Shown here piece after piece: positions 1-64,000 of a DNA stretch of 64,000 nucleotides (positions are counted from its first letter, which is position 1; every line of letters begins with the position of its first letter). The notes under the pieces were generated by a model. It did no database searches and was not told the origin of the DNA. It saw nothing but the letters and a program-made list of their open reading frames with translations. Position numbers and translations under genes: made by a program. The stretch comes from Betaproteobacteria bacterium (GTDB lineage Bacteria > Pseudomonadota > Gammaproteobacteria > Burkholderiales > JACQAP01): assembly GCA_016194905.1 (NCBI GenBank), contig JACQAP010000029.1, positions 1 through 64,000 of the forward strand. The letters are read 5' to 3'.

Positions 1-143
1 AACTGGCGGAGGCGCAGCGCAACCTGGCGCAGGCGCTGTATAACACGATCGTGAACCAGTTGAAGCTCAAGGCGGCGGTGGGCAAGCTCGCCGAAGCCGA
101 CCTGGCCGACGTCAACCTCCTCCTCAAGGACGACGCGCAGTGA
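1..143 (+). CDS. TolC-family outer membrane efflux protein, C-terminal fragment
   Basis: Only the last 46 codons (reading from base 3) are inside the window; the gene starts upstream. The fragment is an amphipathic helix rich in Ala, Leu and Gln with ALYNTIVNQLKLKAAVGKL followed by an acidic tail, which resembles the last periplasmic helix of TolC/OMF channel proteins. Its stop overlaps the GTG start of the next gene, an HlyD-type adaptor, so the two are translationally coupled. The context (adaptors plus an RND permease downstream) supports a role as the outer-membrane channel of a tripartite efflux pump. The assignment rests on a short fragment plus context. Confidence 0.7.
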   Translation, partial: LAEAQRNLAQALYNTIVNQLKLKAAVGKLAEADLADVNLLLKDDAQ

Positions 144-859
144 GACAGTCGCCGTCTCTTTCCATGGTGCGGCGCCTGATCGCCGTACTGCTGATAGTGG
201 TGGCAGCCGGCTGCACACGGGAGGAGTTGAGATCCTTTCGCGGCGTGACGGAGGGTGAGGTCGTCAGGCTGGCGGCGCCGGTGGCGGGCAATCTATCGTC
301 GCTCGACGTCAAACGCGGCGCTACGGTTACCGAAGGAACGAAATTGTTCTCTCAGGCCGAGGCGGGCGAAATCTCCGCACACGCGGACGCGGCGAAACGC
401 CTTGACCAGATCGAGCACGCCGGTGGAAAACGAACTGCCACAGGAACGGACGAGATCGAAACCCTGAAAGCCGAAGTTGCGCAGGCCGAATGGAAGCTCA
501 TGCTGAAGTCGGCTAGTGCGCCGGTCAGCGGCGTGATCACCGAAACGCTCTACGCCAAGGGGGATTGGGTGCCCGCCGGCGCGCCGGTCCTGTCCATCCT
601 CCCGGTCGACAAGATCAAGGTAAGTTTCGAAGTGCCGCTGGCCGTGGCTGCGCATTTGCAGAATGGTCGCGGCGTGACACTCGTCTGTGCGCAATGCGAC
701 AAGCCCGTACAGGCGGCGATTACCTATATTTCACCCTTTGCCACGGCGGAATCTTCCGTCGGCGACTTTCCGGAATTGCACTACCGGGTCGAAGCGCGCC
801 CGGACCCGAAGCAAGCCGTGTTGCTCAAGCCTGGCGAGTCGATTACGGTAAATCTGTGA
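140..859 (+). CDS. Short HlyD-family periplasmic adaptor lipoprotein
   Basis: This 239-residue protein has an N-terminal export signal ending in a probable lipobox (VAAGC, then TREE), so it is likely a membrane-anchored lipoprotein. It has the membrane-fusion-protein layout: a lipoyl half-motif near residues 40-75 (VAAPVAGNLSSLDV), a short helical hairpin about 75-130, the second lipoyl half (SAPVSGVITETLYAKGDW) and a beta-barrel region. The hairpin is short for the family. A CAQC pair sits around residues 190-195, unusual for an exported adaptor. The GTG start overlaps the stop of the TolC-like gene; an in-frame ATG at 164 is an alternative. No ABC permease, the usual partner of short HlyD/YbhG-type adaptors, is visible in the window. 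Confidence 0.75.
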   Translation: MRQSPSLSMVRRLIAVLLIVVAAGCTREELRSFRGVTEGEVVRLAAPVAGNLSSLDVKRGATVTEGTKLFSQAEAGEISAHADAAKRLDQIEHAGGKRTATGTDEIETLKAEVAQAEWKLMLKSASAPVSGVITETLYAKGDWVPAGAPVLSILPVDKIKVSFEVPLAVAAHLQNGRGVTLVCAQCDKPVQAAITYISPFATAESSVGDFPELHYRVEARPDPKQAVLLKPGESITVNL

Positions 860-911
860 TGGTCGTCATTCCGGATATGACTATCGAATTTGTCCTTCTT
901 CAGGCGGGAAG

Positions 912-2024
912 ATGAACCAGGACGGTCCCATGTCATCTCCGGTTGCGTTTCTGTGCTTTCTGTTGCTGGCAACGGTCTGCGCCGGCTGCAGCGACAAGCC
1001 GCAGGCGACTCCGGAGGCGCGGCTGGTCAATGTCGTGCGCGTGACCATCGGCAGCACCAACAGCGATGTCGGTTACTCGGGAGAAGTACGCCCCCGCTAC
1101 GAGACCAACGTGAGCTTTCGCGTGGCCGGCAAGATCGTGGCGCGCAACGTGGAAGTCGGCGGCCTCGTAAAAAAAGGCGATGTGCTGGCGCGGCTCGATC
1201 CGGAAGACCAGCAGCTGAATGCGCGTAGTGCGCAATCGCAACTGGCGGCGGCGAGATCCGAGTACGAGCAGAGCAAGGCCGAGCTCGAACGCTATACCGA
1301 TCTGTACAAGAAGGAATTCATCAGCAAGGCGGAGTTCGACCGGCGGCAAAACGCATACAACGTGGCCAAGGCCAGGTTGGAGCAGGCGCAGGCGCAACTG
1401 GCAGTCACCAAGAATCAGACCGGTTATACGGAACTCGCCGCCGATCACGCCGGCGTAGTCACAGCAATCCTGATCGAGGTCGGCCAGGTGGTTGCCGCAG
1501 GCCAGACGGTCATGAAGCTGGCGCGCACCGACGATCGGGAAGTTGCCATCAGCATTCCCGAAAATCGATTGTCCGAATTGAGCGCCTCCAAGGAAATCGC
1601 CATTTCGCTGTGGGCGGATCCAGCGAAGATTTACAAAGGCAAGGCCCGGGAGGTCAGTCCTTCCGCCGATCCGGTAACGCGCACCTATGCCGCCAAGATC
1701 AGCGTGCTCGATGCCGATCCGGCGATGAAGCTCGGCATGACCGCCAACGTCTACCTCAGGGGCGTTCAGCGCACTGTCGCGGTCATGCTGCCCGCCACGG
1801 CCTTGTTTCAGGATAACGGACATGCCGCGGTCTGGGTGGTCGACAAGGCAAGCAGCCAGGTGAAGCTGGTGCCGGTCGAAGTCGGCGAGTATGTGGAAGA
1901 CAAGGTGGCCGTGCTGTCCGGCCTGAATCCAGGCGATATGGTCGTGCGCGCCGGAGTGCACAAGCTGTTTGTCGGCGAGAAGGTCCGCGTGCACGAGGAG
2001 CCGGTAAAAGAGGCGGTGAAGTGA
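912..2024 (+). CDS. RND efflux periplasmic adaptor (membrane fusion protein)
   Basis: This 370-residue adaptor bridges an inner-membrane RND permease and an outer-membrane channel. It has an N-terminal hydrophobic segment with a Cys after CAG that could be a lipid-attachment site. It has the usual order of an alpha-helical hairpin (about 95-170, with repeated QSQLAAARSEYEQSK-like heptads) between lipoyl halves (residues about 60-90, FRVAGKIVARNVEVGG, and 175-205, ADHAGVVTAILIEVGQVV), then a beta-barrel and a membrane-proximal domain. A purine-rich GGCGGGA lies before the ATG at 912; ATG 930 is also possible. The stop overlaps the GTG start of the permease, so adaptor and pump are coupled. The substrate cannot be told from sequence. 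Confidence 0.9.
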   Translation: MNQDGPMSSPVAFLCFLLLATVCAGCSDKPQATPEARLVNVVRVTIGSTNSDVGYSGEVRPRYETNVSFRVAGKIVARNVEVGGLVKKGDVLARLDPEDQQLNARSAQSQLAAARSEYEQSKAELERYTDLYKKEFISKAEFDRRQNAYNVAKARLEQAQAQLAVTKNQTGYTELAADHAGVVTAILIEVGQVVAAGQTVMKLARTDDREVAISIPENRLSELSASKEIAISLWADPAKIYKGKAREVSPSADPVTRTYAAKISVLDADPAMKLGMTANVYLRGVQRTVAVMLPATALFQDNGHAAVWVVDKASSQVKLVPVEVGEYVEDKVAVLSGLNPGDMVVRAGVHKLFVGEKVRVHEEPVKEAVK

Positions 2025-5000
2025 AGAACTTCAACCTGTCCGAGTGGGCATTGGAGCACCAGGCGCTGGTGCTTTTTTTTATGCTTGCGCTGTTCGCAGC
2101 GGGATTGTTCTCCTATTTCAGGCTCGGTCAGGCGGAAGACCCCGAGTTCACGTTCAAGGTCATGGTGATCAGGGCGATCTGGCCGGGCGCCTCGCCAGCG
2201 GAGATGGAACAGCAGGTCACCGAGCGGCTGGAGAAGAAGCTGCAGGAGACGCCGTATCTTGACAATGTGCGTTCCTTTACCAAATCCGGCGAAGCCACGA
2301 TTTTCGTGACGCTCAAGGATTCGACGCCGCCGAAGGAAGTCGCCGGGGTGTGGTACCAGGTCAGGAAAAAAATCGGCGACATTCGCTTCACGCTGCCGGT
2401 AGGCACGCTGGGCCCGTTTTTCAACGACGAATTCGGAGATGTGTTCGGGAACATCTATGCCTTTACCGGCGACGGCTATACCTACGCCGAGCTGAACGAT
2501 TATGTCGAGGACGTGCGCAAGGAAATCCTGCGCGTACCGGCCGTGGCCAAGGCCGAGGTCGTCGGCGACCAGGATCAGAAAATCTACGTCGAGATGTCTC
2601 ATCGCAAACTGGCCACCCTCGGTATCGACCCGCTGTCCATTTTCAATGTCTTGCGCGAACAAAACGCGATGACGCCGGCCGGTTCGATCGATACCCATTC
2701 GGACCGGATCTTCCTGCGCATTTCCGGCAGCTTCGATTCGGTCGAGAGCATCCGCGAGATCGGCATCCAGGCGAACGGGCGTTTGTTCCGGCTCGGCGAT
2801 ATCGCCCACGTCTATCGCGGTTACGTCGATCCGCCCTCGCAGAAAGTGCGTTACATGGGTCAGGAGGCGATCGCGCTGGCGGTGTCGATGGCCAAGGGCG
2901 GCGATATCCTGCAGCTCGGCCAAGACCTGGAAAAGTCCTTTGCGCGCATCAAGCGGGACCTGCCGGTCGGCATCGAGGTGCACCAGTATTCAAACCAGCC
3001 CGAGGTCGTGAAGCGGTCCGTCGACGAATTCATGAGGACGCTGCTTGAGGCCGTTGTGATCGTGCTCGCAGTCAGTTTCTTCAGCCTCGGCTTCCGCACC
3101 GGCCTGGTCGTCGCCCTATCCATTCCGCTGGTATTGGCCGTTACCTTCCTGATGATGAAGCTGTACGGCATCGACCTGCAGCGGATTTCACTGGGCGCGC
3201 TGATCATCTCGCTCGGTCTGCTGGTGGACGATGCCATTATCTCGGTGGAAATGATGGCAACCAAGATGGAGCAAGGCATGGAGCGGGCGAAGGCCGCTGG
3301 ATTCGCCTACACCTCGACTGCATTCCCGATGCTGACCGGGACCCTGATCACCGCCGCCGCGTTCACCCCGGTTGGATTTGCCAAGTCGTCCGCGGGCGAA
3401 TACACCTTTTCCATTTTCGCGGTGGTGACCATCGCCTTGATGGTGTCATGGGTGGTGGCGGTCCTGTTCACGCCTTATCTCGGTTACAAGCTGCTGCCCG
3501 ATCTCACGCACCATGCGCCGCCGCCCTCCCTGTTCCAGCGTTTCCTGCATGCGCCACTGCATCGGTGGATTCCACGCTTGATCCCGGCGCCGACGGCTCC
3601 CCATCACGGCGACGTTTACGACAGCCCGTTCTACCGGCGCTTCCGGGGACTGGTGGACTGGTGCGTGAATTATCGCAAGACCGTCATCCTCATCACGGTC
3701 GCGGTATTTGCATTGTCGATCTTCGGTTTTCGCTTCGTGCAGAACCAGTTCTTTCCCTCGTCGAACCGTCCCGAACTGATCGTGGATCTGTGGTTGCCGC
3801 AGGGCGCTTCGTTCCAGGCTACCGAGTTGCAAGTGAAGCGAATGGAGGAAAAACTCAAGGGTGACGAGAACGTCCTGAACTATGTCGCCTACGTGGGTAA
3901 CGGCAGTCCGCGCTTCTATCTCCCGCTCGACCAGCAACTTGGTCATCCGAACTTCGCGCAATTCGTGATCGTCACGAAGAACAACAAGGCGCGGGAAGTG
4001 TTATACGACAGAATAAATCGCATCCTGGAAACCGAGTTCACGGTGCTGCGCGGGCGCGTGAACCGGCTGGAGAATGGTCCGCCCGTGGGTTATCCGGTTC
4101 AGTTCCGGGTGGTGGGTAACGACATACCGACGGTGCGCAGGATCGCGTTCGAAGTCGCATCCATCGTGCGCGCCAATCCGAATGCCCAGAACGTGCACCT
4201 CGACTGGAATGAGCAGGTCAAGAACATCCGCCTTGAAATCGACCAGAACAAGGCGCGCGTCATCGGCGTGAGTTCGCAAGGCCTGTCGACCGTGCTCAAC
4301 TCAATCCTGACCGGATACAGCATCACCCAGTACCGGGAGAAGGACAAACTGATCGAAGTGCTGGCCCGCGCCGAAACCGGCGAGCGGCTCGACCCCGGCA
4401 AGCTATCCGAGATCAATGTGCCGACGCAGTCCGGAAAATGGATTCCGCTGGCGCAGATCGCAAAAATAGAATACGGCTTCGAAGAAGGCATCATCTGGCG
4501 CCGCAACCGGCAGCCGTCCGTCACGGTACGCGCCGACACCCGCGGCGACGTCCAGGCGCCGGTGATATCCAAGCAGATCGACCCGCAGCTCGACGCGCTG
4601 CGCGCCAAGCTGCCCGAGTACTACCGCATTGAGATGGCAGGCGCCATCGAAGAGAGCGCCAAGGGCGAAAATTCGATCATTGCCGTGATGCCGCTGATGC
4701 TGATAACGGTGCTCACGCTGCTGATGATCCAGCTGCAGAGTTTCCAGAAGACCATCATGGTGTTGCTGACTTCGCCGCTCGGGCTGATCGGCGTGGCCTT
4801 CATCCTGCTGACGTGGAACGTGCCGTTCGGCTTTGTCGCGAATCTGGGCGTTATTGCGCTGTTCGGCATGATCATGCGCAACTCGGTGATCCTGGTGGAC
4901 CAGATCGAACAGGACATCAAGGCGGGTCATCCGCAATGGAATGCGATCGTCGACGCGACCGTGCGGCGCTTCCGGCCGATCGTATTGACGGCGCTCGCCG

Positions 5001-5176
5001 CCGTACTGGCAATGATCCCGTTGTCGCGCAGCAATTTCTGGGGGCCGATGGCGGTCGCCATCATGGGCGGGTTGATCTCTGCGACCATTCTCACGCTGTT
5101 GTTCGTGCCTGCTCTATATGCGGCATGGTTCCGCGTGAAGAAGCCGGCGCCGGATTTGCCGGGTGACACGGCGTAA
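2021..5176 (+). CDS. RND-family efflux permease (AcrB-type, HAE-1-like)
   Basis: The protein is 1051 residues, the usual size for a proton-driven RND pump of the inner membrane. It has a first transmembrane helix near residues 15-35, a large periplasmic porter domain, a central block of helices, a second periplasmic domain and a final block. The TM4 motif GLLVDDAIISVEMM carries the adjacent Asp pair used for proton relay, and the late GMIMRNSVILVDQIEQ motif is also typical. The GTG start overlaps the adaptor stop (GTGA). Together with the TolC-like fragment and adaptors upstream this makes a complete tripartite exporter. Metal-specific (CusA/CzcA) signatures were not recognised, so drug, solvent or bile-like substrates are more likely, but this is inference. 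Confidence 0.92.
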   Translation: MKNFNLSEWALEHQALVLFFMLALFAAGLFSYFRLGQAEDPEFTFKVMVIRAIWPGASPAEMEQQVTERLEKKLQETPYLDNVRSFTKSGEATIFVTLKDSTPPKEVAGVWYQVRKKIGDIRFTLPVGTLGPFFNDEFGDVFGNIYAFTGDGYTYAELNDYVEDVRKEILRVPAVAKAEVVGDQDQKIYVEMSHRKLATLGIDPLSIFNVLREQNAMTPAGSIDTHSDRIFLRISGSFDSVESIREIGIQANGRLFRLGDIAHVYRGYVDPPSQKVRYMGQEAIALAVSMAKGGDILQLGQDLEKSFARIKRDLPVGIEVHQYSNQPEVVKRSVDEFMRTLLEAVVIVLAVSFFSLGFRTGLVVALSIPLVLAVTFLMMKLYGIDLQRISLGALIISLGLLVDDAIISVEMMATKMEQGMERAKAAGFAYTSTAFPMLTGTLITAAAFTPVGFAKSSAGEYTFSIFAVVTIALMVSWVVAVLFTPYLGYKLLPDLTHHAPPPSLFQRFLHAPLHRWIPRLIPAPTAPHHGDVYDSPFYRRFRGLVDWCVNYRKTVILITVAVFALSIFGFRFVQNQFFPSSNRPELIVDLWLPQGASFQATELQVKRMEEKLKGDENVLNYVAYVGNGSPRFYLPLDQQLGHPNFAQFVIVTKNNKAREVLYDRINRILETEFTVLRGRVNRLENGPPVGYPVQFRVVGNDIPTVRRIAFEVASIVRANPNAQNVHLDWNEQVKNIRLEIDQNKARVIGVSSQGLSTVLNSILTGYSITQYREKDKLIEVLARAETGERLDPGKLSEINVPTQSGKWIPLAQIAKIEYGFEEGIIWRRNRQPSVTVRADTRGDVQAPVISKQIDPQLDALRAKLPEYYRIEMAGAIEESAKGENSIIAVMPLMLITVLTLLMIQLQSFQKTIMVLLTSPLGLIGVAFILLTWNVPFGFVANLGVIALFGMIMRNSVILVDQIEQDIKAGHPQWNAIVDATVRRFRPIVLTALAAVLAMIPLSRSNFWGPMAVAIMGGLISATILTLLFVPALYAAWFRVKKPAPDLPGDTA

Positions 5177-5201
5177 TGCTGACTTTTCCTGCCATGCCGC
5201 A

Positions 5202-6893
5202 ATGAAATCCGGGTCCAAGCTTTACGTCACGCGACTTCTGCTTGGCTGTGTTCTACTCATTGCCTGTGCCGCGCGCACGGTCGTGGCGGAAGAGCAATGC
5301 GGCATCGCGTCGGCTCACACGCTCGCCACCCAGGCCGGATGCGAAATCCTGAAATCGGGAGGCAACGCTTTCGATGCCGCGGTAGCGGTTGCCGCCGCGC
5401 TGGCCGTCGTCGAACCATTTGCATCGGGGATCGGCGGCGGTGGATTTTTTCTGCTGCATCGGGCCGACGACGGATTCGAAGTATTCGTCGATGCCCGCGA
5501 AACGGCGCCGACGCGGGCCACGCGCGAATTCTTCGTCGACGAGAACGGACAGGCGAAACAGCAGGCGTCGCTCGAAGGCCCGACCGCCGCCGGCATTCCC
5601 GGCGAGCCCGCTGCGCTCGACTGGGTCGCCGGCCATTACGGAAAATTGCCCCTGGTGCGTTCGCTGGCACCGGCCATCCGGCTGGCGGAGCGGGGATTTC
5701 CGGCGGACGCGCGCTATGCCTCGGCGAGCGCGTTACGTGAAGCGCTGTTGAAGAACAACGCCGACGCCGCAAAAAGTTTTCTCGACGACGGCAAGGCCGT
5801 CGCGGCTGGGTTCGTCGTGATCCAGCCGCAACTGGCGCGCACGCTGCGCATGCTCGCCGACCAGGGCGGTCAGGGTTTCTATCATGGCGATTTCGCACGC
5901 AAGCTGGCGCAGACGGTGAAATCGGCGGGCGGGTTGTGGGAATTGTCCGACCTGGAAAACTACCGCGTGATCGAGCGGCCGCCGGTCAAGTTCACTTACC
6001 GTGGCGCGAAGATTACCACTGCGCCGTTGCCCTCTTCGGGCGGATTGGTTCTGGCGCAGAGCCTGTTCATCCTCGAATCGGTGGACATGGCGAGCCTGTC
6101 GACAACCGACCGCGTGCACTACGCGGTCGAGGCGATGCGCCGCGCCTATCATGATCGTGCGCGCTACATGGGTGACCCGGATTTCTTTCCCGTGCCGGCA
6201 GCGAGACTGGCATCGCGCGAGTACGCGCGACGCCGCGGCGCGTCTATCGATCCCGCGCGCGCGACGCCGAGCGGCGAACTTGCGGAACAAGCCGGCGCAG
6301 CCGACGAAGGCGGCGATACCACGCATTTCTCGATCATCGATGCGGACGGCAACCGGGTCGCGGCGACCCTGTCGGTGAACGGGCCATTCGGATCCGGTTT
6401 CGTCGCCGGCGGCACCGGTGTGCTGCTGAACAATCATATGGACGATTTCGTTCTCGTGCCGGGTGTGCCCAATCTGTACAAGCTGGTCGGTAGCCGAGCC
6501 AACGCCATCGAGCCGGGCAAACGGCCGCTGTCGTCCATGTCGCCGACCTTTGTCGAGGACGACCGCGGCGTACTCGTGCTGGGCACCCCCGGCGGATCGC
6601 GCATCATCTCGATGGTCCTGGAAGGCATTCTCGATTACGTGGATCAACCGCAAGCCGATCTCGCGCGTTTGCTGGCTGTGCCGCGCTACCATCACCAGTA
6701 TTTGCCCGACCGCATCGAAATCGAGCCGGGCAGTTTCCCGGACGAATGGATCGACGCGATGAAATCCAGAGGACACGCCGTGGAAGTCGGCCGGCGCAAG
6801 TGGGGTAACATGCAGGCAGTGTTCCTCGACAGGAAAACAGGGCGGATCGAATCCGCCAGCGATCCTCGCGGGCAGAGCGGCGTGCTGTTCTGA
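5202..6893 (+). CDS. ggt: Gamma-glutamyltransferase (glutathione hydrolase proenzyme)
   Basis: This 563-residue precursor cleaves the gamma-glutamyl bond of glutathione and related peptides in the periplasm and self-processes into large and small subunits. ATG 5202 is chosen because it begins a clean signal peptide (MKSGSK, hydrophobic core, then VVAEEQ); an upstream GTG at 5163 overlaps the permease gene and adds a non-signal stretch. The autocatalytic site is seen in DTTHFSIID, with Thr373 the expected nucleophile, and the substrate loops GNAFDAAVA, GIGGGGF and PLSSMSPT are present. It starts 25 bases after the efflux permease and 28 bases before sorA, so it may be in one transcript with both. 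Confidence 0.93.
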   Translation: MKSGSKLYVTRLLLGCVLLIACAARTVVAEEQCGIASAHTLATQAGCEILKSGGNAFDAAVAVAAALAVVEPFASGIGGGGFFLLHRADDGFEVFVDARETAPTRATREFFVDENGQAKQQASLEGPTAAGIPGEPAALDWVAGHYGKLPLVRSLAPAIRLAERGFPADARYASASALREALLKNNADAAKSFLDDGKAVAAGFVVIQPQLARTLRMLADQGGQGFYHGDFARKLAQTVKSAGGLWELSDLENYRVIERPPVKFTYRGAKITTAPLPSSGGLVLAQSLFILESVDMASLSTTDRVHYAVEAMRRAYHDRARYMGDPDFFPVPAARLASREYARRRGASIDPARATPSGELAEQAGAADEGGDTTHFSIIDADGNRVAATLSVNGPFGSGFVAGGTGVLLNNHMDDFVLVPGVPNLYKLVGSRANAIEPGKRPLSSMSPTFVEDDRGVLVLGTPGGSRIISMVLEGILDYVDQPQADLARLLAVPRYHHQYLPDRIEIEPGSFPDEWIDAMKSRGHAVEVGRRKWGNMQAVFLDRKTGRIESASDPRGQSGVLF

Positions 6894-6921
6894 CAATGGC
6901 GGGAACGGAGCAGGAGGAGAA

Positions 6922-8151
6922 ATGAGAACCAGACGGGATTTTTTGAAGGTCTCCGCGGGCGGCCTGCTGCTTGCCGGTGGGGCGCGCTGGGTCGAATTCG
7001 CCAATGCAGCAAACGACTTCGGACCGGCCTCGTTGCCCTCCGGCACGCTCGAGTCCGCGCAATTGGGTAGCCTGCCTGGCAAGCTGCCGTTGATCAAAAA
7101 GTCCTTCCGTCCGCCGAATTTCGAAACCCCCGTCAGCTATTTCAACGAAGCATTCACGCCGAACAATGCATTTTTCGTGCGCTACCACCTGGCCGGTATT
7201 CCTGAGATCGATGCCGCGCAGTGGAAGTTGGCCATTGCTGGGGAATCCCTCGAAAAGCCTCTTGAGCTGACCTACGAGAATCTGACGCGCGGCTTCGAGA
7301 CGGTCGAAGTGGCCGCAGTGTGCATGTGTTCGGGCAACCGGCGCGGCTTGTCGCAGCCGCATGTGCCAGGCGTGCAATGGGGGCACGGTGCAATCGGCAA
7401 CGCGAAATGGCGCGGCGTGCGCCTGCGCGATCTGCTCAACAAGGCAGGGCTGAAAAAAGACGCAGTCGAAATCGTGCTGCAGGGCGCGGATGGCGCGGTG
7501 CTCGACAAGACGCCCAACTTCGTCAAGAGCCTTCCGGTCTGGAAGGCAATGGACGAGAACACGCTGGTGGCGTTCGCGATGAACGGCGAAAAGCTGCCGC
7601 ATTGGAACGGCTTTCCGGCACGCATCGTTGTGCCCGGCTGGACCGCCACTTACTGGATGAAGCACGTGACGTCGATTGGCGCGGTATCGCAACCCTTCAA
7701 GGGTTTCTGGATGAATCCCGCCTACCGGATTCCAAAAGGCAAATTCCCGATCGTCGATCGTTTCATCAGCCAGGAGACCGAGGCCAATACGCCGATCACC
7801 GAGATGGTGGTCAACTCGCTCATCACCAGCCCGGATAGCGGTAAAAAAGCCCGGCTAGGCGAAGCTGTCACAGTTGCCGGCGTCGCCTGGGACGGCGGTT
7901 ACGGCATCGTTACCGTCGAGGTGTCGGAGGACGAAGGGAAAATCTGGCAAACGGCGCAACTGGGTGCGGATCTCGGCCGTTTTGCATGGCGCCAATGGTC
8001 GCACCGTTTTACGCCGGCGCGGCCGGGCCGGCATGCGGTGCTGGCGAGGGCGACCAATCGCGCCGGTGCAACGCAGACTTTCGAGCTTATTTTCAATCCC
8101 GCCGGCTACCATAACAATGTGGTCCAGCGCGTCGAGATCGAAGCGACTTAG
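6922..8151 (+). CDS. sorA: Sulfite dehydrogenase molybdopterin subunit (SorA-type)
   Basis: This 409-residue protein belongs to the sulfite oxidase family. It begins with a twin-arginine signal (RTRRDFLK, then a hydrophobic stretch to about residue 30), so it is exported folded with its molybdenum cofactor. The Mo-ligating cysteine is expected at Cys136 in MCSGNRRG, and GFPARIVVPGWTATYWMKH matches the conserved anion/cofactor region; a C-terminal dimerisation domain follows from about residue 300. The small c-type cytochrome gene right after it makes SorAB sulfite:cytochrome c oxidoreductase the best match, ahead of SoxC or YedY. A strong Shine-Dalgarno (AGGAGGAG) precedes the ATG. It would oxidise sulfite to sulfate and pass electrons to the cytochrome pool. 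Confidence 0.9.
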   Translation: MRTRRDFLKVSAGGLLLAGGARWVEFANAANDFGPASLPSGTLESAQLGSLPGKLPLIKKSFRPPNFETPVSYFNEAFTPNNAFFVRYHLAGIPEIDAAQWKLAIAGESLEKPLELTYENLTRGFETVEVAAVCMCSGNRRGLSQPHVPGVQWGHGAIGNAKWRGVRLRDLLNKAGLKKDAVEIVLQGADGAVLDKTPNFVKSLPVWKAMDENTLVAFAMNGEKLPHWNGFPARIVVPGWTATYWMKHVTSIGAVSQPFKGFWMNPAYRIPKGKFPIVDRFISQETEANTPITEMVVNSLITSPDSGKKARLGEAVTVAGVAWDGGYGIVTVEVSEDEGKIWQTAQLGADLGRFAWRQWSHRFTPARPGRHAVLARATNRAGATQTFELIFNPAGYHNNVVQRVEIEAT

Positions 8152-8159
8152 GAGACCCC

Positions 8160-8435
8160 ATGAGAACACTGCTGGTTTTCGCTCTCCTCTCGGTACTCCC
8201 GGCATCTGCCGGGGAAAGCGACTTTCATTTGAAGGACGGCCCTGGAAAGCAACTGGTCGAGGCCAATTGCACGATGTGCCACAGCCTCGACTATATCCAG
8301 ATGAACTCGCCGTTCCTCGACCGCAAAGGTTGGGAAGCCTCCGTGAACAAGATGATCAAGGCGATGGGCGCTCCCATTGCCGAGGCGGACGTTCAGAAAA
8401 TCGTCGATTATCTGGTGTCCCAGTACGGCAAGTAG
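8160..8435 (+). CDS. sorB: Monohaem cytochrome c subunit of sulfite dehydrogenase (SorB-like)
   Basis: This 91-residue exported protein has a signal peptide ending near ASAGES, one haem-binding motif CTMCH at about residues 36-40, and a Met in NKMIKAMGAP that could be the distal haem ligand. The size and position, 8 bases after sorA, fit the small cytochrome partner of SorA, which takes electrons from the Mo centre. It could in principle be any small periplasmic cytochrome c; the adjacency is the main reason for the call. Confidence 0.85.
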   Translation: MRTLLVFALLSVLPASAGESDFHLKDGPGKQLVEANCTMCHSLDYIQMNSPFLDRKGWEASVNKMIKAMGAPIAEADVQKIVDYLVSQYGK

Positions 8436-8483
8436 CCGGGTCCCGGAGACGCATTTGCCGAACTGTCGTTACAATACGGCTTC

Positions 8484-9452
8484 ATGAAGACGACGTTTCT
8501 TGATTTCGAGCAGCCGATCGCCGAGCTCGAGGCGAAGATCGAAGAACTGCGTTATGTGCAGGACGATTCCGCGGTCGACATCTCCGAGGAGATTTCGCGC
8601 CTGCAGAAGAAGAGCAGCACGCTGACCCGGGATATCTACGCGAAACTTTCGGCGTGGCAGATCTCGCAGGTGGCGCGCCATCCGCAGCGGCCGTATTCTC
8701 TGGACTACTTCCAGAATCTGTTCACCGATTTCGAGGAGTTGCAGGGCGACCGCTCATTCGCGGAGGATCCGTCGATCGTCGGCGGGCTGGTACGCTTCGG
8801 CAGCCAGACGGTGATGGCGATCGGCCACCAGAAAGGGCGCGATACCAAGGACAAGCTCTATCGCAATTTCGGCATGCCGAAGCCGGAAGGCTATCGCAAG
8901 GCGCTGCGACTGATGAAGCTCGCCGAGAAATTCGGCGTGCCAGTGATGACGTTCGTCGACACGCCGGGTGCTTATCCCGGAGTCGGCGCGGAGGAGCGCG
9001 GGCAATCGGAAGCGATCGGACGCAACCTGTACGCGATGTCGGAATTGCGCGTGCCGATCGTGGTCACGGTCATCGGTGAAGGTGGATCGGGAGGTGCGTT
9101 GGCGATTGCCGTAGGCGATGTCACGCTGATGCTGCAGTATTCGATCTACTCGGTGATTTCGCCCGAAGGGTGCGCGTCGATCCTGTGGAAGAGCGCCGAC
9201 AAGGCGCCGGATGCGGCCGAAACCCTGGGCATCACGGCCAACCGGCTCAAGACGCTGGGGCTGGTTGACCGCGTGGTGGCCGAACCGCCGGGCGGCGCCC
9301 ATCGCGATCCGACGGCGATCATGCAGACCTTGCGCAAGGCGCTGCAGGAGGCGCTCTCGGAAGCTCAGGAAAAGCCGATCAACGATCTGGTGGAAGCACG
9401 CTTCGAGCGTTTGATGGCTTACGGCAAGTTCAAGGAAGCGGCGGTTCGCTGA
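8484..9452 (+). CDS. accA: Acetyl-CoA carboxylase carboxyltransferase subunit alpha
   Basis: This 322-residue cytoplasmic protein, with AccD, transfers the carboxyl group from biotin to acetyl-CoA to give malonyl-CoA for fatty acid synthesis. The full length and the start [22 protein letters not shown] are typical. Conserved segments include [27 protein letters not shown]-type residues, [18 protein letters not shown] and [15 protein letters not shown], which form the acyl-CoA binding and oxyanion regions. It is followed by a strong intrinsic terminator. Confidence 0.97.
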
Positions 9453-9481
9453 GCTGTTTCGCCGTTCCGCCGATTTATCCG

Positions 9482-9512
9482 GATACCCCGCGCGAGCGGG
9501 GTATCTTGTTTT
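9482..9512 (+). terminator. Rho-independent terminator after accA
   Basis: A perfect 10-base-pair stem (9482-9491 with 9496-9505, arms GATACCCCGC and GCGGGGTATC) closes a GCGA tetraloop and is followed by TTGTTTT at 9506-9512. It lies 30 bases after the accA stop and 17 before tilS, so it should end the upstream transcript. Confidence 0.92.
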
Positions 9513-9528
9513 GGCACGCTGACTGGCA

Positions 9529-10875
9529 ATGACCATGACCGACGAACTCGCGGGAATCGTGAACGCCACGCTGGACGCATACGCCCTGCGCGGCAAACGT
9601 GTTGCGATCGCGCTGAGCGGCGGCGTGGATTCGATGGCGCTGCTCGACCTTCTCCATGAACTGCGTACCTCGCGGGAATTGTCGCTGTCGGCGATTCATG
9701 TGAATCATCAGATCAGCGCGCATGCCGACGAATGGGAGACATTCTGCCGTTCGCTTTGCCAGCGCCGCGGAATTCCGTTGACGGTGCAGCGCGTACAGGT
9801 CACGCCCGACGGTTCCGGCGTCGAAGCCGCCGCGCGACGGTTGCGTTACCGCGCCTACGCTTTGATCGATGCCGATTACGTCGCGCTCGCGCATCATCTC
9901 GACGATCAGGCGGAGACCTTCCTGCTGCAATTGTTGCGCGGCGCCGGACCGAAGGGATTGGCCGGCATGCCGGTCATCAGGAGCCAGGAATCGGCGGCGA
10001 ACGGCAAGGCAGGCGCGCCGCTCATCCTGCGCCCGTTGCTGGAAGTTCGCCGTAGTCAGATCGTGGCTTACGCAAAATCGAGGCGTCTGGAATGGGTGGA
10101 GGACGACAGCAACACCGATATGCGCTACGACCGTAACTACCTGCGCAACGAGCTTCTGGTGCGATTGGACGAGCGCTTCCCGGCCTATCGCGAAACGCTG
10201 GCGCGAACCGCGCGCAATCTCGCCGATCATGTTTTGCTCGCGGAGGAACTGGCGCGAATCGATGCGCAATCACTCGATCGCAGCGCGATATCGGCGGAAC
10301 GGCTGCGGCAGTTGTCCGATGCGCGCGCACTGAATCTGCTGCGCCAGCTTTTCTCGGACGGCGGATTGCAGATGCCGCCGCGCACCAGGCTGGAGGAAGC
10401 ACTGAGACAGTGCCGCGAAGCCGGCCGCGATGCGGAGCTCCAGGTTACGTTCGGTGACACCGGCCTGCGCTGCTATCGCGACCGCGTGGAACTCGTCGAG
10501 AATTCCCCGGACATGCCGGCGGACTGGCAATCGCGCTGGGATGGCCATCACGAGTTGATTCTGCCGGATGGGCTGGGTGTGCTGCGATCGCGGGCGGTGG
10601 TCGGCGAAGGCATCGCCAAACGCCATTTCGACATACGCGCGGCGACGGTCCGGGGCCGCAGCGGCGGCGAGCGCATGCAACCGGGGGAAAACAGGCCACG
10701 GCGCGCACTCAAGAGTCTGCTGCAGGAGCATGCCATTCCGCCATGGGAGCGCAGCCGCATGCCGCTGGTGTTCTTCGGCGAACAACTCGCCTGGGTGCCG
10801 GGTATCGGTGTGGCAGCGGAGTTTCGCGCCGCCGCAGCGGAGCCCGGCGTTGCGCCGGAATGGGAACCGGGCTGA
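9529..10875 (+). CDS. tilS: tRNA(Ile)-lysidine synthase
   Basis: This 448-residue cytoplasmic enzyme modifies C34 of the CAU-anticodon tRNA-Ile to lysidine so that it reads AUA. The N-terminal N-type ATP pyrophosphatase domain carries the PP-loop SGGVDS at about residues 30-35. The substrate region HHLDDQAETFLLQLLRG and the downstream DDSNTDMRYDRNYLRNELL are characteristic, and the C-terminal TilS domain includes GGERMQPGENRPRRALKSL-like residues. ATG 9529 is used; ATG 9535 two codons later is possible. It follows accA, a common neighbour in Betaproteobacteria, but after a terminator. Confidence 0.95.
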   Translation: MTMTDELAGIVNATLDAYALRGKRVAIALSGGVDSMALLDLLHELRTSRELSLSAIHVNHQISAHADEWETFCRSLCQRRGIPLTVQRVQVTPDGSGVEAAARRLRYRAYALIDADYVALAHHLDDQAETFLLQLLRGAGPKGLAGMPVIRSQESAANGKAGAPLILRPLLEVRRSQIVAYAKSRRLEWVEDDSNTDMRYDRNYLRNELLVRLDERFPAYRETLARTARNLADHVLLAEELARIDAQSLDRSAISAERLRQLSDARALNLLRQLFSDGGLQMPPRTRLEEALRQCREAGRDAELQVTFGDTGLRCYRDRVELVENSPDMPADWQSRWDGHHELILPDGLGVLRSRAVVGEGIAKRHFDIRAATVRGRSGGERMQPGENRPRRALKSLLQEHAIPPWERSRMPLVFFGEQLAWVPGIGVAAEFRAAAAEPGVAPEWEPG

Positions 10876-10939
10876 TAGAATCGAACGAGGGAGGACGGCG
10901 CCCGCTACGCACTGATAAATGACGGCGCCAAAGACGACG

Positions 10940-11950
10940 ATGAAAAAAAACCTGTTCGCACTCTTGTTGCTGGCCTGCATGACCGCCGCGCAGGCAGACG
11001 AGCCGATCATCATCAAGTTCAGCCACGTCGTGGCCAACGACACGCCGAAGGGCAAGGCCGCGGAGAAATTCAAGCAGTTCGCCGAGAAATACACCAGCGG
11101 GCGCGTCAAGGTCGAGCTCTATCCGAACAGCCAACTGTACAAGGATCGGGAAGAGATGGAGGCACTGCAACGCGGTGCGGTGCAGATGCTGGCGCCTTCG
11201 GTGTCGAAGTTCGGTCCGCTGGGCGTGCGCGAATTCGAGTTGTTCGATTTGCCTTACCTGATTCCCGATGCCGAGACCGTGGATCGCGTCACCGACGGCG
11301 ACATCGGCAGGAATCTGTTCGCCAAGCTCGAACCGAAAGGGCTCAAGGGACTGGCGTACTGGGACAACGGCTTCAAACAATTCTCCGCCAACCGGCCGCT
11401 GCGCAAGCCGGAAGATTTCCGCGGGTTGAAGATGCGCATCCAGTCCTCGAAGGTGCTGGAAGCGACCATGCGCGAACTTGGCGCGCTGCCGCAGGTGATG
11501 GCCTTCTCCGAGGTTTACTCGGCGTTGCAGCAGAAAGTGGTCGATGGCACGGAAAATCCGCTGTCGAATCTCTACACCCAGAAAATGCATGAAGTGCAAT
11601 CGCATCTGACGATTTCAGATCACGGCTGCCTGGTGTACGCGGTGATCACCAACCGGAAGTTCTGGGAAGCGCTGCCTGCCGACATCCGCGGTCAGCTGGA
11701 AAAGGCGATGGCCGAGGCCACCCGCTATGAGCGCGACATCGCCAAGAAGGAGAACGACGACGCGCTTGCGGCCGTGAAGGCGTCCGGAAAGACCGAGGTC
11801 TACGTGTTGTCCGAAGCCGAGCGCAAGGCCTGGAAGGAAACGCTGCTCCCGGTACAAGCCAAGTTCGAAAGCGTCGTCGGCAAAGATAATCTGCAGGCGA
11901 TCAATCGCATCGCCGCCGAAGTCGAATCCCGCAAGACCAGGAAGAAATAG
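10940..11950 (+). CDS. dctP: TRAP transporter solute-binding protein, DctP family
   Basis: This 336-residue periplasmic binding protein captures C4-dicarboxylates or related organic acids for a sodium-linked TRAP transporter. ATG 10940 is preferred because it starts a classical signal peptide (MKKNLFALLLLACMTAAQA, cut before DEP); ATG 10919 adds seven residues. DctP features include IIIKFSHVVANDTPKGKAAEKF near the N terminus, the GLKMRIQSSKV segment carrying the conserved carboxylate-binding Arg, and NPLSNLYTQKMHEVQ. The membrane subunits follow directly. The exact substrate is unproven, though malate/fumarate/succinate are usual for this subgroup. Confidence 0.93.
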   Translation: MKKNLFALLLLACMTAAQADEPIIIKFSHVVANDTPKGKAAEKFKQFAEKYTSGRVKVELYPNSQLYKDREEMEALQRGAVQMLAPSVSKFGPLGVREFELFDLPYLIPDAETVDRVTDGDIGRNLFAKLEPKGLKGLAYWDNGFKQFSANRPLRKPEDFRGLKMRIQSSKVLEATMRELGALPQVMAFSEVYSALQQKVVDGTENPLSNLYTQKMHEVQSHLTISDHGCLVYAVITNRKFWEALPADIRGQLEKAMAEATRYERDIAKKENDDALAAVKASGKTEVYVLSEAERKAWKETLLPVQAKFESVVGKDNLQAINRIAAEVESRKTRKK

Positions 11951-11953
11951 ACT

Positions 11954-12502
11954 TTGATCCGGGCATTCAACCGCATCCTCGATCACATCGAGGAATGGCT
12001 GATCGCCGGTTTCATGGCGGCGGCCACGCTCGTCATTTTCGCCGCCGTGCTGCACCGGCAATCCGCAGCGGTGCCGTGGCTGTGGAAATACGCCGCTTCC
12101 CTGAATTTCTCCTGGGCGCAGGAGCTGTGCATCTATCTTTTCATCTGGATGGCGAAGTTCGGTGCCGCCTATGGCGTGCGTACCGGCATCCATATCGGCG
12201 TCGACGTACTGGTGAACGCGGTGCGGCCGGCCTTGCGGCGCGTACTGGTGACGATCGCGTTGTTGCTCGGCGCGTTCTTCACCGGAGCCATTGCGATCAT
12301 GGGCGTGCGCTGGGTCTGGTTCATCCACGGCACCGGACAGATTTCGCCCGACCTCGACTGGCCGATGTGGGTGATCTACCTGTGCATCCCGCTCGGCTCG
12401 TCGCTCATGTGCTATCGCTTCCTGCAGGTGATGGTGCGTTTCCTCCGGTCCGGTGAGTTGCCTGTGCATTCGCACGGCACGGCCGATGAAGGTGCGGCAT
12501 GA
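11954..12502 (+). CDS. dctQ: TRAP transporter small membrane subunit, DctQ family
   Basis: This 182-residue protein has four predicted transmembrane helices (about 17-40, 60-80, 98-120, 137-157) and the DctQ hallmark AQELCIYLFIWMAKFGAAYG. It partners DctM in the inner membrane. The start is TTG at 11954, three bases after the dctP stop; no better start is seen upstream. It overlaps dctM by four bases. Confidence 0.9.
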   Translation: MIRAFNRILDHIEEWLIAGFMAAATLVIFAAVLHRQSAAVPWLWKYAASLNFSWAQELCIYLFIWMAKFGAAYGVRTGIHIGVDVLVNAVRPALRRVLVTIALLLGAFFTGAIAIMGVRWVWFIHGTGQISPDLDWPMWVIYLCIPLGSSLMCYRFLQVMVRFLRSGELPVHSHGTADEGAA

Positions 12503-13785
12503 ACGTCACCTTGATCCTCGTCATTCTCCTGGTGTTGCTGCTGACCGGCACGCCGATCTCGATCGCGCTCGGCATGACGGTGCTGACTTTCCTTGCACTG
12601 TTTTCCTCGTTTTCGATCGACACGGTCGACATCGTCTCGCAACGACTGTTCACCGGGCTGGAGAGCTTCGCGATCATGGCGGTGCCGTTCTTCGTGCTGT
12701 CGGGCAGCTTTCTCACAGACGGCGGCATCGCTCGCCGCATCATCCGTTTCGCACTGGCGCTGGTCGGCTGGATGCATGGCGGGCTGGCTATGGCCGCGAT
12801 TCTGGCGTGCACGTTCTTCGCCACGATCTCGGGCTCCAGTCCGGCCACCGTGGTGGCGATCGGCTCGATCATGCTGCCGGCGATGATCAAGCATGGTTAC
12901 CCGAAACACTTTTCGGTCGGCGTGATTACCACGTCCGGTTCGCTCGGCATCCTGATCCCGCCGTCGATCGTGATGATCATCTATGCGGTCAGCACATCGG
13001 AGTCCGCCGGAAAACTGTTCATCGCCGGGATCGTGCCCGGCATCCTTCTGGCGGCGTTGCTGATGCTCGTCACGTATGTGACCGCACGCAAGAAGCATTT
13101 TCCGACACTGCCGCGAGCCTCGGGACGCGAGATCTGGGATTCCTTCAAGGATGCGTTCTGGGGGCTGATGCTCGTGGTGATCGTCATGGGCGGCATCTAC
13201 GGCGGCATTTTCACGCCGACCGAGGCGGCCGCGGTCAGTGCGGTCTACGCCTTCATCGCGGCGGTCTTCATCTACCGGGGACTCAAACTCAGGGAAGTGC
13301 CCAAGGTCCTGCTATCGGCGGCGAACACAAGCGCGATGCTGCTCTACATCATCACCAATGCCATTCTGTTCTCATTCCTGCTGACTTCCGAGCAGATTCC
13401 GCAGGTCCTGTCGCAGTGGGTTGTCGATCAGCAACTGTCGCCCTGGATGTTTCTGATGGCAATTAACGTCGCCTTGCTGGTGGCGGGCCAGTTCATGGAG
13501 CCCAGTTCGATCATCCTGATTCTGGCTCCGCTGCTGGTACCGATCGCGAAGACCATGGGCATAGACCCGATTCACCTCGGTGTGATCATGACGGTGAACA
13601 TGGAGATCGGCATGATCCATCCACCGGTCGGGCTGAATCTCTTCGTCGCCAGCCACATCGCCAAAATGGGCTTGACCGAGGTGTCGATCGCCTGCCTGCC
13701 GTGGGTGTTCGTGTTGCTGGCTTACCTGATACTGGTCACCTATGTGCCAGCTGTGTCCCTGTGGCTGCCGAACCTGCTGTACTGA
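12499..13785 (+). CDS. dctM: TRAP transporter large permease subunit, DctM family
   Basis: This 428-residue inner-membrane protein has the repeated helix architecture of the DctM/ion-transporter superfamily. Conserved stretches include PFFVLSGSFLTDGGIARRI, the first hairpin FATISGSSPATVVAIGS and the C-terminal mirror with GMIHPPVGLNLFVASHIAKM. It overlaps dctQ (ATGA), completing a dctPQM operon. Transport would be driven by sodium symport. Confidence 0.95.
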   Translation: MNVTLILVILLVLLLTGTPISIALGMTVLTFLALFSSFSIDTVDIVSQRLFTGLESFAIMAVPFFVLSGSFLTDGGIARRIIRFALALVGWMHGGLAMAAILACTFFATISGSSPATVVAIGSIMLPAMIKHGYPKHFSVGVITTSGSLGILIPPSIVMIIYAVSTSESAGKLFIAGIVPGILLAALLMLVTYVTARKKHFPTLPRASGREIWDSFKDAFWGLMLVVIVMGGIYGGIFTPTEAAAVSAVYAFIAAVFIYRGLKLREVPKVLLSAANTSAMLLYIITNAILFSFLLTSEQIPQVLSQWVVDQQLSPWMFLMAINVALLVAGQFMEPSSIILILAPLLVPIAKTMGIDPIHLGVIMTVNMEIGMIHPPVGLNLFVASHIAKMGLTEVSIACLPWVFVLLAYLILVTYVPAVSLWLPNLLY

Positions 13786-13797
13786 TTTTCCCCGCGC

Positions 13798-14373
13798 TCA
13801 TCGGGCGCTGACCATCACGGCATTGATACCCAGCTTCTTCGCGCGGGCCAGTGCCTTTTCCGCGTCGCGTTTGTCCTTGAAAGGGCCAAGCTGCACCCGC
13901 GTCTCGAGATGGGCCTCGATGCCGGCGCGCTGCAGTTGTTTCTGCAAGGCTTGTGCGTTGGCCGGCGACGTGAACACGCCCACTTGGACCATGTAGGCCT
14001 TACCTGGGGCCAGAGCGGCTTTCTCCGAGGGCGCGGGTTGCGTCGCAAGCGGTGCTGACGGCGTAACGCTGGTTGCGCGGGGCGGGGGTGCCAGCATCTC
14101 GTTGTTGACCACTTGCGGCGGTGGCGGGGGCGTTATCGGAGGCTCGGGTTTGACTGCTGGGAGGTTGGATTCCGGCGCCGACGGGGTAATCAGCGCCTGC
14201 GATGGTTCATGGGGCGGCGTAAGTCCCGCAGGGCGCTCGCGAAACCGATCGACCAGCGCCAGTCCGCCGATGGCGAGTCCGATCAGTACGGCTGCTGCGA
14301 TCAGTCGTCGTCCCGTGCGTGATTTTGTCTGTGCCTGGGGAGGCGCTGCCGGTTTGTTGGAATTGGGAGGCAT
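13798..14373 (-). CDS. SPOR-domain membrane protein
   Basis: This 191-residue protein is bitopic: a short cytoplasmic tail, one transmembrane helix near residues 24-41 (LIAAAVLIGLAIGGLAL), a Pro-rich periplasmic linker (about 45-120, with PPITPPPPP) and a C-terminal SPOR domain (YMVQVGVFTSPANAQALQKQ to NAVMVSAR). SPOR domains bind glycan strands stripped of stem peptides at the division septum, so a cell-envelope or division role is likely. ATG 14373 is chosen because upstream in-frame codons encode no recognisable domain. The gene converges on dctM with a 12-base gap and is divergent from ndk. Confidence 0.85.
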   Translation of the reverse strand: MPPNSNKPAAPPQAQTKSRTGRRLIAAAVLIGLAIGGLALVDRFRERPAGLTPPHEPSQALITPSAPESNLPAVKPEPPITPPPPPQVVNNEMLAPPPRATSVTPSAPLATQPAPSEKAALAPGKAYMVQVGVFTSPANAQALQKQLQRAGIEAHLETRVQLGPFKDKRDAEKALARAKKLGINAVMVSAR

Positions 14374-14567
14374 GTCGTCGTTAGTGGAGTCTGAACAGTT
14401 GATGCTATCACTGATTTTCCAGCCTTTCGGGGTCGCCCCTCGGAGACCTGGCGGGCGCCAAGATCTCATGGCAGCCGCAATCTCGCGGCAAAGCCATTCC
14501 TTTCGCCGAGGCGCCATGCTATCCTTATGAATTAGCTTCAAAAAAACAAACCTATTGGAGATATTTG

Positions 14568-14993
14568 ATGGCTGTTGAGCGCACCCTGTCGATCGTCAAA
14601 CCCGATGGCGTGGCAAAAAATGTGATCGGACAGATTTATTCGCGGTTCGAAGCTAGCGGATTGAAGATAATCGCGGCGAGAATGGTGCACTTGTCGCGTA
14701 ACGACGCCGAGGGTTTCTATGCAGTGCACCGCCAGCGCCCGTTTTTTAACGATCTGGTGAACTTCATGATCTCCGGTCCGGTCATGGTTCAGGTGCTCGA
14801 GGGCGATAGTGCGATCCAGAAGAACCGTGATCTGATGGGGGCCACCGATCCGAAAAAGGCGGCCAAGGGATCGATTCGCGCAGATTTCGCAGACAGCATC
14901 GACGCCAATGCAGTGCATGGCTCCGACGCTCCCGAAACCGCGGCGGTGGAAATCGCCTATTTCTTTCCCACCCTGAATATCTACTCGCGCTGA
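14568..14993 (+). CDS. ndk: Nucleoside diphosphate kinase
   Basis: This 141-residue cytoplasmic enzyme moves the gamma phosphate between nucleoside triphosphates and diphosphates. The catalytic histidine is His117 in NAVHGSD, matching the position in E. coli Ndk. The start [15 protein letters not shown] and [16 protein letters not shown] are family signatures. ATG 14568 follows TTGGAGATATTTG, giving a GGAG ribosome site; a TTG at 14565 is in frame but less likely. It overlaps rlmN by one base and begins a coupled series of genes. Confidence 0.97.
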
Positions 14994-16078
14994 TGCCCGT
15001 CAACCTGCTTGATTTCGACGCGGAACGGCTCGCCGGATTCTTCACCGAAATCGGCGAGAAGCCGTTTCGTGCGCGGCAGGTAATGCGCTGGATTCACCAA
15101 TTCGGGCAGTCCGAGTTCGAGAGCATGAGCGACCTGTCGAAAGACTTGCGCGCCAAGCTGGTCTCCGGCGCGATGGTGCGGGCGCCGTCCGTAATGGCCG
15201 ATTCGACCGCGATCGACGGAACACGCAAATGGCTGCTTTCCGTGGGCGCCGCCAACGGCATCGAGACCGTGTTCATTCCCGGAACAGGGCGCGGGACGCT
15301 TTGCGTGTCTTCGCAGGTCGGTTGCGCACTGGAATGCGCATTCTGCTCGACCGGCAGGCAGGGATTCAACCGTAATCTGACGGTGGCGGAAATCATCGGC
15401 CAGTTGTGGTGGGCCAATCGCGCGCTCGGGGCGACGCCGAGGGGCGAGCGGGTGATCAGCAACGTAGTCATGATGGGAATGGGCGAACCACTGGCCAATT
15501 TCGACAACGTCGTGTCGGCCATGAAGATCATGCTTGACGACTGCGGTTACGGACTATCGCGCCGGCGCGTCACGCTTTCGACCTCCGGCATGGTTCCGGC
15601 CATGGACCGGCTCGCCAGGCAGTTGCCGGTGGCCCTCGCCGTATCTCTGCATGCACCTGACGACGAACTCCGCGATCGCCTGGTGCCGATCAACAAAAAA
15701 TATCCGCTGAAAGAACTGATGGCGGCATGCAAACGCTACATCAAGGTCGCGCCGCGCGACTTCGTCACATTCGAATACGTAATGCTCGATGGCGTCAATG
15801 ACAGCGTCGAGCAGGCAAAGCAGCTGGTGGAGCTGGTGAAGGGCGTGTCCTGCAAATTCAATCTCATTCCCTTCAACCCGTTCCCGGATTCCGGGTTCGA
15901 GCGCTCTTCGCCCGAACGCATCGGCGCGTTTCGCGATGTACTGATGCGGGCCGGCCTGGTCACGACGACGCGCAAGACGCGCGGCGACGATATCGATGGC
16001 GCCTGTGGTCAGCTTGCCGGCCAAGTGCAGGATCGCACGCAGCGCAAGGCGCGGCGCACGATGGCAGCTTCGGCATGA
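14993..16078 (+). CDS. rlmN: Dual-specificity rRNA/tRNA adenine-C2 methyltransferase (radical SAM)
   Basis: This 361-residue enzyme methylates C2 of A2503 in 23S rRNA and A37 of some tRNAs. The radical SAM cluster ligands are Cys111, Cys115 and Cys118 in [12 protein letters not shown]. The C-terminal methyl-carrying cysteine is Cys338 in GACGQLAG. The helical N-terminal domain ([14 protein letters not shown]) and [12 protein letters not shown] are also typical. The ATG overlaps the ndk stop (TGATG), and its own stop overlaps pilW. Confidence 0.97.
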
Positions 16079-16851
16079 GCAGCGTCTGCATGAACAGGAT
16101 TTCCATCCTGATTTTCGTCGCGCTGCTGGCTGCGTGCACCACCCAGGTGAATAAATCGGAAACTGGCGAGCCCAGGAACGCGACCGAGAATCGTGCCCGA
16201 ATCCATACCGAGCTCGGCGTGGCGTATTACGGTGCAGGGCAGATGCCGGTGGCGGTGCAGGAGCTGAAGGAGGCCATCAGCGCGGATTCCGGTTATGCTC
16301 CCGCACACGCCCAGCTCGGGCTGGTGTACATGACCCTCAAGGAAGATGCGCTCGCGCAACAGTCGTTCGAGCGCGCACTGAAGATCGATCCGACCGATTC
16401 ATCGGCGAACAACAATTACGGCCTGTTTCTATGCCAGCGCAAGCGTGAGAAGGAGGCGATGAAATATTTTGCGACTGCGCTGAAGAATCCGCTTTATGCC
16501 ACGCCGGAAAATGCTTACACGAATTCCGGTGTCTGCTCGCGTCTGCAGGGCGACGATGTGAAGGCCGAGGAGTGGCTGCGCAAGGCGCTGGCGTTGCAAC
16601 CAAACCAGTCCCAGGCGCTGTATCAGCTTGCCGATATTGCCTTCAAGCGTAACGAGCTAACGACGGCCCGGACACTGCTAAACCGTCACATGCAGGTATC
16701 GACGCCGTCTGCCGACGCGTTGTGGCTAGGAGTGCGCATCGAGCAACGGCTGGACAATCGCAGCGCTCTTGCGAGTTATGGCGCCCAACTGAACAACCGG
16801 TATCCGGGCGCGCCACAGACAAAGGCATACAACGAGGGCCGCTTTCAGTGA
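16075..16851 (+). CDS. pilW: Type IV pilus biogenesis/stability lipoprotein PilW (PilF)
   Basis: This 258-residue lipoprotein (signal ending LLAAC, Cys then TTQ) has about five to six tetratricopeptide repeats spanning residues 40-240, e.g. [30 protein letters not shown]. PilW/PilF acts at the outer membrane to stabilise PilQ secretin multimers. No other pilus gene is in the window, but pilW between rlmN and rodZ is the usual place in Betaproteobacteria. ATG 16075 overlaps the rlmN stop; ATG 16090 would also give a good signal peptide. Confidence 0.9.
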
Positions 16852-17768
16852 GCGATGCTGCCGCAGACGCAGAATCCTCCGCTGTTTCCGCGGGACCGGG
16901 TGCGGCCGGAGCGGTCCTTTTTAAGGAGCGCCGCCGCCAGGGATTGAGCCTCGGCGATATATCGCGCCAACTCAAGTTGTCCGTGCGGCAGGTCGAAGCG
17001 CTGGAGCGTGACGATTACTCCGGATACAAGAGCCCGGTTTTTATTCACGGGTTCATCCGCAATTACGCAAAGCTGCTCGGCCTCGATCCGGAGCCTTTGA
17101 TCCGTGCCACCGACTCGATGCTTGATCCGCCGGTGACTCCGGCAGTCACGCCGCGCGAGCAGGAACGTTCACAACCAGCGCGCGTGGAAGACAGAATATA
17201 CCGGCTTTGGCCGACGGTAATAGCTGTGCTCTTGGTTGGAATTGCAATATCGGTCTATTTCGGCGGTCGCCGTGCGCCGGATGCGGGGCGCACCGCTCCG
17301 ACGGTCGCGGCGCGCGACAAATCTGCGCCATCGTCGAAGGTCGCTACTGAGGCGAAGACCGGTGCCGATGCCAAAGTCAGAACCGAGTCAAAACCGGAAG
17401 TCGAATCCGCGGCAAGACCTGCGGCAAAACCGGAAGCAAAAGCAGAAGCGAAGACTGAGGCAAGGCCCGGACGCGTCGAACGTCGCTTGCCGATTGGAAC
17501 CGGTGCGGCGGTGGCTGCCGAAGCTGCGGGACGTGTGACGGTTCGCATGATCTTCGAACAGGACTCATGGGTCGAGATCAAGGATCGCGTCGGCAACACA
17601 ATTTTCGGTCAACTCAATCCAGCCGGCAGCCGCCGTAGCGTCAGCGGCGAGCCACCTCTATCCGTTGTGGTCGGCAATGCCGCTGGCGTGCGCCTGTTCC
17701 AGGGCGACAAGAGTATCGATCTCGCACCGCATACCCGGGTGGATGTGGCGCGGCTGACGCTGGAATGA
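16848..17768 (+). CDS. rodZ: Cytoskeleton protein RodZ
   Basis: This 306-residue bitopic protein links MreB to the elongation machinery. The N-terminal helix-turn-helix (about 20-85, [21 protein letters not shown] and [15 protein letters not shown]) is the MreB-binding Xre-like domain. A transmembrane helix follows at about 122-140 ([19 protein letters not shown]), then a low-complexity Ala/Lys/Glu linker with repeated EAK-type units (about 150-205), and a C-terminal DUF4115 beta domain ([18 protein letters not shown]). The GTG at 16848 overlaps the pilW stop and is preferred over longer in-frame extensions into pilW. Confidence 0.92.
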
Positions 17769-19066
17769 CGCGGCCGCCTCTCATGCCCGGCAAAATCATT
17801 CTTCGCCACGAAACCCGCCAGGTCCGCATCGCCGGCATTCCGGTGGGCGGCGGTGCGCCGGTAGTCGTACAGTCGATGACCAATACCGATACCGCGGACG
17901 TGCAGGCCACCGCACGCCAGGTTAGGGAACTCGCCGAGGCCGGTTCGGAATTCGTGCGCGTCACGGTCAATACCGCAGAGGCGGCGGCAGCCGTACCGGA
18001 AATCCGCAACGTGCTCGAGCGCGAGGGTTGCCCGGTGCCGTTGATCGGCGATTTTCATTTTAACGGCCACAAACTCCTTACTCAATATCCGGATTGCGCG
18101 CAGGGTCTGGATAAATACCGGATCAATCCGGGCAATGTCGGTCGCGGGTCGAAGCGCGATGATCAGTTCGCAACCATGATCGAAACAGCATGCCGTTACG
18201 GCAAGCCGGTGCGCATCGGCGTCAATTGGGGCAGCCTGGATCCCGATCTGCTCGGCCGCATGATGGATGACAACGCGCGCCTGCCCGAGCCTGGGGAAGC
18301 GGCCGACGTCATGCGCGAAGCGCTGATCGTGTCTGCACTGCAGAACGCGCAGAAGGCGGAAGAAATCGGATTGCCCGGCGATCGCATCATTCTCTCTTGC
18401 AAGGTGAGCGGCGTGCAGGACCTGATACTGGTTTATGGCGAATTGGCCGCGCGTTGCGACTACCCGCTGCACCTCGGTCTGACTGAAGCGGGAATGGGGT
18501 CCAAAGGTATTGTCGCGTCCACCGCCGCGCTGGCGGTGTTGTTGCAGCAGGGCATCGGCGACACCATACGAATTTCGCTTACGCCGGATCCCGCAGGGGA
18601 TCGCTCCCGCGAAGTCATCGTCGCGCAGGAAATCCTGCAGACCATGGGCTTGCGTTCGTTCACGCCGATGGTGATCGCGTGCCCCGGCTGCGGGCGGACC
18701 ACCAGCACCGTCTTTCAGGAACTGGCCGACAAGATTCAAGTTTATCTGCGCCGGCAGATGCCGGTCTGGCGCACGCAATATCCCGGAGTCGAAGAAATGC
18801 GCGTGGCCGTGATGGGCTGCGTGGTCAATGGTCCCGGCGAGAGCAAGCACGCCAACATTGGCATCAGTTTGCCGGGTTCGGGCGAGACGCCGGTAGCCCC
18901 GGTATTCGTCGATGGCGTGAAGACCGTAACGCTGAAAGGCGACCACATCGCGGAAGAATTCCATCGCCTGGTAGATGACTACGTCGCCAGCCACTACGGC
19001 CGATCCGGTGGACAGGGCCGGCGGGCGGCGACGAGCAACGAAGAATCCGCACGGGCGCTCGGCTGA
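17765..19066 (+). CDS. ispG: (E)-4-hydroxy-3-methylbut-2-enyl-diphosphate synthase
   Basis: This 433-residue iron-sulfur enzyme of the MEP isoprenoid pathway converts MEcPP to HMBPP. The [4Fe-4S] ligands are seen in CPGCGRTTS and GCVVNGPGE. The TIM-barrel start [18 protein letters not shown] and [12 protein letters not shown] are conserved. The ATG overlaps the rodZ stop. The N terminus could start at the second Met (LMPGK), eight residues later. With dxr and uppS further on, the window holds three isoprenoid-pathway genes. Confidence 0.97.
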
Positions 19067-19098
19067 GCGCCCACACAATCGAGAGACAAGCTAGTTTC

Positions 19099-20370
19099 AT
19101 GACGCAAACGATTCAGGCGGTCCGCGGGATGAACGACGTCCTGCCGGGCCAGGCTCCACTGTGGGAGTTTTTCGAGGACACGGTGCGTGGCTGGCTGGCG
19201 CAGTACGGCTACCGCAACATGCGCATGCCGATTCTGGAAAAGACCGAACTGTTCGTGCGTTCCATCGGCGAAGTCACCGATATCGTCGAGAAGGAGATGT
19301 ATACCTTCGTCGATCAGCTCAATGGCGAGAGCCTGACGCTGCGGCCGGAAGGGACGGCCTCCTGCGTGCGCGCGATGATCGAGCACAATCTCCTTTACAA
19401 CGGCGCGCAACGAGTGTTTTACATCGGTCCGATGTTCCGCCATGAGCGGCCGCAGAAAGGCCGATATCGGCAGTTTCACCAGGTCGGCGTCGAGGCGCTC
19501 GGTTTTTCCGGTCCGGACGTGGATGTGGAGCACATGGTCATGAGCGCAAGCCTGTGGAAGCGGCTGGGCCTCGACGGCCTGCGACTCGAGATCAACACGC
19601 TCGGGAACGCCCCTTCACGCAGCCGTCATCGCACGCGGCTCATTGCCTATCTTGAGAAGCATTCCACTGGGCTCGACGAAGACGCCCGGCGGCGGATGCA
19701 TAGCAATCCGCTGCGTGTCCTGGACAGCAAGAATCCGGCGATGCGGGACGTCATTGCGGCCGCACCGAAGCTCGCAGACGATCTCGATGAGGATTCGTGC
19801 CGGTATTTCGAAGAACTGCAGGGCCTGCTGAAAAATGCCGGGATCGGATTCGCGATCAACGATCGTCTGGTGCGCGGTCTGGACTATTACAATGACGTCG
19901 TTTATGAATGGACCACCACCAGGCTTGGCGCACAGGGCACGGTGTGCGCCGGCGGGCGTTACGACGGCCTGATCGAGCAGATCGGTGGCAAGCCTGCGCC
20001 GGCCTGCGGTTTTGCAATGGGCATCGAACGATTGCTTGCGCTGCTGGGCGAAGCGCAGGTTTCAGTGCCAGCCCGCGCCGCGGACGCCTACCTGGTCCAT
20101 AGCGGCGAATCGGCGACCCGCTTTGCCTGGAATGTCGCGGAGTCGTTGCGCGAACACGGACTTTCGGTCGTGCTTCACTGCGGCGGCGGCAGCTTCAAAT
20201 CGCAAATGAAGCGGGCCGACGCCAGCGGCGCGCGCTTCGCGGTGATCATCGGCGATGAGGAGGCCGGCAGAAGGGTCGTTTCGCTCAAGCCGATGCGCGA
20301 AGCGGGCGAACAAGTGCAGGTCGACGCGGAACAAGCCGCGGCAATGATCCTCAAATCAAACAATCCTTGA
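19099..20370 (+). CDS. hisS: Histidyl-tRNA synthetase
   Basis: This 423-residue class II aminoacyl-tRNA synthetase charges tRNA-His. The N terminus [14 protein letters not shown], motif 2 ([19 protein letters not shown]), the histidine-binding [13 protein letters not shown] and motif 3 ([10 protein letters not shown]) are all present. The C-terminal anticodon-binding domain runs from about residue 325. It starts 32 bases after ispG. Confidence 0.97.
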
Positions 20371-20395
20371 CTCACTCACTACAGAAGATTCCGAC

Positions 20396-21031
20396 ATGGC
20401 TTTCGATCTCGAAGAACAGGAACAGATAGCCGAACTGAAACAGTTCTGGAAGCAATACGGCGCGCTGATCGTCACGCTGGCCGTGGCTGCTCTCGTGGCG
20501 TTCGCCGGCATGCAGGGCTGGCGTTATTACAAACACAGTCAATCCGAAAAGGCGTCCTCGCTTTTCACCAAGTTCGGGGAAGCCGTGCGCAAGAATGACG
20601 TCAAGGAAATCCGCACGCTCGGCAAGCAGATGATCGAAGGGTTCGGCTCCACCGCCTACGGTCCGACTGCGGCCTTGCTGCTGGCCAAGACCAATTACGA
20701 AAACGGCGACCCGTCCGGTGCGGCCGAGCAACTGCAGTGGGCGATCGACAAAGCCAAGGACGAGGAAACCGCTGAACTGGCGCGGCTGCGCCTGGCAAGC
20801 ATCCGGCTCGACGAGAAAAAATACGACGAGGCGCTCAAGCTGCTGGAAACCAAACACAGTGCGGCAATGGAAACTTTGTATGCGGATTTGCGCGGCGATG
20901 TCATGGTCGCACTGGGGAAAAGTGCGGAGGCGCGCGCCGCTTACAAGACCGCAATCGAGAAAAGTTTGCCCAACAGCAGTTACCGCAACGTCGTGCAGAT
21001 CAAACTCGATGCCTTGGGAGGCGACAAGTGA
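20396..21031 (+). CDS. yfgM: YfgM family protein, ancillary SecYEG/periplasmic chaperone partner
   Basis: This 211-residue protein has a short cytoplasmic N terminus (FDLEEQEQIAELKQFWKQYG), one transmembrane helix (about 22-42) and a periplasmic TPR-like domain. In E. coli YfgM associates with the SecYEG translocon and PpiD. The gene lies between hisS and bamB as in many proteobacteria and overlaps bamB by four bases. Confidence 0.88.
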   Translation: MAFDLEEQEQIAELKQFWKQYGALIVTLAVAALVAFAGMQGWRYYKHSQSEKASSLFTKFGEAVRKNDVKEIRTLGKQMIEGFGSTAYGPTAALLLAKTNYENGDPSGAAEQLQWAIDKAKDEETAELARLRLASIRLDEKKYDEALKLLETKHSAAMETLYADLRGDVMVALGKSAEARAAYKTAIEKSLPNSSYRNVVQIKLDALGGDK

Positions 21032-22167
21032 CCGGAGCGTCAGTGCCGCTGCGTCTGGTAGTGACGTTGCTGCTGGGCGTTGCGCTCGGTGGCTGCGGCA
21101 GCAAGGGTCCCCAGCCCGTCAAGCTGGTGGACTTCAAACCTTCGGCGAGGCCGGTTGTCGCATGGCGGGTCAACGTCGGCGACGCCGGCCGGTATGTCTT
21201 TACGCCGGCGATAGTTGGCAACAGCGTGTTCGCGGCGAGCAATCGCGGCGACCTGGTGCGGCTGAATGCCGCGAACGGCAAGACCTTGTGGCGGCTCGAC
21301 GCCAGGGCACCGCTGTCGGGTGGGGTGGGCGTAGGCGAAAACATGGTGCTGGTCGGAACGTCGAAGGGTTCGGTGCTCGCCTACGATCTCGAGGGCAAGC
21401 CGTTGTGGCAGTCGAGGGTGTCGAGCGAAGTGCTCAGCGCACCGCAGGCCGCCGGCGAATTCGTTGTCGTGCGCAGCGGTGACAGCCGCATCTTCGGCCT
21501 GGATGCCCGGGACGGTTCGCGCCGCTGGGAGTACCAGACCACGCCGCCTCCGCTGACATTGCGGGCCAACCCGGGCGTGATCATCGTCGAGGGTTTCGTG
21601 ATTGCCGGCATGCCGGCGGGAAAACTCGTGGTCCTGAATATTGCGAATGGGGGGCTGGTCTGGGAAACCGTGGTGGCGGCGCCAAAAGGCGACAACGAAC
21701 TCGAGCGCATCACCGATATTGCGGGTCCGCCGCTGGTGGAGGCGGGCAGGGTGTGCGCCGCGACCTTCCAGGGGCGGGTTGCGTGCTACGAAACGCAGAA
21801 GGGTGGCCAGTTGTGGGCACGACCGGCATCCAGTGTTGGCAGTCTGGCGGCCGACGACCTGAGTGTGTATCTGTCGGAAGACAATGGCTCGGTGGTCGCG
21901 CTCGACAGGAACAGCGGCGCCAGCGCGTGGAAACAGGACAAGCTTTCCTACCGTAACCTGAGTGCGCCGCTGGCAACCAGGGACTACGTCGTGGTTGGCG
22001 ACTTCGAAGGCCAGGTGCACTTTCTGAAGTTCGAGGACGGATCGTTCGTTGCGCGCATCGCAACCGACGGCGGTGGCATCGCGGCTGCGCCCAGGCTGAT
22101 CGGGGATGACAAGGTGCTGGTGCAGACTCGCAGGGGCGGCGTCTACGCAATTGCCATCAAGAAATAG
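21028..22167 (+). CDS. bamB: Outer membrane protein assembly factor BamB
   Basis: This 379-residue lipoprotein (LGGC lipobox, Cys then GSKG) folds as an eight-bladed PQQ-type beta-propeller; repeated blades such as [19 protein letters not shown] and [10 protein letters not shown] are visible. BamB docks on BamA and aids barrel assembly. The GTG start overlaps the yfgM stop. BamA is encoded at 40698 in the same window. Confidence 0.93.
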
Positions 22168-22222
22168 GGCCGGCGTGCGCCAGCCCTCTGCCGGAAGCCC
22201 TCAGTCCTCCTTAAAATTCCCG

Positions 22223-23557
22223 TTGAAGCCCACCATCGTCCTGGTCGGCCGGCCGAATGTCGGCAAGTCGACCCTCTTCAACCGCATGACGCGCACGCGC
22301 CAGGCGCTGGTAGCCGATATTCCCGGCCTGACCCGTGATCGTCATTACGGGCATGGCAAAAGCGGTGCGAGGTCCTTTCTGGTTGTGGATACCGGGGGCT
22401 TCGAACCGGTGGCCAAAGGCGGCATCTACAAGGAGATGGCGCGCCAGACGCGCCAGGCCGTGGATGAAGCCGATGCCGTGCTGCTGCTGGTCGATGCGCG
22501 TCAGGGCCTGACCTCTCTCGACAGGCAGATTGCCGTTGAATTGCGCAAGACCGCCCGCAGGCTATGGCTGGTGGTCAACAAGGCGGAAGGCTTGGCGCAT
22601 GAAACTGCCGCTACGGAGTTCCACGAACTCGGGCTCGGCGAACCGTTGACTGTGTCGGCATCGCACGGCGAAGGCGTGCACGAATTGGTGGATGTCGTTC
22701 TGGAAGAATTTCCCGTCGATGACGACGAGCCGGAACTGGAAGACCAACAGCCGAAGATAGCGATTGTCGGCCGCCCGAATGTCGGCAAGTCGACCCTGGT
22801 CAATACCCTGCTCGGCGAGGAAAGGGTTATCGCCTTCGACCAGCCCGGCACCACCCGGGACAGCATCTACATCGACTTTGAGCGCAACGGCCGCGCGTAC
22901 ACGCTGATCGATACGGCCGGCGTGCGCCGCCGCGGGCGCGTGGAAGACGTTGCGGAGAAGTTTTCGGTGGTCAAGACGCTGCAGGCCATCGACGATTGCA
23001 ATGTCGTGGTGCTGGTTCTCGACGTGACGCAGGACGTATCCGACCAGGATGCGCACCTGGCGGGTTTCATTCTCGAGGCCGGTCGTGCCCTGGTGGTGGC
23101 CATAAACAAATGGGATGCCGCCGATGAAGAGTCGCGCGAAAAAGCCAAGCGCGACTACGACCGCAAGCTCAACTTCCTGGATTTTGCGCCGGTGCATTAC
23201 ATTTCAGCGCGCAACGGCGTTGGCGTCCCGGCGCTGCTCGGTTCGGCGAATGCGGCCTATGCCGCTGCCATGGCCAAGCTGTCAACGCCCAAACTCACGC
23301 GCGTATTGCTCGCTGCAGTGCAAAAGCAGTCGCCGCCGCGCGCCGGCGTATCCCGCCCCAAACTGCGCTATGCCCATCAGGGTGGCATGAATCCGCCGCT
23401 GATCCTGATTCACGGCAACGCCTTGAATCATGTGCCGGACAGTTACCGCCGCTACCTCGAACGTGCATTCATGGCCGCTTTCGATTTGCGCGGCACTCCC
23501 GTAAAAGTGTCTTTCAAACAGGGCCGGAATCCCTTCGCGGGCCGCAGGAAGGGTTGA
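22223..23557 (+). CDS. der: Ribosome-associated GTPase Der (EngA)
   Basis: This 444-residue GTPase has two tandem G domains, each with [10 protein letters not shown]-loops (residues about 8-16 and 180-190), followed by a KH-like C-terminal domain (residues about 355-440, ending [11 protein letters not shown]). It acts in 50S subunit maturation. TTG 22223 is chosen because it gives the canonical start [15 protein letters not shown]; longer in-frame versions run into bamB. No ATG is available near the conserved start. Confidence 0.95.
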
Positions 23558-23644
23558 TTTCCACGCGGTTTTTCCACCGGATGGTATTGCACCCTAAAAT
23601 CCAGTACAGTAAACCCGGGTCGAGAAATAGAATAAGGAGCAGCC

Positions 23645-23884
23645 ATGAGCGCGAAAGGCCAGTTGTTGCAAGACCCATTTCTGAATGCGTTGCGCAAAGA
23701 GCATGTGCCGGTGTCCATCTATCTGGTCAATGGCATCAAGTTACAGGGACAGATCGAATCGTTCGACCAGTACGTTGTCTTGCTGAAGAACACCGTGACA
23801 CAGATGGTCTACAAGCATGCGATTTCCACTGTCGTGCCAGCGCGTCCGGTGAACTTGTCTTTGGAGCACGGGTCCGAAGATTGA
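23645..23884 (+). CDS. hfq: RNA chaperone Hfq
   Basis: This 79-residue Sm-like protein forms hexamers that pair small RNAs with mRNAs. The N terminus [20 protein letters not shown], the Sm1 region with [18 protein letters not shown] and the Sm2 motif YKHAIST are all present; the acidic tail is short. AAGGAG sits seven bases before the ATG. The 87-base gap after der should hold its promoter, but I see no convincing -35/-10 pair. Confidence 0.98.
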
Positions 23885-24004
23885 GTGTTGGTCAATCCCG
23901 TTTCATCCGCTTTGCCGTCCCCGTCCTTGCAGTCATCCCGACCCGCGGGATGCGGGGCGTGAGTTTGCACGCCGTCAGGCCGGTTCCGACCGCCGATCCT
24001 TCCG

Positions 24005-25123
24005 ATGTTTGATCGCCCAAGCGGCGGCGACCGCGCCGTCCTTGTCAATCTCGATTTCGGTAATGTGGATTTCGCCGAGTCGCAGGAGGAAATCCGCCGG
24101 CTTGCCGAAAGCGCGGGTGTCGAACCGCTCGCGATCATCAAAGGAAAACGGCAGAGGCCCGACGCGGCCACCTTTGCCGGTTCCGGCAAAGTCGATGAGA
24201 TCGCCGAAGCGGTGCAATCTGGCGGCGCATCGCTGGTGTTGTTCAATCACGATCTGTCACCCGCGCAGCAGCGCAATCTCGAGAAGCGCTTCAAGTGCCG
24301 GGTTGTCGACCGCAGCAGCCTGATCCTGGATATCTTCGCGCAGCGCGCGCGTTCGCACGAAGGCAAGCTGCAGGTCGAACTGGCCCAACTCGAGCACCTG
24401 GCAACGCGGCTGGTCCGCGGCTGGACCCACCTGGAACGCCAGAAAGGCGGCATCGGCCTGCGCGGCCCCGGTGAAACCCAGCTGGAAACGGATCGCCAGT
24501 TGTTGCGCAAGCGGGTCAAGGTCCTCAAGGACAAGCTTGCCACTGTGCTTCGTCAGCGGCAGACCCAGCGACGCGCGCGCCAGCGCGGTCAGGGCCTGTC
24601 GGTCTCGCTCGTCGGCTATACCAACGCCGGCAAGTCCACGCTGTTCAATCGGCTTACGCACAGCGAAACCTATGCAGCGGACCAGTTGTTCGCGACGCTG
24701 GATACGACTTCACGGCGCATCAGCGGAGCCGGCGGCGCATCAATCATCTTGTCGGATACGGTCGGTTTCATCCGTGATCTCCCGCATACTCTGGTGGCGG
24801 CATTCAGCGCGACTCTGGAAGAGACCGTGCGTGCCGATTTGCTGCTGCACGTGGTGGATGCGGCAAGTCCGGCGCGTGATGACCAGATCGCGGAAGTGAA
24901 CAAGGTGCTCGTCGAAATCGGTGCCGATTTCGTGCCCCAGGTGATGGTGTTCAACAAGATAGACGCGACCGGCTTGCAACCCGGGGTCGAGCGCGATCAG
25001 TATGGTAAAATCGCGACAGTTCGCGTTAGCGCGAAAACCGGTGCCGGCATCGAATTTTTGCGCTCCATGCTGGCTGAATTGCTCGAAGGGCAGGGCAACG
25101 CCATAGGGGTTGCCGCAGCCTGA
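24005..25123 (+). CDS. hflX: Ribosome-associated GTPase HflX
   Basis: This 372-residue GTPase splits stalled or heat-damaged ribosomes. The N-terminal HflX domain includes RRPDAATFAGSGK-like residues and GRGPGETQLETDRQ-type motifs (here GLRGPGETQLETDRQLL); the G domain has GYTNAGKSTLFN (residues about 205-216), DTVGFIRDLPH and FNKID. It is somewhat shorter than E. coli HflX because the C-terminal extension is absent. It lies 120 bases after hfq, in the conserved hfq-hflX-hflK-hflC order. Confidence 0.96.
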   Translation: MFDRPSGGDRAVLVNLDFGNVDFAESQEEIRRLAESAGVEPLAIIKGKRQRPDAATFAGSGKVDEIAEAVQSGGASLVLFNHDLSPAQQRNLEKRFKCRVVDRSSLILDIFAQRARSHEGKLQVELAQLEHLATRLVRGWTHLERQKGGIGLRGPGETQLETDRQLLRKRVKVLKDKLATVLRQRQTQRRARQRGQGLSVSLVGYTNAGKSTLFNRLTHSETYAADQLFATLDTTSRRISGAGGASIILSDTVGFIRDLPHTLVAAFSATLEETVRADLLLHVVDAASPARDDQIAEVNKVLVEIGADFVPQVMVFNKIDATGLQPGVERDQYGKIATVRVSAKTGAGIEFLRSMLAELLEGQGNAIGVAAA

Positions 25124-25177
25124 ATCCGAAGGTCCTTAGTCAGGGCCGGCCTCCTGTCAAATTGAAAGCAAGCACGA

Positions 25178-26365
25178 ATGGCATTGAATGATCCGCAGTG
25201 GGGAAAGCGCGGCAACGATGGCCCCCCCGACCTCGACGAATTGTGGCGTCGTTTGAATCAGCGGTTGAACTCCTTGTTCGGCGGCAAGGGCGGGGGCGGC
25301 GCGCCGTCACCGGGCCCGACCGGGCGCCAGTTCGGCGGCGGTTTCGGACTGTTGGTCATCCTCATTCTGGTGGTATGGCTGGCGAGCGGCTTTTATATCG
25401 TCGATGCCAGCCAGCGCGGCGTGGTGCTGCGCTTCGGAAAGTTCGACGCAATCACGGAGTCGGGCCCGCGCTGGCATCTGCCGTGGCCGATCGAATCCGC
25501 TGAAGTCGTCAACGTGACGGGCGTTCGTACCATTGAAATCGGTTACCGCAACAACGTCAAAAGCAAAGTGCAGAACGAATCGCTGATGATCACAGACGAC
25601 GAGAACATCATCGACATCCAGTTCGCGGTGCAGTACATCCTCAAGGATCCCAAGGACTACCTGTTCAACAATCGCGATGCCGACAAGTCGGTGATGCAAG
25701 CTTCCGAGTCGGCCATCCGCGAGGTGGTGGGCAAAAACAAGATGGATTTCCTGCTTTCCGGCGGCAAGGAAAAGATCGTCGAGACGGTGCAGATCCTGCT
25801 GCAGAAAATCCTCGACCGCTACAAAACCGGTATCACAGTCACGCGGGTGACCATGCAGGACGCGCAGGCGCCCGAGGAAGTCCAGGCTGCGTTCGCCGAC
25901 GCGGTAAAGGCCGGCCAGGATCGCGAACGGCAGATCAACGAAGGCCAGTCGTATTTCAACGATGTCGTGCCGAAAGCCAAGGGCACGTCGGCGCGGCTTC
26001 TTCAGGAGGGAGAAGGGTATCGGCAGAGCGTGATCGCCAACGCCGAGGGCGAGGCATCGCGTTTCAGCCAGATCGTCACGGAATACAGCAAGGCGCCGGT
26101 GGTGACCCGTCAGCGTCTTTACCTGGACGCAATGCAGCAGGTGCTTGCCAACTCCAGCAAGGTCGTGGTCGACCAGAAAAGCGGCGGCAATCTGCTTTAT
26201 CTGCCGCTCGACAAACTTATGCAGATGAGCAGCAGTGCCAATCCGCCGGTTGATGCGGGCGCGAAGCAGGCGCCTATGGAGGCGGTCGTGCCGACACCGG
26301 CACCGACGGAATCTTCGCCGCGCTCGCGCGATGCCTTCCGCAGTCGCGACAGGGAGGCACGATGA
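25178..26365 (+). CDS. hflK: FtsH protease modulator HflK
   Basis: This 395-residue membrane protein has a Gly-rich cytoplasmic N terminus (FGGKGGGGAP), one transmembrane helix (about 57-78) and an SPFH/Band 7 domain (about 80-300, YIVDASQRGVVLRFGKF). It forms a large complex with HflC around FtsH in the inner membrane. The stop overlaps the hflC start (ATGA). Confidence 0.96.
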   Translation: MALNDPQWGKRGNDGPPDLDELWRRLNQRLNSLFGGKGGGGAPSPGPTGRQFGGGFGLLVILILVVWLASGFYIVDASQRGVVLRFGKFDAITESGPRWHLPWPIESAEVVNVTGVRTIEIGYRNNVKSKVQNESLMITDDENIIDIQFAVQYILKDPKDYLFNNRDADKSVMQASESAIREVVGKNKMDFLLSGGKEKIVETVQILLQKILDRYKTGITVTRVTMQDAQAPEEVQAAFADAVKAGQDRERQINEGQSYFNDVVPKAKGTSARLLQEGEGYRQSVIANAEGEASRFSQIVTEYSKAPVVTRQRLYLDAMQQVLANSSKVVVDQKSGGNLLYLPLDKLMQMSSSANPPVDAGAKQAPMEAVVPTPAPTESSPRSRDAFRSRDREAR

Positions 26366-27240
26366 AAGTCAACGTCAGCACCGTGCTGATTGCCATCGTG
26401 GTCGCGCTGGTCGTGGCCAGCTTGAGTCTGTTCACCGTCGACCAGCGCCAGAATGCCATCGTGTTCCGATTGGGCGAAATCGTTTCCGTAAAAACTGTGC
26501 CGGGACTGTTTTTCAAAATGCCGCTGGTCGACAACGTACGCTATTTCGACGCCCGCATTCTTACGCTCGATGCCGAAGAAGCGCAGAAGTTTGTCACGTC
26601 CGAGAACAAGCCGGTCCTGGTGGATTCGTTCGTAAAATGGCGCATCATCGACGTAAGGCAGTACTACGTCAGCGTGCAGGGTGACGAGGGCCTCGCACGC
26701 GTGCGGCTGACCCAGGCCGTCAATGGCAGCCTGCGCGAAGAGTTCGGCAAGCGCACGATCCATGATGTCGTCTCGGGCGAGCGCGAACAGATCATGGACC
26801 TGATGCGCGAGCGGGCGGACCAGATCGCGCGCGAGATCGGCGTCCAGGTCCTTGACGTGCGTCTGAAGAGGGTCGATTTCACACCCGAGGTCAGCGAATC
26901 CGTATATGGCAGGATGCAGGCCGAGCGCAAGCGCGTGGCCAACGAGCTGCGTTCTACCGGCTTTGCGGAGGCGGAGAAAATCCGCGCCGACGCCGACAAG
27001 CAGCGCCAGGTCGTGATCGCCCAGGCCTACCGCGATGCCCAGCGTCTGAAGGGCGATGGTGACGCCAAGGCTTCCGCGATCTACGCGCGAGCCTTTGAGC
27101 GCAATCCCGAGTTCTACGCGTTCTATCGGAGTCTGGAGGCTTATCGGCAAAGCTTCAAGAACAAGGGAGACCTGCTGATACTCGAGCCGAATTCGGAATT
27201 CTTCAAGTACCTGAAGAACCCGGCGGGACGCGCAAAATAA
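26362..27240 (+). CDS. hflC: FtsH protease modulator HflC
   Basis: This 292-residue SPFH protein has an N-terminal transmembrane helix (about 7-25) and the Band 7 domain starting SLFTVDQRQNAIVFRLGE. The C-terminal helix with KTQVV-like repeats (IRADADKQRQVVIAQAYRDAQ) and FYRSLEAYRQSF are typical of HflC. It partners HflK and modulates FtsH quality-control proteolysis. Confidence 0.96.
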   Translation: MKVNVSTVLIAIVVALVVASLSLFTVDQRQNAIVFRLGEIVSVKTVPGLFFKMPLVDNVRYFDARILTLDAEEAQKFVTSENKPVLVDSFVKWRIIDVRQYYVSVQGDEGLARVRLTQAVNGSLREEFGKRTIHDVVSGEREQIMDLMRERADQIAREIGVQVLDVRLKRVDFTPEVSESVYGRMQAERKRVANELRSTGFAEAEKIRADADKQRQVVIAQAYRDAQRLKGDGDAKASAIYARAFERNPEFYAFYRSLEAYRQSFKNKGDLLILEPNSEFFKYLKNPAGRAK

Positions 27241-27291
27241 TCAACGGCGGTAGTGGGCGGAATGCCGCTTGCGCGCGGTGGGAAGAGGACG

Positions 27292-27486
27292 ATGGAAGCT
27301 TATACGAATACCCTTATGATGGCCGTTGCACTGATGCTGGTCATCGAGGGCCTGCTTCCCTTCCTGCTTCCGACGGTATGGCGCGATGCCTTCCGCCGGC
27401 TGACCGAAATGTCCGACGGCCAGATCCGGTTCGTGGGCCTGTCCTCGATGCTGGCCGGACTGCTGCTGCTTTTCCTGACGAAATAG
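27292..27486 (+). CDS. DUF2065 family small inner-membrane protein (YjeT-like)
   Basis: This 64-residue protein has two hydrophobic helices (about 7-23 and 45-62) joined by the conserved RDAFRRLTEMSDGQIRFVGL loop. DUF2065 proteins of unknown function sit next to hflC in many proteobacteria, as here. ATG 27292 follows a purine-rich GGAAGAGGA stretch; an ATG at 27253 would add 13 residues that look non-conserved. Confidence 0.85.
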   Translation: MEAYTNTLMMAVALMLVIEGLLPFLLPTVWRDAFRRLTEMSDGQIRFVGLSSMLAGLLLLFLTK

Positions 27487-27541
27487 CCCAACATGGCCTT
27501 TTGAACCGTAGCGTTGCATACGGGTCGGTTCTCCGTGTCGA

Positions 27542-30051
<2,510 letters not shown>

Positions 30052-30104
30052 TCAAGTGCGCAGGCGAGGAACGTTGCGGGAAGAATTGCGGGGAAATGTC
30101 GATC

Positions 30105-30191
30105 TGGTGCCGAGAAGAGGACTCGAACCTCCACAGTGTTGCCACCGCCAGGACCTGAACCTGGTGCGTCTACCAATTCCGCCATCTCGGC
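30105..30191 (-). tRNA. tRNA-Leu (anticodon CAG)
   Basis: The 87-base gene reads on the minus strand from GCCGAGA at 30191 to an encoded CCA at 30105-30107. The acceptor stem GCCGAGA/TCTCGGC is perfect with discriminator A. The anticodon stem CCAGG/CCTGG encloses loop TTCAGGT, giving anticodon CAG, which reads CUG. A long variable arm and a GGTTCGAGTCC T arm confirm a class II leucine tRNA. It lies between purA and rnr, opposite in direction to both. Confidence 0.97.
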
Positions 30192-30205
30192 ACGAGAGGG
30201 CGCAA

Positions 30206-30234
30206 AATGTAATGGGAAAGCGCTGCTTTGTCAA
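30206..30234 (-). promoter_or_regulatory. Sigma-70 promoter of tRNA-Leu
   Basis: On the minus strand a perfect -35 TTGACA (30229-30234) is followed after 17 bases by TACATT (30206-30211) as -10. Transcription would start about seven bases later, roughly 8 bases before the mature tRNA 5' end. The match to consensus is the best in the window together with that of rpsB. Confidence 0.88.
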
Positions 30235-30267
30235 CGAAGCGGCGCTTGCCTCCAACCGATTGTCGGA

Positions 30268-32496
30268 ATGAAAACCACAAAGAAAAATTCCAAGTCCGCC
30301 AGCGGCAAGACAGCTGCCCGCGGGCGCGCCACGGACATCCGCGCGCGCGATCCTTTTCTCGAGCGCGAACAATCGCGTTACGAGCATCCGCTGCCCAGCC
30401 GCGAACATATTCTCGATATCCTGCTCGAACAGGGTGTTCCGGTCTCGGTGGACAAGATGGCGCAACTGCTTTCCATCGCGCCGCATGAAGCCGATCCGTT
30501 CGAGCGCCGTCTGGGTGCGATGGAGCGCGACGGCCAGATCATGCGCAATCGCAAGAATGCAATTTGCGTGGTCGACAAGCTCGATCTGGTGAAGGGCAGG
30601 GTGCAGGGCCATCCGGATGGCTTCGGTTTCCTGGTGCGCGACGGTGAGGGCGAGGACTTGTTCCTGCATCCCGGTGAGATGGCCAAGGTGCTGCACGGCG
30701 ATCGCGTGGTCGCCCGGGAAGGCGGCATCAATGCACGCGGTCGGCGCGAGGGGCATATTGTCGAAGTACTCGAGCGCGCCAACGTGAAAGTAGTCGGCCG
30801 CTTCCTGAACGAGCACGGCATCGGCGTCGTGGCGCCGGAGGATCGCCGCATCAGCCAGGACATTCTGATTCCGGCAGGCGCAAACGGCGGCGCGAAACCC
30901 GGCCAGGTCGTAATCGCCGAAATCATCGAGCAACCGCAGCGCCACGCGCAACCGGTCGGACGTATCGTCGAGGTGCTCGGCAACTACGCCGATCCGGGAA
31001 TGGAAATCGAGATCGCGCTGAGAAAGCATGATCTGCCCCACGAATTTTCCGCGGAGGTCGAAAAAGCGGCGGCGAAGTTTCCGGCCGTGGTTACCGAAAA
31101 AGACCTCAAGGGACGCGAAGATCTGCGCAACCTGCCGCTGGTGACGATCGACGGCGAAACCGCAAAGGACTTCGACGACGCGGTTTACTGCGAGCGCCGC
31201 GGCAAGGGATTCAAGCTCTGGGTGGCCATTGCCGACGTCAGCCATTATGTGCAGCACGGCGACGTCATCGACCTGGAGGGGCGGGAGCGCGGCAATTCGG
31301 TGTATTTTCCCCGTCGCGTGATCCCGATGCTGCCGGAGGTGCTGTCGAACGGCTTGTGTTCGCTGATGCCGAAGGTCGACCGTCTGTGCGTGGTGTGCGA
31401 AATGGATGTCTCGGCGCGAGGTGATATTGCCGTTTACCGCTTCTATCCGGCGGTGATGCATTCGCGCGCGAGGCTGACGTATACCAGGGTCGCGCAGGTA
31501 ATCGAAGATCCGCAGGGCGAGACTGCGCGCGAACTCAAAGACCTGGTGCCTCATCTTCAGACGCTGCACGCGCTCTATCAAGGTCTGGTCAAGGCCCGGG
31601 CATTGCGCGGCGCGATCGACTTCGAGACGGTCGAGACGCAGATGTTTTTCGACGACGAGGGCAAGATCGAGCGCATCGTCCCCACCCAGCGCAACGATGC
31701 CCATCGCCTCATCGAGGAATGCATGCTGGCGGCCAATGTGTGCGCTTCGGATTTCCTGTCGAGCCACGATCATTCCGCGCTGTATCGCGTGCACGAGGGG
31801 CCGACGCCGGAGAAGCTCGCCGCGCTGCGCGAGTTTTTGCGCGAATTCGGTCTGCAACTGACCGGCGGCGATAACCCTCAGGCCAAGGACTACGCGCGCC
31901 TGCTGGAAAAAATCAAGACGCGCCCGGATGTCCAACTTTTGCAGACGGTGATGCTGCGTTCGCTGCGGCAGGCGGTATACAGCCCGGACAACGTCGGTCA
32001 TTTCGGCCTGGCCTACGAGGCCTATACGCACTTTACGTCTCCGATCCGGCGCTATCCGGATCTGCTCATCCATCGTTCGATCAAGGCGGTCCTTGCGGGC
32101 AAGCGCTACGAACCCGGCAACTGGCAGGAACTGGGTATTCATTGCTCGGAAACCGAGCGCCGTGCCGACGAAGCCACCCGCGATGTCGAAGCTTGGCTCA
32201 AGTGCTACTACATGCAGGACCGCATCGGCGAGCGCTTCACGGCCACCGTCAGTGGTGTGACCAGCTTCGGTGTATTTGTGGCGCTCCACGAGGTTTATGT
32301 GGAAGGCTTGGTGCATATCTCCGAACTGGGCCCCGACTATTTCCACTTCGACGCTGCCAAGCATCAGCTGCTAGGCGAACGCACCGGAAAACGTTTCCGG
32401 CTTGGGGATCGCATTCCGGTAAAACTCGTGAGAGTCGATCTCGAAACGGCCAAAATCGATTTCGTGCTCGATGAGGCTGCGAAAGACTCGCGATGA
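30268..32496 (+). CDS. rnr: Ribonuclease R
   Basis: This 742-residue 3'-5' exoribonuclease degrades structured RNA. Domains in order are a basic N terminus, a helix-turn-helix (about 30-95), two cold-shock domains (about 100-230), the RNB catalytic domain (about 245-600) with the metal-binding [13 protein letters not shown], and an S1 domain (about 650-740, [22 protein letters not shown]). ATG 30268 is chosen because longer in-frame versions would run through the tRNA-Leu gene. The stop overlaps rlmB (ATGA). Confidence 0.96.
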
Positions 32497-33236
32497 ATGG
32501 CAGGCGGGTCGTCTATGGGTTGCACGCGGTGACGGCTGCATTGAAGCGGAGGCCGGAGGCGGTAATCGAAGTGTTGCTGGATGCCAGGCGCCGCGACCCC
32601 CGCGCGCGCCGCCTCGCGGATCTGGCCAAGGCGGCAGGCGTGCGGCTTCTGGAGGTCGATACCGAGCGGCTGGAGGGATTCGCCAAAGGCGGCCGGCACC
32701 AAGGCGTTGCGGCCTTCGTCGAGGAGGTGGCGCTCGCCGCTTCGCTGAACGAAGTGCTGGACAATCTTGGCGAGCCGGCTTTTCTGCTGGTGCTCGATGG
32801 GGTACAAGACCCGCACAACCTGGGTGCCTGCCTCAGGGTAGCTGACGCCATGGGCGTGCACGCGATTGTCGCGCCCAAGGACCGCGCTACCGGCTTGAAC
32901 GCCACCGTCCACAAAGTTGCCTCGGGCGCAGCGGAAACCGTGCCTTTCATTCCTGTTACGAATCTCGCGCGAACGCTAAGGGAATTGAAAGATAAGGGAA
33001 TTTGGGTAGTCGGTACGGGCGAAGGCGGGACCTTGTTCGACGCGAAACTTTCCGGCGCGCTGGCACTGGTCGTGGGGGCCGAAGGCGAGGGCCTGCGCCG
33101 GCTGACCCGCGAAACTTGCGACGAATTGATCTCGATCCCCATGCTCGGCCAGGTGGAAAGCCTGAACGTCTCGGTGGCGGCCGGCATCTGTCTGTACGAG
33201 GCCCGCCGTCAGCGGCATAGATCCGCAGGCCGTTAA
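32493..33236 (+). CDS. rlmB: 23S rRNA (guanosine-2'-O)-methyltransferase RlmB
   Basis: This 247-residue SpoU-family enzyme methylates G2251 of 23S rRNA. The N-terminal substrate-binding domain ([18 protein letters not shown]) is followed by the knotted methyltransferase domain with [30 protein letters not shown] and the C-terminal [19 protein letters not shown]. It is coupled to rnr, its usual neighbour. Confidence 0.96.
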
Positions 33237-33260
33237 GCCATTGACCATGCGTGAAAATGG

Positions 33261-33290
33261 TTGAGGCGACCGGGGTGCCGCTGATATAAT
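33261..33290 (+). promoter_or_regulatory. Sigma-70 promoter for the rpsB-tsf operon
   Basis: TTGAGG at 33261-33266 and a perfect TATAAT at 33285-33290 are 18 bases apart. The start site would lie near 33297, leaving a leader of about 100 bases before rpsB. Confidence 0.85.
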
Positions 33291-33296
33291 TTTCAG

Positions 33297-33399
33297 TTAA
33301 CCCCGGTCATTCCGAATCGGGGTAATACACACGCCAGCCAAGTATGGGTGCCCGCACAGGGTCCGGCAGGCGGAGGCTTAACCCTTACAGGAGAAATTC
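33297..33399 (+). promoter_or_regulatory. rpsB 5' leader, possible S2 autoregulatory region
   Basis: The roughly 100-base untranslated leader begins with a short hairpin, ACCCCG (33300-33305) pairing CGGGGT (33318-33323). A GC-rich middle follows, and an AGGAGA ribosome site sits close to the ATG. Ribosomal protein S2 is known to repress its own operon through the leader in proteobacteria; whether this leader has that fold is inference. Confidence 0.4.
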
Positions 33400-34146
33400 A
33401 TGTCGGTCACCATGCGTCAAATGCTCGAAGCGGGCGTCCATTTCGGACACCAAACCCGTTACTGGAATCCGAAGATGGCGCCTTTCATTTTCGGTCATCG
33501 CAACAAGATCCACATCATCAACCTCGAGAAGACCCTGGTCATGTACCAGGAAGCGGTGAAATTCGTCCGTCAGCTTTCCTCGAACAAAGGCAGCATCCTG
33601 TTCGTCGGCACCAAGCGCCAGGCGCGTGAAATCATCCGCGAAGAGGCGGTGCGCGCCAGCACGCCGTTCGTCGATCATCGCTGGCTCGGCGGCATGCTCA
33701 CCAACTTCAAGACCGTGAAGCTTTCGATCAAGCGTTTGCGCGACATGGAACTGATGGTGCAGGACGGCTCACTGGAGAAACTGTCGAAGAAGGAGCAACT
33801 CACCTTCCAGCGCGAATTGGTGAAACTCGATCGCAGCCTGGGCGGCATCAAGGAAATGAACGGACTGCCGGACGCGCTGTTCGTCATCGACGTCGGCTAT
33901 CAGAAAGGCGCGATTACCGAAGCCAACAAGCTGGGCATTCCGGTGGTGGGGGTGGTGGATACCAACCATTCTCCGGATGGCGTTGACTATGTCATTCCCG
34001 GCAACGACGATGCCAGCCGCGCAGTGCGGCTGTACGCACGCGGGATCGCGGATGCGATCCTCGATGGACGCAGCCAGACCATCAAGGAAATTGTCAGCGA
34101 CGAATTCGTGGAAGTCGACAGCACGGAAGAACAGGCCACGGCCTGA
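33400..34146 (+). CDS. rpsB: 30S ribosomal protein S2
   Basis: This 248-residue protein of the small ribosomal subunit starts [25 protein letters not shown] and contains [27 protein letters not shown] and [26 protein letters not shown], all S2 signatures. It leads the classical rpsB-tsf-pyrH-frr operon behind a strong promoter. Confidence 0.98.
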
Positions 34147-34152
34147 ACGGCG

Positions 34153-34198
34153 CAGTTGCCAAAAAAAAGGGGGCGCACGCCCCTTTTTTTTGCAACTG
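34153..34198 (+). terminator. Intrinsic terminator / attenuator between rpsB and tsf
   Basis: A very long hairpin spans 34153-34198. CAGTTGC pairs GCAACTG at the base, eight A residues pair eight T residues, and a GGGGCG/CGCCCC core closes a tiny loop. For a transcribing polymerase the GC core followed by T8 is a classical terminator. Because tsf-pyrH-frr follow without an obvious second promoter, partial read-through (attenuation between S2 and EF-Ts) is likely. Confidence 0.9.
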
Positions 34199-34271
34199 GA
34201 TTTTTCTAACTGGAACTCTGGACGAACGCAGCCAATCGAAAGAGCGGACGCGACTCAAGGAGCAGGCAAGA

Positions 34272-35156
34272 ATGGCGGACATTACCGCGGGCATGGTCAA
34301 GGAACTTCGCGAGCGCACCGGGCTCGGCATGATGGAATGCAAGAAGGCGCTGGAAGAAGCGGCCGGCGACATGAAGAAGGCCGAGGACTTGCTGCGCATC
34401 AAGAGCGGTGCAAAGGCGGGCAAGATGGCGGGGCGCGTCGCTGCGGAGGGTGCGATCGGCGTCTACGTTTCCGGTGACGGTAAACTCGGCGCGTTGGTCG
34501 AAATCAACTGCGAAACCGACTTCGTCGCCAAGGATGCGAATTTCGCCGGGTTCGTGAAGTCGGTTGCCGAACTGGCGGCGTCCAGGGGCATCACGGACGT
34601 CGATACGTTCGCCAGGGCCGAGCTGTCCCCGGGCCAGACCGTCGAGGCAACACGCCAGGCGCTGGTCATGAAGCTTGGCGAAAACATGAGCGTGCGCCGC
34701 ATTGCGGTTCACAAGGCCAAAGGCAAGCTCGCGTACTACCTGCATGGCACCAGGATCGGCGTAATGCTGGACCTGGAAGGCGGCGACGACGTGCTCGGCA
34801 AGGACTTGTCGATGCACATCGCAGCCTCCAAGCCGATTTCCGTTTCGAGGGATCAAATCTCCGCGGACCTGATTTCACGTGAGCGCGGCATCGCCAAGGC
34901 GCGCGCGCTGGAATCCGGCAAGCCAGCCAACATCATCGACAAGATCGTCGAGGGCAGCGTGCAGAAATATCTCGCCGAAGTCACGCTGCTCGGCCAGCCT
35001 TTCGTCAAGGACGACAAGGTCACGGTCGAAAAGCTGCTGGCGTCCAGGGGCGCGAAGGTAAATGCGTTCACGCTGTTCATCGTAGGAGAAGGCATCGAGA
35101 AGAAGTCGAGCGATTTTGCCGCCGAAGTGGCGGCGCAGGCCGCCCAGGCGCACTGA
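34272..35156 (+). CDS. tsf: Elongation factor Ts
   Basis: This 294-residue factor exchanges GDP for GTP on EF-Tu. The N-terminal UBA-like domain ([21 protein letters not shown]) and the core [19 protein letters not shown] are diagnostic. It follows rpsB after the attenuator hairpin, with AAGGAG before the ATG. Confidence 0.98.
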
Positions 35157-35178
35157 ACGGGACCTGGCCGCGGATGAA

Positions 35179-35892
35179 ATGAAACCCGCCTATAAACGCG
35201 TCCTGCTCAAGCTGTCGGGGGAAGCCCTGATGGGGGACGATGCTTATGGTATCAACCGCGAGACCATCGATCGCATCACCGCCGAAGTAAAGGAGATACT
35301 GAACCTCGGCGTCGAGGTCGGCGTGGTCATCGGCGGCGGCAACATCTTTCGCGGTGTTGCGCCGGCGGCAGCGGGAATGGATCGCGCGACCGCGGATTAC
35401 ATGGGCATGCTTGCCACGGTGATGAACGCTTTAGCGCTGCAGGACGCGATGCGGCGGCAGGGACTCAAGAGTCGCGTGCTATCGGCGCTCAATATCGAGC
35501 AGGTCGCGGAACCCTACATCCGCGGCAAGGCGATGCGCTATCTCGAGGAAGGGCGGGTGGTGATTTTTGCCGCCGGCACCGGCAATCCGTTTTTTACCAC
35601 CGACACTGCTGCGGCGCTGCGCGGCATGGAAATGAATGTGGACATCGTGTTGAAGGCGACCAAGGTGGACGGTGTCTATACCGACGACCCCAAGACGCAT
35701 CCGGACGCGATGCGTTACCAGCGCATCAGTTTCGATGAGGCGATCGTGAAGAAGCTCAAGGTGATGGATGCCACCGCACTGACACTGTGCCGCGACCAGA
35801 AACTGCCGATCTGCGTGTTCAGCATATTCAAGGTTGGTGCGTTGACGAGGGTGGTGCTGGGCGAGGACGAAGGCACACTGGTCTACGCCTGA
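35179..35892 (+). CDS. pyrH: Uridylate kinase (UMP kinase)
   Basis: This 237-residue amino-acid-kinase-fold enzyme phosphorylates UMP. Start [31 protein letters not shown] and [19 protein letters not shown] are characteristic. ATG 35179 is preferred; longer in-frame versions overlap tsf by about 40 bases and lack conservation. Confidence 0.97.
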
Positions 35893-35915
35893 GAAGCCGT
35901 TAGGAGGAAGACGAC

Positions 35916-36476
35916 ATGACCATTGCAGACGTGAAGAAGTCGGCCGACCAGAAGATGCACAAGACGCTGGAGACGCTGAAGGTCGACCTGGGCAAGGTTC
36001 GCACCGGCCGGGCGCACACCGGCATTCTCGATCATGTCCAGGTCGATTATTACGGCAACGCCACGCCGTTGAATCAGGTCGCAAACCTGTCCCTGCTCGA
36101 TGCCCGCACCATCAGTGTCACGCCATGGGAAAAGAAAATGGTTCCGGCGATCGAGAAGGCAATCCGCGATTCCGGCTTGGGATTGAACCCCGCGTCGATG
36201 GGCGAGGTGATCCGGGTGCCGATGCCGGCACTGACCGAGGAACGCCGCCGCGATCTGACGAAAGTGGTGAGGGGCGAAGCCGAGAACGCACGGATCGCGG
36301 TGCGCAACGTGCGGCGTGATGCAAATACCGGATTGAAGGAACTGCTCAAGAGCAAGGCGATTTCGGAAGACGACGATCGTCGTGCGCAGGACGAGATCCA
36401 GAAACTCACCGATCGCAATATCGCCGAGATCGACAAGGCCCTTGCAGCCAAGGAAGCCGATCTGATGGCCGTCTGA
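35916..36476 (+). CDS. frr: Ribosome recycling factor
   Basis: This 186-residue factor, with EF-G, splits post-termination ribosomes. It has [21 protein letters not shown], the helix-bundle segment [18 protein letters not shown] and the C-terminal [33 protein letters not shown] supplies a strong ribosome site just before the ATG. Confidence 0.98.
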
Positions 36477-36484
36477 CATCCCGC

Positions 36485-37276
36485 GTGTTCAACAGTTCCA
36501 CCATCACGGTTCCTCCGGTCGGCGCAGTTCCGCGCCATGTCGCCATCATCATGGACGGCAACGGACGCTGGGCGAAAAGCCGTTTTCTGCCGCGGGTGGC
36601 GGGGCACAGGCGTGGGCTCGAAGCGGTGCGCGCGGTGACCAGGGCCTGCGTGACGCAGGGCGTGCGGTATCTGACGCTGTTCGCGTTCAGCAGCGAGAAC
36701 TGGCGGCGCCCGAAGGACGAGGTTTCGTTCCTGATGGAACTGTTCGTGATCGCGCTCGAGCAGGAGGTTGCCAAGTTGCACGAAAATCGCATCAGGTTGA
36801 AAGTGGTCGGCGACCTGTCGAGCTTCGAGCCGAGGCTGAACAGGATGATTGCCGAAGCCGAGACGCTCACGGCGGCCAACGACCAGCTTACGCTGACGAT
36901 CGCCGCGAATTATGGCGGCCGCTGGGACATTCTGCAGGCTGTCAACCGCATGACAGGTGATCTGACCCAGCCGCCGGGAGGCTATCGCGAAGCGCATCTC
37001 AGTCCGTATCTTGCGATGAACTATGCGCCCGAGCCGGATCTTTTCATCCGCACCGGCGGCGAGCAGCGCATCAGCAATTTCCTCCTCTGGCAGCTCGCCT
37101 ACACCGAGTTCTATTTCACCGACGAACTCTGGCCCGACTTCAATGCGCAATCGCTTGGTCGCGCGATTGATTCCTATCGAAACCGGGAGCGCCGCTTCGG
37201 TCGCACCAGCGAGCAGCTCGCCGGTGAACCCGTGCCGGTCGATCCGCTGCGTGAGTCCGGTGGGGATTCCCGCTAA
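36485..37276 (+). CDS. uppS: Undecaprenyl diphosphate synthase
   Basis: This 263-residue cis-prenyltransferase makes C55 undecaprenyl diphosphate, the lipid carrier for peptidoglycan and O-antigen. The catalytic Asp is in [33 protein letters not shown] is the second signature. The GTG start lies 8 bases after frr. Confidence 0.96.
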
Positions 37277-37310
37277 CCCGGCGGCGGCAGGCGCCGGCGC
37301 CGCCCGATCC

Positions 37311-38132
37311 GTGCTCAAACTGCGCGTACTGACCGCCATGGTGCTGGTGCCGCTGCTGCTGGCCTGCACGTTCCTGCTGCCCGGTACCGGCTGGCAGCTG
37401 TTGACCTGCTTCCCGATTGCGCTGGCGGCAGGCGAATGGGCGCGTCTTGCCGGATACCAGCGCACCACTCGCATTGTATTCATCGGCATCATCCTGGCGA
37501 GCTGCCTCGCATTTGTGGCGGCATTTTCGAGCGCAAGGTTTTCGGGCGGCGCCAGTGGACTGTCAAGCCTGCTGTTCGTGGTGGCGCTGATGTTCTGGAC
37601 GATCGCGGTGCCGCTCTGGCTGTATCGCGGACGGCGCGTGACGCAACCGCTGATTCTCGGCACGGTCGGCTGGATCGTTCTGGTTCCGGCGTGGCTCGCC
37701 GCTGCTTTTCTGCAAAGGTCGCCTTGGTTGCTGCTGGCAATGTTGCTGGTGGTCTGGATCGCCGATACCGCCGCTTATTTTGCCGGCCGCAGTTTCGGTC
37801 GCCGCAAGCTGGCACCGCAGATCAGTCCCGGCAAAACCTGGGAAGGTGTCATTGGTGCATTCGCTGCCGTGCTGATATATGGATTTGTCGCGAGCTTCGT
37901 ACTGCAGCCGTCCGCGAATGTCTTTGATCGTCTCGTTACGATTATTTTTATCGCCGCGATGACAGTGATCAGCATTGTCGGGGATCTGTTCGAGTCGTGG
38001 ATCAAACGCGGAGTCGGTGCGAAGGACAGCGGCAGCCTGCTGCCCGGCCACGGCGGTATCCTCGACCGAATCGACAGCCTCACGGCGGCGTTGCCGTTCG
38101 CCGCGCTCTACTATCTGCCGGCGCTCGGTTGA
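37311..38132 (+). CDS. cdsA: Phosphatidate cytidylyltransferase
   Basis: This inner-membrane protein of about 273 residues, with roughly eight helices, makes CDP-diacylglycerol from phosphatidate and CTP. The full family signature is present: [20 protein letters not shown] followed by GILDRID, plus SPGKTWEG. The start is uncertain: GTG 37311 gives a tidy first helix, while GTG 37251 would overlap uppS; neither has a clear ribosome site. Confidence 0.94.
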
Positions 38133-38134
38133 AC

Positions 38135-39322
38135 ATGAAGCGGCTTGCCATCCTCGGATCCACCGGCAGCATCGGCGCCAACACGCTCGCCGTGGTGGAT
38201 CGCCATTCCGATCGTTTCGAAGTCGTCGCGTTATCGGCGGATCGGCAGGTCGATCGGTTATTCGAGCAATGCCGCCGGTATCGACCGCGGTTTGCCGCGA
38301 TGGCGGACGCGGCGGCGGCCGGGCAATTGCGGCTGAAGGTTCGCGAATCGGGATTGGACTGCGAAGTGCTGTCCGGTGCGCAGGCGCTCGAACAAATCGC
38401 CGCCGCTCCCGAAGTGGATGCGGTGATGGCTGCGATCGTCGGGTCCGCCGGATTGCGCTCGACGCTGGCAGCGGCTCATGCCGGCAAGCAACTGTTGCTC
38501 GCCAACAAGGAAGCGCTGGTCATGGCTGGCGGCCTGCTGATGGATGCGGTGGCGGCCAGCGGCGCGATGCTGCTCCCGATCGACAGCGAGCACAATGCGA
38601 TTTTCCAGGCCTTGCCGCGCGACTTCGACGGCAGCTTCCCGCGCGCGGGCGTCAAACGATTGTGGCTGACCGCGTCGGGCGGGCCGTTCCTGCGCACGGC
38701 GCGCGAGTTGCTCGACAAGGTTACGCCGGAGCAGGCCTGCGCCCACCCGAAGTGGATCATGGGCCGCAAAATTTCGGTCGACTCGGCGACGCTGATGAAC
38801 AAGGGTCTGGAAGTCATCGAGGCGAGTTTCCTGTTCAAGGCGAACCCGTCGCAGATCGAGGTGGTCATACATCCGCAAAGTATCGTCCATTCGCTCGTGG
38901 AATACGTCGACGGGTCCGTGCTGGCGCAACTCGGCAATCCCGACATGCGCACGCCGATCGCTCATGCGCTGGCCTATCCCGAGCGCATCGATCCCGGTGT
39001 GCAATCTCTGGACCTGTGCGCGATCGGTTCGCTGCAATTCGAGCGGCCGGACCTCGACCGCTTCCCCTGCCTGCGGCTCGCCTACCGCGCGCTCGAGGTG
39101 GGCGGCAACGCGCCGATCGTATTGAATGCAGCCAATGAAGTCGCAGTAGCCGGTTTTCTGTCCGGCCGCTTGGGCTTTGCCCGTATTTCGGGCGTCGTGG
39201 AAGAGGTGCTTGCGCGCATCACGGCCAGCCGCGTGCGCACACTCGAAGACGTGCTGGCAGCCGATGCGCAGGCGCGCGCGGAAACCGAGCAACTACTGGG
39301 CGCCGTAGCGGTGTACCGATGA
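38135..39322 (+). CDS. dxr: 1-deoxy-D-xylulose 5-phosphate reductoisomerase
   Basis: This 395-residue MEP-pathway enzyme converts DXP to MEP with NADPH and is the target of fosmidomycin. The NADPH loop [12 protein letters not shown] is at residues 7-18; [26 protein letters not shown] and [13 protein letters not shown] are active-site blocks. It starts two bases after the cdsA stop and overlaps rseP (ATGA). Confidence 0.97.
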
Positions 39323-40689
39323 CCATGTCCATTTTCTCGACTCTGATCGCATTCGTAGTCGCACTCGGTGTGCTGATCGTGTTCCACGAACTGGGCCATT
39401 ATCTCGTCGCACGCCTGTGCGGCGTGAAGGTACTGCGCTTTTCGGTTGGCTTCGGTCTGCCGTTGTGGCGCCGCAAGTTCGGCGCCGATCAGACGGAGTG
39501 GGCGGTTTCGGCCTTCCCGCTGGGTGGCTACGTCAAGATGCTCGACGAACGGGAAGGGCCGGTCGCACCCGAGGAGCGCCATCGTGCATTCAACCGGCAA
39601 ACCGTGGTGAAGCGTTTCGCCATCGTGCTTGCCGGACCGGTGGCCAATTTCCTGCTCGCCATCCTGCTTTACGGGATGTTGTTCATGCACGGAGTTCCCG
39701 GCATCCGCCCGGTCGTCGGCGTACCGGTTCCGGGCACACCGGCGGCGAACGCCCAGATCGCAGCGGGCGAGTTGATCGCGAGCATCGATGGCGCCGAAGT
39801 GGCCACCTGGCAGGATCTCAGGTGGGCGCTGCTGGAACATTCGCTGCAAAAGGCTACCGTCCAACTGGAAATGCATACCGAACACGGCGACATTCAATTC
39901 CGGCGGCTCGATCTGTCGTCGATCGGACCGGAAAAGATCGACGTCGACCTGCTGCAGGCGATCGGATTGACACGTTTCCAGCCGCCGCTCAAACCGGTGA
40001 TCGGACGCCTTATCGCAGGCGGTGCCGGTGAACGCGATGGTCTCAAGGAGGGGGACGAAGTTCTCGAGATCGACGGACGTGCCATCGCCACGTGGGAGGA
40101 ACTCGTTGCGTCGATCACTCGCGCGCCGGGACACTCGCTCCGGTTCAAAGTGATGCGCGCCGGGGCGACGCACCAGTTCGCAGTAACGCCGGAAGCGAAG
40201 CAGGAGGGCGGCAAGGCGCTGGGACGCATCGGTGCTGCCCCGAAAATCGATGAGGCGTCGGTCAAACGATTGATCACGGAAGTGCGCTATGGGCCGCTCG
40301 AATCCGTCGCAAAAGCCGTCGAACGGACCTGGGACGTGTCGACATTCACGCTCAAGATGCTCGGCAGGATGATTGTTGGCGACATATCGCTGAAAAATCT
40401 GAGCGGCCCGATCACCATTGCCGACTATGCGGGGCAATCCGCCCAGCTCGGCTGGCTGGCCTACGTGAGTTTCCTTGCGCTGATCAGCATCAGCCTGGGC
40501 GTGCTGAACCTGATGCCCGTGCCGTTATTGGACGGCGGACACCTCATGTATTATGTCGCCGAAATCGTCAAGGGCAGCCCGGTATCCGACCGGGTGATGG
40601 AAGTGGGCCAACAGGTCGGCATGGTTCTGCTGTTCGGCTTGATGGCGTTCGCCCTCTATAACGATATAAACCGCCTGTTCGGTGGCTGA
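39319..40689 (+). CDS. rseP: Site-2 intramembrane zinc protease RseP
   Basis: This 456-residue inner-membrane protease cleaves anti-sigma factor RseA and leftover signal peptides. The zinc motif HELGH is in the first helix (about residues 24-28), two PDZ domains lie about 115-300, and the C-terminal [13 protein letters not shown] supplies the Asp ligand. It sits directly before bamA, the conserved place. Confidence 0.96.
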
Positions 40690-40697
40690 TTAAGCGG

Positions 40698-42968
40698 ATG
40701 AAGAAGCGTTTACTGTTCCTGGTCTTATCGAGCCTCGTCAGCCTTCCCTCCCAAGCTTTCGAACCTTTCCAGGTCAAGGATATCCGCGTCGAGGGTATTC
40801 AGCGCACCGAAGCCGGAACGGTATTCTCGTATCTGCCGATCAAGATCGGCGACACGGTCAACGAGGAGCGCGTCACCGCCGCAGTGAAAGCGTTGTACGC
40901 CACCGGTTTTTTCAAGGACGTGAGGCTGGAGGCCGACGGCAACATTCTCGTGGTCCTGATCGAGGAGCGGCCGGCGATCGCGCAGGTCGAAATCACCGGA
41001 TCCAAGGAATTCGACGCCAAGCAGCTCAAGGAAGGTCTCAAGCAGGTCGGACTGGCCGAATCGCGCATTTTCGACCGCGCGCTGCTGGAACGCGCCGAGC
41101 GGGAGTTGAAGAACCAGTACATCGGCCGCGGCAAGTACGGCGTGCAGATCACCACAACGGTCACACCTCTCGAGCGCAACCGCGTGGCGCTCAACTTCGA
41201 CATCTCGGAGGGAGAGGTGGCGAAAATCCGCCAGATCAACATGGTCGGCAACAAGGTGTTCAAGGACAGCGATCTCACCAGCGAATTCGTCTTGCGCACC
41301 CCTGGATGGCTGACCTGGTACAGCAAGAACGACCAGTACTCCAAACCTAAGCTGCAGGCGGACCTGGAGAATTTGCGTTCGTTCTACCTCAACCAGGGTT
41401 ACCTCGAGTTCACCATCGACTCCACTCAGGTGTCGATCACACCGGACAAACGCGATATTTTCATCACGGTCAACCTGACCGAGGGCAAGAAGTACAGGGT
41501 TGCCGAAATCAAACTCGCCGGGGACCTGATCGTCCCGGAAGCAGAGCTCACCAAGCTGATCAAACTTAAGCCGGGTGACGTATTTTCCCGCGAGCGCCTG
41601 ACCGAAACGACCAAGCTGATTCAGGATCGGCTAGGCAATGAAGGCTATGCATTTGCCAGCATCAACCCCGTGCCGGAAATCAATCGCGAGAAGGACGAAG
41701 TGACTTTCACGCTGTATATCGATCCCGGCCGCCGCGTCTACGTGCGCCGTATCGGCATCTTCGGCAACACCAACACGCGCGACGAGGTGGTAAGGCGCGA
41801 AATGCGCCAGCTCGAAAGCGGCTGGTACAACACCGAAAAACTCAATCGCTCGAAACAGCGTGTCGACAAGCTGGGCTATTTTTCGGATGTCCAGGTCGAT
41901 ACGCCGGCGGTGCCGGGAACCACCGACCAGGTGGATGTGGAAGTCAAACTCACCGAACGCGCCACCGGCAACTTGACCGCGGGCATCGGCTATTCCACGG
42001 CGGAGAAAGTCATTCTTTCGGCCGGCGTGTCACAGAGCAACATTTTCGGCACCGGCAACGCGCTGTCGTTCCAGGTCAGCACCGGCAGCATCAACCAGAT
42101 TTATTCTCTGTCCTACACCAATCCGTACTACACCGACGACGGCGTGAGCCGCGGCTTCGATGTATACAAGCGCAGGGTGGATGCGTCGAACCTGTCGGCG
42201 ATCGGCAGCTACAACACGTCGACCATCGGAACCGGCGTACGCTTTGGCGTGCCGATCACGGAATACGACACCATCAACTACGGCCTGGCATTCGAGCGCA
42301 CCGAGATCGGACTGCTGGCCACCACGCCGCAACGTTACTTCACTTTTGTCGATCAATTTGGCTCGGTAGTCGACAACTATCTGGGCACCGTCGGCTGGGC
42401 GAGGGACAAACGCGACAGCGTAATCTATACCACCAGCGGCACGCTCCAGCGCATCACGGCGGAAATCGGGATGCCGGGCGGAGACCTCACCTACTACAGG
42501 GCCAGCTACCAGCATCAGTGGTATCATCCTCTGACACGGGACGTGGTGTTTTACACGAACGGCCAGATCGGTTACGCGGACGGATATCAGAACAAGCCGC
42601 TGCCTTTCTTCAAGGTGTTTTATCTGGGCGGCGTGAATTCGCTGCGCGGCTACGAGACTGCTTCCGTCGGGCCTAAAGATACGAACGGAGATTCGCTTGG
42701 CGGCAGCCGCCTGTTGCTGGGCAGCGCCGAAATCCTGTTTCCCTTCCCGGGGCTGCAGAAAGACAAGTCGGTGCGGTTGAGCTGGTTTGTGGATGCCGGC
42801 ACGGTCGGCGAGAAATACGATTTCCAGGCAATGCGTTATTCGACCGGCCTTGGATTCAACTGGTACTCGCCGGTCGGGCCGTTGAAACTGAGCTTCGCCA
42901 AGGCGTTGAACCCGAAGCCCGACGACCGGCTGCAACGCATCCAGTTTTCGCTGGGCACGGTATTCTAA
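40698..42968 (+). CDS. bamA: Outer membrane protein assembly factor BamA
   Basis: This 756-residue Omp85 protein inserts beta-barrel proteins into the outer membrane. A signal peptide (cut after SQA) is followed by five POTRA domains (about 22-420, beginning FQVKDIRVEGIQRTE) and a C-terminal 16-strand barrel with the conserved loop FYLGGVNSLRGYE and a terminal Phe (SLGTVF). It lies between rseP and skp. Confidence 0.97.
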   Translation: MKKRLLFLVLSSLVSLPSQAFEPFQVKDIRVEGIQRTEAGTVFSYLPIKIGDTVNEERVTAAVKALYATGFFKDVRLEADGNILVVLIEERPAIAQVEITGSKEFDAKQLKEGLKQVGLAESRIFDRALLERAERELKNQYIGRGKYGVQITTTVTPLERNRVALNFDISEGEVAKIRQINMVGNKVFKDSDLTSEFVLRTPGWLTWYSKNDQYSKPKLQADLENLRSFYLNQGYLEFTIDSTQVSITPDKRDIFITVNLTEGKKYRVAEIKLAGDLIVPEAELTKLIKLKPGDVFSRERLTETTKLIQDRLGNEGYAFASINPVPEINREKDEVTFTLYIDPGRRVYVRRIGIFGNTNTRDEVVRREMRQLESGWYNTEKLNRSKQRVDKLGYFSDVQVDTPAVPGTTDQVDVEVKLTERATGNLTAGIGYSTAEKVILSAGVSQSNIFGTGNALSFQVSTGSINQIYSLSYTNPYYTDDGVSRGFDVYKRRVDASNLSAIGSYNTSTIGTGVRFGVPITEYDTINYGLAFERTEIGLLATTPQRYFTFVDQFGSVVDNYLGTVGWARDKRDSVIYTTSGTLQRITAEIGMPGGDLTYYRASYQHQWYHPLTRDVVFYTNGQIGYADGYQNKPLPFFKVFYLGGVNSLRGYETASVGPKDTNGDSLGGSRLLLGSAEILFPFPGLQKDKSVRLSWFVDAGTVGEKYDFQAMRYSTGLGFNWYSPVGPLKLSFAKALNPKPDDRLQRIQFSLGTVF

Positions 42969-43002
42969 TTTTGGTGCGATCAGACGAGAGGGAGAACCGA
43001 AG

Positions 43003-43503
43003 TTGAACAAAATCCCGGTTGTGCTTGCCGCCGCGGTGCTGATTGCGAGTTCGAACCTCGTCGCCGCCGCGGATCTCAAGGTCGGCTTCGTCAAACTCGA
43101 AAGACTTTTCAAGGAAGCGGCGCCGGCGGTGAAGGCGCAGAAAAAGATCGAGAAAGAGTTCGCTGCCCGCGACCAGGAACTGCAGAAGCTCGCCAAGCAG
43201 GCGCGCGACATGCAGGCCAGTCTCGAAAAGGATGGGGTGACAATGGGCGAGTCGGAGCGACGCGACAAGGAGCAGGACCTCGCGCGCATGAATCGCGACC
43301 TGCAGCGCATGCAGCGCGAACTGCGCGAAGACCTGAATTTGCGCAAGAACGAGGAGCTCGCCGCCGTGCTGGAACGAGCCAACAAGGTCATCCAGCAGAT
43401 CGCGGAAAGCGAGAAGTTCGACCTGATTCTGCAGGAAGCGGTGTACATCAGCCCGCGCATCGATATCACCGACAGAGTGATCAAGGCGCTCGCAGACAAG
43501 TAG
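43003..43503 (+). CDS. skp: Periplasmic chaperone Skp (OmpH family)
   Basis: This 166-residue periplasmic protein has a signal peptide (cut around VAAAD) and long charged coiled-coil arms (about 45-130), ending [13 protein letters not shown]. It holds unfolded outer-membrane proteins on their way to BamA. The start is TTG 43003, preceded by GAGAGGGAG. Confidence 0.93.
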
Positions 43504-43571
43504 CGGGCATTGCGTCTTTGGCGAACGCCAGCCCGCGTGTTCGACGGCGCAGCACAAGCCACCAGGCTCGA

Positions 43572-44618
43572 ATGAAAGGGGACGCGCGCAAGTTTTTCAG
43601 CCTGGCGGAACTGGCCGGGCGTTTCGGCGGCACCGTGCTCGGTGACGCCGCTGTGCGCATCCGCCAGGTGGCCCCGCTGGAAACGGCCGGCCCGGAAGAC
43701 CTTTCCTTCCTCACCAACCGCAAATACCAGAAGCTGTTGTCCACCACGCGCGCAGCCGCGGTCCTGTTGTCGGAAGATTCCGCCGATGCGACACAGTTGC
43801 CGCGCATCGTCTGCAAGAATCCCTATGCCAGCTATGCGCGTATCGCCTCCCTGATCAATCCTGAAGACCGGCCTCCCCCGGGAATCCATTCCCATGCGGT
43901 CGTGGACGCGCGCGCTAGCGTTGCAGCATCCGCGGCAATCGGTGCTTGCGCCGTGATCGAGAAAGGTGCCCGGATCGGCGAGTTCACCGTAATTGGCGCG
44001 AACAGCTTTGTCGGCCAAGATGCGCGCATCGGTGCGTACAGCCGCCTGCACCCGAACGTCACGATCTATCACGATTGCGCAATCGGCGAGCGCGTGATCC
44101 TGCACTCGGGAGTGGTAATCGGTGCCGACGGATTCGGCATGGCGATGGACGAAGGGCGTTGGCTGAAAATTCCGCAGATCGGCCGTGTCGTAATCGGCGA
44201 CGACGTGGAGGTCGGTGCCGGCACCACCATCGACCGCGGTGCTCTGGACGACACGGTGATAGAAGAGGGCGTGAAACTGGACAACCAGATCCAGATCGGC
44301 CACAACTGTCACATCGGAGCCCATACCGCGATCGCCGGGTGCACCGGTATTGCCGGGAGTACCCGAATTGGCAAATACTGCATGCTGGGCGGCAACGCAA
44401 TGATCTCCGGACACCTGACGATTGCCGATCGCGTCGTCGTGTCGGGTGGAACGCTGGTCGCGAAATCGATCACGGTGCCGGGAACCTATACGGCGGTTTT
44501 CCCTATGCAATCGCATGCGCAATGGCTGAAGAATGCGGCCCTGGTGCGCCACCTTCACGAACTGATGGAAAGAGTCCGCAGTCTCGAGGACGAAGTGAAA
44601 AAAAAGGGAAGGGGATGA
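43572..44618 (+). CDS. lpxD: UDP-3-O-(3-hydroxyacyl)glucosamine N-acyltransferase
   Basis: This 348-residue enzyme adds the second acyl chain in lipid A synthesis. The N-terminal uridine-binding domain ([18 protein letters not shown]) is followed by a left-handed beta-helix of hexapeptide repeats (about 100-310) with [20 protein letters not shown] carrying the catalytic His. ATG 43572 is chosen; an in-frame start at 43518 adds 18 non-conserved residues. Confidence 0.96.
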
Positions 44619-45094
44619 CTTTGAACGCGATGGAAATTCAGGAGATCATGGAGCATTTGCCGCATCGGTTTCCGATGCTTCTGATCGACCGCGTGCTGTC
44701 GGTGGATCCGGGCAAGGAAATCACTGCGCTGAAGAACGTCACCATCAATGAACCGTTTTTCGCAGGACATTTTCCGCATTACCCCGTCATGCCCGGCGTG
44801 CTGATCGTCGAGGCGATGGCGCAGGCCGCGGCTGTGCTGGCCTTCAAGACTTTCAATCTGAAGAGCGACAGCAGGAGCGTGTACTACTTCGTCGGCATCG
44901 ACGAGGCACGCTTCAAGAAGCCGGTCATGCCGGGTGATCGTCTGATACTGAAAGTGCAGATCCTGCGCGCCATACGCGGCATCTGGAAGTTTTCAGCGCA
45001 GGCTTTCGTCGAAGACGTCGTGGTTTCGGAAGCACAGCTGCTCTGTACGATGCGCGCGAATCCGGGGAACAATTCGGGGAATGTAGCGCAATGA
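44615..45094 (+). CDS. fabZ: 3-hydroxyacyl-ACP dehydratase FabZ
   Basis: This 159-residue hot-dog-fold enzyme dehydrates 3-hydroxyacyl-ACP in fatty acid elongation. [11 protein letters not shown], the catalytic His in [22 protein letters not shown]-type residues and [14 protein letters not shown] are seen. The ATG overlaps the lpxD stop, and the stop overlaps lpxA, placing it in the usual lpxD-fabZ-lpxA cluster where FabZ and LpxA share substrate. Confidence 0.97.
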
Positions 45095-45861
45095 TCCACC
45101 CCACCGCCCTCGTTCATTCCGGCGCGAAGCTCGCGCAGGACGTCGAGATCGGACCCTACGCGGTCATCGGCGAGCACGTCGAGATCGGCAGCGGCACCTC
45201 CATCGGTTCACATACCGTCGTCAGCGGGCACACCCGCATCGGCAAGAATAATCGCATCTTCCATCACAACGTCCTTGGCGAAGGGCCGCAGGACAAGAAA
45301 TACGCGGGCGAGCCGACACGCCTGGAGATCGGCGACGGCAACATGATTCGCGAGTTCTGCACGTTCAATACCGGCACGGTACAGGACGTCGGCGTCACCC
45401 GGCTGGGCGACGACAACTGGGTCATGGCCTACGTGCATCTGGCGCACGACTCGCAGGTCGGCAGCCATACCATCCTGGCGAACATGGTGACACTGGCGGG
45501 GCACGTCGCGATTCACGACCATGTCATCCTCGGCGGCGGCACGATGGTCCATCAGTTCTGCCGGGTGGGTGCGCATGCGTTCACCGCCGGCGGATCGATC
45601 GTGCTGCGCGATGTGCCGCCATTCGTGATGGCAAGCGGAAATTCAGCGGAACCTCACGGCGTCAATGTCGAAGGCCTGAAGCGCCGCGGCTTCGACATCG
45701 AAGCCATTGAAGCAATCCGTCGTGCGTACAAGACCCTGTACAAATCCGGTCTGGCGCTGGACGAAGCCAAGGCGGCGTTGCGCGGACAGGCAGCCGACTA
45801 CAAAGAGCTCGAAATGTTCGTGGAATTCCTCGACTCCTCGACACGCAGCATCATCCGTTAG
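45091..45861 (+). CDS. lpxA: Acyl-ACP--UDP-N-acetylglucosamine O-acyltransferase
   Basis: This 256-residue beta-helix enzyme performs the first step of lipid A synthesis. Hexapeptide repeats run from [20 protein letters not shown] to about residue 190, and the catalytic His lies in [11 protein letters not shown]. The C-terminal helical domain ([20 protein letters not shown]) is typical. Confidence 0.97.
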
Positions 45862-45866
45862 ATCTC

Positions 45867-47084
45867 ATGGTCGACTTATCGGGCCGGAAAATCCGCATCG
45901 CCCTGGTGGCGGGCGAGGCCTCCGGCGATCTGCTCGGTGCGCATCTGCTCGAGGCGCTGAAGGAACGTATTCCACGCCTGGAGGCTTATGGCATCGGCGG
46001 GCCGCGCATGCAGTCAGCCGGCATGCAATCCTGGTACCCAATGGAGTGGTTTGCGGTGCGCGGCTACGTCGAAGTGATCAGGAGCCTGCCGAAGCTGCTG
46101 CGGGTGCGCCGCGAACTCAAGCGCCGGCTCCTGGCCGATCCGCCCGATCTGTTCATCGGTATCGATGCCCCGGATTTCAATCTCGACCTGGAAGTCGCAC
46201 TGCGCGCCGGCGGCATCACCACGGTGCAATACGTCAGTCCCTCGATCTGGGGATGGCGGGGCGAGCGCATCCACAAGATCAAGCGTGCGTCGTCCAAGAT
46301 CCTGGCGCTGTTCCCGTTCGAGCCGGCAATCTACGAGCGTGCCGGCGTTCCCGTCGCCTATGTAGGCCACCCTCTAGCCGACGAATTGCCGGAATATCCC
46401 GATCGCGATGCGGCGCGCGAGCAAATGCGCATATCACCGAAGCAGACTGTGGTCGCCGTGCTGCCCGGCAGCCGGCAGAGCGAAGTCCGCGAGATGGGCG
46501 AGCTGTTCGTCGCCACGGCCAAGCTCATCATCGAGCAGATTCCAAGCGCACATTTTCTGGTGCCGCTGGTCAGTCGCGAGACGCGCATGATTTTCGAAGA
46601 GGCTATTTATCGCCAGCAGGCCGAGGCGCTGCCGATGACCATCCTGTTCGGGCATGCGCACATGGCAATGACGGCCGCCGACGCGGTGCTGGTGGCTTCG
46701 GGCACTGCCACGCTGGAGGCTGCGTTGCTGAAGCGGCCGATGGTGATCAGCTACAAGATGCCGAGCATCTCTGCCTGGATCATGCGGCGCAAGGCGCATC
46801 TGCCCTATGCCGGACTGCCGAACATTCTGGCCGGAGAGTTTGTCGTCCCCGAACTTCTGCAGGACGATGCGAACGCCGAGAATCTGGCGCAGGCCTTGTG
46901 CAATCAGCTGCAGGACAAGGTAGTGCGCCAAAGGCTGGAAGAGAGATTCCTCGAAATCCATCGCTCGCTCAGGCAGGACACGGCAGCGTGCGCAGTGGAG
47001 GCCATCCTGCCTCTGCTCGGCACCGCGCGTACACCGGTGCCGGTCGCTGCGGCGGCGCCGGAGCAGGAAGGAGTGCGCGCGTGA
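45867..47084 (+). CDS. lpxB: Lipid-A-disaccharide synthase
   Basis: This 405-residue GT-B glycosyltransferase joins UDP-2,3-diacylglucosamine and lipid X. Conserved blocks are [43 protein letters not shown] and [14 protein letters not shown]. The C-terminal tail of about 25 Ala/Pro-rich residues is not conserved. It is 5 bases after lpxA and overlaps rnhB (GTGA). Confidence 0.97.
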
Positions 47085-47665
47085 CGCGCGGCCTGCTCGT
47101 CTGCGGCGTGGACGAAGCGGGCAGAGGGCCGCTCGCCGGGCCGGTGTTTGCCGCATGTGTAATCCTGCGCGAAGACGATCCGATCGAAGGGTTGGCCGAT
47201 TCGAAAATGCTGTCGCGCGAACGCCGCGAGGAACTCGCCATCCAGATCCGCGGCCGTGCCGCCGCCTGGGCGTTGGCAAGCGCATCGGTGGAAGAGATAG
47301 ACCGCATCAATATCCTGAGGGCGAGCCTGCTCGCCATGCGGCGCGCGGTGGAACAATTGACCATCGAGCCGCACGAAGTGCTGGTCGACGGACTGCATTG
47401 TCCCGACGTGCGCTTTCCCGCGCGGGCTATCGTCGATGGCGACGCGCTGGTGGCGGAAATTTCGGCGGCGTCGATCCTGGCCAAGACTGCTCGCGACGCG
47501 CTGATGGTGGAGATGCACGCGCTCTATCCGGATTACGGATTCGCCCGTCACAAGGGTTATTCCACGCGCCAGCATCTGGAGGCCCTGCGGCGCTTCGGTG
47601 TCTGCCCTATCCATCGGCGCAGCTTCGCGCCGGTGCGCTCGCTTTGCCTCGACCTCGGCGACTAA
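47081..47665 (+). CDS. rnhB: Ribonuclease HII
   Basis: This 194-residue enzyme cuts RNA in RNA-DNA hybrids and starts removal of misincorporated ribonucleotides. Acidic catalytic residues are in [14 protein letters not shown], and [16 protein letters not shown] closes the protein. GTG 47081 overlapping the lpxB stop is the start; the much longer in-frame extension lies wholly inside lpxB. Confidence 0.96.
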
Positions 47666-47676
47666 ACCTTTCAACC

Positions 47677-47823
47677 CAACGCAGAGGCGCAGAGGACGCG
47701 GAGAAACCCAAGAGGAAGCAACTGAATTCGGTATCAAATCAATTGTCGTCCATGCCCGCATTCCCATTTCCGCAGTTCTCAGGTTTTCTCTGCGTCCTTT
47801 GCGTCCTCTGCGCCTCTGCGTTG
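47677..47823. repeat. Inverted-repeat element with 23-base perfect arms
   Basis: Arms at 47677-47699 and 47801-47823 are perfect reverse complements, built on GCAGAGGCGCAGAGGACGC, with about 100 bases between them. The right arm carries an extra internal 10-base unit (around 47790-47800) before the homology resumes with GAGAAA-like bases. It fills the gap between the convergent rnhB and ppsR genes. I recall this arm sequence as a dispersed intergenic repeat in environmental bacterial genomes, often mis-called as short proteins containing NAEAQRTQRTQRK. It has no transposase and could serve as a two-way transcription barrier. Confidence 0.8.
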
Positions 47824-47833
47824 AGATTTTGAC

Positions 47834-48658
47834 TTAATAGACATGCCGCTGCAGGTTGGCTTTCTGCAGGATGGTCGTCGCGAGTTCCTCTATGGAGCGC
47901 GTCGTCGTATCCAGAATGGAGATGCCCTCCGCGCGCATCAGGATCTCGGCTTCGCGGATTTCGTATTCGCAATTTTCCATGCTCGAGTAGGTGCTGCGCG
48001 GCCGCCGTTCGTGGCGGATGCGCTGCAGCCGATCGGCGCGGATGGTCAGGCCGAACATCTTCTTGCGATGGTCCTTCAGCGCCGAGGGGAGCTTCTTCGC
48101 CTCGAAATCCTCCGGGATCAGCGGATAATTGGCGGCGCGGATGCCGAACTGCAACGCCATGTACAGGCAGGTCGGCGTCTTGCCGCAGCGTGATACGCCC
48201 ACCAGGATGACGTCGGCCTCATCCAGCTCCTTGGTGGTCTGACCATCGTCGTGCGACAGCGCGAAATTGACGGCTTCTATCCGGTTGAAATACGAATTGT
48301 TGTTGCGCACGCTGTGCGATCGTCCTACGGTGTGGGAAGACTTCACGCCGAGCTCGGTTTCCATCGGCGCGATGAACGCCTGGAAGCAGTCGATGTAAAA
48401 CCCGTTGGCGGCCTGGATGATGCCGCTCAGGTTCTTGTCCACCAGGGTGCTGAAGATCAGCGGCCGGTTGTCGTCCTTTTTGGCGGTCTGGTTTATCTGG
48501 CGCGCCGTGTCCTGCGCTTTTTCCAGGGAATCGACGAAAGGCAGCGTGACTTCCGTGAACGACACGTGCTCGAACTGGGTCAACAGGCTGTGGCCCAGCA
48601 TCTCGGCTGTGATGCCGGTGCGGTCGGACACGAAGAACGCGGTGCGGTTGATCGTCAT
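47834..48658 (-). CDS. ppsR: PEP synthase regulatory protein (bifunctional kinase/pyrophosphorylase, DUF299)
   Basis: This 274-residue protein inactivates and reactivates PEP synthase by ADP-dependent phosphorylation and phosphate-dependent dephosphorylation. It begins NRTAFFVSDRTGITAEMLGHSL and has the P-loop GVSRCGKTPTCLYMA at about residues 150-165. It is transcribed divergently from its target ppsA. ATG 48658 matches the family start; an in-frame GTG at 48670 has a GGCGGA upstream and is possible. Confidence 0.94.
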   Translation of the reverse strand: MTINRTAFFVSDRTGITAEMLGHSLLTQFEHVSFTEVTLPFVDSLEKAQDTARQINQTAKKDDNRPLIFSTLVDKNLSGIIQAANGFYIDCFQAFIAPMETELGVKSSHTVGRSHSVRNNNSYFNRIEAVNFALSHDDGQTTKELDEADVILVGVSRCGKTPTCLYMALQFGIRAANYPLIPEDFEAKKLPSALKDHRKKMFGLTIRADRLQRIRHERRPRSTYSSMENCEYEIREAEILMRAEGISILDTTTRSIEELATTILQKANLQRHVY

Positions 48659-48728
48659 GTTGTGGCGCACAAGAATGGTTCCGCCGGTAAAATAACACCT
48701 TTTTCACCCTTCCATCGCGGACCGTCGA

Positions 48729-51119
48729 ATGAGCAAACAGCGTTACGTCATTCCGTTTGAACAGCTTCGCATGACCGACGTCGAGAGCGTCGGCGGCAAG
48801 AACGCCTCCCTCGGAGAGATGATCAGCCAGCTGGCCGGTGCCGGCGTGCGGGTACCGGGCGGCTTTGCCACGACGGCTGAAGCCTACCGGGAGTTTCTGG
48901 TAGCCGGTGGCCTGGCCGCCCGCATTGAGCAATCCCTCTTGAAGCTCGATGTCGAGGACGTCACCGCGCTGGCGGAAGTCGGCAAGCAAATTCGCCATTG
49001 GATCCTGGAAGCGCCGCTGCCATCCGCGTTGGAAGCCGACATCGCCTCTGCGTATCAGACATTGGTCAGAGGGCAGGGAAACGAAGCGACTTTTGCGGTG
49101 CGGTCCTCGGCGACCGCGGAAGATCTGCCCGACGCTTCCTTCGCCGGCCAGCAGGAAACTTTCCTGAACATCCACGGGCTGGACAATGTGGTACTGGCGA
49201 TCCGGCACGTGTTCGCCTCGCTGTACAACGATCGCGCGATCTCATACCGCGTGCATCAGGGTTTTGCCCATTCGAACGTGGCACTCTCGGCCGGCGTGCA
49301 GCGCATGGTCCGCAGCGACAAGGGGGCCGCGGGCGTGATGTTCACGCTGGACACCGAATCCGGTTTCGACAAGGTCGTGTTCATTACTTCCGCCTACGGA
49401 TTGGGCGAGACCGTGGTGCAAGGACAGGTCAACCCGGACGAGTTTTACGTCTACAAGACGGCCTTGGCTGCCGGTCGACCGGCTATCCTGCGTCGCAACC
49501 TCGGCTCCAAGGCATTGCGCATGGTGTTTACCGACAGCCGCGCCGCGGGCCGCTCGGTGCAGACGCTGGACGTTCCGAAGGAGGAACAACGCCGTTTCTC
49601 CATCAACGACGCCGAGGTCGAGGAACTCGCTCGTTACGCGATGACCATCGAGAAGCATTACAGCCGGCCGATGGACGTGGAATGGGGTCGCGATGGGGTC
49701 GACGGCAAACTCTATATCCTGCAGGCACGACCCGAAACCGTGAAGGCGAGGGAAGAAACCCAGGAACGCTTCCGCTTGAAGAAGCGTGGCGACGAACTGG
49801 TCACCGGGCGCGCCATCGGCAACCGCATCGGCACGGGTACGGTCAGGCTGGTCAAGAATGCGTCCGAAATGAACCGGGTGAGGCCCGGCGACGTACTGGT
49901 CACCGATATGACCGACCCCGACTGGGAGCCGGTCATGAAGAAGGCTTCGGCGATCGTCACCAACCGCGGCGGACGCACCTGCCACGCCGCCATTATTGCC
50001 CGCGAGCTCGGCATTCCAGCGGTGGTGGGTTGTGGTGATGCAACCGTGAAGCTGGGCGAGGGCGACCACGTCACGGTGTCGTGTGCGGAGGGCGATACCG
50101 GCTTCGTCTACCAGGGCATCCTCGACGTGGAAGTGCTGCACATCCAGCTCGACAAGCTGCCCGACGTGCCGGTCAAGATCAGCATGAATGTCGGCAATCC
50201 CGAACTGGCCTTCGACTTCCAGCGCTTGCCGAATGCCGGCATCGGCCTGGCACGGCTGGAATTCATCATCGCACGCATGATCGGCGTGCACCCGAAGGCG
50301 GCGCTGGCGTACGCCAAACTGAAGCCGGATCTCAAGGAAGCGATCGATGTGCTTTGCTCGGGTTATCCCGATCCGGTTTCGTTCTACGTCGACAAACTCA
50401 CTGAAGGCATCGCCACGCTCGGCGCTGCATTCTTCCCGAAGCCGGTGATCGTGCGCATGTCGGATTTCAAATCCAATGAATACTCCAGCCTCACCGGCGG
50501 CAGGCAGTACGAGCCGGAAGAAGAAAATCCGATGCTCGGTTTCCGCGGGGCGTCGCGCTACATTTCCGATTCTTTCCGCGAATGCTTCGAGCTGGAGTGC
50601 CGCGCGCTGAAGAAAGTGCGCGACGAGATGGGGCTGACCAACGTCGAAATCATGGTGCCGTTCGTGCGCACCGTGAGCGAAGCGGCACAGGTCATCGAAC
50701 TGCTCGGGAAAAACGGGCTGGAACGCGGCAGGAACGGCCTGCGAGTCATCATGATGTGCGAAATTCCGTCGAACGCCATCCTCGCCGACCAGTTCCTGCA
50801 GCATTTCGACGGCTTCTCGATCGGCTCCAACGACATGACCCAGCTGACCCTCGGCCTGGACCGGGACTCCGGCATCGTCGCCGGCCAGTTCGACGAGCGC
50901 GACCCGGCGGTCAAGGCGATGCTTGCCATGGCGATCCAGGCCTGCCGCAAGGCCGGCAAGTACGTCGGCATCTGCGGGCAGGGACCGTCGGATCATCCGG
51001 ACCTCGCCGAGTGGCTGATGGAGCAGGGCATCGATGCAATTTCGCTGAATCCCGACACGGTGGTCGAGACCTGGATGTTCCTGGGCAAGTACGCCGAGAG
51101 AAAAGCCGCCGCGGCCTGA
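48729..51119 (+). CDS. ppsA: Phosphoenolpyruvate synthase
   Basis: This 796-residue enzyme makes PEP from pyruvate and ATP for gluconeogenesis. The N-terminal ATP-grasp domain includes [14 protein letters not shown] and [21 protein letters not shown]-type residues, the phosphohistidine domain has the catalytic His in [14 protein letters not shown], and the C-terminal PEP/pyruvate barrel ends with the catalytic Cys in [11 protein letters not shown]. It pairs with divergent ppsR. Confidence 0.97.
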
Positions 51120-51130
51120 CTTGAAAGCAG

Positions 51131-52877
<1,747 letters not shown>

Positions 52878-52878
52878 C

Positions 52879-53733
52879 ATGAAGCTCTGCGGTTTCGACG
52901 TCGGCCTCGATCATCCACTATTCGTGATAGCGGGCCCCTGCGTCGTCGAGTCGCGGGAAATGGCGATGGATACGGCGGGCAAGCTGAAGGAAATGACGGC
53001 TGCGCTCGGCATACCGTTCATCTACAAGTCGTCCTACGACAAGGCCAACCGCAGTTCGGGCAAATCATTCCGCGGCCTCGGCGTGGACAAAGGCCTGGAG
53101 ATTCTTGCCGACGTGAAGAAGCAGATCGGCGTGCCGGTGCTGACCGACGTGCATGCGGAAGACGAGGTGCCGGCGGTAGCGGCGGTGGTCGATGTGCTGC
53201 AGACGCCCGCGTTTCTGTGCCGGCAGACCGATTTCATCCGCGCCGTGGCGATGAGCGGCAAGCCGGTGAACATCAAGAAGGGCCAGTTCCTTGCCCCCGG
53301 CGACATGAAGCACGTCGTCGACAAGGCGCGCGAGGCGAGCGGATGGGACAACATCATGGTGTGCGAGCGCGGCGCGTCCTTCGGGTACAACAATCTGGTT
53401 TCCGACATGCGTTCGCTGGCGATCATGCGAGAGACCGAATGTCCGGTGGTGTTCGATGCCACGCATTCCGTGCAACTGCCGGGCGGGCAAGGCACTTCGA
53501 GCGGGGGCCAGCGCGAATTCGTGCCGGTGCTGGCACGCGCCGCGGTGGCAACCGGCGTCGCCGGCGTGTTCATGGAAACGCACCCGAATCCGGAAAAGGC
53601 GCTGTCCGACGGTCCGAATGCATGGCCTTTGCACCTGATGAAGTCGCTGCTCGAAACGCTGAAGTCGCTCGATGAACTGGTGAAAACCCGCGGGCTCGCC
53701 GAAAGCGCACTGCTGGCAAAACCAGCCCGATAA
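52879..53733 (+). CDS. kdsA: 3-deoxy-8-phosphooctulonate synthase
   Basis: This 284-residue TIM-barrel enzyme condenses PEP and arabinose 5-phosphate to KDO 8-phosphate for lipopolysaccharide. [46 protein letters not shown] and [19 protein letters not shown] are conserved. ATG 52879 is used. Confidence 0.97.
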
Positions 53734-53749
53734 CCGAACGGATCGATGA

Positions 53750-55054
<1,305 letters not shown>

Positions 55055-55058
55055 TCGA

Positions 55059-55367
55059 ATGCGCTTCCTCGGCCTCGTCCTCGTGCTGTTGATCGCGCTG
55101 ATCCAGAATCCGCTCTGGTTCGGCAAAGGCGGGTGGCTGCGCGTGCATGAACTCGACGCCCAAGTCGAAGCCCAGCGCGAGACCAACACGCAGCTGGCGG
55201 CACGCAACGCGATGCTCGACGCCGAAGTGCTGGACCTGAAGCAGGGTTACGACGCGATCGAGGAACGGGCCCGCTCCGAACTCGGCATGGTCAAGCAGGA
55301 CGAAGTGTTTTTCCAGCTGCTGCAGCCGTCCCGCGCTGCGACGGCTTATTCCCCCGACAAGCGCTGA
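55059..55367 (+). CDS. ftsB: Cell division protein FtsB
   Basis: This 102-residue bitopic protein has an N-terminal transmembrane helix ([18 protein letters not shown]) and a periplasmic coiled coil ([20 protein letters not shown]), then [18 protein letters not shown]. It forms the FtsBLQ complex that triggers septal synthesis. It follows eno by four bases, the conserved order. Confidence 0.93.
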
Positions 55368-55447
55368 GCTGGTCCATGCGTTGCGATGCCTCCCGGCGTC
55401 GCCGGGAACTACCCGCTTTCATCAGCGAGTGGCGGTGGTATTCGCCT

Positions 55448-55476
55448 GTGTCAGAACAAGCGGGATTTGCTAAGAT
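55448..55476 (+). promoter_or_regulatory. Probable promoter of the fluoride operon
   Basis: GTGTCA (55448-55453) and TAAGAT (55471-55476) are each four-of-six matches to sigma-70 boxes, 17 bases apart. A start near 55483 would put the riboswitch at the very 5' end of the RNA, as expected. The rest of the 55368-55447 gap shows only a short hairpin at 55392-55406 (CCCGGC/GCCGGG). Confidence 0.55.
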
Positions 55477-55484
55477 TCGCAACA

Positions 55485-55549
55485 GCATGGAGATGGCATT
55501 CCTCCATTAACCGCCACGCTCATTCGAGGGTGGCTGATGATGCCTACGC
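55485..55549 (+). promoter_or_regulatory. Fluoride riboswitch aptamer (crcB motif)
   Basis: The order of elements matches the fluoride aptamer. P1 is ATGGAG (55487-55492) with CTCCAT (55502-55507), loop ATGGCATTC. The joining strand TAACC follows. The second hairpin is GCCAC (55513-55517) with GTGGC (55530-55534), extended by CTC/GAG around an ATTC loop. The 3' conserved strand is CTGATGATGCCTAC (55534-55547). The expected pseudoknot forms between loop GGCAT (55495-55499) and ATGCC (55540-55544). It precedes a DUF190-antiporter-stress protein operon, a context known for this riboswitch class. Confidence 0.93.
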
Positions 55550-55576
55550 TTTGGCCCGGACGGGTCGCGTAGGCAT
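55540..55576 (+). promoter_or_regulatory. Expression-platform hairpin competing with the fluoride aptamer
   Basis: ATGCCTACGC (55540-55549) is perfectly complementary to GCGTAGGCAT (55567-55576), with an inner CCCG/CGGG stem (55555-55564). The left arm is the same strand used for the aptamer pseudoknot, so aptamer and hairpin exclude each other. No T tract follows. A second perfect 8-base stem lies at 55583-55590/55611-55618. Confidence 0.75.
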
Positions 55577-55704
55577 TCGCGCACCTGTCCAAAAATGTTT
55601 GCAACAAAAAGGACAGGTCCATTCGGTCGTCACCGGTTCGTTGTTAATGACGCTGGCGGCAGTTGCATAATGGCAGTCGTGAATACTCGCTGAGGAGGGG
55701 AATC

Positions 55705-56028
55705 ATGAACGGATACCAAATCACGTTTTTCACCCAGCAGGACCGCCGTCACCATGGTAAGCAGATTGGCGACTGGTTGGTGCAATTGGCCAAGCAGATG
55801 GGTTTGCGCGGCGCGACGATGTTCACGGGTGCAGAAGGATTCGGCCATCATCGCCGCATTCATTCCGCGCACTTCTTCGATCTTGCCGACCAGCCCGTGG
55901 AAGTTGTGATGGCGGTCTCCGCGGAGGAATCCGATCGCCTCTTCGCGCGGTTGCGGGCAGAAGGCGTCCAGGTCTTCTACGTCAAATCGACAGTGGAGTT
56001 CGGCACGCTCGGTGAGAGCGAACAATGA
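55705..56028 (+). CDS. DUF190 family PII-like protein
   Basis: This 107-residue protein matches the DUF190 (COG1993) family: start NGYQITFFTQQDRRHHGKQI, GLRGATMFTGAEGFGHHRRI and VFYVKSTVEFGTLG. DUF190 proteins have a ferredoxin-like, PII-like fold and often sit beside CrcB fluoride channels or ion transporters, so a regulatory or ligand-sensing role on the next-door antiporter is plausible. It is the first gene behind the fluoride riboswitch, with a very strong ribosome site (GAGGAGGGG) before ATG 55705. The last four bases overlap the antiporter start. The biochemical function of the family is not established. Confidence 0.88.
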   Translation: MNGYQITFFTQQDRRHHGKQIGDWLVQLAKQMGLRGATMFTGAEGFGHHRRIHSAHFFDLADQPVEVVMAVSAEESDRLFARLRAEGVQVFYVKSTVEFGTLGESEQ

Positions 56029-57242
56029 CCGAGATCTGGGCGCAGGCCTCGCTCTGGCTGGGCCTGGCGCTGGCGGCATCGCTCCTGTCGATTCGGTTCC
56101 GGATTGCGACCGCCTTGTCCGAGATCGTAGTAGGCACGATCGCGCAGCTCGTGATCGGTGCGGCGTTGGGCAGCGCCTTGCTGGCGGGGGACGCAACCTG
56201 GATCAAGTTCCTCTCGGGCGCCGGCGCGATCCTTTTAACGTTTCTGGCCGGCGCGGAACTGGATCCAGTCGTGTTTCGCAAACAATGGAAGCAGGCGAGC
56301 GCCATAGGACTGGCGAGCTTTGCTGCGCCCTTTCTGGGCTGCACTGCGATCGCTCGCTGGGGGCTGGGCTGGTCACCGGAGGCAAGCTGGCTTGCGGGTA
56401 TCGCGATGTCCACCACTTCGGTGGCGGTGGTTTACGCCGTCATGCTGGAATTCGGCCTCAATGCAACGGACTATGGAAAAGTTGTACTGGCGGCTTGCTT
56501 TATCACCGATTTGGCGACGGTGGTCGCGCTCGGACTTATCTTTGCACCATTCACTTACAGAACCCTGATCTTTCTCGGCGCGGGGGTGGCCATTTTTATC
56601 GTGCTGCCATGGCTCACCCCCCGGTTCTTCCGTCGCTACGGCGGCCGGCCATCGGAACTGGAGGCCAAGTTTCTGATGTTCGCCTTGTTCGGCATGGGCG
56701 CACTCGCCACTTGGGCAGACAGTGAAGCAGTGCTGCCCGCCTATTTGCTCGGCATGGTGCTGGCCGGCACCGTAGGCAAGGATCACGCCCTGGTGCGACG
56801 GTTGCGCACGCTCACGTTCGGTCTGCTGACCCCGTTTTATTTCATCCGCGCCGGATCACTTGTTTCAGTGCAGGCACTCGTGGCTGCGCCGGCCGCGTTT
56901 CTGGTTCTGCTTGTGGCGAAGATGGCAACCAAAATAGCCGGAGTCTATCCAGTCACGCGACTCTACAATTCACCCCGACAGGAGGGCTTATACACGACGC
57001 TGTTGATGGCCACCGGCCTGACCTTCGGCACGATTTCCGCCTTGTTCGGGCTTTCCCATCAACTCATCGATCAGGCCCAGTATTCCGCGCTCGTGGCGGC
57101 GGTCATCGGCAGCGCTGTGGTGCCCACGCTGATCGCGAATGCATTCTTTTTGCCGCGCCACTTGCTGAGCACAAATGCGGTGACCGAAACCACGTTGTCA
57201 CCACCAACCGCGCAGCAGACGCCAACAAGGAGAGCGCCATGA
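56025..57242 (+). CDS. CPA2-type cation:proton antiporter, candidate fluoride-resistance transporter
   Basis: This 405-residue membrane protein has about 12-13 helices and no C-terminal RCK/TrkA domain. CPA2 marks are LTFLAGAELDP (residues about 68-78), the first discontinuous helix SWLAGIAMSTTSVAVVY, and LTPFYFIRAGSLVS (about 265-278). At the ion-binding position of helix 5 it has Thr161-Asp162 (CFITDLATVV) where characterised relatives have Asp-Asp, Asn-Asp or Gln-Asp. Only one acidic residue suggests electroneutral exchange. It is coupled to DUF190 and to the stress-protein gene by ATGA overlaps, under a fluoride riboswitch. Sodium/proton-type antiporters are known members of fluoride regulons, but the transported ion here is unknown. 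Confidence 0.88.
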   Translation: MTEIWAQASLWLGLALAASLLSIRFRIATALSEIVVGTIAQLVIGAALGSALLAGDATWIKFLSGAGAILLTFLAGAELDPVVFRKQWKQASAIGLASFAAPFLGCTAIARWGLGWSPEASWLAGIAMSTTSVAVVYAVMLEFGLNATDYGKVVLAACFITDLATVVALGLIFAPFTYRTLIFLGAGVAIFIVLPWLTPRFFRRYGGRPSELEAKFLMFALFGMGALATWADSEAVLPAYLLGMVLAGTVGKDHALVRRLRTLTFGLLTPFYFIRAGSLVSVQALVAAPAAFLVLLVAKMATKIAGVYPVTRLYNSPRQEGLYTTLLMATGLTFGTISALFGLSHQLIDQAQYSALVAAVIGSAVVPTLIANAFFLPRHLLSTNAVTETTLSPPTAQQTPTRRAP

Positions 57243-57658
57243 TCCGCAGGGTTTTGCTGGGCTACGATGGTTCGGAATCGGCCGACCAGGCATTCCTGTT
57301 TGCCGTCGATCTCGCCCGCAAGTACGGTGCAGAGCTGCATGTCCTCGCGGTGGCTCGTCCGCCGGAACTGAGCAACGAAGTCGAGACCGAGGCGGTAATC
57401 GAGAACTCGCGTCGGCATTACAGCGGGCTCCTGGACTCGCTCAAAAGTCGGCTCGATCACGAGTCCCTGAATGTCCAATTCCAGGTCGAGGTGGGTCACC
57501 CCACGCAGCAAATCGTGCGGTATGCCGAAACGCGCGGCATTGATCACATTGTGGTCGGGCATCGCGGCCATACGTTTTTCGAGCATTGGCTGATCGGTTC
57601 CGTGGCGCGCCAGGTCATTGCGCATGCCCACTGCACCGTGTCGGTGGTGCGTAAGTGA
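57239..57658 (+). CDS. Universal stress protein, UspA family
   Basis: This 139-residue cytoplasmic protein begins RRVLLGYDGSESADQAFLFAV and ends with the ATP-binding signature GHRGHTFFEHWLIGS (G-2x-G-9x-G-S), so it belongs to the nucleotide-binding Usp subgroup. The ATG overlaps the antiporter stop. Usp genes are recorded in fluoride riboswitch regulons and also commonly accompany CPA2 antiporters, where they may act as regulators. Its precise role is unproven. Confidence 0.93.
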   Translation: MIRRVLLGYDGSESADQAFLFAVDLARKYGAELHVLAVARPPELSNEVETEAVIENSRRHYSGLLDSLKSRLDHESLNVQFQVEVGHPTQQIVRYAETRGIDHIVVGHRGHTFFEHWLIGSVARQVIAHAHCTVSVVRK

Positions 57659-57689
57659 GTCGCCTTGAAAATAAACAAGGAGGAGAACG

Positions 57690-57923
57690 ATGAAGACTAT
57701 TCGAGTCCTGGACAGTTCCGGCGATCGGCCGATCGCTTTCGACGACGGCGAAGCATGCGCGTTGGCCCGCGCCGACGCGCAGGCGTTGTTCGAGCGCATG
57801 CTTGCAAGAGGTGCCACGGCGTTCAAGGTTAACCGTGGCGAGGGCCGAGCGGATGATAAGGTGACCGACTTCGGCGCGATCGAGAACGAGACCATCCTGG
57901 TGCCGCGCATCGTTGGCGGCTGA
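57690..57923 (+). CDS. Small protein of unknown function ending in Gly-Gly
   Basis: I do not recognise a named family. The 77-residue protein starts KTIRVLDSSGDRPIAFDDGE, has a helix-like middle (ALARADAQALFERMLARGA), then KVNRGEGRADDKVTDFGA, and ends ETILVPRIVGG. The beta-alpha-beta-like pattern, ubiquitin-like size and C-terminal Gly-Gly recall beta-grasp modifiers or sulfur carriers, but no E1-like or protease partner is in the window, so this is only a lead. It has a perfect AAGGAGG ribosome site at 57677-57683 and follows the Usp gene by 31 bases, consistent with being fourth in the fluoride operon. Confidence 0.75.
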   Translation: MKTIRVLDSSGDRPIAFDDGEACALARADAQALFERMLARGATAFKVNRGEGRADDKVTDFGAIENETILVPRIVGG

Positions 57924-57926
57924 GTT

Positions 57927-58445
57927 GTGCAGATCAGGCTCCTGGCAACGCTGGGTCACGGCTTGTTGCGGCCGATTGCGCGCCTCATGGGAAAAGGCGA
58001 CCGGGCCTCCCGGGCGTGCAGCGGTCCGAGCGCTGTGGCAGAGGCGCGTGCAAAGAGTTTGTTACTTCGCGTGCTTACGCCGAGGCAACGGGAGGAGTTC
58101 GCGCGCAGCGGCTACTTCGCCGTGGAGGTCGTCGGACGAGGGAGGTTCGTGATTCTGCCGGACGCCATGTTCAATGTCCTGGAGATGGCGACGGGAGATT
58201 GCTATTGCGCGGTTCCGGCAACCGGCGTTCCGATAGCGGACCTGATGCTGGCTCAGAAGCTTCTTCTGGAAAGCGATCCGGACCAATTTTTCCGCGTGGC
58301 GAACTGCCGGCGTGAAGTGGTCGTTGGGCTGATGGAGGATGAGCCTCTCCCCGAGCAGGTCTTGCGTGCGCGTAGGGCACCACGCGATGCAAGGGTCCGA
58401 TGGTCGGAGGTTTCCATGATTCCATATCGGGGCTACCTGCCGTAA
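57927..58445 (+). CDS. Hypothetical protein, possible last gene of the fluoride operon
   Basis: This 172-residue protein is not recognised as a named family. The N terminus is basic and amphipathic (RLLATLGHGLLRPIARLMGK). A compact domain follows at about 45-135: LTPRQREEFARSGYFAVEVVG, then ILPDAMFNVLEM, CYCAVPATGVPIADLMLAQK and FFRVANCR. The pattern of a glutamine/arginine helix, GYF-beta strand, Cys pair and DLMLAQK helix resembles uncharacterised small domains seen in other bacteria. There is no signal peptide. It starts at GTG 57927, three bases after the 77-residue gene, so the two are probably co-translated. Start choice and expression are uncertain. Confidence 0.65.
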   Translation: MQIRLLATLGHGLLRPIARLMGKGDRASRACSGPSAVAEARAKSLLLRVLTPRQREEFARSGYFAVEVVGRGRFVILPDAMFNVLEMATGDCYCAVPATGVPIADLMLAQKLLLESDPDQFFRVANCRREVVVGLMEDEPLPEQVLRARRAPRDARVRWSEVSMIPYRGYLP

Positions 58446-58625
58446 GTTCCGGAGACGAGTATCTTTTCAGGGCGCGAAAGTGCAGACAACTGCGGCCAGG
58501 CTCGCTGAAAGAGGGCTCGGCTTTGATCGATAACGACCGCGAAGCCGGCGGGACGGTAGCGCGAAGTAACACGACCTGCGGGCAAAGATGGCCTGCGTTT
58601 TCAACCAACCTGACGGAGTCCTGAC

Positions 58626-60302
58626 ATGGCAGACAATTGGCGATCCAGACTCATCACGCAGGGCCCGGCGCGCGCGCCTAACCGCGCGATGCTGCGGGCA
58701 GTCGGTTTCGGCGACGGCGATTTCGACAAAGCGATTGTCGGCGTGGCCAATGGTCATTCCAACATGAATCCGTGCAATGCCGGCATCCAGCCGCTGGTCG
58801 ATCGCGCAATGGCGGCGCTAAGGACGGCCGGCGCGATGCCGCAGATGTTTGGTTTTCCCACCGTCACGGACGGCATCGGCATGGGCACCGAGGGTATGAA
58901 GTATTCGCTTGTCTCGCGCGAGGTGATTGCGGATGCGATAGAAACCGCGGTGAACGGCCAGGTCATGGACGGGGTAATGTGTGTCGGCGGCTGCGACAAG
59001 AACATGCCCGGAAGCGTGATGGCGATGGCGCGTATGAACGTACCGGGGATTTTTGTCTACGCGGGCACCATCAAGCCCGGCAACTGGAAGGGTCAGGCCC
59101 TCACCATCGTCAGCGCTTTCGAGGCGGTCGGTGCCTACTCGGCCGGCAAAATGAACGACGAGGATTTCATCGGCATCGAGAAAAATGCCTGCCCATCCGT
59201 GGGGGCCTGCGGTGGCATGTACACCGCCAACACCATGTCATCTTCGTTCGAGGCGCTGGGCATCAGCCTGCTCGGATCGTCCCAGATGGCGTCGCCGGAT
59301 CCGGAAAAAGCCGACTCTGCGGCGGAGTCCGCCAAGGTCCTGGTCAACGCAATAAAACAGAAAATCCAGCCGCGACAAATCATCACGCGCAAGTCGATCG
59401 AGAACGCGGTCAGCCTGGTGATGGCGACGGGCGGATCGACAAACGCCGTGGTGCATTACCTCGCTATTGCCTCCGCGGCCGAGGTGGAATGGACCATCGA
59501 CGATTTCGAGCGCGTGCGCCAGAAAGTGCCGGTACTATGCAATTTGAAGCCCTCCGGCCCTTACGTCGCGACCGACTTCCATCGTGCAGGTGGCGTGCCG
59601 CAAGTGCTCAAGCTGCTCTTGAACAACGGCGTGCTCAACGGCGATTGCCTCACGATCACCGGCCGACCCATTGCGGAGGAACTGGCCGATGTCCCGAACG
59701 AGCCAAGGAAGGATCAGGACGTGATCCGGCCCTGGAACAATCCGGTGTACCCGCACGGCCATCTCGCGATCCTCAAGGGCAATCTCTCCCCCGAAGGCTG
59801 CGTTGCCAAAATCACCGGACTGAAACAGCATGCGATCACGGGTCCGGCCCGGGTTTTCAACTCCGAGCCCGAGTCGCTCGAGGCCATTCTGGCGAAGAAG
59901 ATCAAGCCTGGAGACGTCATTGTGATCCGTTACGAAGGCCCGAAGGGCGGGCCGGGGATGCAGGAAATGCTCGCTCCGACTTCGGCGATCATCGGGCAGG
60001 GACTGGGTGAATCGGTCGGTTTGATCACCGACGGGCGATTTTCCGGGGGCACTTGGGGGATGGTGGTCGGGCACGTCGCACCCGAAGCCTATGCCGGGGG
60101 CACGATTGCGCTGGTAGAGGAAGGCGATTCGATCACCATCGACTCGGATAAGCGGCTGATCCAGCTCAACGTCCCCGAAGATGTGCTGGCAAGCCGCCGC
60201 CAGAAATGGAAACAGCCGGCGCCACGCTATACTCGCGGCGTGATGGCGAAATACATAAAACTTGTGTCCACCGCCAGCAAGGGCGCGATTACCGACGGTT
60301 GA
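58626..60302 (+). CDS. ilvD: Dihydroxy-acid dehydratase
   Basis: This 558-residue iron-sulfur enzyme catalyses the third step of valine and isoleucine synthesis. Cluster and Mg-binding regions [18 protein letters not shown] and [20 protein letters not shown] are present, as is [20 protein letters not shown] near the C terminus. The 180-base gap before it shows no leader peptide or attenuator I can support. The stop overlaps the next gene (TGATG). Confidence 0.96.
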
Positions 60303-61603
60303 TGCGCCCCCACGCACGTCGTGCCGCCGTGAATACATCTGACGAGTCCGGCGTTGCGCCGCCGGTCGACGGCTCCATCCCATACCCAGCGGCCAGGCGC
60401 TGGCTGAATCGCACCGTGTTCGGTGCTGGATTGACCAGCGCACTGGGCGATTTCTGCTATGAGACTACCACCGTAATCCTGCCTGGTCTCCTTGTGGTAC
60501 TCGGCATCCCGGCCGCCGTGCTCGGTACCATCGAGGGCATCGCCGACGCAGTGGCCAGTTTCACCAAGATGATGTCGGGTTACCTGGCCGACAAACTTGG
60601 CCACCGCAAATTGCTGGTGCTTGTAGGCTACGGGCTGACTCCGGTGGGCCAGGTAGTGATCGCGATGGCAGTGGGTTGGCCACTGTTGTTACTGGGCCGA
60701 CTCGTCTCGTGGTTCGGCAAGGGATTGCGCGGCCCGTTGCGCGATGCCATCGTGGTCCAGTCCATCAGCCCCGACACGCGCGGGCGCGCATTTGGTTTCC
60801 ACCGTGCGATGGATACGGTGGGAGCCGTCGTCGGTCCCTTGCTTGGTGTGGCTTTGCTGGGATGGGCGCGAACATGGCATTGGCAAGATTCTGCCGGCCC
60901 GTTTCGCTTTGTGCTGTGGCTGAGCGTCATTCCCGGCGCGCTGGCGGTGCTGGCTTTTCTGACGCTGGTAAAAGACCCCGAGCACTCTCCCAATCCCGCG
61001 CTAAAGTTTTTCAGCGCGCTGCGTGGATTGCCTGCGCGGTTCAAGCGTTACCTGGGTGCCGTTGGCCTGTTCGGCATCGGTGATTTTTCCCATAGCCTGC
61101 TGATCCTTGCGGCCACTCAGTTGCTCGCTGCGTCGATGGGCATCGTGCAGGCAGCGCAAGTGGCCGGCTTGCTTTATGTCTGGCGCAATGCGGTGCAGGT
61201 CGTCATGTCCTACCCGGTGGGCGTGCTGGCAGACCGCTTTGGTTCCCTGTCTGTGCTGGTCGTCGGCTACGTGCTGGGAGCGCTGACGGCTACTCTGGCC
61301 GCACTCGCCTTCTGGTTACGCATTGATAGCGTGGCATTGCTCGGCGTGGTCTTTTTCATCGCTGGTCTGTATGTCGCCGTGCAGGAAGCGCTGGAGTCCA
61401 CGGTGACCGCTGACATGGTGAGCGCGGATACGCTGACCATCAGCTACGGCGCACTCGGCACGGTCAACGGAACCGCCAAGCTCATTTCCAGTACCGCCGT
61501 TGGTGTATTGTGGACGGTCGTGTCGCCGGTGTTCGGTTTTGCGCTGGCAGCGGTGTTGATGGCTATCGGTACGTTGGCGCTGGCTCGTATGCGCCGGCCA
61601 TAA
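60302..61603 (+). CDS. Major facilitator superfamily transporter of unknown substrate
   Basis: This 433-residue inner-membrane protein has about 12 helices after a soluble N terminus of about 40 residues. MFS motif A copies are visible as GYLADKLGHRKLLV (after helix 2) and GVLADRFGSLSVLV (after helix 8). The stretch SWFGKGLRGPLRDAIVVQS and RGRAFGFHRAMDTVGAVVGP resembles a subgroup of uncharacterised MFS proteins. ATG 60302 overlaps the ilvD stop; a GTG at 60329 is an alternative start. Coupling to ilvD may be chance or may reflect amino-acid export; the substrate is not deducible. Confidence 0.88.
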   Translation: MRPHARRAAVNTSDESGVAPPVDGSIPYPAARRWLNRTVFGAGLTSALGDFCYETTTVILPGLLVVLGIPAAVLGTIEGIADAVASFTKMMSGYLADKLGHRKLLVLVGYGLTPVGQVVIAMAVGWPLLLLGRLVSWFGKGLRGPLRDAIVVQSISPDTRGRAFGFHRAMDTVGAVVGPLLGVALLGWARTWHWQDSAGPFRFVLWLSVIPGALAVLAFLTLVKDPEHSPNPALKFFSALRGLPARFKRYLGAVGLFGIGDFSHSLLILAATQLLAASMGIVQAAQVAGLLYVWRNAVQVVMSYPVGVLADRFGSLSVLVVGYVLGALTATLAALAFWLRIDSVALLGVVFFIAGLYVAVQEALESTVTADMVSADTLTISYGALGTVNGTAKLISSTAVGVLWTVVSPVFGFALAAVLMAIGTLALARMRRP

Positions 61604-61613
61604 GCTTTGCTTG

Positions 61614-62219
61614 CTAGGACTCTTTGGCATCGCGCCGATGAGCAGCGGACTCAATCGACTTCAATTCTTCAGGCGTATTGATGTTGCTGAATGCCCGTGC
61701 CTGATCGTCGAACGCCACTTCGGTGACGTTCAGCGTCGAATACCAGCCGTCGACCTTGCGCCCGCCGCCGTCGAGATAGGCCGTCAGGTGCGGCAGCAGG
61801 CGTTTGCGCATGAGACAGATGACCGGATGCGGCTGCGTGCCGGTCTTCGCCACGCTCAGGTCCATGTTCTCGTTCGCGAGCGGTACCAGCAATCGCGAAA
61901 CCAGGTCTTCCGGCAGAAACGGTGTATCGCAGGGTACGAAGGCGACCCGTTCGTACCCTGCTTCCGACAACCCGGCGTGGATTCCCGCCAGCGGTCCGGC
62001 GAAGCCGCCGACCCGGTCTTCGACGACGCGATGACCGAACGTGGCATACACGTCGCGATTTCGGTTGGCATTGATCAGGACTTCGCCGACCTGCGGGGCC
62101 AGGCGTTGCAGTACCCAGGCTATGAGCGGACTGCCTTCGAGCAACTGCAACCCCTTGTCGATGTTGCCCATGCGGCGGCCCAGGCCGCCGGCGAGAACGA
62201 CGACCGTGACCGAGGTCAC
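61614..62219 (-). CDS. mobA: Molybdenum cofactor guanylyltransferase MobA
   Basis: This enzyme of about 201 residues attaches GMP to molybdopterin to form the MGD cofactor. VVVLAGGLGRRMGNIDKGLQLL is the GTP-binding loop, and AGPLAGIHAGL and VPCDTPFLPEDLV are conserved. GTG 62219 gives the usual compact N terminus; an in-frame GTG at 62258 would add 13 residues encoded by the low-complexity GGGG repeat. Neither start has a clear ribosome site. The gene converges on the MFS gene with a 10-base gap. Confidence 0.93.
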   Translation of the reverse strand: MTSVTVVVLAGGLGRRMGNIDKGLQLLEGSPLIAWVLQRLAPQVGEVLINANRNRDVYATFGHRVVEDRVGGFAGPLAGIHAGLSEAGYERVAFVPCDTPFLPEDLVSRLLVPLANENMDLSVAKTGTQPHPVICLMRKRLLPHLTAYLDGGGRKVDGWYSTLNVTEVAFDDQARAFSNINTPEELKSIESAAHRRDAKES

Positions 62220-62222
62220 GGA

Positions 62223-62254
62223 GGGGAGAGGGGAGTGGGGCGAGGGGCGAGGGG
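62223..62254 (+). repeat. Heptad GGGG repeat with G-quadruplex potential
   Basis: Five GGGG runs at 62223, 62230, 62237, 62244 and 62251 are spaced exactly seven bases apart with three-base loops (AGA, AGT, CGA, CGA). This fits an intramolecular four-tier quadruplex on the + strand. It directly abuts the 5' end of mobA, in which it would be on the template strand. Confidence 0.8.
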
Positions 62255-62303
62255 ACACGAGGATTGCGATTGGTTATGAACGAAAGTGCCTATGCCTCTA
62301 CTG

Positions 62304-62349
62304 AATAAATTTATTACAAATCGGAAGGTTATCATCGTTTACAACGATG
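62304..62349. promoter_or_regulatory. Two palindromes upstream of the OFA transporter, operator candidates
   Basis: AATAAATTTATT (62304-62315) is a perfect 12-base palindrome, and CATCGTT-TAC-AACGATG (62333-62349) is a perfect 7-3-7 dyad. The second ends 11 bases before the -35 box of the downstream promoter, a position suiting an activator. The regulator is unknown. Confidence 0.5.
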
Positions 62350-62360
62350 GCGGCCGGGTA

Positions 62361-62388
62361 TTGGACTGCGAAAGGTTTACGGTATTAT
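62361..62388 (+). promoter_or_regulatory. Promoter of the OFA-type transporter
   Basis: TTGGAC (62361-62366) and TATTAT (62383-62388) are 16 bases apart. The transcript would start near 62395 with a 5' region of about 70 bases that contains a GC-rich hairpin (62412-62434) and a strong AAGGAGGA site at 62448-62455. Confidence 0.65.
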
Positions 62389-62463
62389 TCGCCAGCACCG
62401 TAGAGACCTAACCGGGCCTGAGCTAGAGCCCCGGACTGAAAAATAACAAGGAGGAACCGTAGC

Positions 62464-64000
62464 ATGGCCGGATTTCTGGATAAGGAACGCAGTATCGCGG
62501 GACCGACGTTCAATCGATGGCTGGTGCCGCCCGCCGCGTTGTGCATTCACCTCTGCATCGGCATGGCTTACGGTTTTTCCGTGTTCTGGTTGCCACTGAC
62601 CAAGTCGCTTGGCATCACCAAGTCGGTCGCCTGTCCGGCCGATATGAGCTGGATCAGCATGCTGTTCACCACGACCTGCGATTGGGACAAGCCGATCCTG
62701 GGTTGGATGTTCACGCTGTTCTTCGTCTTCCTCGGCTCCAGCGCGGCAATCTGGGGCGGGTGGCTCGAGCATGCAGGCCCGCGCAAGGCGGGTGTGGTAT
62801 CCGCCTTGTGCTGGTGCGGCGGACTGCTGCTGTCGGCGATCGGGGTCTATACCCATCAGTTGTGGCTGATGTGGCTGGGTTCCGGTGTCATCGGCGGCAT
62901 CGGGCTGGGTCTGGGCTACATCTCCCCGGTGTCGACGCTGATCAAGTGGTTCCCCGACCGGCGCGGCATGGCCACCGGCATGGCGATCATGGGCTTCGGC
63001 GGCGGTGCGATGATCGGCTCGCCGCTGGCCGACAAGCTGATGAAAATTTTCGCCACACCGACTTCCGTCGGTGTCTGGGAAACCTTTGTCGCCATGTCAG
63101 CGATCTACTTCGTGTTCATGATGATCGGCGCGCTGTCCTACCGGATACCGCCGACCGGCTGGAAACCGGTCGGTTGGACACCGCCGGCGAATGCGGCGGC
63201 CAATGCGATGATCACCATGCGGCACGTGCATCTGAAGAACGCGCACAAGACGCCGCAGTTCTGGCTGCTGTGGGGCATTCTGATGTTGAACGTGTCGGCG
63301 GGCATCGGCGTCATCGGCATGGCTTCGCCGATGCTGCAGGAAATATTCGGCGGCCGGCTGATTGCCATGGATCTGAAATTCGACGAACTCAGCAAGGAAC
63401 AGCTCGGCCAGATCGCGGCGATCGCCGCCGGTTTTACCGGCCTGCTGAGCCTGTTCAACATAGCGGGGCGTTTCATTTGGGCCTCGTTGTCCGATTACAT
63501 CGGGCGCAAGGCAACGTACTTCGCGTTCTTCACGCTTGGTTTCATTTTGTACGCGTCTGCGCCGTGGGCGGGGCATGCCGGCAACATGGCGCTTTTCGTT
63601 GGCTTTTTCTGCATCATCCTCACCATGTATGGCGGCGGCTTCGCGACCATACCCGCCTATCTCGCCGACATGTTCGGCACGCAAATGGTAGGCGCCATCC
63701 ATGGCCGCCTGCTGACTGCGTGGTCGACTGCCGGCGTGCTCGGTCCGGTGATCGTGAACTACATCAACGATTATCAGATCAAGCACGGCGTACCCAAGAG
63801 CGCCGCTTACGACACCACGATGTACATTCTCGCGGCGCTGCTGGTCGGCGGTTTCATCTGCAACCTGCTGGTGCGTCCGGTGAATCCGAAATGGTTCATG
63901 ACTGACGCTGAACTTGAAGCGGAACGCAAGCTCGCGCACGACGCCGCGGCGAAGATCGCGGTCGGCGGGGATGCGGCGGCAGTGAGCGGGCGGGGAAGTC
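62464..64000 (+). CDS. OFA-family MFS transporter (oxalate/formate antiporter-like), 3' end outside window
   Basis: An open frame from ATG 62464 runs 512 codons to the window edge without a stop. It starts AGFLDKERSIAGPTFNRWLV and has about 12 helices; motif A-like DRRGMATGMAIMGFGGGA follows helix 4 and SDYIGRKATYF follows the central loop. The long loop after helix 1 with two Cys (VACPADMSWISM, TTCDWDKP) and the ending RPVNPKWFMTDAE are typical of the OFA group. Family members exchange oxalate/formate or take up monocarboxylates; the actual substrate is unproven. The Ala-rich tail suggests the stop is close beyond 64000. It has its own promoter and a strong ribosome site. Confidence 0.9.
   Translation, partial: MAGFLDKERSIAGPTFNRWLVPPAALCIHLCIGMAYGFSVFWLPLTKSLGITKSVACPADMSWISMLFTTTCDWDKPILGWMFTLFFVFLGSSAAIWGGWLEHAGPRKAGVVSALCWCGGLLLSAIGVYTHQLWLMWLGSGVIGGIGLGLGYISPVSTLIKWFPDRRGMATGMAIMGFGGGAMIGSPLADKLMKIFATPTSVGVWETFVAMSAIYFVFMMIGALSYRIPPTGWKPVGWTPPANAAANAMITMRHVHLKNAHKTPQFWLLWGILMLNVSAGIGVIGMASPMLQEIFGGRLIAMDLKFDELSKEQLGQIAAIAAGFTGLLSLFNIAGRFIWASLSDYIGRKATYFAFFTLGFILYASAPWAGHAGNMALFVGFFCIILTMYGGGFATIPAYLADMFGTQMVGAIHGRLLTAWSTAGVLGPVIVNYINDYQIKHGVPKSAAYDTTMYILAALLVGGFICNLLVRPVNPKWFMTDAELEAERKLAHDAAAKIAVGGDAAAVSGRGS

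Follow-up and report, generated by a model that had tools for sequence, protein, structure and literature searches.

The riboswitch, its operon and their genomic setting

The window, that is, the whole 64-kb stretch of DNA analysed here, carries a fluoride riboswitch aptamer (RF01734) at 55480-55553, followed by five genes; all of these features lie on the forward strand. Cmscan over the whole window matched the model at full length (positions 1-64 of 64) at 54.3 bits (gathering score 34, E 2.9e-12), and the Rfam covariance model thus bears out the well-formed aptamer described in the first-pass annotation, whose start at 55448 lies 32 bases 5' of it. A search of the genome, in which 150 of 712 first-look candidates were scored, returned this aptamer as its sole RF01734 match. 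Folding predicts that the 3' strand of the aptamer (GATGCCTACGC) can also pair with GCGTAGGCATT, forming a competing hairpin with an 11-pair helix at 55539-55577; the fold of 55476-55620 has a z-score of -4.76. Among 100 aptamers, 63 were usable, meaning that the motif was found and enough DNA lay 3' of it, and 52 of these 63 show a competing helix of at least 7 pairs, compared to 21.5 of 63 on average once the DNA downstream had been shuffled. No U-run follows the competing hairpin in the window, and it is therefore not a canonical intrinsic terminator. We infer that the operon responds to fluoride: binding of fluoride to the aptamer would keep its 3' strand out of the competing hairpin, and the bound form would lead to the mRNA of the first three genes, probably with genes 4 and 5 as well.

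The first gene (55705-56028), preceded by a purine-rich stretch at 55692-55700 that reads like a ribosome-binding site, encodes a DUF190 protein of 107 residues (PF02641, 62.6 bits, cut-off 23.4). Its relatives in the PDB include TM0021 (1o51, E 2.3e-11) and 2dcl, and we take it to be a PII-like small protein. Gene 2 (56025-57242) encodes a CPA2-type cation/proton exchanger of 405 residues, in which the exchanger domain is the only one found (PF00999, Na_H_Exchanger, 132.7 bits, cut-off 26.2); TIGR00932, at 108.1 bits, falls short of its 238.3-bit cut-off. Gene 3 (57239-57658) encodes a universal stress protein (Usp) of 139 residues (PF00582, 115.3 bits, cut-off 24) with a G-2x-G-9x-GS motif, and we assume that the general form G-2x-G-9x-G(S/T) marks the ATP-binding type. 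ATGA overlaps at 56025-56028 and 57239-57242 couple genes 1 to 2 and 2 to 3, so the reading frames and the sequence agree with the five-gene, partly overlapping layout first proposed. Genes 4 and 5 follow at 57690-57923 and 57927-58445.

Neither CrcB/Fluc (PF02537) nor CLC-F (PF00654) exporters were matched in the operon. The earlier observation that the window lacks both crcB and CLC also holds: the genome-wide search found one canonical crcB on a different contig (G000:C21:483028-483366, 92.5 bits), whose retrieved 15-kb surroundings carry no fluoride switch, and no CLC gene in the whole genome. The operon has a G+C content of 57 to 63%, similar to its flanks, and its composition therefore gives no sign of recent insertion; the absence of the exchanger from each of three genomes of the same genus fits either gain or loss. 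The site at issue is bounded by ftsB and, past the operon, by a gene that is presumably ilvD-like. An enolase gene lies directly upstream of the operon, 5' of the switch and hence outside its control. In our survey of the best 80 of 113 relatives, 11 loci have eno in their neighbourhood. Its proximity here may be due to chance.

The exchanger and its relatives

The predicted structure of gene 2 (pLDDT 81.5) has NapA (4bwz, Foldseek E 3.6e-11) and KefC (8bxg, E 1e-8) as its top PDB matches. The three share the fold and the catalytic aspartate, and Lys-303 of gene 2 occupies the place of Lys-307 in KefC, whereas sequence identity is only about 20%, the motif is [T/N]D instead of QD or DD, and an arginine is present in TM10. 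We aligned 86 exchangers, namely that of the window, those of 72 of the 80 loci and 13 others; 9 were dropped for want of a usable automatic frame reading, and 4 of the 13 are probably duplicates of counted loci, as G308 probably is of L037. Asp-162, Lys-303 (the TM11 lysine) and Arg-275 (TM10, within TPFYFIRAG) are each present in 86 of 86, while residue 161 is threonine in 53 and asparagine in 33. An aspartate at position 6, the mark of the electrogenic DD-type CPA2 proteins, occurs in none of the 86. A CPA2 protein with no acid at this position is expected to exchange electroneutrally (PMC6181914), and KefC, with QD and Lys-307, is described as electroneutral (PMC11150392). Because gene 2 combines [T/N]161-D162 and Lys-303 with no acid at position 6, it is predicted to carry out electroneutral cation/proton exchange.

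The site of Arg-275 holds R, R and K in three remoter relatives and is not arginine in any of five compared antiporters (G in KefC, M in NapA and S, Y and S in three plasmid antiporters). A relative on a Rubrobacter plasmid has Arg-275 and no fluoride switch. In our reading of the pairwise alignment to KefC, the first four positions of the CPA motif are TTSV, which is not a clean match to the pattern for K+ or to that for Na+. The clade seems to have a sharp edge, with identity falling from 52% to 34% or less among full-length plasmid hits.

Our survey covered 80 loci, which are the best 80 of 113 exchanger relatives and are biased to close ones. Within this best 80, a switch lies on the same strand at most 2.2 kb upstream in 68 (64 of the 72 with that much upstream DNA), so that 12 lack one within this distance, and 9 lack one anywhere in the DNA fetched; Usp follows the exchanger in 71, DUF190 is present in 52 and crcB is nearby in 42, while 29 have the switch with no crcB nearby. 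Of 47 loci, 23 have overlapping DUF190 and CPA2 genes, and in 22 of them the overlap is the same 4 bases, the starts having been chosen automatically. The switches were found with a model, R1, built from 27 pattern-found aptamers that match it by construction, and 100 of its 102 matches were tallied, omitting the two weakest (L066 at 5090, minus, and L051 at 1441, plus). When 8 further loci were checked with Rfam, the 7 with an R1 match were all confirmed, while L113 gave none and L107 gave one that R1 had missed. With 75 switches in 166 kb of upstream strand versus 24 in 717 kb elsewhere (both strands), they are concentrated upstream of the exchangers.

Each of the 10 named isolates whose operon lacks crcB has the gene elsewhere. 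Taken with the crcB on another contig here, this suggests that the operon is a partner of CrcB, not a substitute. Of 38 genomes whose operon lacks crcB (a switch lies upstream in 29 and not in 9), 12 gave no crcB at all, and CLC was also missing from 11 of them, all 12 being metagenome bins of unstated completeness; for L012, L020, L028, L040 and L049, crcB was found within the fetched locus, farther away or on the other strand. One genome, G308 (100% complete, 5% contamination; probably the same as L037, one of the 12), has an intact switch-CPA2-Usp-eno array and neither PF02537 nor PF00654. G076 (98%) has the same layout and likewise no crcB or CLC, but a stop at codon 57 interrupts its exchanger frame and, barring an assembly error, it was rejected as a second exporter-free genome with a working module.

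A probable fluoride-tolerance module and its possible mechanism

That the locus is a fluoride-controlled tolerance operon we hold with high confidence, and its DUF190-exchanger-Usp core is of a type already known as a mobile module for fluoride tolerance. According to a review, Na+/H+ antiporters are the class most commonly associated with the riboswitch after the fluoride exporters (PMC11139923), in line with the initial claim that fluoride riboswitches control antiporters. The operons reviewed there share with ours the aptamer and a CPA-type antiporter, but crcB is absent from our copy; a search of the accessible review text for DUF190 and for universal stress proteins gave 0 hits each. In Enterobacter cloacae FRM, the operon ppaC-uspA-eno-gpmA-crcB-orf5249 confers fluoride resistance, as described from knock-out and complementation (PMC5533749). 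It resembles our operon in its RF01734 switch and Usp gene, whereas its six genes include crcB, eno and ppaC and neither CPA2 nor DUF190. Two enterobacterial plasmid islands (NZ_CP011133 and NZ_CP094842) are arranged as switch-CPA2-Usp-MutS-MutS-like, after which the opposite strand carries a P-type ATPase, crcB and phosphoglycerate mutase: the exchanger is about 78% identical, the switch scores 59.4 bits with RF01734 and Usp follows directly, but MutS-type genes are present instead of a listed DUF190, and crcB is in the same island.

The first-pass annotation had proposed a CrcB-independent module. For this organism the idea was abandoned, as crcB is on C21 of the same genome and the operon is thus not its sole fluoride system, yet crcB-less switch operons do recur (29 of the best 80 relatives) and G308 has no crcB or CLC at all. 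The explanation we favour as probable is an accessory operon, induced by fluoride, that would spend pH gradient to gain membrane potential. The effector would be the CPA2 exchanger, which, judged from its residues, probably exchanges cations for protons and does not transport fluoride. We infer its direction and cargo as follows: in electroneutral exchange, K+ or Na+ would leave and H+ enter, which would shrink the pH difference by which HF is trapped as F-, converting it into membrane potential, the force driving F- out through the CrcB/Fluc channel, whose gene lies elsewhere. DUF190 would presumably gate the exchanger and Usp would serve as a nucleotide-binding stress partner. The review states that the cytoplasm is acidified when HF enters and that export by Fluc depends on the electrical gradient (PMC11139923); the specific gradient-for-potential mechanism is tentative.

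Several observations run against this account. Cation exchange explains no role for Arg-275, the TTSV motif and the switchless loci noted above (9 of the best 80, or 12 within 2.2 kb) are not readily accommodated, and the competing hairpin of the window has no U-run. G308 fits direct fluoride export better. Moreover, the published sign is opposite, with antiporters defending against acidification (PMC11139923).

Could the exchanger itself be the fluoride exporter? The switch-linked clade would then form a third class beside Fluc and CLC-F, performing F-/H+ exchange with the invariant TM10 arginine joining in anion binding and DUF190 regulating the exchanger. Genomes such as G308 and the 12 bins without crcB, the arginine shared by all 86 exchangers and absent in the five compared antiporters, and the seemingly sharp boundary of the clade all speak for it. 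However, the cation/proton exchange residues Asp-162 and Lys-303 are retained throughout, crcB lies in the same neighbourhood in 42 of the best 80 loci, which would be unexpected of a substitute, crcB is present in each of the 10 isolates, G076 combines the lack of crcB and CLC with an interrupted exchanger and so, barring an assembly error, could not rely on the exchanger either, and the Rubrobacter relative has Arg-275 with no switch. We therefore consider this explanation unlikely, and its narrower form, in which a clade defined by [T/N]D, Lys-303 and the TM10 arginine is a DUF190-gated F-/H+ exporter and the sole one in a few genomes, somewhat more doubtful. It is similarly improbable that the exchanger is a Na+/H+ antiporter countering HF-caused acidification with no direct role in fluoride export. 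This is stated in the review, which cites Baker 2012 (PMC11139923), and fold and family are those of Na+/H+ and K+/H+ exchangers, but cation-out/proton-in exchange would acidify the cytoplasm, raising the pH would need reverse running, and for that an electroneutral exchanger should be unable to draw on the membrane potential.

In the literature searched we found no test of the cargo of riboswitch-linked antiporters. Our survey yields a defined clade, signature residues, a recurring DUF190 overlap and one genome that has the module and lacks the known exporters, and the cargo of the exchanger (protons, cations or fluoride itself) thereby becomes testable in a crcB-null host.

The two downstream genes

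Gene 4 encodes 77 residues ending in VGG and belongs to an unnamed family; its partner, gene 5, has a GTG start and encodes 172 residues with the motif DLMLAQK..LE. Neither matches Pfam, NCBIfam, PADLOC or PHROGs. Could they be integral to fluoride tolerance in a five-gene operon? They share the strand with spacings of 31 and 3 bases, gene 4 has an RBS-like site of its own and no terminator-like site is listed between 57658 and 57690, but this is very unlikely, because no homologue of either occurs in any of the 80 related loci (tblastn 1e-4; best 80 of 113 relatives) and the pair recurs elsewhere in the same genome (C31), in G079 and on Bradyrhizobium plasmids, with no switch in L091, L092, L108 or L109. 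Since the pair recurs in unrelated loci, the two small proteins, initially counted as parts of the module, are probably outside it, and we are fairly sure that they are an unrelated pair lying downstream by chance. The gene 4 family was not seen beside a fluoride switch outside this operon. A 76-residue gene after Usp on the Rubrobacter plasmid has a similar place and is unrelated.

The gene 4 profile matched 8 PDB chains, none ubiquitin-like; the strong matches are repeat proteins over 21 residues, and a pentatricopeptide-repeat relation was dismissed. The predicted structure of gene 5 alone (pLDDT 35) was set aside. All 11 intact members of the gene 4 family that were read end in Gly-Gly (8 of 8 aligned and 3 of 3 from viral contigs), as expected of a ubiquitin-like protein, an identity that was considered for gene 4. 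The gene 5 copy in G079 is an open frame, and the C31 pair lies near an ion channel and a superinfection-immunity-type protein.

A fluoride-riboswitch leader and the operon behind it

The Rfam fluoride riboswitch model RF01734 matches an aptamer at 55480-55553 with 54.3 bits (cut-off 34), the sole match in a search of the 4.75-Mb genome in which 150 of 712 candidates were scored, which confirms the aptamer described by the first-pass annotation. Open reading frames and sequence likewise confirm five genes behind it on the same strand: DUF190 (gene 1, 55705-56028), a CPA2 exchanger (gene 2, 56025-57242), Usp (gene 3, 57239-57658), and genes 4 (57690-57923) and 5 (57927-58445), neither assigned to a family. 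ATGA overlaps couple genes 1 and 2 as well as genes 2 and 3. Enolase is a classic fluoride target, and an eno-ftsB pair (53765-55364) stands directly in front of the operon. The enolase gene was recognised by eye, its protein matching the annotated eno of a Methylocystis plasmid (L107), while ftsB scores above the NCBIfam cut-off. Because both genes precede the switch, they lie outside its control.

In the folded leader the 3' strand of the aptamer is captured by a strong competing hairpin (z-score of -4.76 against shuffles). A competing helix of at least 7 pairs is found for 52 of the 63 usable aptamers, compared to 21.5 on average (15 to 30) with shuffled downstream DNA. Such a predicted helix is what an ON switch needs; fluoride would most likely switch the operon on. 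No U-run was found after the hairpin in the window's leader sequence; at least 6 T within 12 bases after the hairpin occur in 8 of the 63 aptamers.

Neighbourhood and spread of the exchanger

We surveyed the best 80 of 113 relatives of the exchanger, which are 67 to 87% identical to it over the best segment. In these 80 loci Usp follows the exchanger in 71, a switch lies within 2.2 kb 5' of it in 68, and DUF190, crcB and eno are nearby in 52, 42 and 11, respectively; the exact order switch-DUF190-CPA2-Usp is seen in 6. When crcB is mapped on a 73-tip exchanger tree, 15 parsimony changes are required, compared to a mean of 24.8 and a minimum of 17 for shuffled labels, and therefore crcB has been gained or lost repeatedly, yet non-randomly. 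Four loci (L039, L040, L049 and L053) carry three to five separate fluoride riboswitches per cluster on both strands; in L040 these stand in front of crcB, eno, DUF190 and CPA2. The Methylocystis plasmid has a third riboswitch in one island (10312-10373, minus strand, 40.3 bits), which escaped our own aptamer model and was found with Rfam.

DUF190 is present in 36 of the 42 crcB loci and in 16 of the 38 without crcB (Fisher p 5.5e-5; same 80 of 113), and 22 of 47 loci share an identical 4-base overlap of DUF190 with CPA2; one more, with an 8-base overlap, brings the count to 23. Since it tracks crcB yet overlaps CPA2, DUF190 looks like a shared partner of CrcB and the exchanger. Its closest solved relative is TM0021 (PDB-code: 1o51). 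A transporter acted on by a small PII-like protein has a precedent in SbtA with SbtB (PMC8352866); by title and abstract, we found no relevant literature tying DUF190 to fluoride.

The distribution of the exchanger is patchy. Not counting the window's genome, it occurs in 4 of 59 relatives' genomes (E 1e-30), and in 3 of 382 sampled genomes of the class and 7 of 397 of the order (E 1e-120); it was found in none of three other genomes of the genus. It is also carried by 38 plasmids (E 1e-60), 19 of them conjugative, and the operon is a mobile accessory module. Two enterobacterial plasmids (NZ_CP011133 and NZ_CP094842) differ in carrying switch-CPA2-Usp-MutS-MutS-like, with a P-type ATPase, crcB and phosphoglycerate mutase on the opposite strand. 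The second MutS-type gene of NZ_CP094842 is annotated as hypothetical.

Known exporters and a proposed role for the exchanger

Is this a CrcB-independent tolerance module, as had been suggested? In this organism it is not: contig C21 of the same genome bears a crcB that covers the family model in full (92.5 bits), with no fluoride switch in the 15 kb examined around it. No CLC gene was found in the genome. Elsewhere the suggestion fares better, as 29 of the 80 loci (best of 113) have a switch and no nearby crcB. Among 38 genomes whose operon lacks a nearby crcB, 26 have one elsewhere (10/10 named isolates, 16/28 metagenome bins), and one of the other 12 has a CLC. Of 11 exchanger-bearing genomes whose completeness is given (96 to 100%, window's genome not counted), 7 have crcB and one of the remaining four has a CLC; in the last three neither was found. 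G308 (100% complete, 5% contamination) has switch-CPA2-Usp-eno with an open exchanger frame, G076 (98%) has switch-CPA2-Usp, but codon 57 of its exchanger is a stop (L112, 7987-9192), and G738 (100%) has CPA2-Usp and no switch. This leaves one genome with a switch, an intact exchanger and neither kind of known exporter: G308, a draft of 220 contigs with possible gaps.

The predicted exchanger structure (pLDDT 81.5, pTM 0.82) best matches NapA and KefC. D162, K303 and R275 are invariant in 86 aligned exchangers, and position 161, the sixth of the CPA motif, is T in 53, N in 33 and D in none. A non-acidic residue here predicts electroneutral exchange (PMC6181914), and PMC11150392 describes KefC, which has QD and K307, as electroneutral. 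The four broken-helix residues, TTSV compared to LSST in KefC by eye, do not discriminate between K+ and Na+. R275 lies within TPFYFIRAG in the tenth helix of the model. Three more distant relatives have R, R and K at this place, while KefC has G, NapA M, and three plasmid antiporters S, Y and S. One of these three relatives, a 52% identical exchanger on Rubrobacter radiotolerans plasmid 2 (L123, 3444-5277), beside a Usp gene, has the same arginine, and no fluoride switch was found at its locus; the arginine is therefore not bound to the switch alone.

We hypothesize that the exchanger probably moves K+ or Na+ out and H+ in without net charge. The pH difference responsible for HF trapping as F- would thereby shrink in exchange for membrane potential, which would drive F- out via Fluc. 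Such a mechanism fits the electroneutral motif and the presence of crcB in many of the operons. According to PMC11139923, HF acidifies and Fluc depends on the electrical gradient, but the same source assigns the riboswitch-linked antiporters to pH homeostasis against acidification. Could the switch-linked CPA2 clade instead export fluoride directly? We consider this unlikely, at perhaps one chance in five; the rare exporter-free genome also fits the exchange of pH difference for potential, because less HF trapping would still help. In the literature consulted on fluoride riboswitches, CPA2, crcB, antiporters and Usp, we found no study that had tested the function of a CPA2 exchanger linked to such a riboswitch.

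Genes 4 and 5

Genes 4 and 5 (57690-58445) constitute a two-gene family without a match in Pfam, NCBIfam, PADLOC or PHROGs, and no homologue of either was found in the 80 loci (best of 113). The pair recurs on contig C31 of the same genome, in another genome (G079) and on Bradyrhizobium plasmids, with sites at L091 6362-7135, L108 3683-4366, L109 3698-4360 and in L130-L132; a further gene 4 (L092, 7074-7307) has gene 5 beside it. L091, L092, L108 and L109 yielded no fluoride switch when searched. Gene 4 proteins have 73-77 residues and are followed by a partner of 137-172 residues with MLAQK..LE. Thirteen Bradyrhizobium plasmid records carry gene 4, and two of the seven read (L133 and L134) have a disrupted frame. 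Every intact member read ends in Gly-Gly, within P-[RH]-x-VGG in 8 of 8 aligned members. A profile search of solved structures returned no ubiquitin-like chain; the small gene 4 product may undergo conjugation or processing. Three relatives on viral contigs (L135-L137) likewise end in GG.
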